Shown: in pieces, positions 1 to 56,595 of the stretch
Position numbering within the stretch: position 1 is the stretch's first letter
How the letters are laid out: every line of letters begins with the position of its first letter
DNA from: Pseudomonadota bacterium
GTDB lineage: Bacteria; Pseudomonadota; Gammaproteobacteria; Acidiferrobacterales; UBA6901
Direction: 5' to 3'
Length of the DNA: 56,595 bases
Assembly: GCA_021790335.1 (NCBI GenBank)
Contig: JAJYEE010000017.1
Location: 1-56,595 of the forward strand
Translations under genes and position numbers: made by a program
The notes under the pieces: model-generated
The model's input: only the letters and a program-made list of their open reading frames with translations
The model's database searches: none
Told to the model about the DNA's origin: nothing

Positions 1-647
1 ACCACCGAGGGCCGTTCGCAGATATTGGCCACGAGATCGTGATTGATCTTCGGCGGCTTGGTGTGCTGGATGTTGATGGCGATATCGCCCTGGCCGCCGC
101 AGTTGATCTGGCAGCACGAGGTCGTGAGGCGCACCCGGTTCGGCATCTTCTCCTGGATGAACTCTCCATGGAGCTCGTCCATCAGCGACTTCACCACCCC
201 CGAGGCATCGGTGCCGGGAATATCGCAGTGCAGCCAGCCCTGGGTGTGGGAAATCATCGAAACCGAATTCCCCGTTCCGCCGACCGGAAAGCCTTCTTGC
301 CCAAGCTTGTCGATGAGGCGCTTCGCTTTCTCGAAGGAGCTCACCATGAATTCGATATTGCTGCGGATGGTGAAGCGTACATAGCCTTCGGCGAACTGGT
401 CGGCGATGTCGCAGAGCTTGCGGATCGTGTACACATCCATCTGGCGCTGGGTGCCGGCACGCACCGTCCAGATCTCGTCGCCGCTTTTCGCCACGTGGTG
501 CAGGACACCGGCGCGCGGACGATCATGCCATGCCCAGTTCCCGTAGTTGCGGCGCATGATGGGATGCATGTACTGGAAATGGTCGGGCACGCCGCTCTCA
601 ATCGGCATGCGCTGCTTGCTGCTACCCGTTGTCTGGGCTGTACTCAT
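1..647 (-). CDS. dsrB: Dissimilatory sulfite reductase beta subunit, 3' end outside window
   Basis: DsrB pairs with DsrA as an alpha2beta2 sirohaem/[4Fe-4S] enzyme. In sulfur oxidisers it works in reverse and oxidises persulfidic sulfur to sulfite in the cytoplasm. I translated the minus strand from the ATG at 647, which follows an AGGAGA ribosome site, and read 215 codons before the window edge. The N-terminal part contains the family stretch SCCQINCGGQGDIAINIQHT followed by KPPKINHD, with the first cysteines of the cluster-binding region. The gene lies 46 bp downstream of dsrA on the same strand, the invariant dsrAB order. The C-terminal ferredoxin-like domain lies beyond base 1. Reductive or oxidative type cannot be told from this fragment; the oxidative type is inferred from the proteobacterial context. 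Confidence 0.95.
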   Translation of the reverse strand, partial: MSTAQTTGSSKQRMPIESGVPDHFQYMHPIMRRNYGNWAWHDRPRAGVLHHVAKSGDEIWTVRAGTQRQMDVYTIRKLCDIADQFAEGYVRFTIRSNIEFMVSSFEKAKRLIDKLGQEGFPVGGTGNSVSMISHTQGWLHCDIPGTDASGVVKSLMDELHGEFIQEKMPNRVRLTTSCCQINCGGQGDIAINIQHTKPPKINHDLVANICERPSV

Positions 648-693
648 TTCTGTCTCCTAAATCGGTTTCGCTGAATATCCAGACCGGCCATCA

Positions 694-1926
694 TTACTTG
701 GCGGCAGCGTGGCGCTCAACCCAGCGCTCCGCCTCTTCTTGCCACGTGTCGGTGCGAATGAACGGGTTGCTGCGCGGATGCGCCAGCATGGCCGGATCGG
801 GCTCGATGCCGAGACCCTCGAGGAAATTGGCAAGACCAATGCGTTCGATCATCTCGCCGCACCGCTCGTGCTCCAGGCCGTTTTCGGCCCAGAAGTCTAT
901 GATGGTGTGCGCCAGGGTGACGAGGCGGTCGAAGTCCTCGTCGCTTTCCAGCTTCATGAATGGGACGACGACAACTCCCAGGAGATCACCGATCTTCAGG
1001 GTGCGCTTGCCGCCGACCAGTATGGTTACGCCGCGATCTTTGCCCGGAGACAGGGCCTTGGTCATGACATTAATGCAATGCATGCAGCGCACGCAGTTGC
1101 GGTTGTCGATCGCGAGGGTATCGTCGGCCTTGAGCTTGAGCGACTGCGTCGGACAGCGGGTGACCACGTTGTCGATCACGTAATCGCGGCCCTTGGCGGC
1201 AACAAACTTCTTGACTTCGTCCTGCTTCACCTGGATGTCGTCGCGCCAGGTGCCGATGACCGCCATGTCAGCACGCTGAATCGAGTTCATGCAGTCGTTG
1301 GCGCATCCGGAGAACTTGAACTTGAACTTGTATGGAAGCGCGGGACGATGCAGATCGTCGGTGAAGTCGTTCATGACAACACGGTGCGCGCGGCCCTCAT
1401 CGAAGCAGGAGTGCTCGCAACGCGCATGCCCGACACAGGACATGGAGGTGCGCACCGAGGGTCCAGCTCCGCCCATGTCGAATCCGAGTTCGTTCATCTC
1501 GTCGAATGCGACCTGGACTTTGTCGGTGGAGCATCCCTGAAACATGATGTCGCCGCTCTGGCCGTGCAGTGCAATCAGCCCGGAACCGTGTTTCTCCCAG
1601 ATGTCACAGAATTTGCGCAGGATCGCGGTATCGTAGTGCATGCCTGGCGAAGGCATGATACGGATCGTATGGAACTCCGCCGACGCCGGAAATTTGTCAG
1701 CCACTTCGGAAAAACGCGGAATGACTCCCCCTCCGTAGCCGATGACACTCGCCGTACCACCCTTCCAGTACCCCTTGCGCGTTTCGTAGGAGTGTTCCAG
1801 CTGTCCCAGCAGGTCGACCATCATGTCCTTGTCCTTGGCGAGCCGCTTGAGGCCGGAAACAAAGCTCGGCCACGGACCGGTCTCCAGTTGGTCGATCATC
1901 GGTGTTGCAGACATCTTCTTTGTCAC
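694..1926 (-). CDS. dsrA: Dissimilatory sulfite reductase alpha subunit
   Basis: 410 residues, normal for DsrA. Sirohaem/[4Fe-4S]-binding cysteines are visible as C164-x5-C170-x3-C174 (SCVGHARCEHSC) and C208-x3-C212 (SGCANDC). The inserted ferredoxin domain has C258 and C278-x2-C281-x2-C284 (NCVRCMHC). The GTG start at 1926 is chosen because AAGGAG lies 7 nt upstream; an in-frame ATG four codons later is the alternative. It is the first gene of the dsr operon, with dsrB directly behind it. A perfect FNR/Dnr palindrome lies 135 bp upstream (2061-2074), so expression is probably raised under low oxygen or nitric oxide. Together with neighbouring haem-A oxidase and denitrification-type genes, this points to the reverse (sulfur-oxidising) form, which is an inference and not a direct reading. 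Confidence 0.97.
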   Translation of the reverse strand: MTKKMSATPMIDQLETGPWPSFVSGLKRLAKDKDMMVDLLGQLEHSYETRKGYWKGGTASVIGYGGGVIPRFSEVADKFPASAEFHTIRIMPSPGMHYDTAILRKFCDIWEKHGSGLIALHGQSGDIMFQGCSTDKVQVAFDEMNELGFDMGGAGPSVRTSMSCVGHARCEHSCFDEGRAHRVVMNDFTDDLHRPALPYKFKFKFSGCANDCMNSIQRADMAVIGTWRDDIQVKQDEVKKFVAAKGRDYVIDNVVTRCPTQSLKLKADDTLAIDNRNCVRCMHCINVMTKALSPGKDRGVTILVGGKRTLKIGDLLGVVVVPFMKLESDEDFDRLVTLAHTIIDFWAENGLEHERCGEMIERIGLANFLEGLGIEPDPAMLAHPRSNPFIRTDTWQEEAERWVERHAAAK

Positions 1927-2635
1927 GACGGTTCTCCTTACGTTGATCGGCTACAGCCAGGCGCGTCCTGCAACAGGACAGCGGCGCTCTTACGGCCGTG
2001 TCGGCTGGGCAATGGCAATGCGTCGGGTGCAGACGGTAACCAACCGGCCAGAACGAGTGATTGATCCAGATCAAGTGAACCGCAGAACGTCGGGAACCAT
2101 TGGGATAGCTACAAACATCTCCTTTGGGATAGGAAAAAAACCATGCCGGTGCGCGGAACTGGCCACAAGATGCTGTTTATCAATCGAAAAATTGACGATG
2201 CCGGGCTTACGTGGGCATTATCTTAGAGCACCCGCGTCCGAACCTGCTTTGGACACGACCCCACCGCATCCGCTTATGGCCGTTGTCCGTGGGTCCAACG
2301 TACCTTCCGTGTGGGTTCTGACCAGTCAAAACCAGATCAGGCGAACTCCGCCGCGGTAAGGGCTACATCGTCGAGGCAACCGGCCCGCCCGGGAAATTGG
2401 ATCTGTCTCCGGGGCACGACTGACCAGGAGGTTCGCGACTGGATTTACGAATTCGGATCCCCGCGGGAAAGACAAGGCGATCCGGCCGGGCCCACCTGGT
2501 AGCCGTACTCACGCCGACCATGGCGGCAAACGGCTGCGAACTTCCCCCTGCGCGACCCGCTCAAACCCTAGGTCGTCGCCGTTCGGCGATGATGTAAAGT
2601 AGGCGCAGACCGAACAGACCGAGGAGAATCCGCAT
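1927..2635. other. Intergenic region between dsrA and the SCO gene
   Basis: About 700 bp lie between the divergently transcribed dsrA and SCO genes. Apart from the FNR/Dnr-type palindrome at 2061-2074 and the SCO ribosome site (GAGGAGA just before 2636), I recognise no gene, RNA or repeat. The open frames here look like random GC-rich frames. Confidence 0.6.
2061..2074 (-). promoter_or_regulatory. FNR/Dnr box upstream of dsrA
   Basis: TTGATCCAGATCAA is a perfect inverted repeat and matches the FNR/Anr/Dnr consensus TTGAT-N4-ATCAA. Reading toward dsrA, a weak -10 (TACCGT, 2038 to 2033) starts 22 nt after the box, as in class II activated promoters. This predicts a start near 2026 and a leader of about 100 nt. 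The opposite orientation has no matching -10. The Dnr-like regulator at 20170 is a candidate binder. Confidence 0.75.
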
Positions 2636-3265
2636 ATGAACCGCAATACTGCCGTAGCCCTGGCGCTTTCGGTGGTTATTGCCCTTGTGGCGGGCATAGG
2701 GATCGCCCGGTTCTCGCACCGCGGATGGCACAGGCCTTCCTGGGCATCTGGCAGCGGGGCGATGACGACACTGCAGCCGCCACGGGCCTTGGCCGCTTTC
2801 ACCCTGTACGATACGCATGGTCACGCGTTCGGTCTGCCACAGCTGCGCGGGCGCTGGAGCTTCGTATATTTCGGCTACACGCACTGCACCGACGTTTGTC
2901 CGGCGACGCTTGCCACTTTGAAACGGCTACACCGGCTCGTCGGTGGCAAGTCTCACGATATCCAGTATGTCTTCGTATCGGTGGACCCGCAGCACGACAC
3001 CCCGCGTGTCCTGGCACGCTACCTGGGGCGGTTCAATCGCGGATTCGTGGGTGTCACCGGAAACAATCGGGAGCTAGGCAGCATTGCCCGGCAGATGGGT
3101 GTCTACTATAAACCCCGCAGCCGGAAGGCCGGCACGAGCTACGCGGTCGATCACAGCGACGAGATCTTTCTGATCGACCCCAAGGCCCGCTTGCGTGCCG
3201 TGTTCTCCACGCCCGAGCGGGCCCGCACCCTCGCGCGCGGCTTGAGCACCCTGCGCGCCGGCTAG
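2636..3265 (+). CDS. SCO1/SenC/PrrC family copper chaperone
   Basis: 209 residues, membrane anchored. Residues 5-25 form one hydrophobic segment, then a periplasmic thioredoxin-like domain follows. The copper ligands of the family are present: C84 and C88 (HCTDVCP) and H173 (VDHSDE). SCO proteins deliver copper to the CuA site of haem-copper oxidases or act as thiol-disulfide reductases. The ATG start has GAGGAGA 7 nt upstream. ctaA (haem A synthase) follows after 388 bp on the same strand, so both concern assembly of an aa3-type oxidase, although no oxidase subunit gene is in the window. Confidence 0.92.
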   Translation: MNRNTAVALALSVVIALVAGIGIARFSHRGWHRPSWASGSGAMTTLQPPRALAAFTLYDTHGHAFGLPQLRGRWSFVYFGYTHCTDVCPATLATLKRLHRLVGGKSHDIQYVFVSVDPQHDTPRVLARYLGRFNRGFVGVTGNNRELGSIARQMGVYYKPRSRKAGTSYAVDHSDEIFLIDPKARLRAVFSTPERARTLARGLSTLRAG

Positions 3266-3653
3266 CCGCGCACCGCGAACCGATCCATCCCCACCCCGCG
3301 CGGCAGACGGTGCCGGCACACTCGAGGCACCCCTGCGGCAGAAGGCATGGCGAAGAGATTCTAAGGGTATGCTCATGATACACGCTGGAGCGCCATCAGA
3401 ACCCATACGGAAAACCGGCTCGCTGCCAGCCGTTGACGAAACCGTCTCGCGCCAGCTGCGGCAAACCGCAGCTAGATCATTTATAATACCGCTCCGATCT
3501 GCCGCCCGACCGGGGGATTTCCCGCAAACCATGCCCGCGTTAAGCAACACTGCGATGCTCCGCAGCCGGGGTCGTACCTCGAATTCCTGGACCCGCGCCG
3601 CGCGCTTGCGGATTACCAAGAATGCCATTCTATTCGTTACGGAACCCTGAACC
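3266..3653. other. Intergenic region upstream of ctaA
   Basis: No gene is recognised. A TATAAT sequence at 3482-3487 could be a -10 for ctaA, but there is no good -35 at the right distance, so I do not call a promoter. Confidence 0.4.
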
Positions 3654-4739
3654 ATGACAGACCTCGCATTTGCCCAGGAAACCCGGCCCGAAAAACCCGC
3701 GCCGAAAGCACGCTCCCAGCGGGCTATCGCAATATGGCTGCTGCTGTGCTGTGCCATGATCTTTGCGATGGTGGTCGTCGGCGGCATCACCCGCCTGACG
3801 CATTCGGGTCTTTCGATCGTGCAGTGGGATCCGATCGTCGGGGCCATTCCGCCCCTCAATACCGCGCAGTGGAACAAAGCTTTTCATCTTTACCAGCAGA
3901 CACCGGAGTTCCGTGACGTCAATTCAGACATGGACTTATCCCAGTTCAAGTCCATTTTCTGGATGGAATATGCCCACCGCCTCCTTGGCCGCAGCATCGG
4001 CCTGGTTTTCCTCCTGCCTTTTCTCTATTTCCTGGCACGCGGCCGGATCGAGAAACCGCTGGTACCCAAACTGATTGCCATGTTTGTGCTCGGCGGGCTG
4101 CAGGGAGCGCTCGGCTGGTACATGGTCAGCAGCGGACTGATCCATAATCCGCATGTCAGTCAGTACCGGTTGACCGCACATCTGTCTCTGGCGTTTCTCA
4201 TCTACGCTTTCATTCTGTGGGTGGCGCTCGATCTGCTGGGTCCGACCGTACCGGTTCCGGCGCCGGAATTCACTCGCCTGCGGCGCTTTTCCTACGGCGT
4301 CACTGCGCTCGTGTTTCTGATGGTCATCGCCGGCGGGTTCGTCGCCGGACTCAGGGCGGGGTTCATCTACAACACGTTTCCGATGATGAACGGACGCTGG
4401 TTGCCGCTTGGCATGTTTGCGCTGCACCCGCTGTGGCGCAACTTCTTCGCTAACATGGGGACAGTCCAATTCGACCACCGCATAATCGCCTACCTGCTGG
4501 TGATCGTCATTTCATCGTTCTGGTTCATGGCACGGCGCGCGCCCCTGCCCACGCGCCCGCGTATCGCAATCCATCTGCTGCTGCTGATGCTGGCGATCCA
4601 GATTTCCCTGGGCATCGCCACGCTGCTGCTCGTGGTGCCTACGCCACTCGCCGCGACGCACCAGGCGGGCGCGCTGACACTGTTCACCATCGCCGTGTTC
4701 GTAAGCCACGCAATGCGCAACGCACGGCCTGTTTCCTGA
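3654..4739 (+). CDS. ctaA: Haem A synthase, COX15/CtaA family
   Basis: 361 residues with eight predicted membrane segments. CtaA/COX15 oxidises the C8 methyl of haem O to give haem A for aa3-type cytochrome oxidases. Family motifs are present in order: GGITRLTHSGLS after TM1, EYAHRLLGR, LGWYMVSSGL with downstream TAHLS, a second half with the haem-ligand context FDHRIIAY, and THQAGAL near the end. The histidines in EYAHR, TAHLS, DHRI and THQ are the expected haem ligands. The ATG at 3654 has only a weak ribosome site. The gene follows the SCO gene, and nnrS lies downstream behind its own promoter. Confidence 0.94.
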   Translation: MTDLAFAQETRPEKPAPKARSQRAIAIWLLLCCAMIFAMVVVGGITRLTHSGLSIVQWDPIVGAIPPLNTAQWNKAFHLYQQTPEFRDVNSDMDLSQFKSIFWMEYAHRLLGRSIGLVFLLPFLYFLARGRIEKPLVPKLIAMFVLGGLQGALGWYMVSSGLIHNPHVSQYRLTAHLSLAFLIYAFILWVALDLLGPTVPVPAPEFTRLRRFSYGVTALVFLMVIAGGFVAGLRAGFIYNTFPMMNGRWLPLGMFALHPLWRNFFANMGTVQFDHRIIAYLLVIVISSFWFMARRAPLPTRPRIAIHLLLLMLAIQISLGIATLLLVVPTPLAATHQAGALTLFTIAVFVSHAMRNARPVS

Positions 4740-4886
4740 GTTCAGAGCTACCGCCCGCAGGGACACCCGCCGTGAGGCCGGAGACGGCATGAATTTGTCG
4801 AAAGCGACCGCGCCCGGGTTCGCGTAGTCCTGGCAACACCCGGCCCTACGGCCTTGCGTCACGCTCCTGGGCGTGTGTTCCGGCGC

Positions 4887-4900
4887 TTGATTTATGTCAA
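4887..4900 (+). promoter_or_regulatory. FNR/Dnr box upstream of nnrS
   Basis: TTGATTTATGTCAA matches TTGAT-N4-(A/G)TCAA with one deviation from symmetry. The hexamer GATAAG (4923-4928, four of six -10 matches) begins exactly 22 nt after the box. This places the predicted transcription start at about 4935, just upstream of the nnrS ATG at 4957. Confidence 0.8.
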
Positions 4901-4956
4901 GGACAGCAGCGCGGGCGATGAGGATAAGTGGATACCCGCATCAGGAACCGGAAACC

Positions 4957-6210
4957 ATGACCACGTCCCGCGAAAGTGCCGCCGCGGCGCGCCCCTCAGG
5001 TATCTGGCACGCGTTCAGTGCCGCTCCTCATCGCATGTTCTTTCTGGCGGGTGCCGTACAGATCGTCCTGATTATGGGCTGGTGGGCAGTCACGCTGTCG
5101 GGCCTCTATGGAATCCTTCCTGCCGCCGGGACACGCCTGAATCCGGTCTGGGCGCATGCGTTCCTCATGATTTACGGCCTGTTCCCGTTCTTCATCTTCG
5201 GCTTTCTTGCCACAGTCTACCCCCGCTGGATGAGTACTCCTGCGCTCTCACGCCGTACCTATGTCAGCGCATCCCTGCTCATGGCGGGCGGCGGGGCGCT
5301 GTTTTGCCTGGGACTGTATGCCGGAACCGGGATTGTTGCGCTTGCCACCACCGTATTCCTGTGCGGCTGGCTGACCATCCTCATCGCACTGCTGCGGGTC
5401 TACCACGCGGCGGGACAGCACGGTCCGCACGAACGCATACTCAATCTGGCGCTTGCCGCGGGGGCCGTGGGCATCGCATGCTTTACAGTTGCCGCGATCA
5501 GCGGGAACCCGACGTGGTTTGCCGCCGCGCGCGAGTTCGGACTGTGGATGTTTCTCGTTCCCGTGGTGTTCGGCGTCAGCCACCGTATGATCCCGTTTTT
5601 CGGCAACAGCGTGCTGGAAAACTACCGCATCGTGCGTCCCGCATGGAGCCTGCCACTGGTGCTGGTGTGCGCAACCGGTCACGCCGTGCTTGTGCTCTCG
5701 GGCGAGCGGCGCTGGCTTTTCGTGTGCGACCTGCCGCTGATGCTGACCGGCCTCTACCATTCGGTCGCCTGGGGATTTCGCCGCAGTTTCCACGATCGCC
5801 TGCTGGCCATGCTTCATATCGCGTTTTCCTGGTTCACGCTGGCGACGGCGCTGTATGGCCTTCAGAGCCTGGTCCTGCTCGGCAGCGGACGGTTGCTGTT
5901 CGGCCGCGCACCGCTGCACGCCCTGGGTATCGGCTTTGTGCTGGGCATGGTGGTGGCCATGGTCTCGCGAGTGAGCCTCGGGCACTCGGGCAGGGCGCTG
6001 GTCGCCGATCACCTCACGTGGATCACGTTACTCGGCATCAACGTAACTGCGCTGCTGCGCCTGGCTGCGGCGCTGACCGGGCCGTTTTTTGTCTACGCTT
6101 ATCTTTTCAATCTCGCCGCCGCCGGAGCGTGGCTTGTCTGTCTTACGCCCTGGGTCTGGCGCTATGCGCCGATGTATCTGCGGCCACGCATCGATGGTCG
6201 CGCCGGATGA
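4957..6210 (+). CDS. nnrS: NnrS family haem- and copper-binding membrane protein
   Basis: 417 residues and about twelve membrane segments. NnrS proteins are linked to nitric oxide tolerance and are regulated by NO-responsive FNR-family factors. The N-terminal half has the family pattern ending in YPRWMS, the middle has VSHRMIPFFG, and the C-terminal half has HALGIGFVLGMVVAMVSRV followed by SLGHSGR, which is diagnostic. An open frame begins 21 codons earlier, but the ATG at 4957 is preferred: the upstream codons lie on top of the promoter. The next gene, a hemerythrin, has its own Dnr box at 6227, so nnrS is likely transcribed alone or with readthrough. Confidence 0.9.
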   Translation: MTTSRESAAAARPSGIWHAFSAAPHRMFFLAGAVQIVLIMGWWAVTLSGLYGILPAAGTRLNPVWAHAFLMIYGLFPFFIFGFLATVYPRWMSTPALSRRTYVSASLLMAGGGALFCLGLYAGTGIVALATTVFLCGWLTILIALLRVYHAAGQHGPHERILNLALAAGAVGIACFTVAAISGNPTWFAAAREFGLWMFLVPVVFGVSHRMIPFFGNSVLENYRIVRPAWSLPLVLVCATGHAVLVLSGERRWLFVCDLPLMLTGLYHSVAWGFRRSFHDRLLAMLHIAFSWFTLATALYGLQSLVLLGSGRLLFGRAPLHALGIGFVLGMVVAMVSRVSLGHSGRALVADHLTWITLLGINVTALLRLAAALTGPFFVYAYLFNLAAAGAWLVCLTPWVWRYAPMYLRPRIDGRAG

Positions 6211-6226
6211 GTTCGGTCTTCATGCC

Positions 6227-6240
6227 TTGACATTGATCAA
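6227..6240 (+). promoter_or_regulatory. FNR/Dnr box upstream of the hemerythrin operon
   Basis: TTGACATTGATCAA fits TTGA(T/C)-N4-ATCAA. At the class II position 22 nt downstream lies CAAAGT (6263-6268), only three of six matches to a -10. The site lies between the nnrS stop codon and the ATG at 6303 and is not within a coding frame. Confidence 0.7.
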
Positions 6241-6302
6241 GGCGCACGCATGGCACTTGCGACAAAGTCAACTGCTGCAGCTCACGCGCAGAGGATGATT
6301 TC

Positions 6303-6749
6303 ATGGCGGATTCCATATATTCCGAACTCAGCACCGACCACCGGCGCTGCGATGATTTGCTCAGCGCAGCTGAAAACCAGGTTCACCGCGGCGACTGGCT
6401 TAGCGCAGGAAAAAGCCTTCAGGATTTTCTGAGTGCCACGCTTCGGCATTTCGAAGTTGAGGAGACCATTTTGTTTCCTGCGTTCGAAATGCGGACCGGA
6501 CAGGCCATGGGGCCGACACGCATCATGCGCACGGAGCACGAGCAGATGCGCGCCTTGTTCGAGGATCTGCAGCAGGACATCGGGTCACAGGATCGTGGAC
6601 ATTATCTGGGGTCATCGGAAACCCTGCTAACGCTGCTGCAGCAGCACAACCTCAAGGAAGAACAGGTTCTGTACCCGCTGGCCGACCGCGCACTCGCCAA
6701 CGAAGTTCTTGAGCTCCTGCAGCGCATGCGTGCCGACCGGCCAGCCTAG
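6303..6749 (+). CDS. Hemerythrin HHE-domain protein
   Basis: 148 residues, a single four-helix hemerythrin bundle. Di-iron ligand candidates are H13 (TDHRR), the HFEVEETILFPAFE segment, TEHEQM and QHNLKEEQVLYPL, the expected H...H-x3-E...H...H-x3-E arrangement. Such proteins bind oxygen or nitric oxide, or protect and repair iron-sulfur clusters. It is the first gene of a tight plus-strand operon (next start 6 bp after the stop) under a Dnr box, which favours an NO-related task. It has no signal peptide and is cytoplasmic. Confidence 0.9.
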   Translation: MADSIYSELSTDHRRCDDLLSAAENQVHRGDWLSAGKSLQDFLSATLRHFEVEETILFPAFEMRTGQAMGPTRIMRTEHEQMRALFEDLQQDIGSQDRGHYLGSSETLLTLLQQHNLKEEQVLYPLADRALANEVLELLQRMRADRPA

Positions 6750-6755
6750 GCGGCG

Positions 6756-8117
6756 ATGGCCGGTCAGCAACAGAAGCCGCAGACCTCCGCCAGCGTGCCG
6801 GGCGCGGCCGTTCGCATGGGCACTGCGACGCTTTCTCTCGAGCAGGCACCTCCCATCTCGGTTCCCCTGCGTTTCTTTCTGACCGCGCCGATGTTCGCGA
6901 TCGCTGCGGCGCTGGCGCTCCTGTCGCTGGGACCTGCGGTCTGGGCATCTCGCTGGTCAGCCGGAGCGCTTGCGGTAACACACCTGATGACCCTCGGCTT
7001 TCTCGCCATGGTTATGATAGGCGCCCTGATGCAGATGCTTCCGGTCGTCGCCGGCGCACCCGTTGCGCAGGCACGCAGGGTAGGCAGCAGGGTGCATGTT
7101 CTGCTCAGTCTGGGGACGCTGGCGCTTGCCGGTGGCTTCCTCTTTGCTCGGGCGCCGCTGCTGGCGCTGGCACTGGCGCTGCTCGCGCTCGCCTTCGTCG
7201 CTTTCATCGGCGCGGCTGCGGGAAGCCTGGTGCGCGCCCGCGCAGCGGCCATCACCGTGCGCGGCATTCGGCTTTCCATCGGCGCGCTCGGGGTAACAGT
7301 ATGTGTCGGTCTGCTGCTCGGGGCCGGACGCACCTGGCATCAGCCGCTGGCTGTGTCCAGACTTGCGGCTTTGCACCTGGCCTGGGGCCTGCTCGGCTGG
7401 GTCGGATTGCTGGTGGTTGGCGTTGGCTTCCAGGTTGTCCCCATGCTCCAGACCACACCTCACTATCCGCGCATCCTGACTGGCCACCTTACGCGGGCGA
7501 TCTTTGTGACGCTGCTGCTCTGGTCGTCAGCCCAGTGGCTGTCCGGTCATCTGACGCTGGCGCGAGAATCCGCTCCGGCGCTTGCGTCCTTGCTGGGTCT
7601 GGGTTATGCCGTGTTCGCAGCCACAACACTTGTGCTGCAGCAGCGGCGGCGGCGCGAGATGCCCGATATCACGGTGCGCTTCTGGCGTATCGGCATGACG
7701 AGCCTGCTCGCCTGCGCAGTGCTCGGCTGGATGGGACTATGGGGGCCGCGGGGCGTCTCGACATCGATCGAGCTCACCTGGGGTATACTCGCGATTCTCG
7801 GCTTTGGCGTGTCGGTGATCAACGGCATGCTTTACAAGATCGTACCGTTTCTTGTCTGGCTACACCTTCAGGCCAGTCCGGCCGGACGTGGCAAACTGCC
7901 CAATATGAAGCAGATCATTCCGGAACGACGCGCCGGCATTCAGTTCTGGCTGCATCTTGCCGCGCTGCTGCTGCTGGCGGGTGCGGCATGGATGCCCCGC
8001 CTGCTGGCCTATCCGGCGGCGGCGGCGCTCGGATTCTCAAACCTGCTTTTATGGTTGAACCTGGTCAGCGCCTGGCGCCTGTACAAGAGGATTCTGGCTG
8101 AGGGATTTCCCGGATGA
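6756..8117 (+). CDS. Polytopic NnrS-like membrane protein
   Basis: 453 residues with about twelve membrane segments. Three copies of a histidine-containing helix pattern resemble NnrS and the neighbouring half-size proteins: THLMTLGFLAMVMIGALMQM followed by LP, LHLAWGLLGWVGLLVVGVGF followed by QVVP, and TWGILAILGFGVSVINGMLY followed by KIVP. The histidine and the G-x-x-P turn suggest haem or metal binding as in haem-copper oxidase subunit I relatives. I do not know a published function. It is coupled to the hemerythrin upstream and overlaps the SirB-like gene by 4 bp (ATGA), so it belongs to the Dnr-controlled operon. Confidence 0.75.
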   Translation: MAGQQQKPQTSASVPGAAVRMGTATLSLEQAPPISVPLRFFLTAPMFAIAAALALLSLGPAVWASRWSAGALAVTHLMTLGFLAMVMIGALMQMLPVVAGAPVAQARRVGSRVHVLLSLGTLALAGGFLFARAPLLALALALLALAFVAFIGAAAGSLVRARAAAITVRGIRLSIGALGVTVCVGLLLGAGRTWHQPLAVSRLAALHLAWGLLGWVGLLVVGVGFQVVPMLQTTPHYPRILTGHLTRAIFVTLLLWSSAQWLSGHLTLARESAPALASLLGLGYAVFAATTLVLQQRRRREMPDITVRFWRIGMTSLLACAVLGWMGLWGPRGVSTSIELTWGILAILGFGVSVINGMLYKIVPFLVWLHLQASPAGRGKLPNMKQIIPERRAGIQFWLHLAALLLLAGAAWMPRLLAYPAAAALGFSNLLLWLNLVSAWRLYKRILAEGFPG

Positions 8118-8626
8118 ACTGGATCTTGCTAGTGCATGTTTCCTGCGTGATTCTGACTATCACAGGCTTTGTCTTGCGCGGCGTCTGGATGATGACGGGT
8201 TCACCGTTGCTCAAGGCACGGTGGGTGCGCATCGCGCCGCACGTAGTCGATACCCTGCTGCTTGCCGCCGGAGCCGAACTTGCCTTGCAGATCCACCAGT
8301 ATCCTTTCGTCAATGGCTGGCTCACCGCAAAGACTCTCGCGGTCGTCGCTTATATCGGATTGGGCACGGTTGCACTCAAGCGCGGCAGGACCCGGCGCAT
8401 ACGCGTGGCTGCGTGGCTCGGAGCGCTGCTCGTATTGGGCTATATCGTCGCCGTAGCAGTGGCGCGCAATCCGCTGCCGCTCGGTCAGGGATCCATTACG
8501 CTGGCTGCAAATATGCAGGAACAGAGCCCGGGGACGGGCTCACTCGCCGATCACAAAAAGTCCAGACCCGCTGGGCCGTCACAGGCACCGGATTCGCCTG
8601 CATCAGCTGCCGACGTGACACCATGA
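8114..8626 (+). CDS. SirB family membrane protein
   Basis: 170 residues. It matches the SirB family pattern: a short N-terminus, LLVHVSCVILTITGFVLRGV in the first helix, PHVVDTLLLAAGAELALQIH, and NGWLTAKTLAVVAYIGLG. About four membrane helices are followed by a polar tail of 45 residues. SirB was named from a Salmonella invasion regulator locus, but the family has no firm molecular function. Both ends overlap neighbours by ATGA, showing translational coupling with the NnrS-like protein and the DUF2249-hemerythrin protein. Confidence 0.85.
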   Translation: MNWILLVHVSCVILTITGFVLRGVWMMTGSPLLKARWVRIAPHVVDTLLLAAGAELALQIHQYPFVNGWLTAKTLAVVAYIGLGTVALKRGRTRRIRVAAWLGALLVLGYIVAVAVARNPLPLGQGSITLAANMQEQSPGTGSLADHKKSRPAGPSQAPDSPASAADVTP

Positions 8627-9381
8627 ACGTCAAGACGCGCTATCTCGATTTGCGCTCCGCCCCACCCGGCATGCCGGGGCATACCTACGCGTTCTATGCG
8701 CTCAGGGACCTGGAGCCGGGCACGGAGATGGTCCTGATTTCCGCCGAGGATCCGGCACTGCTGCTCAAACAGCTGCAGCTGCAGCTTCGCAATCGTCTTT
8801 GGTGGCAGTGCGTACGTGAGCAACAGATTTGGAGAGTGTCCATACGCAGGCGCGAAGAGATCGAGGCATCAACACTTCAGGATATCCTCAGCCGCGATCA
8901 TGAGCGGCTGGACGCATTGTTGTTGCGGGCGCTGATGCGATTGCGCGCCCGCGGGGCTTCCGCGGCAACGCCAGAAGTGATGGAATTCCTCGAAGGGCTG
9001 CGTCGCCACATCGCCGTGGAAAACAATCTGCTCGCGCCAGCCTTTCCGTCGCTGTACGGACCGGAAGAGGACAACCCTGTCACCACGATGCTGCGTGAAC
9101 ACGAGGACATCGCCAAACAGACGATCATGATCGAGGAACTGTTCCGTGAGGCAGATCCGGATCCGGTCGAGGCGGAAATCTGGTTCGGTCTGCTGGCGGC
9201 GGCTCTGTCCAAACACGAGTATCGCGAGGAAACCCGCCTTTTCCCGCTATGGGATACCCTGCTCAGCCGAAATGCGGATGCAGACGCCCTGATTCAGGGG
9301 GTCAGGGCTGGCCTTATCCCGCAACCGAGCGGCGTTTCTGCCACGCAGGCCCGGCAGCAGCCACAGCCGGACTCCGGATAA
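8623..9381 (+). CDS. DUF2249 domain fused to hemerythrin domain
   Basis: 252 residues. Residues 1-75 form a DUF2249 (TusA/SirA-like fold) domain, with YLDLRS near the start, EMVLISAEDPALLLKQLQ in the middle and a strand ending RVSIRRRE. Residues 85-230 form a hemerythrin bundle: SRDHERLD, RHIAVENNLLAPAF, REHEDIAKQ and KHEYREETRLFPLWD. The ATG at 8623 is chosen because it overlaps the preceding stop codon; the frame is open further upstream only as a shadow. The last gene of the operon. DUF2249-hemerythrin pairs occur in denitrifiers and near NO reductases, so an NO or iron-sulfur role is inferred. Confidence 0.85.
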   Translation: MNVKTRYLDLRSAPPGMPGHTYAFYALRDLEPGTEMVLISAEDPALLLKQLQLQLRNRLWWQCVREQQIWRVSIRRREEIEASTLQDILSRDHERLDALLLRALMRLRARGASAATPEVMEFLEGLRRHIAVENNLLAPAFPSLYGPEEDNPVTTMLREHEDIAKQTIMIEELFREADPDPVEAEIWFGLLAAALSKHEYREETRLFPLWDTLLSRNADADALIQGVRAGLIPQPSGVSATQARQQPQPDSG

Positions 9382-9548
9382 GGCAACCCCGGGGAGGGGC
9401 TGCGTCGCACACTTATCCGGGACACCGCTGCTGACTGCGCCTGCCGGAACGGCAGCTCTGCGGCGACGCAACTCACGTTAAAGAAGCGAGGCACGGCAGG
9501 AACCACCTCGGGAAGCCGGCGTCTCTGGTGGGCATGCCCCAAAAACAA

Positions 9549-9575
9549 AACCTCCGGGCATCAAGCCCGGAGGTT
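9549..9575 (-). terminator. Rho-independent terminator of the CHRD-like gene
   Basis: An 11-bp stem (AACCTCCGGGC / GCCCGGAGGTT) with a 5-nt loop is flanked on its left by AAAAACAAAA, which reads as a T-rich tail on the minus strand. It lies 30 bp past the stop codon of the minus-strand gene at 9606. Confidence 0.8.
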
Positions 9576-9605
9576 CATTGAACACCGCGTTCCGCAGCGA
9601 GTGTT

Positions 9606-10019
9606 CTATTCCGTGATGTTACCGCAGGCAACGTAGACGCCCAATTCCTTGGCGCTCTTGTGTGCGTTGATGGCGTATTTGCCCTTGAGCAATGTTTCGA
9701 GCGAAACCGGAACTACGGTCACTGACCGCCCGTTCTTCAGGAAATTGAGCCCCCACTTCGGCGTCGGGTTGATGTGGCCACACACACCCTCATGGATATG
9801 AATGGGTTCAACTGCCCCCCTCGGCTCGCCCCGGAGCATTACAACAACCCGCGTCTTGTCCCCTTCCGCCGTAAGCACAGCCTTACCGCTCTCGTGGACG
9901 TAGAAACCGGGCTCGGGATGGATCATCACGGTGACACTGCGATGACCCGCCGAAAGTGCCGCGCCGACCGAAGCTGCCGCCAGTCCTGCAAAAAACGTTA
10001 CCATAATAAATTTGCGCAT
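9606..10019 (-). CDS. Small secreted CHRD/SOD-like protein
   Basis: 137 residues. The N-terminus is a clean signal peptide (MRKFIMVTFFAGLAAASVGA, probable cleavage after ALSA), so the protein is periplasmic or exported. The mature part has HIHEGVCGH and ends with YVACGNI, resembling CHRD domains and the Cu/Zn superoxide dismutase fold, including a histidine-rich HIH turn and two cysteines that could form a disulfide. The ATG at 10019 is chosen because AAAGGGG lies 8 nt upstream; a longer frame to 10076 lacks such a site. It is monocistronic with its own terminator. The function is unknown; metal binding is only suggested. Confidence 0.75.
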   Translation of the reverse strand: MRKFIMVTFFAGLAAASVGAALSAGHRSVTVMIHPEPGFYVHESGKAVLTAEGDKTRVVVMLRGEPRGAVEPIHIHEGVCGHINPTPKWGLNFLKNGRSVTVVPVSLETLLKGKYAINAHKSAKELGVYVACGNITE

Positions 10020-10543
10020 GTTATTACCCCTTTCATTTTGTGAAGCAAAATTGATCATCAGGCGATACGCGAACAATTTATCATAGATCTAAACTCGGCC
10101 CAACAGCACGAACCCATTCCTGCTTTTCCGGACAGCGAACCCGACTCTCCCGTAGACACCGGAACGATTCCTGATTTCGGAAACCGGAAATCCGCCTTAT
10201 CAAACACGTATTTCATATGGCGACTAAGAAACAGGGGTTGATCGCGCATTTCACCACCGGAGAGACCTCCGGCAACGTCCCCGAAAGGGATGGACCCTTC
10301 CGGGAAGGGGCGGACTTTGCGGTTCGAGAAGGACCTGCTCTGATGGCCTCCCGGCCTCGAATGGGTCGATGCGAACACATCCTTGCATCGTTCCATCCGA
10401 GACCAGGACGCTCCCCTTTGAACCGCTATTCCTGCCTTCAGGCCTTTGCTCCTTCCGCGGCCATCACGGACGGTTTCCGCCCGCGATTTCCGCGAAAGAA
10501 GCGACGCATTTGCTGCCATACCGGACTTACAATGATCCGGCGC
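10020..10543. other. Gene-free spacer with hairpins
   Basis: No convincing gene. The open frames on both strands have no family features. There are GC-rich inverted repeats, for example CCCTTCCGGGAAGGG near 10298 and a hairpin around GATTTCGGAAACCGG near 10170. Their role is unknown. Confidence 0.4.
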
Positions 10544-11872
10544 CTACCACGCGAACCATCCGTACAGGTACGTGTAATTATCGTTCGAGACGCTGGTCGT
10601 TGATCCGTAGTACTTGGTGTAGCCGCGGTACTGGAGTCCCAGCTTGGTGTTCTCCCAAGGCAGGTAATCCACCTCGGCGGTCCAGTAAGCCGTATCTGGA
10701 CTGTTCGCCGCGCTGTTGGTCCACACGGGATAGAGGACTTTGTCGGTGGATCCGCTCCAGTTGTCGTAGCCCAGCGCCACTTCATACATGCGCTGGAAGT
10801 GCATCTCCGCATCGAGACGGGCATCGTTCAGATGATCGCTCGACTTGGCCGCCAAGGCGGTCCCGGTACCGTAATTCTGGCTCTCATGCAGGTACTGGGC
10901 GTGCAGCGCCAGCAGATTGGCTCCGAGCGGCATCTCGTACTGCGTATCGACGCCAACATCCGTGTACTTGTTTTCGACCCCAGGGGATTCCAGGAACTTG
11001 GTCTGCATCCCGAAGGTGCCGATCTCCCAATACGCATTGTCGAACTGGTGCTGCCACGCCAGCCGCCAGTAGGGCGCAAGGCCATTTATAGTGGCACCGT
11101 TAGCGTATGTCGGTTCGGGCAGCGTCCCCTGAACGGCAGAACGATAAAAAGAGAGCCCGGCATACCATTGGTTATTGAGCAGCGTATAGGCACCGAGACC
11201 AGCGACGTTGCCGCCCAGACTGTCGAGCATGGAACCAGGCGGACCGCCGGCAGCCCCATTGACGTATTTGTCATAGGGATGCTCGGCCGAGTGGATCCAG
11301 GGGAATCCCCAGGCCGGCGTGTCGTTCCACACGTCCTCGACGGACGGATTGTTGTTCAGCGTCAAACCGTAGATTTCATCCTGGCCGCCCAGGGTGAAAT
11401 GGTTGGCGTAGCGGACATCGGTGTTGTCCCAAGTAAAGCTCGAAGCTGCATCCTTCTGCGCATAGGTGATCTGCATGAACGTACCCATGTGCGGCGAAAT
11501 CTCGCCGGCGTAGAACAGGCTCAGCTGACGCGGAAATTCGACGTTGTTGTTCTGCTTGCTCGGTGCCCTCTTACCTTCGTTCGACATTCCGACCTGCATC
11601 ATCACCGACAGCGGCGCGCCCGCATTGATCTTGAGCGCATTACCGCCAGCCGCTTCGATCTGCCGCAGTCCCGTAAGCGTATACCCGTTCAGCTTGAACA
11701 GACGCCCGAACGGCGTGAGTTCCGGGAAAATCGTGTGGCAGACTTCGCAGGCAAGACCCGTCTGGCGCGCGTAGCTCGGCACCGCGAGCGCCTCCGGCGA
11801 GGACAACGCCAGCAGGGCGAAAGCGCCCCCGCCGGCGAGGATCAAACTTCTGGACATGGAAAACTTGGACAT
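10544..11872 (-). CDS. Outer-membrane porin with N-terminal c-type haem, Cyc2-like
   Basis: 442 residues. A signal peptide (cleavage after residue 30, EALA/VPS) is followed by SYARQTGLACEVCHTIFPEL and TPFGRLFKLNGY, with the haem motif C42-E-V-C45-H46. The rest alternates short polar and aromatic strands (for example YWRLAWQHQ, YWEIGTFGM, KLGLQYRGYTKYY) and ends in YGWFAW, a terminal aromatic typical of outer-membrane beta-barrels. The single N-terminal CxxCH followed by P-x-L-T-x-F-G-R and a barrel is the design of Cyc2 iron oxidases and relatives. Iron oxidation is not proven, because the family also occurs in non-iron bacteria. A Dnr box lies 162 bp upstream. Confidence 0.8.
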   Translation of the reverse strand: MSKFSMSRSLILAGGGAFALLALSSPEALAVPSYARQTGLACEVCHTIFPELTPFGRLFKLNGYTLTGLRQIEAAGGNALKINAGAPLSVMMQVGMSNEGKRAPSKQNNNVEFPRQLSLFYAGEISPHMGTFMQITYAQKDAASSFTWDNTDVRYANHFTLGGQDEIYGLTLNNNPSVEDVWNDTPAWGFPWIHSAEHPYDKYVNGAAGGPPGSMLDSLGGNVAGLGAYTLLNNQWYAGLSFYRSAVQGTLPEPTYANGATINGLAPYWRLAWQHQFDNAYWEIGTFGMQTKFLESPGVENKYTDVGVDTQYEMPLGANLLALHAQYLHESQNYGTGTALAAKSSDHLNDARLDAEMHFQRMYEVALGYDNWSGSTDKVLYPVWTNSAANSPDTAYWTAEVDYLPWENTKLGLQYRGYTKYYGSTTSVSNDNYTYLYGWFAW

Positions 11873-12350
11873 TGTTAATCCCCCTTGCTTCGTTGACAGA
11901 ATCTGACCGACGACGTCGCACCCACTCCCTCACCCGCGACGCACATCCCAAATCCGGAAATTTCTTTAGGCCGTTCGCCACATAGCGGCAGCCACTTTGC
12001 CGGCGACAATACATGACCCAAAAAGTTCAGGCTTTGACCCACGTCAACATTGCCATGGGTATTTCACTGCAAATTCCGGGTCTATACCGGTCTGCCCGGA
12101 ACACTTAAAATTAGACCAACAGGAAGGTTGTACGCAGGCGGACAGACCGATACACGCATTCCCGCTTTCAGGTCCATTGGCAATCGCCGACACGCCGCAT
12201 GCCGGGAACTCGATCGGGAATCCGGAAACTGCTCAGTCACGACAGCTGTTGACAGCGATTGCCAAACAGCCTGCGGAGACCTGCCGCCTTGTGCGGCCGC
12301 CCCCCGGACAGTCGTCCGGTCGGCTCGCAAGGACATTCCGGTATGACGCG
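11873..12350. other. Promoter region of the Cyc2-like gene and spacer
   Basis: This 480-bp spacer lies between two minus-strand genes. It holds the Dnr box at 12034-12047 and the leader of the Cyc2-like gene. I recognise no gene in it. Confidence 0.5.
12034..12047 (-). promoter_or_regulatory. FNR/Dnr box upstream of the Cyc2-like gene
   Basis: TTGACCCACGTCAA is a symmetric TTGAC-N4-GTCAA palindrome. Toward the Cyc2-like gene, TATTGT (12011 to 12006, four of six -10 matches) begins exactly 22 nt after the box. This predicts transcription from about 11999 with a leader near 127 nt. Confidence 0.75.
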
Positions 12351-12842
12351 CTAACGACAGGCGCCGATACGCTGTCCGCGCACTTGCTCCGTTACGGACA
12401 TCTGACCGCGACGCGGCACGTCGATACGCATCGCGATTGCACCCTCGTACCGGTCGCGCCCATAGGTCAACCAGGCATGGCCGCTCGCTGCGGGGCGACC
12501 CCAGCATTGCAGGTCCCAGCTGACACGGCCGTGGGAACGATGGGCATCCATGAACCGACAGGGGCTTGCCGGATTGATCTGGAGCATATCGCGCCCGTAC
12601 TGTACGTCCCGGGACGTAAAACACTGTCTGTGCGTGAATGGCCGTACGCCTGCGCGCATGCCGGGAACGCTCATAGTCACGATGATCTGCCACAGGCCCT
12701 GACGGATCAGATTCGAGGATGCCTGAGCCGCGGCGCTGCCTGCTGCAGACAGAAAAAACACCAGCACCAGATTTGCCATCTTCAGCAGCGCGGGTCGCCG
12801 GCAGGAACAGCATGGAGCATCAAATTCGATGTCGTGCCGCAT
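12351..12842 (-). CDS. DUF3617 family exported protein
   Basis: About 163 residues from the ATG at 12842. A hydrophobic export signal (MANLVLVFFLSAAGSAAAQA) begins at an internal ATG (12779), which is an alternative start. The mature part has QGLWQIIVTM near its start, then RQCFTSRDV, CRFMDAH and WDLQCWG, and ends GACR. This is the DUF3617 pattern of small periplasmic proteins with paired cysteines. The function of the family is unknown. GAGGA lies 11 nt before the ATG at 12842. Confidence 0.7.
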   Translation of the reverse strand: MRHDIEFDAPCCSCRRPALLKMANLVLVFFLSAAGSAAAQASSNLIRQGLWQIIVTMSVPGMRAGVRPFTHRQCFTSRDVQYGRDMLQINPASPCRFMDAHRSHGRVSWDLQCWGRPAASGHAWLTYGRDRYEGAIAMRIDVPRRGQMSVTEQVRGQRIGACR

Positions 12843-12949
12843 CGCCTGAGTCCTCGTTATTGCAGCCGCCCCATCGCAGACGGCCTGATCTGCGGGCTCG
12901 GAGCAACAGCCGTCAGAAGCCTTCCCGTCGCGACGCACTCCGCCCGGCA

Positions 12950-13363
12950 TCACCCGGGCCATACGGCTGGTCCATGTGCAGGCTCGCGCACACGTTCAAG
13001 GTCGGCCGGATAGCTGCCCATACTGCGTACGGCGTACTGGGCACTGAAAGATAGCATCACCCCAATGAACGCGAAAAAGCCGAACACGATCCAGGCGGAC
13101 TTTGCCGGAAGCCCCTGAACCCCGACGCTCGCCGCCGCAACCAGATAAAGACCTCGGACGAACGCAACCAGGTTCATACAGGAAACAAAACCGGACAGCA
13201 CGGCGACCAGCAGGCCATTCACGATACCCATGACCGCGACCGACACCAAGGGCCTGAGAAATCTGCCAGTCCTGGGCATGTCCCGGAAAAACGCAGTGGG
13301 CCGCGTCAGCACCCGCAGCGCCCGCTCCGGAATTGAAGCGAGGTCAATCTCGTTGCCGCGCAC
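12950..13363 (-). CDS. Short Yip1-like membrane protein
   Basis: 137 residues from a GTG at 13363 with GGGAGGA 3 nt upstream. The N-terminal segment PERALRVLTRPTAFFRDMP resembles the opening of bacterial Yip1-domain proteins, followed by three hydrophobic helices (for example LVSVAVMGIVNGLLVAVLSG and SAWIVFGFFAFIGVMLSFS). Yip1-domain proteins usually have about five helices and some 200 residues, so this may be a shortened member. It lies upstream of the DUF3617 gene on the same strand. No function is assigned. Confidence 0.5.
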   Translation of the reverse strand: MRGNEIDLASIPERALRVLTRPTAFFRDMPRTGRFLRPLVSVAVMGIVNGLLVAVLSGFVSCMNLVAFVRGLYLVAAASVGVQGLPAKSAWIVFGFFAFIGVMLSFSAQYAVRSMGSYPADLERVREPAHGPAVWPG

Positions 13364-13491
13364 GGGTCCTCCCTGCCGATGCGCGGCATCCGGGTGCATG
13401 CCGCGCTCGATTCACCCCGCAGCGCAATCTGCCATGGACGGCGACGCTGCACAGCGTCTGGTCGCCAGGCTCAAGGGGCCTCACGGTTTTG

Positions 13492-14223
13492 TCAGAAGTC
13501 GCCCCACAGAGCCGCAAAGACCGCAAGCGCGGCTGGCGCCGCAGTCTCCGTGCGCAGCGTCCTCGGGCCGAGCCTGACTCCGACGAAACCGGCATCTGCG
13601 GCGGCCTGCTTTTCCTCCGCAGCGAACCCCCCTTCCGGTCCAACCAGCAGCTGCACGGCTCCGTCAGGACGCGCGAGCGAGCGTACCGAACCGGCCGCGT
13701 CCGGGGCCAGCATCCACCGTACGGGCACGCGCTGCGCACTTCGGATCCAGGTTGTTAGCGGCAGTGCCGCCGCCACCGGCGGCAGGCGATTGCGGCCACA
13801 CTGTTCACAGGCCGCGATGACCACATCCTCCCAATGCTGCACCCGCTTTGCGGCGCGGTCGCCACTCAACTGCACGACACTGCGCACGCTGATGACGGGC
13901 GCAATGCGGGTAACGCCGAGTTCCACTGCCTTGCGGATCGTAAGATCCATGCGATCTCCGGAGGAAACCGCCTGAACCAGAGTCACGTCCAGAGGCGACT
14001 CGCGTTCGACCTCGACTCGCGCCTGAACCCCGACCGCAACATGATCACGCGCCACGCTCACGATTTGCGCAGAATATTCGCCGCCCATGCCGTTGAAAAC
14101 GGTGATGCCGGCACCGGTACGCAGCCGCAGCACGCGCGTCGCGTGATGTGCCACCCGCGACGGCAGATCTAAAACCATGCCGACGGTGAGAGTCAGCGGA
14201 CAGTAGAAACGGGGGGCAGACAT
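13492..14223 (-). CDS. rsmE: 16S rRNA (uracil1498-N3)-methyltransferase
   Basis: 243 residues. RsmE methylates U1498 of 16S rRNA with S-adenosylmethionine through a SPOUT-class knotted fold. The N-terminal PUA-like domain (RFYCP, HHATRVLRLRTGAG) is followed by the methyltransferase domain with KAVELGVTRIAPV, the knot motif LLVGPEGGFAAEE and the C-terminal LGPRTLRTETAAPAAL. The ATG at 14223 has AAGGA 8 nt upstream. It stands apart from its neighbours and probably has its own promoter. Confidence 0.95.
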   Translation of the reverse strand: MSAPRFYCPLTLTVGMVLDLPSRVAHHATRVLRLRTGAGITVFNGMGGEYSAQIVSVARDHVAVGVQARVEVERESPLDVTLVQAVSSGDRMDLTIRKAVELGVTRIAPVISVRSVVQLSGDRAAKRVQHWEDVVIAACEQCGRNRLPPVAAALPLTTWIRSAQRVPVRWMLAPDAAGSVRSLARPDGAVQLLVGPEGGFAAEEKQAAADAGFVGVRLGPRTLRTETAAPAALAVFAALWGDF

Positions 14224-14690
14224 GGGTTGCGTCCTTAGCTCCGGCAGCGCACGCTCAGGGCATCGTACTGCGATGATAAACTGGGAACAGTTTTTTGACG
14301 ACATCGGAGACGGCCACGCTTGCGATCTGGCTCATCGTCCGCACTGTCGACGTGTTCGCGAACCGCCGCACAGGCGATGGAAAACGGGCTGGTCCCGTCA
14401 GCACAGACAACCGCGCCGATACAGCGGAAAACAGCGTCTGCGGCAATCGACGATCGCTGCGCTGCACAATGCCTGACTTCGCTCCGGCGTGGCGCTTTGC
14501 CCGTACCGTGCACACGACCTCGCCGGCCGTCACCCGTGCAGGGACAAAAGCGCAGGCCATGGCGAACATCGTTGCGATGCGAATCGCGATTCCGGCTCGA
14601 CGGGGGGATTTTACCAGACGCCCTCACCGCATGAACGCTGCCAGCCCAAGCCATTTGGCCTGCGCATGTGCCGCATCGATGCACGTCCAG
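14224..14690. other. Intergenic region between rsmE and hlyIII
   Basis: About 470 bp without a recognised gene. A minus-strand frame (14255-14569) begins with a short hydrophobic run, but has no family resemblance and is not called. Confidence 0.4.
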
Positions 14691-15308
14691 CTACAGAACG
14701 TAAAATGCGATGGCGAGATAGTGGCAGACGGAACCGGCGAGAACGCACAGGTGCCAGATGCCGTGTCCGTGGCGCAGACGTTTGTCCAGCGCGTAGAAAA
14801 CGATTCCACCGGTATAAAACACGCCTCCGGCAAACAGCAAGAAAATACCGGCCGCGGGAAGGGTCCTGAGCAACGGATGCATCGCAACCACCGCCAGCCA
14901 GCCCATGAGAACGTACAACACCACAGGGACGATGCGCGGACCGGTGCGCGACCATGTTTCCACCACGATTCCGACGACTGACAGTCCCCAGACCGCTCCG
15001 AACAGCGACCAACCCCAGTCCCCGCGCAAAGTAACCAGCGCGAAAGGCGTATAGGTACCGGCAATCAGCAGGTAGATTGCGTAATGGTCGAGGCTCCGGA
15101 AGATGCGCTTGGCGGGTCCGTTGAGGCTGTGGTAGAGGGTCGAGCAACCGTAGAGCAGCACCAGCGTCGTGCCATAGATGCTGAAGCTGACGATTTTCCA
15201 GGGGTTTCCTTGCAAAGCAGCAAGCGTTACCAGCACCGCCAGACCGGTAACCGCGAACAGAAAACCTAGCAGATGGGTAATGCTATTGAACCGCTCACCC
15301 TTGACCAT
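14691..15308 (-). CDS. Hemolysin III family membrane protein
   Basis: 205 residues and seven membrane helices. Family motifs of the HlyIII/YqfA/PAQR group are visible: NSITHLLGF, YGCSTLYHSL, SLDHYAIYLLIAGTYTPF, and the C-terminal HGIWHLCVLAGSVCHYLAIA. The histidines in THLLG/YHS and IWHL...CHYL are the putative metal ligands. The ATG at 15308 is chosen over the longer frame because GGAGGGGGT stands directly before it. The function is unknown despite the name. It is 37 bp downstream of the DksA-like gene on the same strand. Confidence 0.9.
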   Translation of the reverse strand: MVKGERFNSITHLLGFLFAVTGLAVLVTLAALQGNPWKIVSFSIYGTTLVLLYGCSTLYHSLNGPAKRIFRSLDHYAIYLLIAGTYTPFALVTLRGDWGWSLFGAVWGLSVVGIVVETWSRTGPRIVPVVLYVLMGWLAVVAMHPLLRTLPAAGIFLLFAGGVFYTGGIVFYALDKRLRHGHGIWHLCVLAGSVCHYLAIAFYVL

Positions 15309-15345
15309 ACCCCCTCCAAGGCGTTTATTGGTATGCATCGACCGG

Positions 15346-15738
15346 CTACAAGCTGGGCGTCATGTCCTTGGCCATGCGCTCGTGCCGCATCTGGCACTCG
15401 GTACAGCGCCTGGCGGTGGGGTAGATGCGCAGGCGCTCCACATCGATATCGGCCCCGCAGTCGGCACACTGCCCATAGGTTCCTGCGGTGATGCGCGCGA
15501 CTGCGGCCTCCACGTCAGCGAGTTCGGCCACTTCCTTCTCGAGCTCGATAATGTGGAAATCAGCGAGAAGATCGACCAGAGATTGATCTCCGATATCGAG
15601 TACACGGCCTGCCACTTCCGAGTAGTCCTTGTTGTCGGAGTTCAGCAGCGACGCGTGGATAGCCTTGCGCAGATCCATCTCCCGGTCACGCAGTTGCTTC
15701 CTGAACATCTGGATTTGGGGCTTGCTCAGGGCGGACAT
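15346..15738 (-). CDS. DksA/TraR C4-type zinc-finger protein
   Basis: 130 residues. An N-terminal coiled coil is followed by a C4 zinc finger, CADC and CTEC separated by about 17 residues, in the DksA/TraR family layout (TYGQCADCGADIDVERLRIY). DksA binds the secondary channel of RNA polymerase and mediates the response to ppGpp. This copy is shorter than DksA (about 150) and lacks most of its N-terminal extension, and has a single aspartate-poor coil tip, so it may be a paralogue with a different effect. GGAGGAG lies 5 nt before the ATG. Confidence 0.88.
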   Translation of the reverse strand: MSALSKPQIQMFRKQLRDREMDLRKAIHASLLNSDNKDYSEVAGRVLDIGDQSLVDLLADFHIIELEKEVAELADVEAAVARITAGTYGQCADCGADIDVERLRIYPTARRCTECQMRHERMAKDMTPSL

Positions 15739-15860
15739 GGGAACTCCTCCAAAGGCATCCGTATTGTAAGAATTAATATGGGGACATCCATGATAAATCC
15801 AAGACCGGGACAGTGCCAGAAGTCAGCCGGCACTGCGGTCATTTCCGAGCTGCGATTGTC

Positions 15861-16592
15861 TCAGCACTTTCCATCGAGAAGCGCCTTGAGTTGAAGCGCA
15901 TTACGTACAGCATAGGCGGATTCGTCGTTGTCGAAAAAGATGTACACCTCGGATATGTCCCGCCATGACCGGATTTTCGATGCCCATTGAATGAGCGCAC
16001 GTCTGCTGTAGCAACCGCCATAGGCAGCATCCGGTCCGTGCAGCCGCACATACGCGAAATCCGCGGTGAGCTGTATTGGGGCGCGGAATCCGGCAAGCTC
16101 CCAGATACAGAAGGCGGCACGATGGCGCCGCAGCAGACCGAAGATTTCCGGATCATGCCAGGACGGATCGCGCAACTCGAAGGCGCAGCGCAGCCTGCGG
16201 GGCAGTGCCTGCAGGAATGCGGCAAGACGTTTCGGGTCGCGATGCCAGTGCGGCGGCAACTGAAACAACACCGGTCCGCGTTTCGCACCGAAACCGTCGA
16301 CAACCTTCAGAAACCGCTCCAGGCTGCGGGTCGGGTCGGCAAGCTTCTTCATGTGGGTGATGTAGCGGCTGGCCTTGATGGCGAAGCGGAATGCGCGTGG
16401 CGACTCCTCTGCCCAGGCACGCACGGTCCGTAGATCAGGCAAACGATAAAAGCTGTTGTTGACCTCGACTGTGCTGAATTGGCGCGCATAGAACGGCAGC
16501 CACTCATCAGGCGCCAGTCCGCGTGGATAGAACAGCCCTCGCCAGTGCGGATAGTGCCAGCCGCTGGTACCTATGTGGTAGGTGGCAGTCAT
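15861..16592 (-). CDS. DUF72 (YecE-like) protein
   Basis: 243 residues with a TIM-barrel-like DUF72 domain: HIGTSGWHYPHWRGLFYP at the start, STVEVNNSFYRLP, FRFAIKASRYITH, PVLFQLPPHW, CAFELRDPSWH, YVRLHGP and VYIFFDNDESAYAV at the end. The length and motif order agree with complete family members. The enzymatic function is unknown. It lies downstream of moeA on the same strand but 500 bp away. Confidence 0.92.
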   Translation of the reverse strand: MTATYHIGTSGWHYPHWRGLFYPRGLAPDEWLPFYARQFSTVEVNNSFYRLPDLRTVRAWAEESPRAFRFAIKASRYITHMKKLADPTRSLERFLKVVDGFGAKRGPVLFQLPPHWHRDPKRLAAFLQALPRRLRCAFELRDPSWHDPEIFGLLRRHRAAFCIWELAGFRAPIQLTADFAYVRLHGPDAAYGGCYSRRALIQWASKIRSWRDISEVYIFFDNDESAYAVRNALQLKALLDGKC

Positions 16593-16635
16593 CGGGTCCT
16601 ATCGGACGGGTTTGCGAAAGCACTCGCCGGCCTTA

Positions 16636-16998
16636 TCATCGCCGCTGCCTGGAACGCGCCGGCAATCTGGCCGGCCCGGGAATCCAGGGTCGGAAGTCCG
16701 GGCATGCACCGTGTCGGGAACGTGGGTTAGCGCTGTGCCCGGCCCCCAAAGGTCCATGCGCCGATCCTCGAGATGCCCTGCTGAATTCATGGTACGGCAT
16801 TCCTCTGCAGCGGCTCATGCGCACCCGGCGTGCCTTCATATATACGCCTTTTCCGGAGCGCAGACGACCTGGAGCGAAAAGGATTGCGCAGAACGGGTGC
16901 TTGGTGACACCTGGCAGGGGATCGCGCATGCTTACAACCACCACCAGCAGCAGCAACAGACCGGGAATCAGTACACTCACGGAAATGGCCTGCGCCAT
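16636..16998 (-). CDS. Possible small membrane-anchored protein
   Basis: A 120-residue frame with a strong ribosome site (GGAGGACTC before ATG 16998) and an N-terminal helix rich in leucine and valine (LIPGLLLLLVVVVSM). The rest is basic, proline- and arginine-rich and looks like non-coding translation. It may be a real small protein of which only the start is meaningful. No family recognised. Confidence 0.25.
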   Translation of the reverse strand: MAQAISVSVLIPGLLLLLVVVVSMRDPLPGVTKHPFCAILFAPGRLRSGKGVYMKARRVRMSRCRGMPYHEFSRASRGSAHGPLGAGHSANPRSRHGACPDFRPWIPGPARLPARSRQRR

Positions 16999-17115
16999 GA
17001 GTCCTCCGTCACTGGGGCCTGATCCGCAATCATGGATATGGCGCCCGGCGGCGGGGTCGATTTCCGGAAATCGGCATCTGGCCAGGGCGACTGCCCGGCA
17101 GAAAAAAGCGGGCGA
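16999..17115. other. Spacer between moeA and the next frame
   Basis: The whole 16593-17115 stretch is gene-poor. Apart from the weak frame at 16636-16998 nothing is recognised here. Confidence 0.3.
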
Positions 17116-18324
17116 TTAAAGGCGGTCCAGGCTGAGCGGGATCGCGATAACCGTATCGCCCTGCTCGAAACCGGCGCTGTCCTCGGCAATCTTGATCAGG
17201 CCATTGGTGTCGCGCAACGTTCCGATCTGGTGCGAGCCCTGACCACGCAGCGCTGTGGCGATCAGGTGCCCCGCGCGATCGAGATGCAGGCGCGCGCGCA
17301 CGAACTCCGTGCGCCCGGGATGACGCTTGAGCCGGTTGCCGGCCTTGGCGGCAAACTCCGGCATCGTGTCGGGCACCGCGTGGTTCCACGCAAGTACCGC
17401 CGGTTCGACGAACAGCTTGAAGGTGACGAGGCTCGACACCGGATTTCCAGGAAGCGCGAAGAAGTGGCCGCGCTCGCCCAGGCGCCCGAATGCCAGGGGC
17501 TTGCCGGGTTTGATTCTTGCCTTCCAGAAATCAATCTCACCGATTTCCGAAAATGCCTGGCGCACAAGATCATGGTCGCCTACCGAAGCACCACCGCTGG
17601 TAACGACGAAATCGTAGCCGGCACAGGTCTTCAGCAGCGCGCGCAGCGCCATCGGTTCGTCGGGCACCGTACCGCCATCGATAACCTCGACGCCCAGCGC
17701 CTCCAGCTGCAGAAGCGTCGCCAGCCGGTTTGATTCGTAGATCTGGCCAGGTTTCAACGGCGTCCCGGGGGCGACCAGTTCGTCGCCGGTCGCCACCACG
17801 AACGCCCGCGCCCTGGGATAGACCGGGATGCGGTCGACTCCGGCAGAAGACAGGAGCGCCAGATCGTACACGGTCAGCCGCCGGCCCGGCACATAGAGGC
17901 TGTCACCCGCATGGAAGTCCTCTGCGCGCTGCCGCAGATTCTGTCCGGGTTGCACCGTGCGCGGAAACACCACCTTGCCGCGCTCGAGCCGGATGTCTTC
18001 CTGGATGACCACGGCATCCGCACCGTCCGGCAAGGGCGCTCCGGTAAATATGCGCATGGCCGTGCCCCGCGTCAGGGCTCCCGGAGGATCACCACAGCGC
18101 GACTCACCACGCAGCGGCAGCTCGAAACCGGCGGCAACCAGATCGGCGAGAGCCAGGGCGTACCCATCCATGGCGGAATTGGTGAACGCCGGATTGTCCA
18201 CCCGCGCGCACAGCTCCTTCGCGACAAAGCGCCCCAGTGCCTGCCGCAACGACACCTCTTCGATCTCGCCGCAGATGCGGATGCGGCCGAGAATCGCGGC
18301 GCGGGCTTCTTCCAGTGACAACAT
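17116..18324 (-). CDS. moeA: Molybdopterin molybdotransferase MoeA
   Basis: 402 residues. MoeA inserts molybdate into adenylylated molybdopterin to complete the molybdenum cofactor. Seen in order: NSAMDGYAL, IFTGAPLPDGADAVVIQED, ATGDELV, GQIYESN, VTSGGASVGDHD, KPGKPLAFG and ALPGNPVSS. The ATG at 18324 is chosen since GGAGGA lies 9 nt upstream; a TTG two codons earlier is less likely. It closes the minus-strand cluster of lipoyl/thioredoxin/NnrS-like genes, and dnr-moaB-moaC lie divergently nearby. This links the locus to a molybdoenzyme such as nitrate reductase, not itself in the window. Confidence 0.96.
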   Translation of the reverse strand: MLSLEEARAAILGRIRICGEIEEVSLRQALGRFVAKELCARVDNPAFTNSAMDGYALALADLVAAGFELPLRGESRCGDPPGALTRGTAMRIFTGAPLPDGADAVVIQEDIRLERGKVVFPRTVQPGQNLRQRAEDFHAGDSLYVPGRRLTVYDLALLSSAGVDRIPVYPRARAFVVATGDELVAPGTPLKPGQIYESNRLATLLQLEALGVEVIDGGTVPDEPMALRALLKTCAGYDFVVTSGGASVGDHDLVRQAFSEIGEIDFWKARIKPGKPLAFGRLGERGHFFALPGNPVSSLVTFKLFVEPAVLAWNHAVPDTMPEFAAKAGNRLKRHPGRTEFVRARLHLDRAGHLIATALRGQGSHQIGTLRDTNGLIKIAEDSAGFEQGDTVIAIPLSLDRL

Positions 18325-18326
18325 GA

Positions 18327-18470
18327 TCAAATTCCTCCGGTCTCACGGTTGGCTTCACGCCACCAGTGGCCACGCGTGTGCTCCGCCGCCCATTGCATCC
18401 GCGCAGGCGGCACGCCCGGGAAGTCTCGACTGGCCGGAACGCAGTTTCCGCGCACGATCGATTCGTGCAT
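18327..18470 (-). CDS. Possible 47-residue coupled ORF before moeA
   Basis: The ATG at 18470 opens a 47-codon frame that ends with TGA at 18327, 2 nt before the moeA ATG, with the moeA ribosome site inside its last codons. It fills the gap between the thioredoxin-fusion gene and moeA. The peptide is tryptophan-rich near its end (GHWWREANRETGG). It has no visible ribosome site of its own and no recognised family, so it may be chance. Confidence 0.3.
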   Translation of the reverse strand: MHESIVRGNCVPASRDFPGVPPARMQWAAEHTRGHWWREANRETGGI

Positions 18471-18484
18471 GAATTGAAGCCGCG

Positions 18485-19195
18485 CTATCCTAAGAAGCGC
18501 AGCACACTGTCTTCCACCGGAGTCGAGCCGTTCACTTTCGGCCACAGCACCGGCCAGAGCCTCAGGCAGAACAGCAGCAGCGCAATCCAGGCGAGGCCAC
18601 CGCCGCTGAGCGCCAGCCAGCGCCAGCCGGAAACGAACCCCGTGACCAGCATCAACAATCCGGCGTGGGCGAGGCCGAGCTGCCACCACACGAGCGAGCC
18701 GCCACGAATGGGATTGCCGGTAAACCGCGGCAGCATGTGCTCGCCGAGCGCATACACCATGAACGTCATGAACCCGAGCGTGAACAGATGCAGGGGTGCA
18801 ACACGCGCGAAACCGGAAAGGAAAAACGAACCATTGACGGCAAGAAATCCCCCGGCAGCAAAAAGATAGGCCAGCGAGGAATGCACGGCAACGCGACCGC
18901 TGAACCCCATGCTGAGTCCGACATGGTGCGCCTGCGTGGCAGCCCTGGGCGGCGCGGCGCCGACGATGGCAAGTGCCTGCTGCCTGCTCTGCACGCCGAT
19001 CGCCACCAGCTTGCCGTCGACCACCAGCGCCGGGATGGTCTTCAGCCGCAACCGGCTGACCAGTTCCTTGCCCTCGGACTGGCCCATGTCCACGACGTCA
19101 AACTCGAACTCGCGCTCTTCCGACACTTCGCGCCAGACTTTTTCAGCCTGGTGGCAGGAGGCACACCAATCCGAAACCAGGAGCTGGACTTTCAT
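18485..19195 (-). CDS. Thioredoxin domain fused to NnrS-like membrane half
   Basis: 236 residues. Residues 1-80 form a cytoplasmic thioredoxin/glutaredoxin-like domain with the redox pair C11-A-S-C14 and a cis-proline at P55 (TIPAL). From about residue 104 four hydrophobic helices follow, with HLFTLGFMTFMVYALGEHML followed by PRFTGNP, including H136 and H153. The same pattern is found in the 19680 protein and, less clearly, in NnrS. CASCH reads like a c-type haem site, but there is no signal peptide, so a thioredoxin is preferred. GGAGAG precedes the ATG. A membrane-tethered redox protein near NO-response genes; the substrate is unknown. Confidence 0.8.
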   Translation of the reverse strand: MKVQLLVSDWCASCHQAEKVWREVSEEREFEFDVVDMGQSEGKELVSRLRLKTIPALVVDGKLVAIGVQSRQQALAIVGAAPPRAATQAHHVGLSMGFSGRVAVHSSLAYLFAAGGFLAVNGSFFLSGFARVAPLHLFTLGFMTFMVYALGEHMLPRFTGNPIRGGSLVWWQLGLAHAGLLMLVTGFVSGWRWLALSGGGLAWIALLLFCLRLWPVLWPKVNGSTPVEDSVLRFLG

Positions 19196-19229
19196 GCGCG
19201 CTCTCCGGCCGAACCGGCTGCGTCCGGGA

Positions 19230-19676
19230 CTAATCCTGGCAGCGCATGCACTGGACGTCGTACCGGTCTATCCATTTATGCAACGCCGCGATCGCTGTCG
19301 CTCCCGTGTGCAGGCGCGCCATTGCCTTTGCCGGGTCATCCGGGCGCATGACCACGAGCCAGGCGTCACCATAGGGAGAGACATTGACCAGCCCGGGCTT
19401 GGCCGCAACCTGATCGTTGATGCGCAGGATCTCGCCGTCAAAGGGGGCCGGTATGCCTCCGGCCCACTTGCCGGATTCGAGCCGCGCCACTGGCTTGCCG
19501 CTGGCCCGATGCGCTCCCGGTTTCTTGAAAAATATGTACTGCACGCGACCGGCCATGGTCTGGGCTGCATCCGTGATGCCGAGCGTGTAGGTGCCGTCGG
19601 CTTCCGGACGAACCCACACGTAATCGAGGTCATAGTACAGGTCTTCCGGCAATTCGCAGCCTCGGTATTCAGACAT
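19230..19676 (-). CDS. GcvH-like lipoyl carrier protein with CxxC tail
   Basis: 148 residues. The core aligns with glycine cleavage H proteins: LESGKWAGGIPAPFDGEI places the lipoyl-lysine at K70 (as in ESVKA of true GcvH), followed by LVNVSPYGDAWLVV. There are no gcvT or gcvP genes here, and the end carries an extra CMRC pair (C143, C146), so this is not the ordinary glycine cleavage carrier. It begins 3 nt after the stop of the mini NnrS-like gene, and the thioredoxin fusion follows 34 nt later. A lipoyl dithiol that the thioredoxin could reduce is the obvious inference; lipoate-binding proteins of sulfur oxidation (LbpA) are an alternative comparison. Confidence 0.8.
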   Translation of the reverse strand: MSEYRGCELPEDLYYDLDYVWVRPEADGTYTLGITDAAQTMAGRVQYIFFKKPGAHRASGKPVARLESGKWAGGIPAPFDGEILRINDQVAAKPGLVNVSPYGDAWLVVMRPDDPAKAMARLHTGATAIAALHKWIDRYDVQCMRCQD

Positions 19677-19679
19677 GGT

Positions 19680-20075
19680 TCAACCCGCAGGTCCGTGCAC
19701 TTTGACGGTAAGCATGATGTTGAGCGCAAACATCCCGATGCCGATCCAGCTGACCATGCCGCCGATCAGCACCAGAAGGTTGAACGTCCCGAGCCATCCC
19801 GCCGACATCAACCACAATCCGCCATTGGACACGTACAGCTGCCAGTTCGCCAGGCGTTCCGAAAACAACGGGTTGCCGGAGAACCGTGGCAGGACATGCA
19901 GGCCAATGCCGTAGATCATCATGGCGATAAAGCCCAGGAGCATGATATGTCCGTGCAGGCGCGCAACATCGCCCGGTATCAGCCCCGGATCGGACAACCA
20001 TGTGATGCCTATCAATCCACCGAGCAGCGCGTAGGCGAGACTCAGGGTAACGAAAAGACGGTTTCGTCTATGCAT
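19680..20075 (-). CDS. Small NnrS-like four-helix membrane protein
   Basis: 131 residues and four predicted membrane helices. ARLHGHIMLLGFIAMMIYGI followed by GLHVLPRFSGNP matches the helix of the thioredoxin fusion at 18485 nearly motif for motif (H-x-x-x-LGF...G-x-H-x-LPRF-x-GNP). Histidines 41, 43 and 60 could bind haem or copper as in haem-copper oxidase subunit I relatives. It is the first gene of the operon. Its promoter has the Dnr box at 20126-20139 centred 41.5 nt upstream of a predicted start. A membrane partner of the lipoyl protein is likely, but the function is not known. Confidence 0.75.
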   Translation of the reverse strand: MHRRNRLFVTLSLAYALLGGLIGITWLSDPGLIPGDVARLHGHIMLLGFIAMMIYGIGLHVLPRFSGNPLFSERLANWQLYVSNGGLWLMSAGWLGTFNLLVLIGGMVSWIGIGMFALNIMLTVKVHGPAG

Positions 20076-20125
20076 GCCGAAACCTCGCTTTTTGCTTAGA
20101 ATACGACCAAGCGGGAAATTTCCCT

Positions 20126-20139
20126 TTGACTTCGGTCAA
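20126..20139 (-). promoter_or_regulatory. FNR/Dnr box between dnr and the NnrS-like operon
   Basis: TTGACTTCGGTCAA. On the minus strand TATTCT (20103 to 20098, four of six matches) begins exactly 22 nt after the box, so transcription of the 20075 gene would start at about 20091, 16 nt before its ATG. On the plus strand the same box lies 31 nt from the dnr ATG, too close for class II activation, and could repress or autoregulate dnr. Confidence 0.75.
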
Positions 20140-20169
20140 GCCGGGTCCGCTGCGGACTATGATAACTTA

Positions 20170-20883
20170 ATGAAAGACATGGTTAAACAATTCGACGAAC
20201 TGCGCCGTGCGCATCTGTTTGCCCAGGCTGACGACGCGCAGCTTGCGACGCTCGCACGCGTCATGCAGGAGGTCGAACTTGCGCCCGGGGATACGCTGTT
20301 TACCCACGGCCAGGCGGCCGAGCGCTTTTTCTTCGTGCGCTCGGGACGGGTCAAATTGTTCCGAATATCACCCGAAGGACAGGAGAAGATCATCGAAGTC
20401 GTCGAACCCGGACAGACCTTCGCGGAGGCGGTAATGTTCATGGGCAGCCAGGGACACTATCCGGTGAACGCCCAGGCAATGACCGACAGCCGGCTGTACG
20501 CGTTTGACCAGAAGCAGTTTCTCAAGGTCCTATCCGAGTCCTCGGAGATCTGCCTCGGCATGCTGTCAGCAATGAGCCGCCGGCTGCACATGCTCATCAA
20601 CCAGATCGACGGGCTGACTCTGCAGAATGCGACTTACCGCCTGGTGATGTATCTGCTCGAGCATGCGCCCCAGGGTCTGGCCGAAACCACGGAAATCGAG
20701 CTCACGACCCCCAAAGGGGTGATCGCCTCGCAACTGGCTATCCAGCCGGAGACTTTTTCGCGCATCCTTGCCAAACTGAAGCGGCTCGGCCTCATAGAGG
20801 TGAACGGAAACCACATTACGCTGCGCAACCTGCGCGGGTTGCGCAGCTTGGCCTATGTGCCGGTTCCCGACGATACTGCATGA
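20170..20883 (+). CDS. dnr: Dnr-type Crp/Fnr family transcription regulator
   Basis: 237 residues: cyclic-nucleotide-like beta-roll, long dimer helix, C-terminal winged helix. There is no N-terminal cysteine cluster (one cysteine in all), unlike FNR/Anr, so it probably senses nitric oxide through haem as Dnr does. The recognition helix QPETFSRILAKLK has the E-x-x-S-R pattern that reads TTGAT half-sites, which fits the five boxes in this window. The ATG at 20170 is chosen; ATG at 20179 is possible, since neither has a clear ribosome site. It heads an operon with moaB and moaC and is divergent from the NnrS-like operon. Confidence 0.88.
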   Translation: MKDMVKQFDELRRAHLFAQADDAQLATLARVMQEVELAPGDTLFTHGQAAERFFFVRSGRVKLFRISPEGQEKIIEVVEPGQTFAEAVMFMGSQGHYPVNAQAMTDSRLYAFDQKQFLKVLSESSEICLGMLSAMSRRLHMLINQIDGLTLQNATYRLVMYLLEHAPQGLAETTEIELTTPKGVIASQLAIQPETFSRILAKLKRLGLIEVNGNHITLRNLRGLRSLAYVPVPDDTA

Positions 20884-20915
20884 AGCGCGCGGCGCTCATT
20901 TCCAAAGGATAGAGC

Positions 20916-21440
20916 ATGACCAGAGCACAAATGCCTTTCGTTCCTCTCAATATCGCGGTGTTGACGCTGTCGGACACGCGCACGCCAGAAAATGACACGT
21001 CCGGCGACCTCATCCAGGAACGCACACAAAGTGCCGGTCATCGTGTGACACAACGCGCCCTGGTGCGCGAAGACATGGAAAAACTGCGCGCTCAGTTTCG
21101 CAGCTGGATCGACGACCCCGGGATAGACGTGATCATATCTACCGGGGGCACCGGCATGACCCGGCGCGACATTACGCCCGAAGCGGTTCGACCCTTCATC
21201 ACCAAGCCGATCCCGGGATTCGGGGAGTTGTTCCGCATGCTGTCGTTTCAGGAGATCGGAACTTCTACGATACAATCGCGCGCCGAGGCTGGAATCGCTG
21301 ACGGCACGGTGATTTTCATGCTTCCCGGATCGACCAACGCCTGCCGTCTGGGCATGGATCAGATCATACTTAGCCAGCTCGACAGCCGACACCGCCCCTG
21401 CAACCTCGTCGAGTTGCTGCCACGCATTCGCCATGAGTAG
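20916..21440 (+). CDS. moaB: Molybdenum cofactor biosynthesis protein MoaB
   Basis: 174 residues of the MoaB/Mog fold, which adenylylates molybdopterin. Seen: [18 protein letters not shown] near the start, [17 protein letters not shown] in the middle, and [12 protein letters not shown] near the end, the latter two forming the molybdopterin site. AAAGGAT lies 6 nt before the ATG. It is 32 bp behind dnr and overlaps moaC by 8 bp. Co-transcription with an NO/oxygen regulator fits supply of cofactor to a nitrate reductase or similar enzyme. Confidence 0.95.
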
Positions 21441-21972
21441 TCCGCCTCGCAAGGGCGCGTCCAGGACCGCGCGGCCCGCCGCCCGCACAAGGACGGGGAG
21501 GAAACTGACCCACGTCAATGCCGCAGGCGAAGCGCACATGGTAGACGTAGGCGCGAAAGCGATGACCCGTCGCGAGGCGGTGGCGACCGGGACGATCCGC
21601 ATGCAGCGCGAGACCCTGCACCTGGTGCTGGCCGGCGGACACAAGAAAGGGGATGTACTTGCAGCAGCCCGCATCGCAGGGATCATGGCGGCCAAGAAAA
21701 CCGCGGATCTGATACCTCTTTGCCATCCCATCGCGTTGACCGCCGTGGATGTGGTGCTGCAGCCCGACGAGGTGGCGTCGGCCATTCACTGTCACGCCAC
21801 GGTACGCACATCCGGCCGGACCGGCGTGGAAATGGAGGCACTGGCGGCTGTCCAGCTGGCTTTGCTGACGCTTTATGACATGTGCAAAGCGGTGGACCGC
21901 GCCATGGTGATGACGGATATTAGGCTTTTGGCAAAATCGGGGGGGCGCTCCGGCAAGTGGACGCGCACCTGA
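21433..21972 (+). CDS. moaC: Cyclic pyranopterin monophosphate synthase MoaC
   Basis: 179 residues. With MoaA it converts GTP to cyclic pyranopterin monophosphate, the first step of molybdenum cofactor synthesis. [34 protein letters not shown] with LIPLCHPI, and [20 protein letters not shown] with MCKAVDR are the standard active-site blocks. About 25 arginine- and serine-rich residues precede the usual N-terminus (LTHVNAAG). The first of three in-frame starts is given since it overlaps the moaB stop. Confidence 0.95.
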
Positions 21973-22065
21973 TGGTCGCCCGCCGCCCGGGGCACGAACG
22001 GAAGGCAATCCTGGTTACTGCCAGCAGCATCACTACTTAAAACTTTCTATCCTGAGGAATCTTTC

Positions 22066-22263
22066 ATGCAACAGAATGTCGGCAGCACAGACAAAGTGAT
22101 ACGCGTGGTCATCGGGCTGGTTCTGCTGAGCCTGGTGTTTTTCGTGAAAGGCAGCAACCGCTGGCTGGGGCTGATCGGCCTGGTCCCCATTTTCACGGCA
22201 TTTGTCGGCTGGTGCCCGGCCTACTCGCTGATAGGCCTGAGCACATCCTCCAAGAAACACTGA
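22066..22263 (+). CDS. DUF2892 small inner-membrane protein
   Basis: 65 residues, two hydrophobic helices. MQQNVGSTDKVIRVVIG is the usual N-terminus of the DUF2892/YgaP-tail family, and VGWCPAYSLIGLST is the usual end with its conserved cysteine. In some proteins this module follows a rhodanese domain; here it stands alone. No function is known. It is 94 bp after moaC. Confidence 0.88.
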   Translation: MQQNVGSTDKVIRVVIGLVLLSLVFFVKGSNRWLGLIGLVPIFTAFVGWCPAYSLIGLSTSSKKH

Positions 22264-22287
22264 GGGCGCCTGCCGCGGACAGGTGTC

Positions 22288-22309
22288 GGGCGGGCGTGTC
22301 GGCCCGCCC
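22288..22309 (+). terminator. Possible weak terminator after the DUF2892 gene
   Basis: An 8-bp GC stem (GGGCGGGC / GCCCGCCC) with a 6-nt loop, 25 bp past the stop codon. It lacks a T-tract, so factor-independent termination is doubtful. Confidence 0.3.
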
Positions 22310-22464
22310 CGCAGCGGCTGCGCGACGGCTGATCTTCCTGGGGACGGCGAAGGCGCGCCGTTCCGCTCCGCCAGGCCCTGCGAAACGAGCTCCTAGGTAA
22401 TCGATAGGGCGACCACTACAATAGACGGGTCTTCCACCCGATACCCCTGAATTTTTGTGAGTGT

Positions 22465-25400
22465 ATGACCAGCAACAACAGCGTGAGCGATTTCAGACCA
22501 GGCCTGCCGGGCCTCACGTACGATGATCTGTTTCAACAGGAAGGCCTGGAGAAGCTCGACCGCGAGTTTCTGGAGCGTCTCGCGCAGTGCGATGCGGCGC
22601 GTCACAGCCAACTGCTCGCCTATCGGGCTGGCGGGGAGTTCAGCGCACTGCAGGTGAGCGAACTGCTTCTGGCCACCGGGCCGGTGCTCGAAGAATTCCT
22701 GTCCGAACTGTTTGGCATCCAGGACGCCCTTGAGCGCTCGCGCCTGCACACTCTTGCGCATGATCCGGTGTTTGCTTTCAAAAAACTCTTCGTTCAGCGC
22801 CGTGCCCGCCGCCGCCTGCTCGCCAAGGAGGAGATCGAGCCGTTCGTCGAGCTCGACGCCGCGCTGGACCGTGCGCTGCGGCCGGCGGGACAGAACGACT
22901 CCGATCGCGAGCTCGCAATCGCAAAGTGGGGACAGCAATTACTCGCGGACCAGCAGTCAAACCAGGATGCGATTGAAATGCTCACGCGCTGGTGCATTCA
23001 GGCGATCAAGACCGCCGAAGGCCAGGCCTGCGTTCATGGCTGGGCGAGCTTCCGGCTGCCTCAAGGGATCGACCACGGCCGTCTCGTACCGGTTGTCCCG
23101 GTGGCCGCAGATCCTATGGGTCGCGTCGAAGGTCCGCAGAGCGACCGTCGCCGGCGTGACGGTTTCAGACTGACCGATCTGCGCATGCAGCCCCGCCAGA
23201 TCCAGAACGAGATTCATTATTGCATCTACTGCCACGATCATGATGGCGACTTCTGCTCCAAGGGGTTTCCGGAAAAAAAGGGCGAGCCGGAAAAGGGTCT
23301 CAAGGTCAATCCTCTGGGCGTGACGCTTACGGGCTGCCCGCTCGACCAAAAGATCTCTGAGATGCACGTAATGAAAAGGGATGGCCGCACGATCGCCGCC
23401 CTTGCCATGATCACCGTGGACAACCCCATGTGCGCCGCCACGGGCCACCGCATCTGCAACGATTGCATGAAGGCCTGCATTTACCAAAAGCAGGATCCGG
23501 TTAACATTCCGCAGGCAGAGACCGGCATTCTTACCGATGTTCTAAACCTTCCCTGGGGCGTTGAGATTTACGATCTGCTCATACGCTGGAACCCGCTGCG
23601 GCGGCGCCAGTGGCTGCCCAGGCCCTATAACGGACTGAAGGTGTTGATCGCAGGCATGGGGCCAGCAGGTTTCACCCTGGCCCACCACATGCTCATGGAA
23701 GGGTTTGCCGTCGTGGGCATCGAGGGTCTCAAGATCGAACCTTTGCCTGAGGAACTTCTGCGGCACCCCATCCGCGATTACTCCTCCCTCGAGGAACCGC
23801 TCGACACGCGGGTGATGGCAGGCTTCGGCGGTGTGGCGGAATACGGCATCACGAACCGCTGGGACAAGAATTTTCTAAGGCTTATTTATTTAAGCCTGGC
23901 GCGTCGACCGCGGTTCCAAGTCTTCGGAGGCGTGCGCTTCGGCGGGACCCTCACGGTCGAGGACGCATGGCATCTGGGATTCGACCACGTCGCCATCGCT
24001 ATCGGTGCGGGCCTGCCGCAGGCGCTGCCGGTACCCGGGAGCCTCGCGCCCGGCATGCGTCAGGCCAATGATTTTCTCATGGCGCTGCAGCTGACCGGCG
24101 CAGCCAAGGCCGCCAGCCTCGCCAATCTGCAGGTGCGCCTGCCAGCCGTCATCGTCGGCGGCGGCCTCACCGGCATAGATACGGCGACTGAGGTCGGTGC
24201 TTACTACATAGCTCAGACGGAGAAGACGCTCGAGCGCTACGAACTGCTATGCGACAGTCTCGGGGAGGAGGGGGTGCGTAGCGGGCTGGATGAAGGTGGC
24301 CGCATTATCCTTGACGAGTTGGTCGCCCACGGTCGGCTGGTGCGCGCAGAACGGGTACGGGCCGCAGCCACGGAAACGCAGCCGAATTTCGAGAAACTGC
24401 TGCGTGCCTGGGGCGGGGTGACTGTCGCGTACCGGCGCGGAATGAACGAGTCTCCGGCATACACGCGCAACCACGAAGAGATCATCAAGGCCCTGGAAGA
24501 AGGAATTTATTACGCCGAAGGGCTGGATCCGAAGGAGGCACTGACCGACCGTTATGGCCAGGTCGAGGCGCTGCGGTGCCGGCAACTCAGGCGCAACGCG
24601 GACGGAAGCTGGGAGGACACCGGCGAGGAAATCTCGGTACCCGCGCGATCTATACTCGTGGCGACCGGGGCGCGACCGAATGTCGCGTATGAATTCGAGC
24701 ATCGCGGGCATTTTGACAAGGAGCGCGGCCATTATCAGACCTTCCACGACGCCGGTGGCCGCTTGATTGCTGTGCCGGTCGCGGCGCACTGCAAGATCGA
24801 CGATTTCGGACCGTTTACCTCCTACGGCGTGGACGGCCGGCGCGTAAGCTTTCTTGGAGATACGCATCCGGTGTTTCACGGCAGCGTCGTGAAGGCAGTG
24901 GCCTCCGGGAAACGCACTTATTCGAAAATACTCACGGCTCTGGGTGAACGCGCAGGCCAACGCGGCGATGCACAGGAGTACGGGCGCTTCCGTGGGAAGC
25001 TCGATGAGCTACTGACCGCGAGGGTAGAGAGGGTTGAACGTCTTGCCAGGACGGTGGTAGAGCTAACCGTACGCGCGCCGATGGCGGCGCGACGATTCCG
25101 TCCTGGCCAGTTTTTCCGTCTGCAGAACTTCGAGACGCGCGCGCCATTCGTGGACGGAACCCGGCTGCAGTCCGAGGCGCTTGCCCTGTACGGCGCAAAG
25201 GTCGACAAGGACCGCGGACTGGTGTCTGTCGTCGTCATCGAACAGGGAGCCAGCTCACACCTCGTTGCAACACTGAAGCCCGGAGACCCGGTGACACTGA
25301 TGGGTCCGACCGGTGTGCGTGCAACAATTCCCGATGGCAACGAAACGGTCATGATCGTAGGCGGCGTGCTCGGTACCGCGTATCTGCGATCGGTGGGCAC

Positions 25401-26004
25401 AGCGCTGCGCAGCGCCGGCAACCGCGTGCTCTATGTTGCCGTCTTTCCCTCCGCGGATGCCATTATCTGCCGTGACGAAGTGGAGGATGCGGCAGATTGC
25501 ATCCTGTGGATCGCCGAACGAGGCGATCCGCCCGCCACGCGCCGCCCGCAGGATCTGGCGGCAAGCGGCGACCTGGTAGAGGTCTTGGTTCGCTACGCAA
25601 CGGGCGCGCTCGGGGCTGCGGGTGATGCGCCGCCCGTGCGGCTGGAGGATATCGACAGGCTCTTGATCATCGGATCAAGCTGCCTGGTGCGGCGCCTGCG
25701 CGATGCACGCGGCCATGAACTCAAAGGTTTTCTGGTCAAGAATCCCGAGACCACCGCCTCCATCGGCACACCGATGCAGTGCATGCTTAAGGGGGTCTGC
25801 TCCCAATGCCTTCAGTGGCAGATCGACCCGCATACCGGACGGCGCACCAAGGCGGTGTTTGCCTGTTCATGGCAGGACCAACCCGCGGACATCGTCGATC
25901 TCGACAATCTGGACGAGCGCCTGTCACAGAACCGGGTACAGGAATATCTGACCGGTTTGTGGCTAAATCATCTGCTCGCCAAGCACAAGCTGCAGCGTGT
26001 GTGA
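22465..26004 (+). CDS. Single-chain iron-sulfur flavoprotein (NfnAB/GltD-PyrK-like fusion)
   Basis: 1179 residues. The first 390 residues are helical and carry cysteines C253, C256, C264, C291, C323, C331, C334 and C338, candidate iron-sulfur ligands. A GltD/NfnB-like pyridine nucleotide-disulfide module follows: FAD site LIAGMGPAGFTLAHH (G397-x-G399-x2-G402) and a second nucleotide site VIVGGGLTGIDTATE. The last 300 residues resemble the PyrK/NfnA ferredoxin-NADP reductase type (RFRPGQFFRLQ, GPTGVRATIP) and end with C1106-x5-C1112-x2-C1115-x18-C1134. This is the layout of NADH/NADPH:ferredoxin transhydrogenases in one chain. Electron partner unknown. It follows the moa genes and DUF2892 but has its own start 200 bp away. 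Confidence 0.75.
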   Translation: MTSNNSVSDFRPGLPGLTYDDLFQQEGLEKLDREFLERLAQCDAARHSQLLAYRAGGEFSALQVSELLLATGPVLEEFLSELFGIQDALERSRLHTLAHDPVFAFKKLFVQRRARRRLLAKEEIEPFVELDAALDRALRPAGQNDSDRELAIAKWGQQLLADQQSNQDAIEMLTRWCIQAIKTAEGQACVHGWASFRLPQGIDHGRLVPVVPVAADPMGRVEGPQSDRRRRDGFRLTDLRMQPRQIQNEIHYCIYCHDHDGDFCSKGFPEKKGEPEKGLKVNPLGVTLTGCPLDQKISEMHVMKRDGRTIAALAMITVDNPMCAATGHRICNDCMKACIYQKQDPVNIPQAETGILTDVLNLPWGVEIYDLLIRWNPLRRRQWLPRPYNGLKVLIAGMGPAGFTLAHHMLMEGFAVVGIEGLKIEPLPEELLRHPIRDYSSLEEPLDTRVMAGFGGVAEYGITNRWDKNFLRLIYLSLARRPRFQVFGGVRFGGTLTVEDAWHLGFDHVAIAIGAGLPQALPVPGSLAPGMRQANDFLMALQLTGAAKAASLANLQVRLPAVIVGGGLTGIDTATEVGAYYIAQTEKTLERYELLCDSLGEEGVRSGLDEGGRIILDELVAHGRLVRAERVRAAATETQPNFEKLLRAWGGVTVAYRRGMNESPAYTRNHEEIIKALEEGIYYAEGLDPKEALTDRYGQVEALRCRQLRRNADGSWEDTGEEISVPARSILVATGARPNVAYEFEHRGHFDKERGHYQTFHDAGGRLIAVPVAAHCKIDDFGPFTSYGVDGRRVSFLGDTHPVFHGSVVKAVASGKRTYSKILTALGERAGQRGDAQEYGRFRGKLDELLTARVERVERLARTVVELTVRAPMAARRFRPGQFFRLQNFETRAPFVDGTRLQSEALALYGAKVDKDRGLVSVVVIEQGASSHLVATLKPGDPVTLMGPTGVRATIPDGNETVMIVGGVLGTAYLRSVGTALRSAGNRVLYVAVFPSADAIICRDEVEDAADCILWIAERGDPPATRRPQDLAASGDLVEVLVRYATGALGAAGDAPPVRLEDIDRLLIIGSSCLVRRLRDARGHELKGFLVKNPETTASIGTPMQCMLKGVCSQCLQWQIDPHTGRRTKAVFACSWQDQPADIVDLDNLDERLSQNRVQEYLTGLWLNHLLAKHKLQRV

Positions 26005-26553
26005 TCGGGTTCCGGCCGGAACTCCGGGAAAATGCCGCGCCCGCCTTCTGCCGTATCTGGCGCGGCGATTTACTCACCGCGCAGTCAGCCGCGCCCATTG
26101 ACTGAACAGCTGGCCTGCATTGTAAACAGCGTTTTGACCAGTGTGTGCGCAGATTCGCCGACAAAATCCGGCCTGAAACGGCCGTACTTGAAGCGCGCAT
26201 CACCGTCCCCGACTGCGCTCGCGGAACACGGTGCAGATTCCCCCCTTGAGCGCGACCCCCGTACTCACCGCCTTGGAGCTCAAGAGACAGCGCAATCCGT
26301 GGACTGAGGGCGACATGGCGGCGTTCGCCGTTGCCGGGGCTGGCAGTCGTCTTGACCGTCCCTCAGTGCATTCGGCGGGCGACGGAATTTGCTGATAGCC
26401 GAATGTCCGTCGAGGGATCTTCGTTCGGATGCGAGCGGCCGGGAAAAGCAGGTTCGACGGTGACCGGGCACAGCCAATGCCGATAGGACACTCCCCCGTG
26501 TCCATGACTTCAGGCCTGAAACGGTGTCCGATGCCCGGACAAGGAGGTTGCGC
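26005..26553. other. Gene-free spacer
   Basis: About 550 bp between converging genes. Nothing recognised. The palindrome GTTCCGGCCGGAAC just after the oxidoreductase stop has no T-tract. Confidence 0.4.
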
Positions 26554-27846
26554 CTACAGATTCACTGCAACCGGCAGATAATCCACTGCATCGATCTGAT
26601 AGAGTCCCGGCTCCACAACACGTTCTATCTCCAGGGGCTGGTCCTTGCCTGCGACCTGGTTCACCAGGTCAACAGTGTGCGGGATCTCGTAGGGTACCGC
26701 GTTGGGCTTGAGCACCACGGTCACGCGTGGCTTGAGCCGGCGTTGCCGGTTCATGGTAACGACGACGCCCACCTCTCCGGAACTGAGTTCGACGATACTG
26801 CCAATCGGGTAGATGCCCATGCACTGGATGAACTGTTCAACCCGTTGCGGGTGGAAACTGCGGCCCCGCGCCGTATACATCTGCCTAAGCGCGACATGCG
26901 CCGAGAGGCCGGTGTGGTAGGCACGATCGCTCGTAATCGCGTCATAGTAGTCGACGATGGCACCGATCTGGCCGAACAGCCCGATCTCATCGCTGCGCAT
27001 TCCGCTCACATATCCGGAACCATCGTGACGCTCGTGATGACAGCGTGCCACCTCGATTGCAGCATGCGGAATGTGGGGCGTGCCCTCAAGGATCGAAACG
27101 CCCTGGGGCACATGGGTCTGCATGATCCGGTACTCTTCCTCGGTGAGCGGCTCGGGCTTGTTCAGGATGTCGTTGGACACCTTCATCTTGCCTATGTCGT
27201 GCAGCAGCGCACCGATTCCAAGCACATTGAGCGTGTCGACGTCCAGGCCGATATGCCTGCCGAATACCAGTGCCAGAATGGATACGCGCAGGCTGTGGAG
27301 GGCGGTATATTCGTCTTTGCTGCGCAACTGGCTGAAACAGACCAGAGCGTCGGGGTTGCGGATCACGCTCTCGGAGAGCTTTGCGACCACCTTCCTGGCT
27401 GCCCCGGCATTGATTGCGCGTCCGAGGCGCACGTCTTCCATGACGCTGCGAATGAGCGATTTCGCTTCCTCGTGCACCGCATGCACGGCCTGAATCTCTT
27501 CCTCTACGGTGGTCAGGTCCTGGTAGCAGGGTCCGGAAAGCGCTGGCGCCGCTGCCTTGCGCAACATCTCGAACTCGATCTTTTTCTGCTGCTCGCCGGA
27601 TGCGGCAGCACTCGGGGTTCCTGGAGTCCCGATCGCAACCCGGCCACGCCGGTCACTTTCATGGTCCAAAACCTGGATGTGCACAAACTCGCAGTAACGC
27701 TTCAGCTGGGCGATTTCTTCCAGCGAACGGATCTCGAACCCCTGGAAAAGGAACGGCGTTTCCAGCCAGGGGCGATCCAGGTCGGAGACATACATCCCCA
27801 GCTCGAGATCGTGAACGCTGATCCTTTTTTTCATAGGGGTTGCCAT
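26554..27846 (-). CDS. HD-GYP cyclic-di-GMP phosphodiesterase with DUF3391
   Basis: 430 residues. Residues 5-110 are a DUF3391 domain (KKRISVHDLELGMYVSDLD). The rest is an HD-GYP domain with LHSLRVSILALVFGRHIG, LLHDIGKMKVSNDIL, HVPQGVSIL, CHHERHDGSGYV and YDAITSDRAYHTG. It should hydrolyse cyclic di-GMP to GMP. The third GYP residue is valine (GSGYV), a small departure from the signature that may affect partner contacts with GGDEF proteins. No receiver or membrane segment is seen. The gene is alone. Confidence 0.9.
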   Translation of the reverse strand: MATPMKKRISVHDLELGMYVSDLDRPWLETPFLFQGFEIRSLEEIAQLKRYCEFVHIQVLDHESDRRGRVAIGTPGTPSAAASGEQQKKIEFEMLRKAAAPALSGPCYQDLTTVEEEIQAVHAVHEEAKSLIRSVMEDVRLGRAINAGAARKVVAKLSESVIRNPDALVCFSQLRSKDEYTALHSLRVSILALVFGRHIGLDVDTLNVLGIGALLHDIGKMKVSNDILNKPEPLTEEEYRIMQTHVPQGVSILEGTPHIPHAAIEVARCHHERHDGSGYVSGMRSDEIGLFGQIGAIVDYYDAITSDRAYHTGLSAHVALRQMYTARGRSFHPQRVEQFIQCMGIYPIGSIVELSSGEVGVVVTMNRQRRLKPRVTVVLKPNAVPYEIPHTVDLVNQVAGKDQPLEIERVVEPGLYQIDAVDYLPVAVNL

Positions 27847-29022
27847 GCGGCAATAAGTTCATGATTAATCTTGCAAAATCCGCGCCAATATATTAAGAGT
27901 CCCTAGCAACTCACCTCCCTCCAAGCCGATGAGTTTTTACAAATCAAGCACTTACCTGGAGTACCGGCTCGCCCGATCCGCATCGCCATGAGACGTTTGC
28001 CACGCTCGCCGGCGGCGGTATCTGCCGAAGCGCGTCACCCGGCAGTGACCCAGGCACCTTATCACGCGCTGGATTGCAATCAACCCGCCCGCGACCTACT
28101 TCCGATCAATTCGCTCAGCCTTCTCCGGCCTATCCGGTGGAATCCGGTCGCCGCGCCCGGAAGGAACAACGGCGCTGCCCCGCACATCGACTTTTGATGG
28201 GGCTGGACCGATGACCGGCCAGATCCGAAGGTTCTGTCCAATCGGACCCGTCACATCGGCACAGGTGGCATCACAAGGCGCTTCAGTCACGCGGCAACTA
28301 TTGGCGTGCTGGATACACCCCATCGCAATAAGCGATGTGCCTTGCAAACGACCGCGTTTCATTGCCGCAGCTTGGGCAGCGGGCACCGCTGAATGTGACT
28401 TAATTTACGCACGGCGCGGGTGGCGGCCCGTAAGAGGATCGCGCACGTTGCCCTCGACGGCAGAATCCTGGCCTTTCGCTCATGGGACGGGAAATCGGCG
28501 TAATCCGATCCGCCAGCCGCGCCGGTCGACGGCCAGCCAGGAAGTCTTCGCTTGTGTCCGTTGACGGGCCGGCTGCGAGCCCCGCGGCAAGCCTTTGCCG
28601 GCGGATGGCAGCGGATATTCTCGCGTCCCGCGCAACACCCGGTTCGAAGGCGGGCGCAGGACTCTTCTCGCATCGGGCCATGGCGAATGCATCTCGGGGT
28701 CGTTGCCTTAGGAGATGGTCCCGTCGTCGTCATGGCTGCTGCTGCGTTGCAGCCCGCACCGACCGAAACCGGACGCACAAGCCGCGGCTTTTTCCTGGCA
28801 TTCTTCGTCCCTGAGTGGGAACAGGATAGCGTCGGAAAGGCGGCAGCGGACTCAGCCGGCACGCCGGAGACTTAGGCTTCGTCCGGTACCGTCAGCGTGG
28901 CTCCGGTTGACGCCGGCACACCGGATGAACACACTTAGCGCGAATCGCCGCCACGACGGCTTTCGATCACTACCGACCCGGGTCGTCCTGACAGGACCTG
29001 GAACCCGTGGAGGAACCTGAAA
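27847..29022. other. 1.2-kb gene-poor region
   Basis: A long stretch between divergent genes. No open frame on either strand resembles a protein family, and I recognise no RNA gene, repeat or phage attachment site. The only clear signal is the ribosome site of the ParA-like gene (GGAGGA at 29009-29014). Confidence 0.4.
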
Positions 29023-29718
29023 ATGAATTTGATAGAGCTGATGTCGGGTGAATACAAGCCTCTCACGCACAAGACGCGCACGATCATGGTGATAAACAGC
29101 AAAGGGGGAAGCGGCAAGACAACACTCGCTACCAACCTTGCCAGCTACTATGCGTCCCGCAAAAAGCCGGTTGTACTGGCCGATTTCGATCCGCAGAGCT
29201 CGAGCTTGGCATGGCTCGCGGCGCGACCTGGAGAGAACGCTCCGATTCGTGGCCTGGCCGCCTGGCGCGACATGCTTTGGGTACCGCAGGGGACCGACAC
29301 CGTCGTGATGGATGTCGCGGCCGGCGTGCGCAACCGCCTTCTGGCGCGGCTGCTGCGCCGGGCACAAACCATAATCATCCCCGTCCTGCCATCGGCCCTC
29401 GATATGCGCGCCGCCACGGATTTCATCGGCGAGTTGCTCGGTATCCATGCGCAGTCCCGCCTGGCACCGAAGATTGCAGTCGTGGCAAACCGCGTACGGG
29501 AGAACACTCGCGCCTTCGATACGCTCGAGGAATTTTTAGGAGGACTCGACCTGCCATTCCTCACGAGCCTGCGGGACAGCCAGAATTACGTCACGGCGGC
29601 GGAACGCGGCGTGGGAATCTTTGAAATGGGTTCGGCTTCCGTAGCAACCGATCTTGAGCAGTGGGATCCCCTGCTCAAGTGGCTGCGAAGCAAGCGCAGC
29701 AAAGCAACGCCAGCCTGA
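29023..29718 (+). CDS. Orphan ParA/MinD-like ATPase
   Basis: 231 residues. The deviant Walker A KGGSGKTTLATNLA is preceded by a short basic N-terminus, DFDPQSSSLAWL is the A' motif, and VVMDVAAGVRNR the Walker B region. ParA-type ATPases place plasmids, chromosomes, or protein complexes such as chemotaxis arrays and carbon microcompartments. No ParB or parS is visible next to it. GGAGGA lies 8 nt before the ATG. Gene-poor spacers surround it on the left. Cargo unknown. Confidence 0.85.
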   Translation: MNLIELMSGEYKPLTHKTRTIMVINSKGGSGKTTLATNLASYYASRKKPVVLADFDPQSSSLAWLAARPGENAPIRGLAAWRDMLWVPQGTDTVVMDVAAGVRNRLLARLLRRAQTIIIPVLPSALDMRAATDFIGELLGIHAQSRLAPKIAVVANRVRENTRAFDTLEEFLGGLDLPFLTSLRDSQNYVTAAERGVGIFEMGSASVATDLEQWDPLLKWLRSKRSKATPA

Positions 29719-29921
29719 CCCGGCCTTGTCCCCGGGAACGCGGCTGCAGGTCATCAGCACTGCGGCGACGTGAAGCTGCCCGGGCGCCTTCCGACGGTCA
29801 TGGCAGCCGGGGAAGCGTGAGCCAGCCCATCACAAGGGCTGGGCAAGACGACACCCGGCGAACCCTTCGGCACCTGCCCATGCGGCGCATGTCTGGCGCC
29901 GCATCCCTAGCCCGTCAAATC

Positions 29922-31430
29922 TCAGGAATCGCTGGATTCCCCCGCCGCGCGACGACGCTGCGCCGCTTCTTCTGCCGTCTCGAGATCAGAGGTGACTCGT
30001 TCCAAGCTTGGAGCGGCCGGCGGCGCTGGCTCAGCGAGCGCCACTTCGGCGGCTACCGTCGGTCCGTTTTCAGGGTGCGCACGCGGGCGGCGGCCGGTGA
30101 TCGCATCGAGCAGCGATGGCTTGGGCGCACCTTCCTCCAACCCGAGCGCCTCGGTATATACCGAACGGCCGCGCAGCAGGCTGCCGATGACCGACGCCAC
30201 CACGCAGGCAGGCATGGCCGCGAGCACTACGTTGTAGCTGCGCGTGGTCTCGAACACCATGATGGCCGACATTGCTGGCGCATGTGTAGTGGCCGCGAGC
30301 AGGCTGCCCATACCGACCAGCACCCACAGCGCCTGCGAATGGGTAGCCGTAGAGGTCAAAAGCGTATGATAAACGATCAGTCCCAGAGCCCCGCCCAGCG
30401 ACAGGGTGGGTGTAAGCACACCACCCGGAATGCCGGCCGCGCTCGCCGCCGTGACAGCCAGGAGGCGCAACACAAACACTGCCGCTATCGACGACAGTGC
30501 CCAGTGATGAACCAGGAATGCCTGGACCACGCTGTATCCGTTGCCCCACACCTCCGGGCGCAACATCGAGAGCAGTCCGATAACCAGTCCGGCCAGCGCC
30601 ATTCGCACCGGTATGAACTTGACCTTCGACTGATAGCGGCGGCGTGCGTTGTCGAGCAGCCATAGAAACGCCGGACCCAGCAGACCGCAAAGAAGTCCGA
30701 TGAGCGTGGCATCAATGAGGTCGGGAAACCCGACAGCGGGAATGGTATGGGCCAGATACAGCGGGCCGGTAGCAAACAGCGCCTGGGTAGTCAGCTCGCC
30801 CATTACCGCGGCCACCAGAATTGCGGTGATCTCACGCAGGGCCAGGCCACCGAGGATGATTTCCGATACAAACATCGTCCCCGCGATGGGCGCGTGATAT
30901 GCCCCGGCAAAGCCGGCGGCGGCGCCACAGGCGACAATCAGCCGGCGATGCTCGGGATCGCGGCGCGTGAAACGTCCGAAGATCGACGAGATCAGCGCGG
31001 CGAACTGGATCATCGTGCCTTCGCGCCCTATCGTGATGCCGCCGCTCACGCCGGCAAGCGAAGACAGCGTGCGTGTAATATTTGGTGCGAAAGGCAGAAC
31101 ACCGTCACCAACGCGCACCGCTTCCATGTATTCCGGTCCGCGCGGCTGCTTGATCCAGCGATGCCCGCCCCACATGATCAGTCCGCCGGCAGTGGCGCCC
31201 CCGAGCGGAATCAGCACCCGCAGCCACAGCGGCAACCCCTGCGCTGCGGCTACCAGATGTTCATGGACGCTGTACAGATGGATGATGGCATACATCGCCT
31301 GGCGGAAACCCTCGACCGCGATCGAACCAATCACCCCCACCAGCGCCGCGACCATCATCATCGGCACCATAGGATCCAGATTTCGCCAGAATGCCAGCAG
31401 GCGGCTTTGAACTGCGGTTAACACGTGCAT
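29922..31430 (-). CDS. clcB: ClC-family chloride channel, ClcB-like
   Basis: 502 residues with some ten to twelve helices and a proline-rich cytoplasmic tail of 80 residues. GITIGREGTMIQFAALI contains the GREG loop with threonine instead of the usual proline (GREGP). The expected first filter motif GSGIP is replaced by RGPEYMEAV. GIPGGVLTP forms the third filter region. These variants agree with the ClcB branch, in which the filter serine is missing. It could be a channel or a proton-coupled antiporter for another anion. AAGGAG precedes the ATG. Confidence 0.85.
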   Translation of the reverse strand: MHVLTAVQSRLLAFWRNLDPMVPMMMVAALVGVIGSIAVEGFRQAMYAIIHLYSVHEHLVAAAQGLPLWLRVLIPLGGATAGGLIMWGGHRWIKQPRGPEYMEAVRVGDGVLPFAPNITRTLSSLAGVSGGITIGREGTMIQFAALISSIFGRFTRRDPEHRRLIVACGAAAGFAGAYHAPIAGTMFVSEIILGGLALREITAILVAAVMGELTTQALFATGPLYLAHTIPAVGFPDLIDATLIGLLCGLLGPAFLWLLDNARRRYQSKVKFIPVRMALAGLVIGLLSMLRPEVWGNGYSVVQAFLVHHWALSSIAAVFVLRLLAVTAASAAGIPGGVLTPTLSLGGALGLIVYHTLLTSTATHSQALWVLVGMGSLLAATTHAPAMSAIMVFETTRSYNVVLAAMPACVVASVIGSLLRGRSVYTEALGLEEGAPKPSLLDAITGRRPRAHPENGPTVAAEVALAEPAPPAAPSLERVTSDLETAEEAAQRRRAAGESSDS

Positions 31431-32327
31431 CGATCTCCTTGGTCAGTTTGCGCCTGGCAGGACAGACGGGGAACGGCCACCACTAGATCCTGCACGCTGG
31501 GCTGCTGGCACAGAAAAATGATCGGTCCCGAAACACCGTGCGGACACCGGCACAGCCCATCTCGGTTTGCATCGAGACAACTTCTGGTACCTCGATTCAG
31601 GAGCAGCGCGCTTTCCGGCGCAGAACAACCTGGGGTACGGGCACGACGGGCAGCTGAGTTGCGATGCAGGGCCATTTGCCTGGATCTGCTCGAGATCGTC
31701 GGAACAGCACACTGACAGCGGGGCGCGCAGGTCCACGATATCCGGAATGATTTCAAGCACAGGCACGACGGCCTGCCGTTACCCCTTCGCCACCGGCATA
31801 GCGGGATGCGGCAGCGATCGCAGCCTGAAAAACGGTCACCCGGCATAGGGCCTGCCCCGAAGTTCGGAAGACGGCGCCCTCAGCCGCAGTGCGCCTGAAT
31901 GCGAAATGGCACAAACTGCCAGTGAGCGCAATGACACCAGTATATTGATACGAGCAGAAGTCACCGTAGAACAATCCGCGCCATCGGCGCGAGCACAAGC
32001 CGTCAGCAACACAACAGGGCCGGCAGTCACACCCGCCTTGCGCCGCAACGACTGGCCGTGATATTCACGACCTTAGTCTCCAACCCAGCCTTGGCGCCCG
32101 CCAGTTTCGGGCTGATTCCCGAATCGGGCAGACCGGTGCCTGCATGGGTCCCCGTCAATAGGCCGCGAATTTTAGCACAGCTGCACCGGGGGGTGTAAGC
32201 ACCATCACTTAAAACAGATATAGGCCCGCCACGCGGATGTCCCTGTCCAAGGCCAATGTCGCGCGCCTGACATTGCATGGCACCGGCGCAATGCCGCCCG
32301 CGGACACTGATCGGCGCCGCTTGGCGG
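31431..32327. other. 900-bp gene-poor region
   Basis: No recognised gene. Both strands contain short frames without family features, and no RNA or repeat was identified. Confidence 0.4.
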
Positions 32328-32537
32328 TTATTTGCGGAACAGCCAGAAAAGAATGCTGAGTACCAGGCTCACGACGATCGACGTCGTGATCGGGAAATAG
32401 ATGCGGAAGTTGCCGCGCCTGATGATGATGTCCCCGGGCAAACGACCAAGTCCGATACGGGATAGCCAGGGCCATGCCAGGCCGGCGACCACCAGGACGA
32501 CGCCGACGATAACTAGCGTTCGCGCAACCATCGCCAT
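32328..32537 (-). CDS. DUF2905 small membrane protein
   Basis: 69 residues. LGRLPGDIIIRRGNFRIYFP and SLVLSILFWLFRK are the family hallmarks, with a hydrophobic helix at each end. No function is known. The ATG overlaps the stop codon of the patatin gene (TGATG), so the two are translationally coupled. Confidence 0.92.
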   Translation of the reverse strand: MAMVARTLVIVGVVLVVAGLAWPWLSRIGLGRLPGDIIIRRGNFRIYFPITTSIVVSLVLSILFWLFRK

Positions 32538-33745
32538 CAGGAAATCGAGCCGGACCTCAGGTCCAGTCCCGGCTGGTCCTGCGCCGACTGCTGGCCGAGA
32601 AACGCCAGCAACTCCTCACGCCGTCGCAGCGTGTCAGCGTAACCAAGCGCGATGAGTTCCTGGCAGTACGGCTTCTCAAACAGCAGATAACTGATCAGAT
32701 CTCCGCTGCCCCGGTCGAATGCGCCAAGACCGCGCAGCATGAATTGCACTGGCTTGGGGAAATTGTGCTTATGGTGCTCGGCGATTTCACGCGGATCACG
32801 GCTGGGCGAAATAAGCATCGCGCCGATGGTACGCAAGTGTGCGGTGCGATCCTGTTTGGTGAGGTGCTCGGCTGGAATCAGACCCAGGGTTTCATTGATA
32901 CGCCGCAGGCGTTCGAGATCTGCCTCGAGAGCGTCGAGGAAGATGCTGGTGAGGACATGACCCCCGATCTGCGCCAGCGACGGGTAATCCTGAGGACTCG
33001 CCGCTCGCGGCGGCTGGCCGTTGTTTTCTGGGCGAACACCGATCACCAGGATACGGTCGGCGCCCAGATGTATCGCCGGGCTCATGGGTGCCATCTGGCG
33101 CATCGACCCGTCACCGAAGTATTCACGCTGGAGCTTGACTGCTTCGAACACAAACGGGATTGCCGATGACGCCATTAGATGTTCGATTGTTATCTTCGTC
33201 GCTACGCCAACCCGCGTCGCGCGCTTCCAGGACATCTGCGTTGGCGCCGCCTGGAAGAAGCTGACCGCCTGGCCGGAGGTATAACCGGATGCCGCGATGC
33301 AGAGTGCGTGCAGATAGCCGGCATCAATCGACTGCTGGATGCGGTCACAGGGAAGATAGCGCTGCAGCAGGCGGCACAACGGGGCCCGGTCCAGCAACGC
33401 GACCGGATTGCCTCTGCCCATGCCGACGAGAAACAGTGCAGCCAGCCAGCGGGCCCAGTTCACAAACAATCCGCGTACATCGGCCCGGAACACCTGGTTG
33501 ACGTGAAAGCTGCTCCAGACTTTTTCAAGGCGGCGTGCCGCCTGCTGAAAGTTGCGCGCATAGATCGCAAGTGCAGCGGAATTGATCGCACCTGCAGAGG
33601 CCCCGCAAATGATTGCGAACGGGTTGGGCGTTCCCGGCGGCAGTATCTCGGCTATGGCCTTGAGCGCGCCCACCTGGTAGGCCGCGCGCGCTCCGCCACC
33701 GGACATGATCAGTCCGATCCTGGGTCTGTTTGGCCGCTCGTCCAT
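32537..33745 (-). CDS. Patatin-like phospholipase
   Basis: 402 residues. Patatin lipases use a Ser-Asp dyad. SGGGARAAYQVGALKAI is the oxyanion-hole loop, GASAGAINSA carries the nucleophile serine, and GDGSMRQMAPMSPAI the aspartate. The ATG at 33745 is chosen, because the longer frame has no family residues. No signal peptide. It may act on membrane lipids inside the cell. DUF2905 follows in the same transcript. Confidence 0.93.
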   Translation of the reverse strand: MDERPNRPRIGLIMSGGGARAAYQVGALKAIAEILPPGTPNPFAIICGASAGAINSAALAIYARNFQQAARRLEKVWSSFHVNQVFRADVRGLFVNWARWLAALFLVGMGRGNPVALLDRAPLCRLLQRYLPCDRIQQSIDAGYLHALCIAASGYTSGQAVSFFQAAPTQMSWKRATRVGVATKITIEHLMASSAIPFVFEAVKLQREYFGDGSMRQMAPMSPAIHLGADRILVIGVRPENNGQPPRAASPQDYPSLAQIGGHVLTSIFLDALEADLERLRRINETLGLIPAEHLTKQDRTAHLRTIGAMLISPSRDPREIAEHHKHNFPKPVQFMLRGLGAFDRGSGDLISYLLFEKPYCQELIALGYADTLRRREELLAFLGQQSAQDQPGLDLRSGSIS

Positions 33746-34064
33746 AACCCCATCCTGGGCCGATGACTTTACACAAGTATTAGCAAATATGGTGCCAAAG
33801 GTTAAGCCCGGCGGTTTGCCGATGGGCTGGCACCGCCCTCCGTGGCGGCCGCGGACACACGGAACGGGTGCCTTCGGCACGGGTCACCTCGCCGCTGCCA
33901 CAGCCTGGCCGGTTCCGCGGGAAGCCGCGCGCCAAACGCACCTCGCGGAAAGGAATGTTTCGCACTGCTGCCGCGGATTGTATACTGAGATCCTGAATGT
34001 ACAGCAGCACAAGAGTTCCTGCGTGCGAATCGACGCACAACCAACGACGGCCCGCTAATCAATA
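33746..34064. other. Divergent promoter region
   Basis: This spacer holds promoters for the patatin gene (left) and the VOC gene (right). TATACT at 33981-33986 is a possible -10 for the latter, with no good -35. Confidence 0.35.
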
Positions 34065-34505
34065 GTGACGGAACTGGCACACGTGGTGTTCTACGTGCGG
34101 CGTCTTTCGCCGGCGGTTTCCTTTTATACGGAAATCGTCGGCCTTACTCAGGTCGGTAACGTATTCGGCGGCCGCGCCGCATTGCTTACCGGTGGCCGGA
34201 CCCATCACGAGCTGCTACTGATAGAAGTCGGAGATGCGCCGGCGCCTCCTTCCGGTCGACGCATTGGGCTTTACCATGTGGGTTGGAAGGTTGGCGAGAG
34301 TCTCGCCGATCTACGCCGGGTCTACGAGCACATCAGGGCCAGGGGCTACCCCATTGAAGGCATGGCGGACCACACGGTGAGCCAGAGTCTGTATCTCTCG
34401 GACCCGGACGGAAACGAGGTCGAACTCTTCGTAGATGACCCCGGGGTCGACTGGCGAAAATCCGATGCCTGGATGAGCGATCCCGTCAAACCCCTCAAAC
34501 TCTGA
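34065..34505 (+). CDS. VOC superfamily (glyoxalase/dioxygenase-like) protein
   Basis: 146 residues with two beta-alpha-beta-beta-beta units: AHVVFYVRRLSPAVSFYTEI, a histidine pair around THHELLLIEV, LYHVGWKV, and SLYLSDPDGNEVELFVDD at the end. Metal ligand candidates are H6, a histidine in HHELL or YHVG, and E in NEVELF. Resembles catechol 2,3-dioxygenase-type members; the substrate cannot be told. GTG start, no strong ribosome site. Confidence 0.85.
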   Translation: MTELAHVVFYVRRLSPAVSFYTEIVGLTQVGNVFGGRAALLTGGRTHHELLLIEVGDAPAPPSGRRIGLYHVGWKVGESLADLRRVYEHIRARGYPIEGMADHTVSQSLYLSDPDGNEVELFVDDPGVDWRKSDAWMSDPVKPLKL

Positions 34506-34609
34506 CCCCGGGACGATGACGCCCCCGGCCCACCGGCACTGGCGGATCAAGCAATGCGCGAAGGCAACGCAAATTCTGCTAGACTGGCGCAAACCGAGGA
34601 GGACGATCG

Positions 34610-34870
34610 ATGCCCACACCAGTCACCGAAGAAAAGGTCTACCAGGCCCTTAGGAAGGTCATTGACCCGGAATTGCGGCACGATGTCGTGGAGCTCGGCT
34701 TTATTCAGGACGTTGACATCATCGGCGACTATGTCCGCCTGGACATCCAGCTCACCACTCCTCACTGCCCCTACGCGGAACAGATCGTGCGCAGCATCCG
34801 CGAGGCAGTGAGTTCCATCGAGGGTGTCGCCAAGGTCGACGTGGAACGCGCCTGCATGAAGGAAGAATAA
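34610..34870 (+). CDS. MIP18/DUF59 family iron-sulfur assembly protein
   Basis: 86 residues. VIDPELRHDVVELGFIQDVD and LTTPHCPYAEQIVRSIREAV are the DUF59 signature, with the conserved cysteine in PHCPYAEQI. Such proteins (SufT, PaaD, MIP18 relatives) help insert iron-sulfur clusters into target proteins. AGGAGGACGA precedes the ATG. It stands alone between the VOC gene and the glycosyltransferase gene. Confidence 0.92.
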   Translation: MPTPVTEEKVYQALRKVIDPELRHDVVELGFIQDVDIIGDYVRLDIQLTTPHCPYAEQIVRSIREAVSSIEGVAKVDVERACMKEE

Positions 34871-34908
34871 GCGCCCTCCGTGGCGCTGCGCTCCGGGCAG
34901 ACGTTCCC

Positions 34909-36426
34909 TCAGTGCGCCCCATAGCGCACGTCCATGTAGCAGGGTCCGTGAGGCAGCCAGTCCGGCATCTTGTAGTAGGCCGTCATGAGCCACTTCAGCA
35001 CCTTGTCGCGATAGGCCTGGTAATTGAAATCCTGGCCGAACACCATATAGAAAGGGGTGCCGGCGACCATCAGCTTCTGGATCCTGATCGACTTGAAATA
35101 AGGCGCATAGTCCGGAACCGGCGGCGTGCTCTTGGTCATGATCAGGATGTTCTTGCCGGCATACTTGCGGAAATCGGTAAGTATGTCGTCCTGCCGGCCG
35201 TGGTAGGAGCCGACACCGAACACGATGACATGCTGATTCCTGAGGTAGGAGAAGATCGAGGACGTCGTGTAGCGGTCGGTCGCGAACACGTACTTGCCCG
35301 CATACGGCATCATGTCCTTCCAGAGCACGTTGTTCCTCTCGGTAAAGACAATGGAGTCATATTGCTTCGTGAAATTCCAGTCCTTGAGCGGCATGACCAG
35401 GCCCACGGTCACGAGCACAAGGTGGAAAACCGTGAAATACGCCATGAATTTGGTGGCCGTCACCAGTTCCTTATTGCTGAGGTAGATGGCCAGCGACAGA
35501 AATACAAATCCGTAAAACGACAATGGCCAATGCAGACCGATGTCCTTGAAGGTCGACAGCACTGTAAAGAATGCGAACGGTATGGCTGACGAATAAACGA
35601 AGATCTTCAGGTCGCTTGCACGCGCACGCTCTGCCAGTTCACGCCGGTGTCGCATGAGGTAGAAAAGCAACGGCGGTGTAACAAGGTAGACCACAATCCC
35701 CGCCCACATCAGGAACTTGCCCCAGGACAGCTGCATTCCGTGATTGCGGGTGAGAAGATTGAAAAGTATGTTGTCCCAACAATGCGTGTAGTTCCAGTAC
35801 AGATTGATCAGACCGAACGGGAGCGATGCCAGAAAGAGTAGCGCGAATCCGCGCGTCTTATCGCGACTGCGGTCGGAGAACAGGTAGTAGGCAAGATAGG
35901 AGCCTATCAGCAGTACCGCGAAATACTTCGAAAGAAACGCCAGGCCAAGGCAGACGCCGGCCCAGAAGTAGAACTTCATGGAGTTGTCCCTGAGCGCCCT
36001 GAACAGAAACGCGCAGGACAGGAACGAGAATATGATCAGCGGCCCGTCAGTGGTGATGAGTATGCCCAAAACGGCTATGGGCGAAATCATGTAAAGCACC
36101 GCGACCAAGTAGGCACGGCCCTGATCATAGCTTCGCAGCAGCAGATAGATCCCGACGCCGATGATCGTCGACATCGCCACCGCTGGCGAACGCATCAGCA
36201 ACGTTGAGTTTCCGAACTTCAGAAGCACCCACAGGATCCATCCAACCATGGGCGGATGATCATAATAGCCGTCACTGAGGTGCTGGCCCCACTCGATAAA
36301 GTAGGCCTCATCAGCCGTTATCGGGATTGCCGCGGCAAGGATGATCTTGATGACCAGGGTGGAAAACAGCGTGATATAGAAAAGTCTGCGATAGGATGCG
36401 ACGCGGTCGTCAGCTGTGCTGCTCAC
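34909..36426 (-). CDS. ArnT/PMT-like membrane glycosyltransferase (GT39/GT83)
   Basis: 505 residues with about eleven to twelve membrane helices in the first 400. ITADEAYFIEWGQHL has the D-E pair of the catalytic first loop, and YYDHPPMVGW the following metal-substrate loop, as in ArnT-type transferases that use undecaprenyl- or dolichyl-phosphate sugars. The last 150 residues form a periplasmic domain. GTG start with GGGGA 7 nt upstream. A lipid A or protein glycan could be the acceptor. Confidence 0.88.
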   Translation of the reverse strand: MSSTADDRVASYRRLFYITLFSTLVIKIILAAAIPITADEAYFIEWGQHLSDGYYDHPPMVGWILWVLLKFGNSTLLMRSPAVAMSTIIGVGIYLLLRSYDQGRAYLVAVLYMISPIAVLGILITTDGPLIIFSFLSCAFLFRALRDNSMKFYFWAGVCLGLAFLSKYFAVLLIGSYLAYYLFSDRSRDKTRGFALLFLASLPFGLINLYWNYTHCWDNILFNLLTRNHGMQLSWGKFLMWAGIVVYLVTPPLLFYLMRHRRELAERARASDLKIFVYSSAIPFAFFTVLSTFKDIGLHWPLSFYGFVFLSLAIYLSNKELVTATKFMAYFTVFHLVLVTVGLVMPLKDWNFTKQYDSIVFTERNNVLWKDMMPYAGKYVFATDRYTTSSIFSYLRNQHVIVFGVGSYHGRQDDILTDFRKYAGKNILIMTKSTPPVPDYAPYFKSIRIQKLMVAGTPFYMVFGQDFNYQAYRDKVLKWLMTAYYKMPDWLPHGPCYMDVRYGAH

Positions 36427-36485
36427 ATTTTTTCCCCGTGCGGTTGGCTGGTTTATCGTGAATGATGGATCGCGCCGGCTACCTG

Positions 36486-37928
36486 CTAGGCCGGCGTGCC
36501 ACTTAGTTTTTTCCTTAGCAATTCGTTAACCTGTGCCGGGTTGGCCTTGCCCTGCGTGGCCTTCATGACCTGTCCGACAAAGAATCCGAAAAGCTTCTCC
36601 TGGCCGCAGCGGTATTGCTCCAGCTGCTTTGGGTTTCGCGCCATAATATCTTCGATGGCCCGCTCTATGGCGGACCCGTCGGTTATCTGCCTGAGGCCCT
36701 TTTTCTCGATAACGGCGTCCGCATCACCTTCGCCGCCCCACATCGCCTCAAAGATCTCCTTGGCGATCTTGCCGGAGATCGTATTGTCCGCGATCCTGCG
36801 AATCAGCCCGGCCAGCATGTCTGCAGTCACTGGCGCGGCCGCAACCTCGAGATTGTCACGGTTGAGGTAACCGCTGAGATCCCCGATGACCCAGTTTGCA
36901 GTCAATTTTGACTGTCCGGGGGCAGCGCCCACCGCAGCCTCATAGTAATCCGCCATCTCATGAGCACCCGTCAGCACCTCGGCGTCGTAGGCCGTAAGGC
37001 CGTATTCTCGGACAAAGCGCTCGCGCTTAGCGTCAGGTAGCTCCGGCAGGCTTTTCGCCGTCTCCTCGATGAATCCGGCTTCGAGTTGCAGCGGCAGCAA
37101 ATCAGGGTCGGGGAAATAGCGGTAATCATGGGCCTCTTCCTTGCTGCGCATGGACCGTGTTTCATTCCTGACGGAATCGTACAACCGCGTCTCCTGCACC
37201 ACCTTGCCGCCACCCTCGATCAGGTCGATCTGTCGTGCGATCTCGTATTCGATCGCCTTTTCCACGAAACGGAAGGAGTTTATGTTCTTGAGCTCGGCAC
37301 GGGTACCAAATGCATGCTGACCCTTGGGTCGCACGGAAACATTCGCGTCGCAGCGGAACGATCCTTCCTGCATGTTGCCGTCGCAGATCCCGAGGTAACG
37401 CACCAGAACATGCAGCTTCTTGAGATAGGCCACCGCTTCCCTTGCCGAACGCATATCGGGCTCGGAGACGATCTCGAGCAGCGGAGTACCAGCACGATTC
37501 AGGTCGATGCCGGTAAGCCCCTCGAATTCCTCATGCAACGACTTGCCGGCATCCTCCTCAAGATGGGCGCGAGTAATACCGATCTCCTTCCGTTCCCCGT
37601 CCACGTCAATCACGAGCCTGCCGAGCTGCACGACCGGCAATTCGTATTGCGAGATCTGGTAACCCTTTGGCAGATCCGGATAAAAATAGTTCTTGCGCGC
37701 AAACACTGAGCGCCGGTTTATTGTGGCACCGACCGCGAGGCCGAACTTCACGGCCATGCGCGCCGCCTCCTTGTTCATGACCGGCAACACACCCGGCAGG
37801 GCGATATCGACCGCGCAGGCCTGCGTGTTCGGCTCCGCCCCGAACCGGGTGCTGGATCCCGAGAACAGCTTGCTTTTAGTGAGCAGCTGCACATGAACCT
37901 CAAGACCGATAACCGTTTCCCATTCCAT
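36486..37928 (-). CDS. gatB: Asp-tRNA(Asn)/Glu-tRNA(Gln) amidotransferase subunit B
   Basis: 480 residues. GatB recognises mischarged Glu-tRNA(Gln) or Asp-tRNA(Asn) and activates it with ATP. It starts [20 protein letters not shown], followed by [33 protein letters not shown] and [10 protein letters not shown], with the helical YqeY-like tail ending [10 protein letters not shown]. The ATG at 37928 has AGGAAAAGG upstream. The gap of 291 bp to gatA is unusual, as gatCAB genes are usually close. An upstream frame (37928-38239) ends in TGATG with the gatB start. Confidence 0.97.
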
Positions 37929-38219
37929 CAACAAGCCTTTTCCTGGATTTTACGCGAGCCCGACGCGCGCCGTCGCGACCACCCGTGGTGGTTTCCGTGA
38001 CCGCTGGGCTCCTTTTTTTGGGATCTTCGGATCAAGACTCCTCCGTCGATTCCGTTAGACGTGCCGCCAGAGGAACACGGGTCGTCGGGCGCTGCAGGAC
38101 TTTCTTGCCCCGCAGTATAATTGCAGAGTTCGGCCTTCGCACCCCTCATTATTGATTTGCTGCTGCCCCTCGCATCGACAACAGATCCCGCAGCCTTTCC
38201 CCGGCTTCTGGCAGGAATC

Positions 38220-39671
38220 TCAGAATCCTTCCGGCACACGCAGGTGCCAGTCCGTCACCTGCTGATACTTGTGAGCTACGTTGAGCAGCCGGGCTTCGTC
38301 AAAATACCTGCCGATGATCTGCAGCCCGATCGGGCGTCGGCTGCCGTCGAACCCTGCCGGGATCGACATTCCGGGCAACCCCGCGAGGTTGACCGAAATG
38401 GTGTAGATGTCGCTCAGATACATCGCAACCGGATCGTCCGTCTTCGAACCAAACTCGAAAGCAGTAGTCGGCGAGGTCGGCCCCATGATCACGTCACAGT
38501 GCTCGAAAGCACGGTCGAAATCGCCACTGATCAGTCGTCTCAGCTTCTGCGCCTTGAGGTAGTAGGCGTCATAATACCCGGCAGACAAGGCATAGGTGCC
38601 GATCATGATGCGGCGCTTGACCTCGGCACCGAATCCCTGGGCCCGGGTCTTCGCGTACATCTCCCATAAATCGGCATATTCAGGTGCGCGGTAGCCATAG
38701 CGGACCCCGTCATAGCGGGCCAGATTGCTGGATGCTTCGGCCGGCGCGAGCACATAGTAGCAGGGGATTGCGAGCCTGCTGTTCGGAAGGCTCACTTCCA
38801 CGACCTTGGCACCGAGCTTGCGATACTGGTCGAGCGCAGCCTCGATCACGCGCCCGACCTCGGTGCCCAGACCCTCTCCGAAATACTCGCGCGGCAGCCC
38901 AATGCGTAGCCCCGCGACCGATTCATCCAGGGTGCGGGTGTAGTCGGGAACCGGGCGATCGACAGAAGTGGAATCGCGCGGATCGAAACCGGCCATAACG
39001 TTGAGCAGCAGCGCCGCATCCTCGGCACTCCTGGCCATGGGGCCGCCCTGATCGAGGGACGACGCAAAGGCGATCATGCCGTATCGCGACACCCGCCCGT
39101 AACTGGGCTTAAGCCCGGTAATCCCGGTAAGCGCCGCTGGCTGACGGATGGACCCGCCGGTATCGGTACCGGTGGCAGCCGGAGCAAGCCGCGCTGCCAC
39201 TGCCGCGGCCGAGCCCCCTGAGCTGCCGCCCGGAACGCAGCGGCGATCCCAAGGGTTATGCACCGGTCCGAAAAAGGAGGTCTCGTTGCTTGACCCCATT
39301 GCGAACTCGTCCATGTTGGTCTTGCCCAGCAGCACGCAGCCGGCGGCGTTGAACTTCTGGATTACGGTCGCATCGTAGGGCGCCACGAAATTCGCCAGCA
39401 TCCTGGAACCGCAGGTCGTCGGCAGGCCATCGGTGCAGAAAATATCCTTCTGGGCAATCGGGATACCGGTCAGCACATTAGATTGGCCGGACTTAAGACG
39501 CGCATCCGCAGCCTGCGCCTGCTTTAAGGCGCGCGCCCGGTCAACCGTAACGAAGGCATTGAGATCACGATGCGCCTCGATCCGGTCGAGATACGCCAAA
39601 GTAAGCTCGTGGGACGAAATATATTTATTATTCAGTGCCGTGGACAGCTCGGCGAGGGATTTTTCGTGCAT
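38220..39671 (-). CDS. gatA: Amidotransferase subunit A (amidase)
   Basis: 483 residues. GatA releases ammonia from glutamine for the GatB reaction. Catalytic triad context is visible: K in [12 protein letters not shown] in [15 protein letters not shown] and the S in [11 protein letters not shown]. The start at ATG 39671 (MHEKSLAEL) follows the family; an ATG two codons upstream is equally close and a TTG farther up is less likely. The gene is 53 bp downstream of gatC. Confidence 0.97.
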
Positions 39672-39723
39672 GGACATGGGCAAAATCAGCGACCCGAACG
39701 GGCGATGCAAGGAAGGTTATGGC

Positions 39724-40011
39724 TCATTCGATCACCTTCGGCACGAGGTACAGGCCGGCCTGCGCAGACGGCGCGATGCTCTGAAAAACCTCCCGCTGAT
39801 CGGTTTCAGTCACCTCGTCCGCGCGAAAACGCATTCCGGCGTCAAGGGGATGGGACATCGGAGCGATGCCCTCGGTATCGACGGCGTTCATCTGCTCGAT
39901 CAAACCGAGTATCCGGGACAGGGTTTCGGCGTAGGCAGCCAGTTCTTGCTCGCCGACCTCTAGGCGTGCAAGATGGGCAATGCGTTCTACGTCTGTTCGA
40001 TCCAATGACAT
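39724..40011 (-). CDS. gatC: Amidotransferase subunit C
   Basis: 95 residues, the standard length. GatC stabilises the GatA-GatB interface. Family residues: VERIAHLARLEVGEQEL near the start and MRFRADEVTE toward the end. It heads the operon gatC-gatA-gatB, divergent from mreB; a shared upstream region of 150 bp holds both promoters. Confidence 0.96.
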   Translation of the reverse strand: MSLDRTDVERIAHLARLEVGEQELAAYAETLSRILGLIEQMNAVDTEGIAPMSHPLDAGMRFRADEVTETDQREVFQSIAPSAQAGLYLVPKVIE

Positions 40012-40076
40012 TCGAGTCCCTCAAGTGCGCAGCGCACCTCAAACGGTCGTCCAAGTTAACATATTAAGGTCCGCTG

Positions 40077-40105
40077 TTGAACCCGCTCTCGGTGGTTGAT
40101 AGAGT
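40077..40105 (+). promoter_or_regulatory. Candidate sigma-70 promoter of mreB
   Basis: TTGAAC (40077-40082) and TAGAGT (40100-40105) are separated by 17 nt, four of six matches each. It lies 60 bp before the mreB ATG. Moderate match only. Confidence 0.35.
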
Positions 40106-40146
40106 AGGATGATTTTATGCGTTTTTCCCACATTACGACTAATTGA

Positions 40147-41208
<1,062 letters not shown>

Positions 41209-41226
41209 TCTACACTGGATGTATTG

Positions 41227-42228
41227 ATGCTGAGTTCGCCCGGCTGGTCTTTGCGTACGCCTACCGTCTTGACCCGCTTTGTCGTCTTCACCGCACTGTC
41301 TCTGGCACTCATGGTTCTTGACCACCGTGGCCAGCACCTCGCCAAGATCCGTGCAGGTCTGAGCGTTGTGTTCTATCCCATTGAAGTTGCGGCAACTCTT
41401 CCGGCCCGGGCGGTCGAATCGTTCCTCAACTTCGTCGGCGGCAATGAGGCATTGCAGCGGAAATACGACAAGCTGGCTGCCAGACAGCCTCTGCTCGAGG
41501 CGAAGCTTGAACGCTACGACGCGCTCGCGGCTCAAAATACCCACCTGCGAAAGCTGCTCGGATCTGCGGCGCTGGTCGCGGATCGGGCTGTGGTTGCCAA
41601 AATTCTTCAGGTCAGCGAGGAGCCGTTCACACGCAAGATTGTCATTGCCAAGGGCAGCCTAGACGGGGTGCATGACGGACAGCCGGTCATAGATAACCAC
41701 GGCATTATGGGACAGGTCACCGAAGTCGACCCGGAACAAAGCCGCGTCACACTGATCACCGACCCTGGTCACGCCATTCCGGTCGAAGATACCCGCAACG
41801 GCCTGCGCGCCATTGTCTTCGGAATCGGCGATGAAAGCAGTGTTGCGGTGCGCTACCTCACGGCGCCGACTGACATCAAGGTGGGTGATCTTCTTGTCAG
41901 TTCCGGTATCGGTGGGACTTTTCCGTTTGGGTACCCGGTGGCGCGCATCACTCGCATTGTCAACAATCCGAACGAACCCTTTCTGAATATCCATGCCCGC
42001 CCTGTCGCACACCTGGAGTACAACAAGGAAGTCTTGCTGATCTGGCCAACCAAGACCACTCCCGGCAGGATGTTGCCACCGGCATCCGTGCCGGGTTCCC
42101 CGCCGACCCCTTCGAACGGAGTCCCGGCGATACCCGACGCAACCAGGCGGCCGCCAGCCGGCCGTGCGCCCGCACGGCCGGCTGCGGGCGCCGCAGATAG
42201 CTCCGCTGGCGCCGCCCATGGGCATTGA
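41227..42228 (+). CDS. mreC: Rod shape-determining protein MreC
   Basis: 333 residues. An inner-membrane anchor near the N-terminus (FVVFTALSLALMVLDH), a coiled coil around residues 70-110, and periplasmic beta-barrels with DGQPVIDNHGIMGQV and SSGIGGTFPFGYPVARI. It links MreB to PBP2. The last 60 residues are a proline- and alanine-rich tail (ADSSAGAAHGH end) not found in all MreC. ATG at 41227 rather than the TTG before it. Confidence 0.95.
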   Translation: MLSSPGWSLRTPTVLTRFVVFTALSLALMVLDHRGQHLAKIRAGLSVVFYPIEVAATLPARAVESFLNFVGGNEALQRKYDKLAARQPLLEAKLERYDALAAQNTHLRKLLGSAALVADRAVVAKILQVSEEPFTRKIVIAKGSLDGVHDGQPVIDNHGIMGQVTEVDPEQSRVTLITDPGHAIPVEDTRNGLRAIVFGIGDESSVAVRYLTAPTDIKVGDLLVSSGIGGTFPFGYPVARITRIVNNPNEPFLNIHARPVAHLEYNKEVLLIWPTKTTPGRMLPPASVPGSPPTPSNGVPAIPDATRRPPAGRAPARPAAGAADSSAGAAHGH

Positions 42229-42294
42229 ACATTTGCGTTCATCGGCTGCCTTAGATTGCAACGCCGGGGCAACGCGCCAGCCACAAGGGTTTCG

Positions 42295-42786
42295 ATGAGT
42301 CTCGCTCAGAACAACCGCAGCCGGATGGTAATCGCCTTCACCTTCGTGGTGGCCCTGATCCTTTCGATTCTGCCCGGGCCCGCGTGGGCTCAGCCATTTC
42401 GTCCCGACTGGGTTTCGCTGGTACTCATTTACTGGTGTATGGCCACACCGCAACGCGTCGGGGTGGGCGTCGGCTGGACAGTCGGACTGATACTGGATGT
42501 TCTTTACGGCTCGCTGCTCGGAGAACAGGCGCTGGCCAAGACCCTGATCGCATTCCTTACGCTCAAGCTGCACCTGCGCATGCGCATGTTTCCGCGCTGG
42601 CAGCAGGCGGTGACGGTGCTTGTTCTGGTGGCCATTAACCACTTGGTTGTACTCTGGATCAAGGACCTGGTTACACATACCCCTGTGCAGTGGTCATACT
42701 GGTCATCGAGCGTTGTCAGCATGCTCATCTGGCCATGGCTGTTTGTCATCCTGAGGGACGTGCGACGCCGGGCGCGCGTAAGCTGA
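42295..42786 (+). CDS. mreD: Rod shape-determining protein MreD
   Basis: 163 residues, about five to six membrane helices: RPDWVSLVLIYWCMATPQRV, GVGWTVGLILDVLYGSLLGE and a conserved middle LGEQALAKTLIAFL. The ATG at 42295 has AAGGG upstream. The gene lies between mreC and mrdA, the constant order. MreD assists MreC at the membrane. Confidence 0.95.
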   Translation: MSLAQNNRSRMVIAFTFVVALILSILPGPAWAQPFRPDWVSLVLIYWCMATPQRVGVGVGWTVGLILDVLYGSLLGEQALAKTLIAFLTLKLHLRMRMFPRWQQAVTVLVLVAINHLVVLWIKDLVTHTPVQWSYWSSSVVSMLIWPWLFVILRDVRRRARVS

Positions 42787-42790
42787 GCCC

Positions 42791-44689
42791 ATGTCTGGAA
42801 CACCGATCAAGGACTACCTGCGCGAATCGCGCCTGTTCAATTCACGCATACTGGTCGTGGTGGCCGTCATTACCTTGCTGGTGCTGGTGCTGATTGGACG
42901 GCTTGCGTATCTGCAGACCATCGACCATAAGTACTACGCGACTTTGTCCAATGAAAACAGCATCAACCCGGTCCCGATTGCGCCGGTGCGTGGATTGATC
43001 TTCGACCGCAACGGGGTCGTGCTCGCCGAGAACTACCCGGTCCTCACCCTGGAAATCGTGCCGAACCAGGTGAAGAACATGAAGACCCTGTTGTCGGAGT
43101 TAGGCAAGGTGGTGACGCTGAACCATCGTGACCTGAGGAATTTCTACAGGCAGCTCCGCGAAAAACCACATTTCGACAGTCTGGTTCTGCGCAACAATCT
43201 GACGGAAGAGGAGGCCGACCGCTTCGCGGTGCAGCGCTACAGACTCACCGGCGCCGAGCTGCATGCGCGCCTGGAGCGCTACTATCCGCAGGGAGCGCTC
43301 GCGGTTGCCGCACTGGGCTACGTCGGCAGAATCAGCGAGAGCAACACCAAAGTGATCGACAACGCCGATTACCGCGGCATCGAGTACATAGGCAAACTTG
43401 GCGTCGAGGCGAGCTACGAGAACGTGCTGCGCGGCCGGAGCGGCATTAAAAAGGTCGAGGTCAATGCCGAGGGCCGCGCAATCCGTACCCTTGACCGCAT
43501 ACCGCCGGTAGCAGGAGAGAATCTGTATCTCAACCTGGATGCGCGTCTTCAGTCGGCAGCCGAGCAGGCACTCGGTGACCGCCGGGGGGCGGTGGTCGCG
43601 ATAGATCCCAGAAACGGGGGTGTTCTGGCGTTCGTCAGCACCCCGAGCTATGACCCGAACCAGTTTGTGGATGGTATCAGCACGACCGCCTACAAGGCCC
43701 TGATGGACAACACGGACCGGCCGCTTCTCAATCGCGCACTCGACGGCCGATATGCGCCGGGCTCAACCATCAAGCCGTTCCTCGGCTTGGGAGCGCTGGA
43801 GGATGGCCTGAATCCGAACAAGACTTACTACTGCCCTGGGTGGTACAGCCTGCCTGGAAGTACGCATCGGTTCCATTGCTGGCGCTGGCGCGAAGGCGGT
43901 CATGGTGTGGTCGACCTGCACGACGCTATCGTGGAGTCCTGCGACGTGTATTTTTACAATCTCGCCGTGCATCTCGGGATCAACCGTATAGACAGCATTC
44001 TCGATGAGTTCGGATTTGGCGCCAGAACCGGCGTCGACGTTCCGGGGGAATTCAGGGGTCTGGTCCCATCACCGGCCTGGAAGGCCGCTCACGGCTTGCC
44101 GTGGTATCCGGGCGAAACGGTCATCATGGGTGTCGGCCAGGGTGCAGTCCTGGTCACCCCGCTCGAACTGGCCAACGCCACGGCCATGCTGGCCGATAAG
44201 GGCGTGGGTTTCCAGCCGCGCATCGTGCGTGCAATCGAGAATCCGACGACCAGGGTTCTGACCTATCTCAAGCCGGTGCCCGGGCGCACGGTGGCGCTGA
44301 GCAACATGAACGATTTGAAGGTGATCGTTCAAGACATGACGGACGTAGTCAGCTCGCCCAGAGGCACTGGATACTTGATGGGCCACGATGCTCCGTACAA
44401 GATTGCTGGCAAAAGCGGTACGGCCCAGGTAAAGGACATGCCGGCAAGCGCAAGTTACAATGCCAAGAAAGTCGCCGAGAACCTGCGCGACAATGCGGTG
44501 TTCATCGCGTTCGCCCCCGCCGGGAATCCGCGTATCGCCGTTGCTGTCATCGTGGAGCACGGCGGCTTTGGTGGCGAGGTGGCGGGGCCGATTGCACGCA
44601 AGGTAATGGATGCCTATCTGCTGCCCGATCACCCTGCGCTGGCAAATGCACCCAAACATCCCCGACAGGCGCCACACCATGCCGGGTGA
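42791..44689 (+). CDS. mrdA: Penicillin-binding protein 2, rod-complex transpeptidase
   Basis: 632 residues. N-terminal membrane anchor (residues 20-42), pedestal domain, and transpeptidase domain with SxxK in PGSTIKPFLG, SxN-type SCD in VESCDVYFYN, and KSGT in AGKSGTAQVK. Extends 10 to 20 residues past the usual end. PBP2 with RodA builds the cell side wall and is the target of mecillinam. Starts 5 bp after the mreD stop. Confidence 0.98.
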   Translation: MSGTPIKDYLRESRLFNSRILVVVAVITLLVLVLIGRLAYLQTIDHKYYATLSNENSINPVPIAPVRGLIFDRNGVVLAENYPVLTLEIVPNQVKNMKTLLSELGKVVTLNHRDLRNFYRQLREKPHFDSLVLRNNLTEEEADRFAVQRYRLTGAELHARLERYYPQGALAVAALGYVGRISESNTKVIDNADYRGIEYIGKLGVEASYENVLRGRSGIKKVEVNAEGRAIRTLDRIPPVAGENLYLNLDARLQSAAEQALGDRRGAVVAIDPRNGGVLAFVSTPSYDPNQFVDGISTTAYKALMDNTDRPLLNRALDGRYAPGSTIKPFLGLGALEDGLNPNKTYYCPGWYSLPGSTHRFHCWRWREGGHGVVDLHDAIVESCDVYFYNLAVHLGINRIDSILDEFGFGARTGVDVPGEFRGLVPSPAWKAAHGLPWYPGETVIMGVGQGAVLVTPLELANATAMLADKGVGFQPRIVRAIENPTTRVLTYLKPVPGRTVALSNMNDLKVIVQDMTDVVSSPRGTGYLMGHDAPYKIAGKSGTAQVKDMPASASYNAKKVAENLRDNAVFIAFAPAGNPRIAVAVIVEHGGFGGEVAGPIARKVMDAYLLPDHPALANAPKHPRQAPHHAG

Positions 44690-44769
44690 CGCCGTGGATG
44701 GCAACCGGCGCGGCCGTCCGCCCCGGGGCGGGCTTTCCGCTGCAGAGTTTCTGTTCTAATCTTTGAACC

Positions 44770-45852
44770 ATGAATAATTGGCAGCGCTGGCATATCGACA
44801 GACCCCTGTTTCTCGCACTTTCGCTGTTGTCGGTGGTAGGCATGTTTGTGCTCTACAGCGCCAGCGGTGAAAACTCCATGCTGATGGTGCGCCACGCACT
44901 GCGTATGGCGCTCGGTTTCGCTGTGCTGGTCGGTGTCGCGCAGATCCGACCTGAGACGCTGCGGCGCTGGTCGCCATACATTTTTGCGTTCGGACTGGTG
45001 CTGCTCGTTGCCGTCCTCGCCATCGGATCCGTAACGCTCGGGGCGCGACGCTGGCTCAACCTGGGGATCATCCGTTTTCAGCCGGCGGAAATCATGAAGC
45101 TGGGTATGCCTATGATGCTTGCATGGCTTTTTGCGCGCGAATCCCTGCCGCCCAAGACACGGTATATCGGGCTGGGTGGAGCCATCGCATTGGTGCCCAT
45201 CCTGCTGATCGCGAAGCAACCCGACCTCGGCACGGCCGCACTCATACTGGGCTCCGCTCTTACGGTCCTGTTCCTAGCCGGCATGAGCTGGCGTTCAATC
45301 CTGGCAGTCCTGGTATTGGCCGCCATGGGCGCGCCGCTCTTGTGGGCGCACCTGCACCAATACCAAAGACAACGCATCGCCACCCTCCTGGATCCGACTT
45401 CCGACCCCCTGGGTACCGGTTACCATACGATTCAGTCGATGATCGCGGTCGGTTCGGGAGGCTTTTTCGGCAAGGGATGGCTCAACAGCAGCCAGGCCCA
45501 TCTCGATTTTCTGCCCGAAAGCTCGACCGACTTCATTTTTGCGGTCTTCGCCGAGGAATTCGGGTTTCTCGGCATTGCCATGCTGTTCTGTCTTTATCTG
45601 TTCATCATCGGACGCAGCCTGCTAATCGCGTTTTATGCGCAGGACACGTATACGCGGTTGCTCTCCGGTGGCCTGGCGCTGACCTTTTTCATGTACTTCT
45701 TCGTTAACATCGGCATGGTAAGCGGCGTGCTGCCGGTCGTCGGAGTTCCTTTGCCCTTGGTAAGCTATGGCGGCAGTGCGACCGTGACAGTGATGGCGGC
45801 CTTCGGGATGATCATGAGTGTCCATACACATCGCAGAATCATCACTCACTGA
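44770..45852 (+). CDS. rodA: Peptidoglycan glycosyltransferase RodA
   Basis: 360 residues, about ten membrane helices (SEDS family). Motifs of the family: ARRWLNLGIIRFQPAEIMKL, KQPDLGTAALI, QSMIAVGSGGFFGKGWLNSS, LPESSTDFIFAVFAEEFGFL with the catalytic-region E and the end VPLPLVSYGGSA. RodA polymerises lipid II for PBP2. It stops with TGA overlapping the rlpA ATG by one base. Confidence 0.98.
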   Translation: MNNWQRWHIDRPLFLALSLLSVVGMFVLYSASGENSMLMVRHALRMALGFAVLVGVAQIRPETLRRWSPYIFAFGLVLLVAVLAIGSVTLGARRWLNLGIIRFQPAEIMKLGMPMMLAWLFARESLPPKTRYIGLGGAIALVPILLIAKQPDLGTAALILGSALTVLFLAGMSWRSILAVLVLAAMGAPLLWAHLHQYQRQRIATLLDPTSDPLGTGYHTIQSMIAVGSGGFFGKGWLNSSQAHLDFLPESSTDFIFAVFAEEFGFLGIAMLFCLYLFIIGRSLLIAFYAQDTYTRLLSGGLALTFFMYFFVNIGMVSGVLPVVGVPLPLVSYGGSATVTVMAAFGMIMSVHTHRRIITH

Positions 45853-46754
45853 TGCGCCTTGCCGCTTCCTCGCAAGAATTCCCAAGCCACGCCGAAACCA
45901 GGCGCGACAAGCACTGGCCCCTCGGTCGCCTGCCGCTGCTGCTTCTGCTGCTTCTGGAAGCTGCCTGCAGCACCATCCCGCGCAAAGGCGGTTACTATGA
46001 GCACGACGGTCCCGGACGCATGCCTCTGGCGGAAGTCGAGAGCGTTCCGAACGCCGTTCCCAAACCAGAACCACTGAGCCCCATAGGTAATCAACCCTAC
46101 ACGGTTTTCAACAAGACCTATTACCCACTGAAAGACGCAGCCGGTTACCACGCTCGCGGCATCGCTTCCTGGTATGGACGCCAATTCCGAGGCAAATTCA
46201 CTTCCGACGGCGAACGCTACAACATGTACGCGATGACAGCCGCGCACAAGACCCTGCCCTTGCCGAGCTACGCCCGGGTAACCGATCTGACCAACGGGCG
46301 TTCGGTTATCGTGCGCGTCAACGATCGCGGTCCGTTCCTGAACAACAGGCTGATCGACCTGTCATACGCGGCGGCGGCCAAGCTCGGCATGCTGCGCACC
46401 GGGACCGCTCTGGTCGAAGTGGACGGGATCGCGCCATGGGAGAACCCGGTTCAGGTCACCAAGACACAGACCGGCACAGCCCCCGGAGCACCGGCCGCGA
46501 AAGCTACCACTCTCGATCCACCGCGGCTGTACCTTCAGGTCGGCGCCTTTGCAAGCAGGCGCAACGCGGAAACACTGCGCACGCGGCTCGAAAAGGCCGA
46601 CTTCACACAAGTTTGCGTGCAGCGATCGCGCTCCACACCGAATGTGCCCTTCCGGGTGCGTATCGGCCCGCTGCCAAGTGTCGCAGACAGCGACAGGCTC
46701 GCGCGGCGCATTGCCGCCTACGGAATTCGCAATGCCTATGTCGTGGTGGAATAA
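45852..46754 (+). CDS. rlpA: RlpA septal ring lytic transglycosylase with SPOR domain
   Basis: 300 residues. A hydrophobic export segment ends at AACS, a plausible lipoprotein cysteine although the -3 position is glutamate instead of leucine. The double-psi beta-barrel has GIASWYGRQFRGKFTSDGER with YNMYAMTAAHKTLP, where the catalytic D and H occur, and VNDRGPFLNNRLIDLSYAAA. A SPOR domain (LYLQVGAFASRRNAETLRTR) ends the protein and binds denuded glycan at the septum. Family rules apply. Confidence 0.93.
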   Translation: MRLAASSQEFPSHAETRRDKHWPLGRLPLLLLLLLEAACSTIPRKGGYYEHDGPGRMPLAEVESVPNAVPKPEPLSPIGNQPYTVFNKTYYPLKDAAGYHARGIASWYGRQFRGKFTSDGERYNMYAMTAAHKTLPLPSYARVTDLTNGRSVIVRVNDRGPFLNNRLIDLSYAAAAKLGMLRTGTALVEVDGIAPWENPVQVTKTQTGTAPGAPAAKATTLDPPRLYLQVGAFASRRNAETLRTRLEKADFTQVCVQRSRSTPNVPFRVRIGPLPSVADSDRLARRIAAYGIRNAYVVVE

Positions 46755-47023
46755 GCCGGCCGGCGCACCGGTCCGGACGTGCCCGGAAGCGGGCGCCTAG
46801 TCGCCGGATCCCGGACGTGCGGCCCTGCCCCCATTGTTGGGTCGCTGGCCTGCAGCCCATCGCCCGAGGGATCCTCTTGCGGATGCCAGCGGCGGCATTG
46901 ATGGGGACAGAGCACCGCGGCTATGCCAGAGTATAATGCGTCATAACCCATGCCCGGCGGGCTGCCGGACAAAGCTAAGGTAAAGTTGCCGCGGGCGATC
47001 ACTGCGGTCTGGACGGAACGAAC

Positions 47024-47893
47024 ATGGCATTACCCACGCGCGTCTACCTGAACGGCAAGTTCGTACCCTCCGAGTCGGCCCGGATTTCCGTGTTCGACCG
47101 GGGGTTCGTGTTCGGCGACGGGGTCTATGAGGTCATTCCGGTTTATGGCGGCCGTCCGTTTCGTCTGTCCCACCACCTGCAGCGTCTCGATGCAAGCCTC
47201 GCTGCCGTCAGGATTTCGAATCCGATGACGCCGCGCGAGTGGCAAGACATTTTCCGGGAACTCGGGAAGGAACATGGCTCTGTCGACCAATCGATTTATC
47301 TCGAAGTGACACGCGGGGTTGCGCCCCGCGATCATGCTTTTCCTGCCGGGATCGCTGCTACCGTCTTTGCCTATGCGCAACCTCTGTCCTATCCGGACCC
47401 CGAACATATTGAGTCCGGGGTACATGCAATCACTGTTCCGGACATACGTTGGTCACGCTGCGATATCAAAGCAATCGCTTTGCTGGCAAACGTTCTTATG
47501 CGGCAGAAGGCGGTCGAAAACGGTTGCGCGGAAGCCATACTCATCCGTGATGATCGCGTAACCGAAGGCGCCGCCAGCAACATCTTCATCGTGGCAGGTG
47601 GTGTACTTTCTACCCCGGCAAAGGGACCGTATATTCTGCCGGGAATCACACGCGACCTGGTCATAGAGCTGGCACATCACAACAACATCCCCTGCGTTGA
47701 AAAGGAAATCCACAGGTCTGAACTGTTTTCCGCCGATGAAGTATGGTTGACCAGTTCGACCAAGGAAATTCTGCCCATCGTACGCATTGACGACCGCGAC
47801 ATCGGCAGGGGCCGACCCGGGCCGATGCATTCGCGCCTGCAGGCTCTCTACCAGGACTACAAGCACACCTTCCGTAACGGTGAGGTTGAATGA
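47024..47893 (+). CDS. dat: D-amino acid aminotransferase
   Basis: 289 residues of PLP fold type IV. RGFVFGDGVYEVIPVYGG, the catalytic lysine in CDIKAIALLANVLMRQKA, EAILIRDDRVTEGAASNIFI and GITRDLVIELA. It interconverts D-alanine and D-glutamate with their 2-oxoacids for peptidoglycan. In related genomes a D-alanyl-D-alanine carboxypeptidase gene (dacA) lies directly before it; here only a 269-bp gap follows rlpA. Overlaps ybeD by 4 bp. Confidence 0.92.
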   Translation: MALPTRVYLNGKFVPSESARISVFDRGFVFGDGVYEVIPVYGGRPFRLSHHLQRLDASLAAVRISNPMTPREWQDIFRELGKEHGSVDQSIYLEVTRGVAPRDHAFPAGIAATVFAYAQPLSYPDPEHIESGVHAITVPDIRWSRCDIKAIALLANVLMRQKAVENGCAEAILIRDDRVTEGAASNIFIVAGGVLSTPAKGPYILPGITRDLVIELAHHNNIPCVEKEIHRSELFSADEVWLTSSTKEILPIVRIDDRDIGRGRPGPMHSRLQALYQDYKHTFRNGEVE

Positions 47894-48201
47894 GCGCACC
47901 CCAGCGCGGCAATGGCCATGGCAACGGATCTGGGCAGGCACCACCGCCTGCGCCTATGGCGTTTCCCTGCCGCATCGATATCAAGGCGATGGGGCGCCAG
48001 AGCATCCGGTTCGAAGCTCTGGTACAGAGCATCGTATCGCGCCATGTCCAGCCGCAGGATCTGCACGCCGTTAGAGCGCGACCCAGCCGCAAAAACAGGT
48101 ATGTCGCGCTCACTCTGACCATCACCGCGCATAGCCGCGCGCAACTCGACGCGATCTACCAGGACCTTTCCGCTTGCGACGACGTTCTGGTGGCCCTTTA
48201 G
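47890..48201 (+). CDS. YbeD/DUF493 family protein
   Basis: 103 residues. A glycine- and proline-rich N-terminus of 20 residues precedes the DUF493 fold: MAFPCRIDIKAMGRQS, HAVRARPSRKNRYVALTLTI and LDAIYQDLSACDDVLVAL. The ferredoxin-like fold is thought to be regulatory in the lipoate operon, where this gene precedes lipB in most proteobacteria. Confidence 0.93.
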   Translation: MSAPQRGNGHGNGSGQAPPPAPMAFPCRIDIKAMGRQSIRFEALVQSIVSRHVQPQDLHAVRARPSRKNRYVALTLTITAHSRAQLDAIYQDLSACDDVLVAL

Positions 48202-48251
48202 CGATGAACCAGGGTCCGCACCGCATGCCCGCGAAGTGTCCAAGGGGATAC

Positions 48252-48902
48252 ATGGAGCCGGATGGGCCAAAGGTGCGCAGGCTCGGGCTTGTAGAGTACC
48301 GTGAAACCTGGCTCGCGATGCGCGCTTTCACCGAGCGGCGCGAGGCGCACGATGCAGACGAAATCTGGCTGCTCCAGCACCCTCCGGTATACACGATGGG
48401 TTTCAATGCAAAGCATGGAGCGCCCGCCGACGAGCGCGCCATTGGAGTGGTCCAGACCGACCGCGGCGGAGACATCACTTATCATGGGCCGGGCCAGCTG
48501 GTGGCCTATGTCCTTGTGGATCTGCGACGCCGCGGACTTGGCCCCAAGGGGCTCGTACGCATCCTCGAGCAGGCTGTAATCGATCTCCTGCACCGCTACG
48601 GAATCACCGGATGCCGGCGTGAAGGCGCGCCCGGCGTTTATGTCGGACAGAGCAAGATCGCGCAACTCGGCTTGCGTATCCGCCGTGGTGCCAGCTATCA
48701 CGGTCTCTCTTTCAATGTCGATATGGACATCGGCCCTTTCAGACGCATCGATCCCTGCGGCTATCCAGGCCTGGAAGTCACGCAGCTGGCCGACTTTGTA
48801 CCCAAACCGGACCTCAGCGAGGTCGAATCGGCACTGCTTGACACGCTGTACGGAAATCTGGGTTACAATGAAAAACAATCCAGTGTCGTGGAACTTCCAT
48901 AA
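48252..48902 (+). CDS. lipB: Octanoyl-[ACP]:protein octanoyltransferase LipB
   Basis: 216 residues. It moves octanoate from acyl carrier protein to lipoyl domains. [39 protein letters not shown] with the catalytic lysine, and [13 protein letters not shown] with the catalytic cysteine are present. The ATG at 48252, with AAGGGG just upstream, is chosen among several in-frame starts because the family N-terminus begins close by. The stop codon overlaps lipA by one base. Confidence 0.95.
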
Positions 48903-49876
48903 TGCGTCATGACAATCAGGGCACCGATGGGATGGACGGCTTCAATTCGAAGCCGAACCCCCTCAAAGGCGCATCCAAGACCGCGCGCATTCCGATAAAA
49001 GTCACGCCGGCCGTCGAACGCCTGCCCAAGCCACGCTGGCTGCGTGCGGGATCGCCCAATACACCCGAGGTGGCACGCCTGAAGTCGATTCTGCGTTCCA
49101 ACGGGCTGCATACGGTCTGTGAAGAGGCGGGGTGCCCGAACATCGGCGAATGTTTCGGCCACGGCACGGCTACGTTCATGATTATGGGCGATATCTGCAC
49201 GCGCCGCTGCCCGTTCTGCGACGTTGCGCACGGCCGGCCCCGGGCTCTCGATCCGCAGGAACCATTGCACCTTGCCCTGACGGTTGCCCGAATGGGGCTG
49301 AGGTTCGTGGTGGTTACGTCGGTGGACCGGGACGATCTGCGCGACGGCGGGGCCGGACATTTCGTGGCCTGCATCCGGTCGCTGCGCGCGCACAATCACG
49401 GAATCGGCATTGAAATCCTCGTGCCGGACTTTCGCGGACGGATGGACAAGGCGCTGGATACGCTGGATGAGGCACCTCCGGATGTATTCAACCACAACCT
49501 TGAGACCGTTCCGCACCTCTATAAGGCGGCGCGCCCTGGTGCCGACTATGGTCATTCCCTAGAACTTCTGCGCAGGTTCAAGGAGCGCCACCCCGGAATT
49601 CCTACCAAGTCCGGACTGATGGTGGGTCTGGGCGAGACGAATCAAGAAATCGAGGCTACGATGCGCGACCTGCGTGACCATGGATGCGAGATGCTGACTA
49701 TAGGACAGTATCTGCAGCCAAGCCGTGATCACCATCTGCCAGTACGTCGCTACGTAACACCCGAGGAATTTAAGCAGTTCGCGGCCGTCGGCTCCGGAAT
49801 GGGATTCAGCAATGTGGCAAGCGGGCCGCTGGTGCGCTCTTCGTACCATGCCGAGCAGCAGGCACACAGATCATGA
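48902..49876 (+). CDS. lipA: Lipoyl synthase LipA
   Basis: 324 residues. A radical-SAM enzyme that inserts two sulfurs into octanoyl-lysine. The auxiliary cluster cysteines are [12 protein letters not shown]; the radical-SAM motif is CTRRCPFC (C-x3-C-x2-C). The chain has SDRDDL-like [36 protein letters not shown] and the serine near the end (VRSSYHAE). LipA may supply the lipoyl group of the GcvH-like protein at 19230. Confidence 0.97.
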
Positions 49877-50685
49877 ACGGCGCTGACTGGACCTCGGTAG
49901 TCTCCCTGTTGCTGCTACCCCCGGGGGGGATAATCGTCGTCCTCGTACTGGGTCTGTTGCTGCATGTAAAGAGGCCGTGGTTAGGCGCCGCGGTTATTGG
50001 TCTCGGCACTGCGGCACTTATCGTACTGTCCCTTCCCCTGACTGGACACGATCTCATGGCCGGGCTCGAGACTTACGCCCCGGCCCTTAGCCCTTCTCTG
50101 AAAAAGGCGGGCAAGAATATCCAGGCCATCGTCGTTCTCGGCAGCGGGCGGTACTCGAATGCGTCTGAGTACGGCGGCGACACGGTCGGACGAACCGATC
50201 TTCTCCGCCTGCGGTACGCCGCCTGGCTTCAGCGACGGACGGGTTTACCGATACTGGTCAGCGGCGGTTCGCCGTTCGGAGAGTCTGTCTCGGAAGCCGA
50301 CCTCATGCAGCAGTGCCTCACGCAGGATTTCGGGGCACATGTCCGGTGGGTGGAAGGTAAATCCCGGACCACCTGGGAAAATGCCCGCTACACCCGTCAG
50401 CTGCTAACAGCCGCCAAAATCGGCCACGTGTATCTCGTCACCAGTGCCTGGCACATGCGGCGGGCGCAATGGGCATTCGAGACCAACGGGATCGATGTGA
50501 CCCCCGCTCCGACGGGCTTCGCCACACTCGGCGCAAAGTATTCCGGCCTACTGGGCTACCTGCCGTCGACAAAAGGCCTGTCGATGAGCGCCATAGCGCT
50601 GCGGGAGCGCCTCGGTTTCCTGTGGTACAACCTGGTACATACCTCGCCGATTACCGCCGGGCCCGGGTTAAGTAACGGAAAATAG
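49873..50685 (+). CDS. YdcF/ElyC-type DUF218 protein
   Basis: 270 residues. Two N-terminal membrane helices ([15 protein letters not shown] and [18 protein letters not shown]) precede a DUF218 domain: [56 protein letters not shown], and [15 protein letters not shown]. ElyC in E. coli affects lipid-carrier use in envelope synthesis. The ATG overlaps the lipA stop (ATGA). Confidence 0.9.
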
Positions 50686-51048
50686 GCGTCTTTACAGGCC
50701 AAGCCGGGTGTGCGACAAAGCCGCGGAAAGACCTGATGGCTACCGACCCGGGAAAGTTCTGACGACACACCGCGTAGCCGTAATGACGTAGGCCTGAAAA
50801 AACGATCCGCATGCCGCATGCCACCTGCCTGCCGTGGCCACGGGAATCCGGACGCACCCGCTACAGTCGGAAAAGTCTCAGCCCGACGCCAAGCGCAGGC
50901 TTTGCCGCCTTTGGCGCCGGCTCGGGGCCTGCGCCAGCAGCGCGGTACTTTCTCCCGGTGCAAATGCGGTCTGTATGCAGAATTTCGGGTTGTGACCGCC
51001 GCACGGATCGGGGCAATCGTCCGGGCCAGGGACCAACACCGGCGGCGA
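50686..51048. other. Intergenic region
   Basis: 363 bp between convergent genes. No gene, hairpin with T-tract, or repeat recognised. Confidence 0.4.
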
Positions 51049-52152
51049 TCAGCGGCTGGATACTTCGCCCAGCAACGAACGAGATGCGGAACCGTCGCCA
51101 GAGAGTTGGTGCTCGCTGAATTCGTTCTCGATGTCCATCACTTCGCTGATGCGCTTCAACAACGCATCCACGCATACAGGATCGAAATGCTTGGTGCGTT
51201 CGCGCCGCAGAAAATCGAACGCATCTCCGGGTGCCCATGCCTGTTTATAGGGACGCTCATTGACGAGGGCGTCGAAGACGTCGGCTACGGCGACAATCCG
51301 CCCGACAAGAGGAATCGACTCTCCGCATAGCGCCCGCGGATAGCCTTGGCCATCGAATTTCTCATGGTGGGAACGGGCGATTTCGGCACCCATCTTCAGC
51401 AGGGCCGAATCGCTGTCCTTCAGCACATCATAGCCGATGGACGCATGGGTTTTCATGATTTCCCACTCGACTGTGTCGAGACGCCCAGGCTTCAGCAATA
51501 TCCGATCCGGAATGCCAACCTTGCCGATGTCGTGCATGGGCGCGGCAAGCAGCAGCATATCGCAGAATTCCCGGCTTTCCCCGACCTCCCGCGCAATCAG
51601 CTCCGACAGAAAGGCCATACGGCGCATGTGGCTTCCGGTTTCCTCGTCGCGTGCCTTGCTGAAACGCGCCAACCGGCCGATGATGATCTCCTGTTCGCGC
51701 AGCGCGATCCCGCGCACCGCTTCGCTCACCTCACCCCCAAGCCGGCGTGCCTGCCGACGCTGGTCGCGGAGGGTTTGGCGCAGCATCAGAAGATTCTGGC
51801 AACGCACCACCATCTCTGCGGGATCGATCGGCTTGCTCAGAAATTCGGTGGCACCGCCGACGAGCGCTGCGGGACGCACGTCCTCGGGAGCCACGCCGGT
51901 GATCATCACTATGGGAATTCCGTAAAAGCGCGGATTCTGGCGCACTCGGGCCATGAACTCGATGCCACTCATTTCCGGCATCCGATAATCGATAAGACAC
52001 AGATCGGGCTCGTTTTCAGCACACCAGGCCAGGGCTTCCCGCGGTGAAACAAAACTGATCGTCGATACGTCGCGCATTTTGCGCTGGAGCGTTTGCTCCA
52101 TGAGCACGATGTTATCGGGTTCGTCATCCAATAGCAGAATGGTTTGTGGCAT
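51049..52152 (-). CDS. RpfG-like response regulator with HD-GYP output
   Basis: 367 residues. A CheY receiver domain with phosphoacceptor D55 (LCLIDYRMPEMSG), T/K switch residues near MITG and LSKPID, a short linker, and an HD-GYP phosphodiesterase domain: GSHMRRMAFLSELIAREVGE, MHDIGKVGIPDRIL, SHHEKFDGQGYPRAL, and RERTKHFDPV. This is a cyclic-di-GMP hydrolase controlled by a sensor kinase, but no kinase is in the window. Confidence 0.94.
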   Translation of the reverse strand: MPQTILLLDDEPDNIVLMEQTLQRKMRDVSTISFVSPREALAWCAENEPDLCLIDYRMPEMSGIEFMARVRQNPRFYGIPIVMITGVAPEDVRPAALVGGATEFLSKPIDPAEMVVRCQNLLMLRQTLRDQRRQARRLGGEVSEAVRGIALREQEIIIGRLARFSKARDEETGSHMRRMAFLSELIAREVGESREFCDMLLLAAPMHDIGKVGIPDRILLKPGRLDTVEWEIMKTHASIGYDVLKDSDSALLKMGAEIARSHHEKFDGQGYPRALCGESIPLVGRIVAVADVFDALVNERPYKQAWAPGDAFDFLRRERTKHFDPVCVDALLKRISEVMDIENEFSEHQLSGDGSASRSLLGEVSSR

Positions 52153-52795
52153 TGATGTGGAAATTTTCCATTCTAGAATATTGCATATCTTTCAAAATTC
52201 GTGCCATCCCGACCGCGCAGGGCTGATGCCGGCTTCCGCTTCGGAAGGTCCCCAAACTGCGGACAGAAAGTCGACGTCTGGTTTCTTTAAGCCCCTGTTT
52301 TACCCATTAAATATCGGTCCATATGCATTATGTCAGCTACCCGGGAATTGGAAGTTGATATGTGCTGGCAATCTGCGATCCAAATGGCAGGAACCCGGGT
52401 GACGCAAATTGCGTGCTAAGGCTCGCCGGGTGAGCAGTTCCGACCAGAAGGTGGCGATATCCACCACAGCGGGGCGAAAGCCCGCATCGGCTCGGTGGCA
52501 AGCAATCCAGTTTTGCGCGAAAGACCGGCCAGGACAGAGGTCAGCAGCGCACAAAAACTGCGATCCCACACGGGTTCATTCCGGACATAGCGGCAGAAGA
52601 CAGCCCTGGCAGGCGCAACTGGCTCTCTGGCCTGTCAACGATTTCGGTTCGCCGCAGGACCGGATGTGACTGACTTCCGGGAATACCGGAAGCTGTGAGG
52701 AAAATGTCCCGGACCCGGCAGGACACCCCGACATTCGGGTCCCATGACAACCGCAGCGCGGTCTGAGGTTACCGTGCCGGACGGACCGTGTTGCG
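52153..52795. other. Intergenic region downstream of glgB
   Basis: About 640 bp between two minus-strand genes. No gene or structured RNA recognised. It should hold the promoter of the RpfG-like gene, near 52153-52280, where the base composition is AT-rich. Confidence 0.4.
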
Positions 52796-54745
52796 TCAGG
52801 CGCCCGGCGATCTGAAAAAAAGAACAGCCAACGGAGGCAGAGTCAAGGAGACCGAATGCGGTCTCCCGTGCGCTTCGACCGGTTCGGACTCTACACCCCC
52901 ACGGTTTCCCGTCCCGCTTCCGCCATAGCACCCGGCATCGCTGTTCAGCAGTTCCCGCCAGAACCCGGGCCCAGGCACGCCGATGCGGTAATCCGTCCTC
53001 ACCACCGGAGTGAAATTGCACACGACGAGAACGGCATCGGATGTATTGCGGCGCTTGCGTACGAAGCTCACGATGCTTTTTTCCCAGTCGTGAAAATCAA
53101 CCCACTCGAATCCCTCCGACTGAAAGTCCTGCTGATACAATGCCGGCTCGGTACGGTAGACACGGTTGAGGTCCTGAACCCAGAGCTGCACCCCATGATG
53201 TGCCTGTTCGCCGAGCAGATGCCAGTCCAGGCTCTGCTCGTGATTCCACTCCTGCCATTGACCAAATTCCCCACCCATGAACATCAGCTTCTTGCCGGGG
53301 TGCGCGTAAAGATACCCGAACAGCAGCCGCAGATTCGCGAATTTCTGCCAGACGTCACCTGGCATTTTTCCCAGGAGCGAACCTTTTCCGTGGACCACCT
53401 CGTCGTGGGACAGTGGAAGGACGAAATTTTCGAAAAACGCGTACCACAAGCTGAATGTAAGCTGGTTATGGTGGTACTTGCGGTAAATCGTCTCTCGCGA
53501 AAAGTATTCCAGCGTGTCGTGCATCCAGCCCATGTTCCATTTCAGCCCGAAACCCAGGCCGCCCAGGTCGGTTGGCCGGGAAACCATGGGCCAGGCGGTC
53601 GACTCCTCCGCAATGATCTGGATATCTGGGTATTCGCGATAGGCGGTATGATTCAGGGCGCGCAGGAAATGCATCGCATCGAAATTTTCATTGCCCCCAT
53701 AATAGTTCGGAACCCATTCTCCAGGTTGACGCGCGTAGTCGAGGTAGAGCATTGATGCGACTGCATCGACCCGCAGACCGTCGACGTGATAACGGTCGAG
53801 CCAGAATAAGGCGCTGCTAGCGAGAAAAGAGCTCACTTCATTGCGCCCGTAGTTGAATATGTAGCTCGTCCACTCCGGATGAAAACCCTGGCGCGGGTCT
53901 GCATGCTCGAACAGGCTGGTACCATCGAAATATGCCAGCGCAAATTCATCGCTGGGAAAGTGTGACGGCACCCAGTCGAGCAGTACGCCTATTCCAGCCT
54001 GATGCAGCGCATCGACCAAGTGCATGAAGTCCTGCGGTACCCCGTAGCGTGCCGTTGGTGAGAAATACCCGGTTGTCTGATAGCCCCAGGACCCGTAATA
54101 CGGATGCTCGCACACAGGAAGAAGCTCGACATGTGTAAAACCCATGGTACGAACGTATTCGACGAGATCCACGGCCAACTCCCGGAAGCTCAACGAACGA
54201 TTGCCCTCTTCAGGCACCCGACGCCATGAGCCGAGATGAACCTCATAGATTGACATGGCAGCATCAAGGGCATTGGCCCCGCGCCTGTTCGCCAGCCATT
54301 GCGAATCGCTCCATCGATAATCGAGGTTCCAGACAATGGATGCGGTGCGCGGTGGCGTTTCGAATCGGACCGCAAAAGGATCGGCCTTGTCGACTACATA
54401 GCCGTTATAGCGGGACTTGATATGATATTTGTAGATGGCTCCTGGAAGAATGCCCGCGATGAACCCTTCCCAGATGCCCGATTCGTCCGGTCTCGCAATC
54501 AGGAGATGTTCCGTCCTGCGCCAGGCGTTGAAATCTCCGATCACCGACACTGACAGCGCGTTTGGCGCCCAGACTGCAAAATAGACTCCTTCGACGCCGT
54601 CCGCATTCAGGTGATGCGACCCGAGCTTTTCATACAACCGGAAGTGGCGCCCCTGCTTGAACAGAAAGATGTCGTAATCGGAAAGCAGGCTGAACTTGCG
54701 AACGCCGCTGTACACCGTTGGAGAATCGGGTCGTGCGCCAATCAT
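52796..54745 (-). CDS. glgB: 1,4-alpha-glucan branching enzyme
   Basis: 649 residues, shorter than the 720-730 of E. coli GlgB, whose extra N-terminal domain is missing here. CBM48 region: GVYFAVWAPNALSVSVIGDF. GH13 catalytic core: GVLLDWVPSHFPSDEFALAY, DGLRVDAVASMLYLDY with the nucleophile D, IIAEESTAWP with the acid/base E, and PLSHDEVVHGKGSL. The ATG at 54745 has GGAGGT 5 nt upstream. It stands alone, without glgA, glgC or glgP nearby. Confidence 0.97.
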   Translation of the reverse strand: MIGARPDSPTVYSGVRKFSLLSDYDIFLFKQGRHFRLYEKLGSHHLNADGVEGVYFAVWAPNALSVSVIGDFNAWRRTEHLLIARPDESGIWEGFIAGILPGAIYKYHIKSRYNGYVVDKADPFAVRFETPPRTASIVWNLDYRWSDSQWLANRRGANALDAAMSIYEVHLGSWRRVPEEGNRSLSFRELAVDLVEYVRTMGFTHVELLPVCEHPYYGSWGYQTTGYFSPTARYGVPQDFMHLVDALHQAGIGVLLDWVPSHFPSDEFALAYFDGTSLFEHADPRQGFHPEWTSYIFNYGRNEVSSFLASSALFWLDRYHVDGLRVDAVASMLYLDYARQPGEWVPNYYGGNENFDAMHFLRALNHTAYREYPDIQIIAEESTAWPMVSRPTDLGGLGFGLKWNMGWMHDTLEYFSRETIYRKYHHNQLTFSLWYAFFENFVLPLSHDEVVHGKGSLLGKMPGDVWQKFANLRLLFGYLYAHPGKKLMFMGGEFGQWQEWNHEQSLDWHLLGEQAHHGVQLWVQDLNRVYRTEPALYQQDFQSEGFEWVDFHDWEKSIVSFVRKRRNTSDAVLVVCNFTPVVRTDYRIGVPGPGFWRELLNSDAGCYGGSGTGNRGGVESEPVEAHGRPHSVSLTLPPLAVLFFRSPGA

Positions 54746-55096
54746 CAATTACCTCCGTCGCGCGAATCGCCACCCGGACCACCTGCCCCAGGCATTGACC
54801 AGCCCTGGCTGCGCAATGCCCTCATTCATTAGGTGAAGAATCGGTACATCGCACACCGGGAAAAGATTCAGGTATGAGCATATCAGGGACGATTGCCTGC
54901 CACCATGGCAATCGCGCACGGCATCCGCCTGGCTGGCGATTATCGGCAGCATTTTGTTCTCGGTGCCACTTCTGCGGTTTCGAAATACTCTCGGGACGAT
55001 GGCGTGTGCGGATTCCGGCCCATGCCGGGCTGAGGGCGTGAAGCGGGTAACCCGCGTTACCGTGGTCCTTTTTCCATTTCGGAAAGGGGGTCGACG
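54746..55096. other. Spacer between glgB and the IS21 remnant
   Basis: About 350 bp with no recognised gene. A ribosome-site-like GGAAAGGGGG at 55081-55090 precedes the istA fragment. Confidence 0.4.
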
Positions 55097-55423
55097 GTGG
55101 CGCAACAGAGGTTACCCATGCGTAAGATTCGTGAGATTTTACGTCTCAAAGCGGAAGCCGGCCTAAGCGATCAACGGATCGCCGAGGCGATCGGGGCCGC
55201 CCGCTCCACGGTGCAGGAATGCCTGCGCCGCTGCCGGGAAGCCGGTATCGGCTGGCCCTTGCCCGAGGATCTCGATGAAGAAGGCCTGCAGGCGCGGCTC
55301 TACCGGCGCACAGTGCCCACACCACGCAGCCCGCTACCCGATTTTGCCAGGATCCAGGCCGAACTCAAACGTCCCGGTGGGACCCGCGCGCCGCTGTGGC
55401 AGGAATACAAGGCCGTCCACCCG
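55097..55423 (+). pseudogene. Truncated IS21-type transposase IstA
   Basis: 109 codons match the N-terminus of IstA: RLPMRKIREILRLKAEAGLS, a helix-turn-helix (QRIAEAIGAARSTVQECLRR), WPLPEDLDEEGLQARLY, PDFARIQAEL and LWQEYKAVHP. From residue 110 the frame continues with unrelated residues to 55528. The catalytic DDE domain and IstB are absent, so it is a dead remnant. GTG start. Confidence 0.8.
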
Positions 55424-55515
55424 AGGGCCTGCAGTCATGAGAAAGTCTCCCCTCTTGAGCATCTCCGTTCTTTCCGTTGCTTGGCCGCATGGGCGCATAC
55501 CGGTCGCACAGGGTG

Positions 55516-55552
55516 GGGGACAAATTAACCCGGCGATCAGGGGACATTTAAC
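55516..55552 (+). repeat. Tandem imperfect repeats near IS remnant
   Basis: GGGGACAAATTAAC (55516-55529) and GGGGACATTTAAC (55540-55552) recur 24 nt apart. IS21-type elements carry repeated transposase-binding sites at their ends, so these may mark the far end of the decayed element, inferred only. Confidence 0.4.
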
Positions 55553-56507
55553 ATCGGCGCTGGCAGAGGCGCGCCACGCCGTCGTCCGGGGACCGAGCTT
55601 GACCCCGCGGGGGTACCGGCCCGCCCGGATACCCGCCCAACCATCCGCTGCGGCTCACGGGAATCAATACAAGCACCTCCGGGAGCCGGAGAAAGCCATC
55701 AACGTCGGACCGCTTTCCCGCTAGATTGTTGTGCATGAATGTCGTCTTCCCTGAAACCGGTCTGGTTCGTGCCACCCTGTAACGATGGCACGATGTATAA
55801 GGAATTCTGCGACCCGGGCCGCGAGCCGTTCAATCCACCGGGGTTCACACAAATATCAACGACCAACATGTCGGGAATACGGCGCGGCATACAATGACCA
55901 ATCCGTTACGCCGGAAAAGATATATCCATTTGGGTCGATGATCTAAAATTCCGTCACATGTTTCTGGAAGCGGTCGAACGCCCGGCGGCTCCAGATACGC
56001 GAAAGAGCCGCACATCCGCGACCGCTTCCAGGCGCCAACCAGCTGCGCGTGCCATAGGTGTGTTGTTTCTGCATCCAGTCATGCACAGCCCGTGCCCATC
56101 TTGTTTGAGATTGTTGTACGGCCTGAACCGTGGTCTTGGTCTTGCCGTGCTCAGTCAAGGCAGCACCTACGCGTGACCAAATGGTCGAATGCAATCTCAG
56201 GCCAGGAAGAACCAATGTCGACGGTCGGCATGTGGTTATGAAAGTCGGCTATTGGCCAGTAGCCCCGGTACAGGAAGTGTGCCGCATTGCAGACATTGGC
56301 AGACACACCAGTAAGCCAGGGGCCGCTTTCAGGAAGGTAAATCGAGCGCGTACAATCGGCCAGTTCCGGTCACTCGTTTCACCGAGAAGTGGTGAGTCAC
56401 ATCATGCAAAAGCGGACACGTTGGCCGTGCGGCGCCGACCAATACGGTCGCAGCGGATTATCCTGAATCCCAGAGCGTGTGTGACAGGTGATACATCTGA
56501 CAAAGTA
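55553..56507. other. Gene-free accessory stretch
   Basis: About 950 bp without a recognised gene. Short motifs such as GTCGGCTATTGGCC (56241-56254) and AAAGCGGACA (56408-56417) resemble recurrent non-coding remnants around decayed insertion sequences, but I cannot verify this here. The minus-strand frame 55943-56215 has no family features. Confidence 0.35.
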
Positions 56508-56595
56508 TCATGGCCGCAGAACGCGCAGGCCCAGATGCTTTTCAATCGGGTCGAAGTCCCGATCACTATGCAGCAAGCGATGGCGGTTCTGGACG
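56508..56595 (-). CDS. VapC-type PIN-domain toxin, 3' end only
   Basis: Not in a large open frame because the window cuts it. On the minus strand the last 28 codons read HRLLHSDRDFDPIEKHLGLR and end with a TGA at 56508-56510. This is the C-terminus of VapC endoribonucleases, in which the D of SDRDFD is an active-site acid. The antitoxin vapB would lie to the right, outside the window. Toxin-antitoxin plus IS remnant marks this end as accessory DNA. Confidence 0.8.
   Translation of the reverse strand, partial: VQNRHRLLHSDRDFDPIEKHLGLRVLRP

Follow-up and report, generated by a model that had tools for sequence, protein, structure and literature searches.

A predicted Cyc2-family porin-cytochrome gene behind an Fnr/Dnr box in a gammaproteobacterial sulfur oxidiser

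Introduction

The presence of cyc2 in a genome is read as a sign of Fe(II) oxidation, and both its induction and the direction in which its product passes electrons are poorly known beyond a few isolates. Does a cyc2-like gene that lies behind an Fnr/Dnr-type regulatory site belong to this family, is the site more than a chance occurrence, and what do the two together say about the use of the protein? We addressed these questions in a 56,595-nucleotide stretch of DNA (positions 1 to 56,595 of contig JAJYEE010000017.1, assembly GCA_021790335.1; hereafter the window) from a bacterium of the order Acidiferrobacterales. A preliminary description of this DNA had proposed an outer-membrane Fe(II) oxidase that would take up extracellular electrons under low oxygen or nitrate in a sulfur oxidiser.

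Results

Architecture of the porin-cytochrome

10544..11872, minus strand: cyc2-like gene for a 442-aa fusion of a mono-haem cytochrome and a porin
11783..11872, minus strand: likely signal peptide, residues 1-30, ending in ALA (judged by eye and from helix 8-23 in the AlphaFold2 model)
11717..11785, minus strand: Cyc2-type haem context AVPSYARQTGLACEVCHTIFPEL, residues 30-52 (read from the protein sequence)
10550..11611, minus strand: predicted 16-stranded outer-membrane barrel, residues 88-441 (AlphaFold2 model)
9606..10019, minus strand: small protein without a family match, apparently secreted; lies downstream of cyc2 and is kept beside it in three related loci (L111, L112, L032)

The ATG of the cyc2-like gene lies at 11872, and the plus strand across 10544-12047, the range covered by the preliminary description, contains 5 stops. 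Inspection by eye of the N-terminus revealed positive charges at the start, a hydrophobic run and then ALA ahead of the motif; the likely signal peptide is followed by AVPSYARQTGLACEVCHTIFPELTPFGRLFKLNGY. The single C..CH in the whole ORF is CEVCH (residues 42-46, at 11735-11749), which is flanked by AVPSYARQTG ahead and PELTPFGR behind in the haem-site context AVPSYARQTGLACEVCHTIFPELTPFGR, and the mono-haem N-terminus with SYARQTG and P-x-L-T-x-F-G-R is present just as it had been described. Residues R36, Q37, T38, C42, C45, H46, P50 and L52 are invariant across a 50-row alignment of relatives, and the protein ends in GWFAW, with Trp as the last residue. Neither Pfam nor NCBIfam assigned a family to the protein, PDB sequence searches with it gave chance matches only, and no second cyc2 copy was detectable in its own genome with this protein as the query.

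PMC8406198 defines Cyc2 as a protein of at least 365 aa with a signal peptide, one CXXCH, AXPXFAR[Q/K][T/Y] upstream of it, PXL 4 residues downstream and a porin of 16 strands similar to OprO/OprP. The window's protein has one CXXCH, carries PXL 4 residues past it (CEVCH-TIF-PEL) and, with its 442 aa, exceeds the minimum length. Upstream, AVPSYARQT matches the motif at 6 of the 7 specified positions, with Y in place of F; a 67% identical relative (L004) reads AVPSFARQT. The AlphaFold2 model, built from the 50-row alignment (mean pLDDT 82.1, pTM 0.81), contains 16 strands of at least 9 residues from residue 88 onward, the strand number of the defining porin. The top rows of a structure comparison with this model included OprP (2o4v, Z 22.4) and OprO (4rjx, Z 22.3; 4rjw, Z 22.2), scores that are tied with those of other 16-strand porins, and a porin fold in common is no proof of function. 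Judged by its sequence and modelled fold, the protein is a Cyc2-family porin-cytochrome that fits the definition in everything except one letter (Y for F), its signal peptide being a likely one. The Cyc2-type architecture that had been foreseen, a haem domain joined to a barrel with an aromatic end, agrees with the sequence, the OprP/OprO matches and the barrel prediction that the preliminary description had suggested as a check.

Around the gene, no haem-protein ORF of more than 90 aa was found within 4 kb of cyc2, and hence no cyc1 adjoins it. We do not claim an operon of cyc2 with the small protein at 9606-10019, for which no family was found and which is separated from cyc2 by about 0.5 kb in the window. 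An ORF upstream of cyc2 (12082-12813), 68% alike in a congener and with no family over the cut-off, was read as non-coding.

An Fnr/Dnr box precedes the gene

12034..12047, no strand: Fnr/Dnr palindrome TTGACCCACGTCAA upstream of cyc2, a perfect TTGAY-N4-RTCAA, 162 bp before the ATG
2061..2074, no strand: Fnr/Dnr box upstream of dsrA (pattern scan)
694..1926, minus strand: dsrA, dissimilatory sulfite reductase alpha (TIGR02064, 572 bits, cut-off 392.85)
4894..6210, plus strand: NnrS-family gene (PF05940), box at 4887-4900
6303..6749, plus strand: hemerythrin-domain protein (PF01814), box at 6227-6240
20126..20139, no strand: Fnr/Dnr box TTGACTTCGGTCAA just before the regulator's inferred start (pattern scan)
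20170..20883, plus strand: DNR-type Crp/Fnr regulator without N-terminal cysteines, start inferred (Pfam cNMP_binding and HTH_Crp_2)

The FNR/Dnr site that had been noted in front of the gene was located within 10544-12047. Perfect TTGAY-N4-RTCAA sites were observed 5 times in the window against 0.13 expected, a number reached by 0 of 100 shuffles, and the genome of 3.08 Mb has 39 perfect sites compared with 2 for a reversed-pattern control. Because of these excesses in window and genome, the cyc2 box is not due to chance. It is also kept in congeners: G002 has the identical 14 bp, and in G004 the site reads TTGATTTGCGTCAA with the same AGCCTG after it; the rest of the region has partly diverged. 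The box at 4887-4900 overlaps the first listed ATG of the NnrS-family gene, and the true start of that gene is therefore probably further in.

As expected of an Fnr/Dnr regulon, the palindromic site upstream of cyc2 is accompanied by candidate cognate regulators, one DNR-type and two Fe-S-type Fnr genes. The best solved relative of the window's regulator is DNR (3dkw, E 3e-45), and the two others, encoded elsewhere in the genome (L222 and L225), carry the pattern C..C.....C, which we take to be the mark of an Fe-S-type Fnr both here and in the fnr neighbours of cyc2 described below. From these sequences, the reader of the cyc2 box may be Fnr or DNR. On the minus strand at 18485-19195 the window also encodes a thioredoxin domain fused to a segment similar to the C-terminal part of NnrS, and a GcvH-like gene lies at 19230-19676.

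Other boxes in the genome adjoin genes for coxB of an aa3 oxidase, cydA, dsrA, a relative of the NiFe-hydrogenase large subunit, the DNR gene, a DsrE-family protein, a Fur-family protein, an H+-pyrophosphatase and a cytochrome b561; some boxes fall within ORFs and may be idle. Two sulfur-oxidation genes lie behind perfect boxes, dsrA (2061-2074) and the DsrE-family gene on another contig (L179 640-653).

With NnrS, hemerythrins and the DNR gene as its neighbours, the protein could also be a porin-cytochrome of Cyc2 descent with another job, such as traffic or sensing of NO, sulfur compounds or other small molecules, and PMC8406198 states that Cyc2 may have additional roles and that many homologues are untested. 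Its haem context and 16-strand fold are nevertheless those of the tested Cyc2 proteins, and we consider this explanation distinctly unlikely.

The pairing of box and cyc2 recurs in related bacteria

Among the four congeners, G002 and G004 encode a Cyc2-like protein of 94% and 82% identity, respectively, and G001 and G003 have no cyc2 gene. Of 60 relatives, 28 gave a match at E<=0.001. Among the stretches listed by a pattern scan of named genomes, 553 of 594 encoded a relative, and the best 80 of at least 553 relatives were kept for analysis; the phyla represented among the matches listed include Pseudomonadota, Bacteroidota, Acidobacteriota, Gemmatimonadota and others. A plasmid search yielded 9 named homologues (identity about 29-36%), and we retrieved 4 of them.

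We placed the protein in a quick tree of 110 rows and in a smaller tree of 94 rows, from which 10 divergent rows (2 of them boxed) and 7 near-duplicates were dropped and to which L131 was added. Both trees contain no named cluster 1 or 3 Cyc2, and L131, from an Acidiphilium plasmid, forms a long branch. In the smaller tree, the window's protein groups with those of its congeners, L004 and L033 (100/100), with four family f4 proteins, also from this order, as next neighbours (96/84). Cyc2 proteins linked to rusticyanin, from other genomes in the order, fall into a clade of their own (100/100).

Family genes were collected with a regular expression for the N-terminus, and loci with a start that does not fit it are uncounted. 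The 136 ORFs obtained reduced to 113 distinct genes, 110 of which had at least 250 nt upstream, and the box was sought within 400 nt. A perfect box was present upstream of 18 of these 110 distinct genes; 300 rounds of shuffling gave a mean of 0.24 and never more than 2, and the reversed pattern was upstream of none. Other genes in the same loci had a perfect box in 13 of 620 cases; since the rows are related and hence not independent, the Fisher p-value of this comparison is only a guide. In the loci with a boxed cyc2, 9 of 70 other genes were boxed, some of which probably share one box with a divergent neighbour. The boxed genes comprised 12 of 47 in the window's class, 5 of 19 in named Pseudomonadota and 1 of 4 in plasmid or unplaced loci (a Caballeronia plasmid), and outside Pseudomonadota there were none (0/20 Bacteroidota, 0/14 Acidobacteriota, 0/6 others).

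The box lies 73-190 nt before the start in 15 of the 18 genes; in the remaining three (L101, L132, L206) it lies 277-364 nt upstream and may belong to a different gene. The 18 include two distant porin-cytochromes from the same order (L023, L025) that the tree places outside its core Cyc2 group, and two favourable cases are not among the 18, namely L011, which is boxed and was dropped by the length filter, and L005, with a box only beyond 400 nt. Within the window's own clade, 2 of 5 rows have no perfect box (a one-mismatch site in L004, none in L033). Mapped on the trees, the box label changes 12 times in the 110 rows and 10 times in the 94 rows, and these 10 to 12 gains or losses indicate that the box was kept or acquired several times.

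Regulator genes also occur beside cyc2. An Fe-S-type fnr gene is transcribed divergently from cyc2 in G027 (123 nt away) and G031 (64 nt away), with a box in between; L089 has an fnr gene on the same strand, 123 nt upstream of cyc2, and L189 and L205 have a Crp/Fnr gene just downstream of it. For 87 distinct genes, at least 800 nt of sequence was available on either side, and a Crp/Fnr gene was found within 600 nt of 4 of them (L041, from the G027 locus, L114, L089 and L205). G056, from another family, has cyc2 on the same 17.8-kb contig as dnr and moeA; a box precedes dnr, and another box occurs in the region ahead of cyc2. Together, these results demonstrate that the pairing of an Fnr/Dnr box with cyc2 recurs in many related bacteria.

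Haem genes adjoin cyc2 in loci of other phyla. In eight Acidobacteriota loci (L081, L084, L091, L093, L096, L098, L103, L109), the gene after cyc2 encodes a protein of 875-1010 aa with 4 or 5 CXXCH, and in five Bacteroidota loci (L059, L074, L083, L090, L108) cyc2 is followed by a mono-haem ORF and an ORF of 169-170 aa with 5 CXXCH.

Metabolic setting and direction of electron flow

The view of the organism as a sulfur oxidiser is upheld by dsrA in the window and the DsrE-family gene elsewhere in the genome. In this genome assembly (97.6% complete), narG, nirS, nirK and nosZ had no match and a NapA-like match was far under the cut-off. Three COX1-family matches exceeded the cut-off, two aa3-type and one bo3-type, none of them annotated as NorB, and cydA is present. 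Ten genomes of the order have a boxed cyc2-family gene (G000, G002, G004, G005, G010, G027, G031, G035, G039 and G054), and neither narG nor rusticyanin was found over the cut-off in any of them. The best rusticyanin match in the window's own genome reached 75.6 bits against a cut-off of 146.7 (TIGR03095); it is a 535-aa protein with a CopD domain and a rusticyanin-like C-terminal part (L218 2387-3994, minus strand). The only congener with narG over the cut-off, G003, is among those without cyc2.

These results bear on the proposal that the protein works under low oxygen or nitrate. The Fnr/Dnr site speaks for its first part, and the missing nitrate, nitrite and N2O reductase genes and the 0/10 count for narG make nitrate an unlikely partner. 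Oxidation of Fe(II) or of a cathode coupled to denitrification under Dnr would agree with a box of Dnr/Fnr type, with the DNR-type regulator and NnrS nearby, and with the nitrate-linked Cyc2 that PMC8406198 proposes for other organisms; the genome itself argues against such a coupling, as does the presence of narG in a congener devoid of cyc2, and we regard it as very improbable. Likewise, with no rusticyanin over the cut-off in the boxed genomes, the rus pathway is not the route.

Electrons might instead run the other way, so that in anoxia the protein would be an outlet for sulfur or hydrogen oxidation that delivers electrons to Fe(III), with Cyc2 as a terminal ferric reductase. Here cyc2 is boxed alongside dsrA, the DsrE-family gene and hydrogenase genes, and no nitrate, nitrite or N2O reductase that could provide an anaerobic acceptor was found in the genome. 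A review (PMC8790237) proposes Cyc2 as the final ferric reductase of A. ferrooxidans growing anaerobically on sulfur and names Acidiferrobacter thiooxydans as able to grow anaerobically with S0 and Fe(III). The A. ferrooxidans route is, however, drawn through rusticyanin, for which there is no match over the cut-off here, and oxidase genes including cydA belong to the same regulon, so that the inducing state may be low oxygen and not anoxia. We consider an outlet of this kind in the window's organism rather doubtful.

Discussion

Our results are best explained by a lone Cyc2-family conduit that would be expressed at low oxygen (or in response to NO) through Fnr/Dnr and would pass electrons from Fe(II) to an oxidase, a reading to which we assign a probability of roughly 0.6. 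An Fnr/Dnr-type regulator bound at 12034-12047 would switch cyc2 on at low oxygen or by NO. The porin would reside in the outer membrane, and its short domain, with haem presumably attached at CEVCH, would sit at the periplasmic mouth. The outside donor would most likely be dissolved Fe(II), which is most persistent at low oxygen, and electrons would travel through the one haem to a soluble carrier in the periplasm and from there to an aa3-type cytochrome oxidase of the genome. The protein may be capable of Fe(II) oxidation or of uptake from a cathode. Several observations count against this low-oxygen conduit: no haem ORF lies near cyc2 and no rusticyanin scores over the cut-off, so that a candidate periplasmic partner is lacking; a perfect box is missing in L004 and L033; the gene is missing in two of four congeners; and Y replaces F in the motif.

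Comparison with known systems separates what is familiar from what is new. The Cyc2 proteins of Mariprofundus (Cyc2 PV-1) and A. ferrooxidans share with ours one CXXCH, near-identical flanks, PXL, a length above 365 aa and a porin of OprO/OprP fold; the window's gene differs from them in Y for F, in having no cyc1, cup or rus alongside and in its Fnr/Dnr box. The rus-operon Cyc2 of Acidiferrobacter-like genomes (G023, G029 and G019, a genus label inferred from the operon described in PMC10654088) belong to the same order, with the two G029 copies 32-33% identical to the window's protein, but form the separate clade (100/100) and lie in an operon with cox genes and rusticyanin, with no box. In Rhodopseudomonas palustris TIE-1, FixK, of the Crp/Fnr family, controls another outer-membrane conduit for Fe(II) oxidation, pioABC (PMC3050613), which is a decahaem/porin system of a phototroph and not Cyc2. 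Sulfuriferula species are also sulfur oxidisers with cyc2 and grow on Fe(II); as presented in the pertinent part of PMC12285272, they differ in having cyc1 as well and a cyc2 most similar to cluster 2, and that part of the account draws no link to Fnr. A search of the open-access literature, which leaves most subscription journals outside, turned up no paper that connects cyc2 with Fnr or Dnr. The Cyc2 family, its occurrence in sulfur oxidisers and Crp/Fnr control of another iron conduit are already known, and the recurrent Fnr/Dnr wiring of cyc2 together with its lone, rus-free setting is new.

A broader proposal would be that Pseudomonadota Cyc2, repeatedly wired to Fnr/Dnr and in some cases paired with fnr, acts as an anaerobic outlet to Fe(III) in Dsr sulfur oxidisers that have neither nitrate reductase nor rusticyanin. 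We think this unlikely, but if it were true, Cyc2, generally read as a marker of Fe(II) oxidation, would mark the opposite process. The recurring pairing of cyc2 with a box or an fnr gene makes both its induction and its electron direction testable, since it predicts induction at low oxygen and names the organisms to examine.

Follow-up and report, generated by a model that had tools for sequence, protein, structure and literature searches.

A DNR-box operon for an LbpA-type lipoyl carrier, a thioredoxin and oxidase-like membrane units in sulfur-oxidising bacteria

Lipoate is known from the 2-oxoacid dehydrogenases, from glycine cleavage and, since 2018, from sHdr-dependent sulfur oxidation. 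Which task may then be fulfilled by a putative lipoyl carrier whose gene is located between the genes of two membrane proteins, one of them carrying a thioredoxin domain, behind an operator of the type recognised by nitric oxide (NO) regulators? This constellation is found in a gammaproteobacterial stretch of DNA of 56,595 nucleotides, referred to here as the window, i.e. the whole stretch that was analysed.

Operon, DNR box and wider regulon

The locus consists of three genes on one strand, an operator and a divergently oriented regulator gene:

18485-19195, minus strand: TrxNnr, 236 residues, a thioredoxin (C11-A-S-C14) followed by an oxidase-like unit of four transmembrane helices (4-TM unit) with the invariant residues H136 and H153
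19230-19676, minus strand: GcvH3, a 148-residue LbpA-type lipoyl carrier with C7, the putative lipoyl lysine K70 (ESGKW) and a C-terminal CxxC
19680-20075, minus strand: miniNnr, a free 4-TM unit of 131 residues with invariant H41-x-H43 and H60 in HxHxMLLGF..YG..LHVLPRFSG
20126-20139: DNR/FNR-type operator TTGACttcgGTCAA, a perfect inverted repeat lying between operon and regulator gene, 50 bp before the first start codon of the operon
20170-20883, plus strand: DNR-type Crp/Fnr regulator, divergent from the operon (the ORF opens at 20074, the likely start is 20170)

The sequence-only reading had described three adjacent, tightly spaced genes behind a Dnr box, and both the reading frames and a perfect box at 20126 are indeed present. 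By ORF coordinates the gaps amount to 3 bp between miniNnr and GcvH3 and 34 bp between GcvH3 and TrxNnr, and the three genes constitute one operon behind the DNR box. In Pfam searches GcvH3 matches PF01597 (4e-32), its C-terminal tail reading C-M-R-C. TrxNnr matches Thioredoxin_3 (2e-10) and, weakly and below the cut-off, NnrS (3.6e-5; 23.7 bits for PF05940, cut-off 28). For miniNnr no NnrS match is listed, and a weak match to COX1 (3e-6) also stays below the cut-off.

Among solved structures DNR from P. aeruginosa is by far the nearest to the regulator (3dkw, 158 bits, compared with 93 for the best match to any other protein), and the operon promoter carries a perfect TTGAYNNNNRTCAA operator. 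Match and box together support the earlier assignment of the operon to a DNR-type, i.e. presumably NO-responsive, regulator and hence to a DNR regulon; DNR-type regulators could also answer to signals other than NO. An FNR-type oxygen sensor was rejected, as the regulator resembles DNR and has no FNR cysteine cluster. The DNR box has been given as TTGATnnnnATCAA, with nnrS being a recurrent gene of NO regulons (PMC1274295). Five perfect TTGAYNNNNRTCAA boxes are present in the window, 0.08 being expected from base composition, and all of them fall between 2061 and 20126. Apart from the operator of the operon these are, with their genes:

2061: DNR box on the SCO1/COX15 side, near one end of the window
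4887-6210, plus strand: DNR box at 4887 and full-length NnrS (ORF 4894-6210), wider regulon
6227-9381, plus strand: DNR box at 6227, HHE hemerythrin (6303-6749), 12-TM protein (6756-8117) and DUF2249-hemerythrin (8221-9381), wider regulon
10544-12047, minus strand: secreted CxxCH protein (10544-11872) with a DNR box in front of it at 12034-12047, wider regulon

The true start of NnrS is probably later than 4894, because the DNR box overlaps the start of the ORF. With hemerythrin, DUF2249 and NnrS-like proteins as well as DNR itself, the link to genes of NO and N-oxide metabolism that had been proposed holds. The secreted protein comprises 442 residues, has one CxxCH near its N-terminus, is porin-like in the remaining part and yields no Pfam or family match. 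On the other side of the operon (22465-26004) an 1179-residue flavoprotein is encoded, a PRK06567-like fusion of glutamate synthase beta and ferredoxin reductase, preceded by a YgaP-like TM gene.

The carrier and its conserved neighbourhood

GcvH3 had been read as a GcvH-like protein with a lipoyl lysine and a CxxC motif. Both motifs are there, but the kinship is of the LbpA type. The source genome (3.08 Mb, 97.6% complete) contains four GcvH-like genes, i.e. an ordinary gcvH on contig C64 beside gcvT and gcvP, LbpA1 and LbpA2 on contig C103 within an sHdr cluster that also encodes HdrA/B/C-like proteins, DsrE and LipS1, and GcvH3 on contig C100. The absence of gcvT and gcvP stated previously therefore applies to the window only. 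GcvH3 is not linked to the sHdr cluster and hence is an LbpA-type paralogue that does not belong to the sHdr locus. A tree was built from 64 sequences, for which the program warned of long branches meeting at this point; GcvH3 falls into neither the LbpA1 nor the LbpA2 clade there and forms its own (93/84). LbpA2 is the sister clade (98/95), LbpA1 follows, and GcvH is placed outside.

Conserved N- and C-terminal cysteines mark LbpA proteins and are missing from GcvH (PMC6067878). The LbpA marks (N-terminal GC, ESGKW, C-terminal Cys) occur in all 47 GcvH3 sequences and the cysteines in none of six GcvH. The C-terminal CxxC is likewise present in 47/47 GcvH3, and it is found in 0/16 LbpA2, 0/21 LbpA1 and 0/6 GcvH. 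Moreover, GcvH3 scores below the curated GcvH cut-offs (84 vs 115.85 bits for TIGR00527, 108 vs 117 for NF002270). Judged by tree and motifs, GcvH3 is a third clade of LbpA lipoate carriers, located outside the sHdr loci, and the parallel to LbpA drawn before turns out to be one of kinship. The genes lipB and lipA do lie in the window (48174-49876), as had been pointed out, but the weight given to them was misleading: they belong to the common mreB-mrdA-rodA-rlpA-lipB-lipA neighbourhood, and their presence therefore says little.

A scan of one genome per species (84,980 species), based on exact short peptide patterns only, revealed 42 GcvH3 loci with 55-98% identity over nearly the whole length and, in addition, one truncated match. 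The carriers are alpha-, beta- and gammaproteobacteria, among them Sulfuriferula, Thiobacillus, Sideroxydans, Acidithiobacillus sulfuriphilus, Acidiferrobacter, Acidihalobacter and Rhodobacteraceae. A thioredoxin gene is present in 41 of the 42 loci, either fused to the 4-TM unit or separate (~80 residues), a DNR-type gene in 32, a hemerythrin gene in 27, and at least one of DNR, hemerythrin and an NnrS-like 12-TM gene in 37; as many of the loci stem from metagenome assemblies and are akin to one another, the counts are not independent trials. A perfect TTGAYNNNNRTCAA box occurs in the 650 bp preceding GcvH3 in 30 of the 42 loci (~0.015 expected per locus), and in the Acidiferrobacter group a second DNR box precedes the separate thioredoxin gene. 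Hemerythrin and 12-TM protein, which are more than 10 kb away in the window, adjoin GcvH3 and thioredoxin in two loci (L070, L091). Fifteen sHdr loci with LbpA1/LbpA2 served as control and gave no thioredoxin or DNR match within ~5 kb on each side. The genome search for gene set and neighbours thus argues against a linkage by chance, to which the sequence-only reading had been exposed, and supports a real, conserved functional unit. Strains with named genomes are among the carriers (Sulfuriferula multivorans TTN, Acidithiobacillus sulfuriphilus CJ-2), and the module is therefore open to testing.

In Acidiferrobacter-type genomes a second lipoate-protein ligase gene lies beside GcvH3 (e.g. L064:7891-8913), divergent from the DNR gene (12/42 named loci). 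This ligase is 60-91% conserved within the group and 30-37% identical to sLpl(AB) of sHdr clusters; ligase genes are thus found in the sHdr clusters of the kin and, in one group, next to GcvH3. The dedicated ligase is the best indirect evidence for lipoylation of GcvH3 and points to a lipoate supply of its own.

Several further genes were noted around these loci. A conserved gene for dihydrolipoamide dehydrogenase is lacking at the GcvH3 locus, a point against the thiol module proposed below. In one locus of the metagenome-assembled genome YF4.bin20 a possible electron donor, namely a flavoprotein similar in type to the disulfide reductases Lpd and mercuric reductase (L092:4828-6441), is encoded ~4 kb from GcvH3, and this neighbour is not conserved in loci other than L092. 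In several lineages a membrane gene of the SirB family is repeatedly located close to DNR, thioredoxin, GcvH3 or NnrS (L070:7529-7972; L082:8085-8480; L131:17014-17472). Genome G004 has a second thioredoxin-4TM fusion (L138:8486-9466), ~70% identical, on another contig and without GcvH3, and the 20 kb analysed contain no perfect DNR box.

The distribution among close relatives was surveyed in 61 genomes, i.e. the window's own and 60 relatives, 23 of which have GcvH3. A clear NirS is encoded in none of these 23 and NirK in four, and about half of the other kin have NirS; NO arising from the bacteria's own denitrification was therefore rejected. The window's genome yielded neither NirS nor NirK, nor any Hcp, globin or NOR-like oxidase; a weak match to ODP (flavodiiron-like, 26 bits) was observed. 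Nine relatives, mostly with NirS, have a locus that consists of DNR, box and thioredoxin, without GcvH3 and mini unit, and several of the nine share YgaP and the 1179-residue flavoprotein as neighbours. The flavoprotein, with the YgaP-like gene before it, is thus conserved beside DNR-thioredoxin in denitrifying relatives too (loci L131-L134). DNR-thioredoxin looks like the older core, to which the carrier and the oxidase-like units may have been added in NirS-less sulfur oxidisers.

Membrane units

The fused and the free 4-TM unit are homologous (HHalign 99.4%, 33% identity), and each of them also hits the 12-TM protein (6756-8117); the E-values of the 4-TM profiles are only a guide, because the database is small. 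An AlphaFold model of TrxNnr (pLDDT 80, pTM 0.53) exhibits a thioredoxin domain and four long helices. The thioredoxin domain is N-terminal and would, by the positive-charge rule, be cytoplasmic. The modelled 4-TM unit superposes on subunit I of haem-copper oxidases (e.g. bovine 334-478) with Z 12-15 and an rmsd of 2-3 Å over 122-133 residues, which is moderate evidence, as helical bundles can reach Z 13 by chance.

In oxidases the HxH motif of subunit I holds haem ligands. Independently of the superposition, the miniNnr profile matches H41/H43 to the HxH found in cbb3 and NOR-like subunits, and the HGH of miniNnr is identical to that of a NOR-like protein (L143). Of the two histidines TrxNnr retains a single, invariant one at the haem-ligand position, whereas miniNnr keeps HxH. 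A complete subunit I comprises 12 TM helices and all haem and metal ligands; here each protein has four helices. A PDB sequence search with the miniNnr profile gave no match, and Foldseek returned only weak oxidase matches for the miniNnr model, which is poor, notably in helix 2. With moderate confidence the 4-TM units may be said to resemble helices of subunit I of haem-copper oxidases and NO reductases (NOR). The histidine-rich membrane half described earlier is thus borne out as an oxidase-like part with invariant histidines, and of the designation 'mini NnrS' the membrane unit stands but the name does not, 4-TM unit of the haem-copper oxidase/NOR type being the better description.

The 12-TM protein itself (453 residues) has no Pfam or NCBIfam match and is 47% identical to a protein of locus L091 (6571-7833). 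The miniNnr profile hits it more than once, as if it were built of repeated 4-TM units. It likely represents an unnamed family of the NO regulon.

Possible function and relation to known systems

Identity and regulon of the module are well supported. The most likely reading, which we consider fairly probable, is that the operon encodes a DNR-controlled thiol module which counteracts NO and S-nitrosation in sHdr-type sulfur oxidisers. NO would bind to the haem of DNR, which in turn would activate the box at 20126. An sLpl(AB)-type ligase or a dedicated one would attach lipoate to K70 of GcvH3, and the swinging dihydrolipoyl arm, together with the CxxC tail, might trade disulfide or S-nitroso groups with thioredoxin. 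In this lineage thioredoxin would be tethered to the membrane via its oxidase-like 4-TM unit, the latter pairing with the free unit and possibly binding haem b, so that thiol equivalents could pass to, or from, a membrane pool. The net effect may be the denitrosation or repair of thiols and sulfur carriers, perhaps also the reduction of NO, in bacteria without recognised NO-consuming enzymes. In favour of this reading, lipoic arms are known targets of reactive nitrogen species, and a thiol reductant recovers part of the lost activity (PMC9974485).

The chief rival is that GcvH3 serves sHdr as a spare LbpA inducible by NO or anoxia and is kept reduced by thioredoxin, i.e. DNR would replace the usual carrier by one able to withstand, or to repair, the damage done to the lipoyl arm by NO, the target being sulfur oxidation and not NO. 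We consider this rather unlikely, although several findings favour it. GcvH3 is the sister group of LbpA2, the window's own genome has sHdr with LbpA1 and LbpA2, and a close sHdrB homologue is found in 22/28 GcvH3 genomes, a co-occurrence that fits a role of the carrier in sulfur oxidation equally well. Moreover, the block of lipoic arms by reactive nitrogen species counts for the spare LbpA as well. Two genomes, however, G027 (99% complete) and G003 (96%), both of which may be incomplete, have GcvH3 in the absence of LbpA1/LbpA2 and a close sHdrB, G027 even retaining the dedicated ligase (L051); GcvH3 is missing from the sHdr loci analysed, and CxxC tail and thioredoxin neighbour are features of GcvH3 and not of LbpA1/2.

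Further-reaching, and in our view improbable, is a membrane complex that would reduce NO with electrons from thiols, or act as a redox complex responsive to NO, composed of the two NOR/oxidase-type 4-TM units, one of which brings its own cytoplasmic thioredoxin, and fed by the lipoylated LbpA-type carrier, in which electrons would flow from dihydrolipoate via thioredoxin and haem to NO. Still less credible is a redox or metal chaperone similar to the SCO/CcdA helpers, where thioredoxin and lipoyl carrier would keep the cysteines of haem or copper sites reduced during the assembly of NnrS-like proteins or oxidases: the TM units are oxidase-like, and SCO1 and COX15 are encoded near one end of the window behind the DNR box at 2061, but they are 15 kb off and no conserved neighbours of GcvH3, the thioredoxin domain would reside on the cytoplasmic side, and lipoyl carriers have no known part in such assembly. 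The reading of GcvH3 as an ordinary GcvH serving glycine cleavage, or as a hub that relays lipoyl or octanoyl groups in the manner of GcvH of B. subtilis, can be dismissed despite the PF01597 match, since the NCBIfam cut-offs are missed, the genome has a separate gcvT-gcvH-gcvP set, GcvH3 groups with LbpA in the tree, and LbpA1/2 are unable to replace GcvH as hub (PMC6067878).

In the open-licence literature we found no description of the gene set, its regulation or the thioredoxin/oxidase-like fusion, nor of an LbpA tied to nitric oxide and thioredoxin or of thioredoxin in DNR regulons. Whereas the carrier family is known in the wider sense, gene set, regulation and fusion are apparently new. 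Returning to the thiol module, the gene set suggests an undescribed thiol-based way for sulfur oxidisers to cope with NO. Lipoate would gain another job through a third carrier of the LbpA type that is controlled by DNR and has its own thioredoxin, in one group also a ligase of its own, and sulfur oxidation would be tied to nitrosative stress. This may account for the survival of sulfur oxidisers that lack a recognised NO reductase in the presence of nitrite and NO. Additionally, the 4-TM units offer minimal relatives of oxidase subunit I for study.

In the mycobacterial DlaT-AhpD-AhpC system a lipoyl protein passes electrons to a thioredoxin-like protein and on to a peroxynitrite-reducing peroxiredoxin. 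The module is similar in that a lipoyl arm would feed a thioredoxin-like protein in nitrosative defence, but the proteins are unrelated and an oxidase-like membrane unit is present instead of a peroxiredoxin. With subunit I of haem-copper oxidases and NOR the module shares a TM unit that superposes on its helices and, in miniNnr, the HxH motif, the differences being four helices per protein and an incomplete ligand set. DNR/NnrR regulons have the same type of box, a DNR-type regulator and genes for NnrS and hemerythrin among their accessory proteins, but lipoyl carrier and thioredoxin are not listed there as members (PMC1274295), and the GcvH3 genomes among the window's kin have no clear NirS. 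Finally, GcvH3 resembles LbpA1 and LbpA2 of sHdr in its GcvH-like family, ESGKW, the N- and C-terminal cysteines and the sulfur-oxidising hosts (PMC6067878, PMC10332631); in contrast to these, it lies outside the sHdr loci analysed, has a second C-terminal cysteine (CxxC) and, in one group, its own ligase, and is combined with DNR control, a partner thioredoxin and oxidase-like membrane units.

Follow-up and report, generated by a model that had tools for sequence, protein, structure and literature searches.

A thioredoxin fused to a putative single four-helix repeat of the heme-copper oxidase/NnrS fold, encoded with a lipoyl carrier beside a DNR-type regulator

Genes and Features of the Locus

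The window, by which is meant the whole stretch of 56,595 nucleotides that was analysed, carries a cassette of three genes, for a four-helix membrane protein (cox4TM), a lipoyl carrier (LbpA3) and a thioredoxin (Trx) fused to a second four-helix membrane part (Trx-4TM), as well as a divergent regulator gene and a full-length nnrS gene (Table 1). Judged from the arrangement of its genes, the cassette is a conserved operon: the order cox4TM-LbpA3-Trx4TM and the strand are kept in 17 of 17 distinct loci, with gaps mostly below 40 bp. It is apparently a new combination of known folds that is undescribed in the literature searched, where no paper was found on the cassette, on a third LbpA or on a thioredoxin with an NnrS-like part, a negative result that is weak because only open-access papers were covered.

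Table 1. Features of the cassette and of related genes in the window (positions of the forward strand)
Feature	Position	Strand	Basis and remarks
Trx-4TM fusion gene	18485..19195	-	236 aa, ATG start
Trx domain of the fusion, about residues 1-79	18959..19195	-	PF13192; Trx structures Z 10-11.5, 1.6-2.1 Å
Membrane part of the fusion, about residues 97-236	18485..18907	-	AlphaFold model versus COX1 helices IX-XII, 2.0-2.6 Å over 120-123 residues
LbpA-type lipoyl carrier (LbpA3), 148 aa, E67-S-G-K70-W	19230..19676	-	PF01597, E 4e-32
cox4TM, 131 aa, 4TM, H41-x-H43 and H60	19680..20075	-	PF00115, E 3e-6, sub-threshold
FNR/DNR-type palindrome TTGACTTCGGTCAA	20126..20139		-64 of the cassette, divergent promoter region
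DNR-type Crp/Fnr regulator, divergent	20074..20883	+	phmmer: 3dkw, E 4e-45 over 43-252; HTH QPETFSR
Full-length NnrS	4894..6210	+	PF05940, E 3e-67; box at 4887-4900

The fusion was found in 11 of 369 gammaproteobacterial genomes, which belong to eight families, and also in named MAG contigs, and because of this recurrence it is neither a chance product nor an assembly artefact. A sample of 398 genomes from across the phylum gave none outside the Gammaproteobacteria, and a plasmid search with the fusion gave a match to the Trx part only, in plasmids of Acidithiobacillus ferrooxidans. As to whether the fusion arose once, its label changes four times on the best tree of the Trx domains, only one of these changes being forced by the starred branches.

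In related genomes the thioredoxin has a gene of its own, close to that of the same lipoyl protein. Such unfused relatives occur in two settings, either with an LbpA3 gene in sHdr genomes or without LbpA3 in genomes with NirS, mostly beside DNR-like genes. NirS is present in all 10 genomes with the stand-alone Trx but no LbpA3 (G147 included) as compared with 4 of 45 controls. In two genomes (G082 and G311; loci L053 and L056) the interval between the regulator and moeA contains only an unfused Trx of 85-87 amino acids, the 4TM and lipoyl genes being absent, and at four further loci (L029, L030, L031 and L032) small Trx-like proteins in which one cysteine of the active site or both are missing are encoded beside a DNR-like regulator.

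Several other genes of the neighbourhood should be mentioned. Hemerythrin or DUF2249-hemerythrin genes adjoin the cassette elsewhere, and at one locus (L042 of G156) the cassette is flanked by nnrS, a 12TM paralogue and a hemerythrin. The 12TM protein is encoded in the window at 6756-8117 (+); it is NnrS/HCO-like, has no clear Pfam family, has repeat motifs spaced by about 135 residues, lies between hemerythrins on both sides, and is conserved in L042. At 22465-26004 (+) there is a gene for a PRK06567-like flavoprotein of 1179 amino acids with a glutamate synthase beta-like and a ferredoxin-reductase-like part; it adjoins a YgaP-like TM protein and moaB/moaC, and its synteny is found again in relatives (L053, L056). 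With respect to NnrS the association is only modest (8 of 11 versus 16 of 45, p 0.04). A denitrification operon was considered and rejected for the genome from which the window comes, in which a search for NirS and NorB found no NirS, and no NorB among the three full heme-copper oxidases (HCOs).

The Thioredoxin Domain

The sequence-only reading had placed a CASC thioredoxin at the N-terminus of the fusion, and this is borne out. Thioredoxin_3 (PF13192) matches residues 1-78 above the cut-off (E 2.1e-10), the AlphaFold2 model (mean pLDDT 81) has a Trx fold in the same residues, and the W10-C11-A-S-C14 motif is accompanied by cis-P55, with which the domain is to be counted among the thioredoxins. 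In the alignment of 17 fusion proteins, the other members of which are 39-95% identical to that of the window, W10, C11, C14, P55, H136, H153, H177 and R212 are invariant (17/17), as are P156 and R157. The four helices predicted for the membrane part (98-121, 128-159, 167-189 and 192-217) had likewise been read correctly, and so had the contexts of the two histidines: H136 in H136-LFT-LGF and H153 exactly in G151-E-H153-M-LPRF-T-GNP.

Single Four-Helix Repeats in the Membrane

The membrane part had been taken for an NnrS-like half. The relation to the NnrS/HCO superfamily stands, but not the half. PF05940 (NnrS) scores 23.7 bits with the fusion, which is below the curated cut-off of 28, and only positions 254-368 of the 371 in the profile, thus its last third, are covered; since there are also four rather than about 12 TM helices, membership in the NnrS family was rejected. 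An HCO consists of three four-helix repeats that resemble one another. The comparison of predicted structures that had been proposed as a check turned out well for the HCO repeat: bovine COX1 (1occ_A, residues 333-479, helices IX-XII) fits the fusion model with Z 11.5 and 2.4 Å over 123 residues, COX1 of Tetrahymena with Z 14.2 and 2.6 Å over 122 and cbb3 with 2.1 Å over 127, Z values that are to be read against a caution level of VIA-align of about 13 for helical bundles. All structural matches that do not run via the Trx domain are HCOs (2.0-3.4 Å over 120-132 residues, Z up to 14.2). The claim is based on VIA-align together with the sequence profile; Foldseek alone gave no match under E 0.001 with either model, that of the fusion or that of the 4TM paralogue. 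Because the best structural fit is to helices IX-XII of COX1, the membrane part of the fusion, as modelled, is one four-helix repeat of the HCO/NnrS fold and not one half of a 12-helix protein. This does not make it an HCO subunit I: the four-helix repeat of that fold is found, but in place of 12 helices with the complete set of His ligands for heme a, heme a3 and CuB there are only four helices, with one histidine at a ligand position in the fusion and two in cox4TM.

The stand-alone paralogue cox4TM (model pLDDT 90) is 35-39% identical to the membrane part of the fusion, and in the tree the two types lie each on one side of a branch with 100/100 support. Its H41-x-H43 and H60 are invariant (18/18). 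Against the PDB the cox4TM profile finds CcoN (E 2.6e-4) with a match on each of the three repeats, the single matches being weak; on a full-length cbb3-like protein from another proteobacterium it matches three times, again with the repeats in register (conditional E 1e-8, 2e-6 and 2e-5), and within the window three on NnrS and two clear ones on the 12TM paralogue. Columns 41 and 43 align to histidines of HCO helices II, VI and X, which in HCOs are metal ligands. From the matches to three repeats and the register of the ligand columns it follows that cox4TM and the membrane part of the fusion are both single repeats of the HCO/NnrS fold. The structural neighbours of the cox4TM model are HCOs, the styrene oxide isomerase trimer (8pnu, Z 10.1, 3.0 Å over 122 residues) and MAPEG trimers (Z 9.8, 3.4 Å over 121), with Z 9-11 overall and thus below the caution level.

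Single-repeat 4TM proteins with H-x-H and LLGF/LLGW are also found elsewhere in the phylum (L099-L102 and L092-L098). Many of them belong to one family (f208), different ones match different thirds of the COX1 model, and some show a weak match to DUF2871. In G147 there is a single chimeric 4TM gene (L016:1510-1902), the N-terminal part of which is 61% identical to cox4TM and the C-terminal part 52% identical to the membrane part of the fusion; a recombination of the two paralogues with loss of the lipoyl and Trx genes that lie between them would give such a gene.

The Lipoyl Carrier

K70 of the cassette carrier is invariant and aligns to the lipoyl lysine of GcvH of known structure, and the protein has, by its sequence, a GcvH-type fold with this predicted lipoyl lysine. 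C7, C143 and C146 (C143-M-R-C146) are invariant as well. In the tree the carrier groups with the LbpAs of the sHdr pathway apart from GcvH (38 rows versus 7 GcvH, 100/100) and forms its own clade (85/85) next to one LbpA type (the two clades together have 99/96), both placements being subject to a long-branch warning; phylogenetically it thus adds a third clade to the two LbpAs of the sHdr pathway. That it is the H protein of the glycine cleavage system was rejected, given this placement and a separate canonical GcvH on another contig (C64).

Regulation

The regulator belongs to the DNR type, its closest relative of solved structure being DNR (3dkw) and its box being of the FNR type. The first ATG of its open reading frame (20074) overlaps the start of the cassette, and translation more likely starts at a Met that lies about 32 codons further downstream. 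Among 17 upstream regions (16 of cassettes and one of the chimera) 12 contain TTGA-N6-TCAA at -64 to -74, for which the chance is about 0.001 per 200 bp; the exact box is absent in the other five, and the boxes of the cassettes are not phylogenetically independent. The window has five such boxes (2061, 4887, 6227, 12034 and 20126), as compared with a mean of 0.63 in 100 shuffles of the window, in none of which five were reached. In the genome as a whole there are 39 sites of a stricter form versus 2 for the reversed control pattern, and these would make up a sizeable DNR/FNR regulon.

DNR regulons and their boxes have been described, with nnrS and COG4309-norB as members of the NO regulon (PMC1274295). 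The DNR-type regulator, the TTGA-N6-TCAA box and the nearby nnrS and hemerythrin genes tie the cassette to the NO regulon. As far as can be judged from these sequences, the nnrS of the window is probably in the same regulon as the cassette, for which nitric oxide appears to be the inducing signal.

Proposed Function and Alternatives

The positive-inside pattern places the N-terminus, the loop between helices 2 and 3 and the C-terminus in the cytosol. The thioredoxin is therefore probably cytosolic, and the H-x-H would lie near the periplasmic side, like the corresponding helix of COX1. Styrene oxide isomerase forms trimers in which H58 holds heme b at the interfaces between the subunits (PMC11374702), and thioredoxin and dihydrolipoate are reported to be dithiols that remove the nitroso group from S-nitrosothiols (Stoyanovsky 2005, cited in PMC9598160). 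Because of the probably cytosolic thioredoxin, the precedent of a heme b trimer and the denitrosating dithiols we favour, with a probability of about 40%, an NO-inducible, membrane-anchored dithiol redox module that relays electrons on to a membrane heme and of which the fusion is one subunit. The structural and regulatory part of this reading is very probably correct; a specific function in the reduction of NO or nitrosothiols is tentative and rather to be doubted. That the fusion puts both modules into one electron path, as had been proposed from the sequence, is plausible.

In such a module NO would act on DNR and the operon would be induced. The two 4TM subunits would lie next to each other in one assembly. 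Its simplest form would be a trimer of repeats, by analogy with MAPEG enzymes, with styrene oxide isomerase and with the way in which three repeats are combined within COX1, and heme b would be bound by the helix-2 histidines of this assembly near the periplasmic side. Since the first His of H-x-H is missing from the fusion, the fusion itself may be unable to bind heme. On the cytosolic face dihydrolipoyl-LbpA3 and Trx would exchange electrons (LbpA3 to Trx), which would then be passed on to the membrane heme or be used directly. The result would be a reductive removal of NO or S-nitrosothiols, by which the lipoate/persulfide chemistry of sHdr sulfur oxidation would be shielded.

It should be noted, however, that the sHdr LbpA type is present in 16 of 18 genomes with LbpA3 versus 6 of 55 others (Fisher p 2e-9, a value that is optimistic because the genomes are related), a tie that is as good an argument for sulfur chemistry as for NO, or a better one. 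It speaks for the reading that we rank second and consider unlikely, namely an electron outlet of sulfur oxidation, in which LbpA3 takes thiol or sulfane electrons (or sulfur) from the cytosolic sHdr system to Trx, from where they would reach the quinone pool through the heme subunits of the 4TM type, while DNR would provide no more than a link to low-oxygen conditions. LbpA is essential to sHdr sulfur oxidation (PMC6067878), the LbpA3 clade is sister to one sHdr LbpA type, with ESGKW common to both, and in the genome of the window an shdr cluster that includes two LbpAs lies on contig C103. The cassette, however, is located on C100 and thus outside this cluster, as it is in G127, the other of the two genomes that were compared directly, and the DNR/FNR-type regulator with its box and the nnrS and hemerythrin neighbours likewise speak against this reading.

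The remaining readings are less probable. That cox4TM and the fusion form a (hetero)trimer of single repeats which rebuilds an HCO-like heme site and works as a lipoyl/Trx-driven NO reductase appears quite improbable; if true, organisms of today would possess a one-repeat equivalent of the pseudo-threefold fold of COX1 and NnrS. A role in maturation, in which the single-repeat proteins would supply NnrS or an HCO with heme or metal as chaperones while the Trx would keep a cytosolic thiol reduced, would agree with their small size, with an HCO-like helix that has metal-ligand positions and with the presence of nnrS and COX15 (CtaA) in the same window; yet three genomes (G241, G191 and G223) have the cassette with NnrS undetected, and the invariable partner of these proteins, a lipoyl carrier, is not a known assembly factor; we regard this role as very unlikely. 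H136, H153, H177, R157 and P156 are conserved beyond what an anchor needs, which argues against the least probable reading of all, a 4TM part without cofactor that only tethers the thioredoxin near a membrane target, even though an unfused Trx also exists and the fused membrane part is without one His of H-x-H.

The sequence-only reading had overlooked cox4TM, the LbpA-type carrier and the DNR-type regulator, all of which alter the interpretation. The reading as an NnrS half thus needs to be widened to that of one HCO repeat within a three-gene, DNR-controlled lipoyl/Trx module. Single-repeat relatives of HCOs in which the metal-ligand positions are kept make the origin of the HCO fold testable, and the third LbpA type indicates a possible role of lipoate outside the sHdr complex. 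Under the favoured NO-induced dithiol relay the cassette would connect the NO response with lipoate-based sulfur oxidation via a fused thioredoxin.

Comparison with Known Systems

With subunit I of HCOs (COX1, CcoN and NorB; PF00115) the repeat of the fusion shares the predicted fold of helices IX-XII, whereas the 4TM proteins have one repeat instead of three, lack the CuB ligands of helix VII and do not score above the Pfam cut-off. In the case of NnrS (PF05940), the LH-x4-GF helix of the fusion aligns to the last third with the single His kept, and there are DNR-type boxes at both the cassette and the nnrS of the window; the fusion differs in having four instead of 12 helices, a sub-threshold score, no HTGR-type motif and a fused Trx. 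Styrene oxide isomerase and the MAPEG enzymes may share the 4TM fold with the cox4TM model, the Z values (9.8-10.1) being suggestive only, but the reactions differ and no sequence relation to the 4TM proteins was detected. The cassette carrier has in common with LbpA1 and LbpA2 of the sHdr pathway the GcvH fold, ESGKW, a position outside the GcvH clade and the occurrence in the same genomes, and is distinguished from them by its own clade, the C-terminal CMRC and a locus that is away from shdr and adjoins DNR. The regulator, finally, matches Pseudomonas DNR (3dkw) over nearly its full length, and the DNA box matches as well.

Follow-up and report, generated by a model that had tools for sequence, protein, structure and literature searches.

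A single-chain Nfn homologue of the Acidiferrobacterales as a candidate NADP(H):ferredoxin oxidoreductase

The closest described relatives of the protein analyzed here are the Nfn enzymes. The ligands of the two [4Fe-4S] clusters have been assigned in T. maritima NfnB, and residues Y310-R311-R312 of NfnB form the motif that binds the phosphate of NADP (PMC7596348). In the P. furiosus enzyme, R201 contacts the flavin N5 and R333 is reported to be conserved only in bifurcating enzymes (PMC12921514); its [2Fe-2S] cluster is ligated by one Asp and three Cys, according to the title of a paper (Hagen 2000) cited in PMC6405883. A further P. furiosus enzyme, NfnII, has been reported to be an NADPH:ferredoxin reductase that makes no use of NAD+ (PMC8097209). 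Fused Nfn homologues named 'Pattern C' have been noted in Mobiluncus and in Alpha- and Gammaproteobacteria and are called uncharacterised (PMC6405883).

The window (the whole stretch of 56,595 nucleotides analyzed) contains an open reading frame of 1179 codons at 22465..26004 of the plus strand, which has no internal stops and a GC content of 0.69/0.45/0.72 at the three codon positions, a base periodicity like that of a real gene. Because a homologue is carried by 56 of the 57 genomes of the order (mostly full length and 51-97 % identical, in a count that takes in pieces at contig edges), this is not a chance reading frame; the only genome of the order without it, G053, is 77 % complete. Those close relatives that have names belong to Acidiferrobacterales and Sulfuricaulis. 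The 1179-residue chain of the original prediction was thus exact in its coordinates, and HMM searches, order-wide conservation and fold identify it as a single-chain Nfn-like iron-sulfur flavoprotein. Homologues, which when full length mostly measure about 1100-1240 residues, were found in many lineages, but the gene is sporadic across the phylum, being present in 18 of 397 genomes of an even sample, the window genome counted.

Domain architecture and fold

The protein is a single-chain Nfn homologue in which a helical domain is followed by an NfnB/GltD-like module (residues 198-830) and then by an NfnA/PyrK-like module. An AlphaFold2 model built with 64 homologues reached a pLDDT of 90.9 and a pTM of 0.92, and in a VIA-align comparison its residues 198-828 superimposed on P. 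furiosus NfnL (5jfc_L) with a Z of 28.0 and an rmsd of 2.3 over 441 of 463 residues, the FAD and NADP(H) domains of NfnB/GltD type lying at residues 386-831 (23620..24957; this and all other features of the protein are on the plus strand). The NfnA/PyrK-like domain occupies residues 846-1174 (25000..25986), of which residues 846-1170 aligned with T. maritima NfnA (4yry_C) over 260 of 265 residues with a Z of 13.2, while a TMt of 0.88 was obtained for this half against 5jca_S. Both modules were also detected by HMM and by profile against PDB sequences, and the earlier assignment of GltD/NfnB-like and PyrK/NfnA-like parts to one chain is therefore borne out by three approaches. The NADP domain contains a long helical insertion at about residues 577-650 (24193..24414), seen in the model as helices 568-599 and 610-635; it is absent from NfnL, in which residues 310-319 span the gap between family positions 575 and 652 in profile alignments.

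Pfam returned only Pyr_redox_2 and a Fer4_20 match at 289-353, the latter below its cut-off. The NCBIfam model NF005128/PRK06567 aligned with residues 25-991, nearly the whole chain (629.4 bits, E 1e-188), a score below its curated cut-off of 1072 bits, which leaves the protein outside the family as curated; none of the 397 genomes of the phylum sample exceeded that cut-off. Our literature search found no paper naming PRK06567 or NF005128.

The N-terminal all-helical domain spans residues 16-195 (22510..23049) and is present in the homologues aligned, and residues 10-236 folded alone gave a confident AlphaFold2 model (pLDDT 89.8). It had no Pfam match at E<=1, no match among PDB sequences and no structural match better than E 0.001 (the top Foldseek hit had an E of 1.7, and the highest Z was 4.0), in agreement with the earlier remark that the helical part is not recognised. 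One homologue gave a weak match to Rpb1_6 (E 0.007), which was below the cut-off and was discarded. The original prediction had described a cysteine-bearing extra N-terminus of 390 residues. A helical extra part does exist, and it measures about 200 residues (about 16-195), whereas the cysteines belong to residues about 250-385, an ordinary two-[4Fe-4S] domain common to NfnB, GltD and DPD.

Cofactor sites and the NAD loop

The two-[4Fe-4S] domain (residues 250-385, 23212..23619) carries eight ligands, C253, C256, C264, C291, C331, C334, C338 and E352, all invariant across the 64 homologues. By analogy with T. maritima NfnB, the distal cluster would be bound by C253, C256, C264 and C338, and the proximal cluster by C291, C331, C334 and E352. 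At the [2Fe-2S] site (residues 1098-1140, 25756..25884), the ligands are four Cys (C1106, C1112, C1115 and C1134) in place of the Asp and three Cys of P. furiosus, and they too are invariant in the 64 homologues, indicating that this second branch is still under selection. The YRR motif at residues 656-658 (24430..24438), which the comparison with NfnB makes a putative site for the phosphate of NADP, is likewise conserved in the alignment, with Y656 and R657 in 64 of 64 homologues and R or K at 658 in 61. R465 aligns with P. furiosus R201 and is Arg in all 64, whereas R333 is absent: the sequence alignment would place either Y666 or N669 at its position, both of which are invariant. The identification of the protein as an iron-sulfur flavoprotein is upheld by the Nfn folds and the invariant Fe-S ligands, its cofactor content being predicted from sequence and fold.

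In its NfnA half, the protein has a degenerate NAD loop. At residues 964-972 (25354..25380), IVGGVLGTA replaces GGGxGxA, so that the GGGxG of NfnA has become VGGVLGTA; the corresponding loop of NfnS reads GGGVG in a profile alignment. The loop is intact in 13 and degenerate in 51 of the 64 homologues, proportions that are biased because the set was picked by similarity to the window protein. In the tree, 50 of the 51, the window protein among them, form one clade with a support of 100, a result that is independent of the proportions, and all of them keep the Fe-S ligands. The remaining member, L107, is a long-branch protein of 1035 residues. L107 retains the Fe-S ligands on its very long branch and has a reduced NAD domain, and its host, G348, has a genome of 1.4 Mb in a single contig, in which the ferredoxin reductase FENR2 is encoded as well.

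The original prediction pointed to the electron bifurcation that separate NfnA and NfnB carry out between NADH, NADPH and ferredoxin. For the fused enzyme, activity between NADP(H) and ferredoxin is supported; bifurcation among the three is doubtful for the window member, because the NAD loop is degenerate throughout its clade and neither R333 nor the Asp ligand of the [2Fe-2S] cluster is conserved. NAD-dependent bifurcation by this protein is thus unlikely. A full electron-bifurcating transhydrogenase, acting on two NADPH, NAD+ and two ferredoxins as NfnAB does, would require that the NAD site has been remodelled rather than lost; such an enzyme is suggested by the invariance of E352, the proximal-cluster Glu, and of R465, the FAD-N5 Arg, by the selection acting on the [2Fe-2S] branch, and by the GGGxG kept by the other lineage. 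Given the degenerate GGGxG in the window's own clade, the replacement of R333 and the four-Cys ligation of the [2Fe-2S] cluster, we nevertheless regard it as rather improbable.

We give still less credence to bifurcation from NADPH to ferredoxin and a high-potential acceptor other than NAD+, such as a quinone, a thiol or a protein. This would fit an invariant [2Fe-2S] site alongside a lost NAD loop and has a precedent in P. furiosus NfnII, in which the NAD site is reported to be blocked (PMC8097209), and the extra helical domain and the NADP-domain insertion of the model could dock a partner, but R333 is again absent and no conserved partner gene is adjacent across lineages.

Ferredoxin reductases and gene neighbourhood

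We consider it fairly probable that the protein, a single chain derived from Nfn, is an NADP(H):ferredoxin oxidoreductase that stands in for Fpr and FENR2 in the order. Three lines of evidence point to the ferredoxin role: the NfnB structure with its two clusters and its NADP motif, the distribution of the gene, and an overlap with fdxA. Fpr (NF008178) was found in one of the 57 genomes of the order (G038) and FENR2 in none, while the same FENR2 query found 85 of the 397 genomes of the phylum sample. For that query we used a YumC-like protein of G348 (334 residues) that was identified by eye and whose only family match, thioredoxin-reductase-like, is below the cut-off; hits of 1e-70 or lower separate cleanly as a class. 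Within the phylum sample, the window genome set aside, 17 genomes have the fused gene, and Fpr was present in one of these versus 256 of the about 380 genomes that lack the fused gene (Fisher p about 4e-7, phylogeny not corrected for). FENR2 was present in six of these 17 genomes, and 11, spanning seven families, had neither reductase. Fpr was also found in two of 33 further fused-gene genomes, mostly gammaproteobacterial. The only mixed family used as a within-family control for the replacement of Fpr, that of Sulfuricella sp. T08, has Fpr in 0 of 22 genomes although just two of them carry the fused gene. A ferredoxin of the FdxA type is encoded by 54 of the 57 genomes of the order, the window genome included; the latter also encodes L140, an HcaD/AndAa/NorW-like reductase of ferredoxin or rubredoxin, which counts against the replacement. 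The claim regarding Fpr is one of replacement of function and not of family membership: the Fpr model gave only a weak partial match to the NfnA half (E 0.0034).

In four genomes (G023, G029, G043 and G051; loci L152, L153, L154 and L155, respectively), the fused gene is present a second time; this copy retains every Fe-S ligand, and its start lies within the last bases of an fdxA gene, the overlap being GTGA in three of the genomes and 13 bases in the fourth. The four genomes belong to one genus, and the overlap therefore counts as one event. The window's own fused gene has no ferredoxin gene adjacent to it, the fdxA-linked copies being paralogues of that one genus. The FdxA encoded at this overlap and the one encoded by the window genome are different in sequence. 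At two further loci, L049 and L077, fdxA is divergent and within about 1.2 kb of the fused gene.

Upstream of the fused gene in the window are genes for a Crp/Fnr regulator, a mogA-like gene and moaC, and downstream is one for an HD-GYP-type protein. Synteny of the fused gene with moeA, mogA and moaC was seen inside the order only, and no neighbour is conserved across lineages, the neighbours elsewhere being varied and mostly housekeeping genes; of the proposed link to moa genes, nothing is left beyond this order-level synteny. No consensus site was found in a promoter scan. Directly upstream of the fused gene, at 22066..22263 on the plus strand, is a small reading frame of about 65 residues (MQQNVGSTDKVIRVVIGL...), which we take to resemble DUF2892-type membrane proteins. 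At 4894..9381 and 18485..19195, the window also carries a nitric-oxide-response-like group of genes, encoding NnrS, a pair of hemerythrin-type proteins, one of which contains DUF2249, and, on the minus strand, a thioredoxin-NnrS-like fusion. Elsewhere in the genome, two MerA-like frames of 565 residues, with a heavy-metal-domain start and Pyr_redox_2, lie on separate contigs (L122 on G000:C26, L125 on G000:C38) and share identical first 60 residues; they are either a duplicate or an assembly copy.

The original prediction had further connected the protein with Dsr, and a Dsr/Sir fragment does lie at the window's contig edge (1..647, minus strand), 22 kb from the fused gene, which speaks for a Dsr-linked oxidoreductase acting as a DsrL-like partner of DsrAB. 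Such a role we consider very improbable. A run of dsr genes on contig C107 (L150, 12.6 kb) comprises DsrE/F/H/C/M/K-like frames, DsrL and a DsrJ-like frame, the names being read by eye from translations and DsrL having a GltD-like family match; with DsrL encoded there, the window protein is not DsrL and is not needed in its role. The DsrL of C107 carries a C-terminal dicluster ferredoxin, the defining domain, which is missing from the window protein, so that DsrL identity is ruled out. Moreover, by the criteria of PMC7596348 DsrL has Ser/Thr at the first distal ligand, where the window protein has C253, and homologues are found across many lineages that Dsr does not define, an AT-rich genome of 1.3 Mb among them. 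The proposed Dsr link does not hold in view of the separate DsrL and this spread of homologues. The dsr genes of the genome appear to be split by contig ends, between the window edge and C107. The least probable reading, a glutamate synthase small-subunit-like enzyme, takes its cue from the NCBI name of PRK06567 and is ruled out as an identity by the genome's own GltD (L144, 706 bits to TIGR01317), the NfnA half moreover being no part of glutamate synthase.

Proposed function and relation to known systems

As an NADP(H):ferredoxin oxidoreductase, the protein would accept hydride from NADPH on the FAD of its NfnB-like module (residues 386-831), from which electrons would pass one at a time to the proximal (three Cys and Glu) and then to the distal (four Cys) [4Fe-4S] cluster, and on to a ferredoxin of low potential, for which the FdxA type is the likeliest candidate; electrons could also flow the opposite way. 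The NfnA-like module would keep its four-Cys [2Fe-2S] cluster and probably its flavin, and because the clade of the window protein has a degenerate NAD loop, this second branch may feed an acceptor other than NAD+ or merely store electrons. A precedent for an Nfn that makes no use of NAD and reduces ferredoxin from NADPH is P. furiosus NfnII/Xfn (PMC8097209). Such an enzyme could supply electrons for Fe-S assembly and for other ferredoxin-dependent enzymes; its substrates, direction and physiological role are all predictions. Against a ferredoxin reductase stands the fact that electron transfer from NADPH to very-low-potential [4Fe-4S] clusters is uphill unless it is coupled or pulled by the product.

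With one exception, the whole order is without the two common proteobacterial ferredoxin-NADP reductases, and the fused enzyme offers a concrete answer to how ferredoxin is reduced there. The two lineages with and without the NAD loop, whose Fe-S ligands are identical, also constitute a natural experiment on electron bifurcation. A bolder proposition, and an unlikely one, is that the proteobacterial clade took a bifurcating transhydrogenase of anaerobic type and made it the principal ferredoxin reductase of entire orders, exchanging NAD+ for another acceptor and keeping the [2Fe-2S] branch; if true, bifurcation of NADPH electrons to ferredoxin would take place in aerobic and in host-associated bacteria.

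Among known proteins, Fpr (PRK10926) is an FNR-type enzyme of about 250 residues that matches NF008178 over its full length, which the window protein does not. DsrL has the GltD-like core in common with the window protein, whose C-terminus is instead NfnA-like with one four-Cys site, and PRK06567 is a family without a described function whose model aligns with nearly the full length of the chain. NfnAB (PDB 5jca, 5jfc and 4ylf) shares both module folds, the seven Cys and Glu, the YRR motif and the FAD-N5 Arg; the window protein differs from it in being one chain of domain order B-A, in its N-terminal helical domain and NADP-domain helical insertion, and in its four-Cys [2Fe-2S] site, absent R333 and degenerate NAD loop. 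P. furiosus NfnII (PDB 5vj7, titled Xfn) has the Nfn fold in common (Z 27.2) but consists of two subunits, and its NAD site is reported to be blocked by a loop and changed residues, whereas in the window protein the glycine loop is degenerate. The Pattern C proteins (PMC6405883) share with the window protein a single gene with the NfnB half first and the NfnA cofactor domains at the C-terminus, and a length beyond that of the clostridial fusion. The excess is put at about 200 residues in that paper, whereas the full-length homologues of the present set mostly reach about 1100-1240 residues. A fused Nfn of B-A domain order is therefore already on record as Pattern C; what is new, as far as the literature searched shows, is the loss of the NAD loop in a single clade, the absence of Fpr and FENR2 in the order, and the overlap with fdxA.
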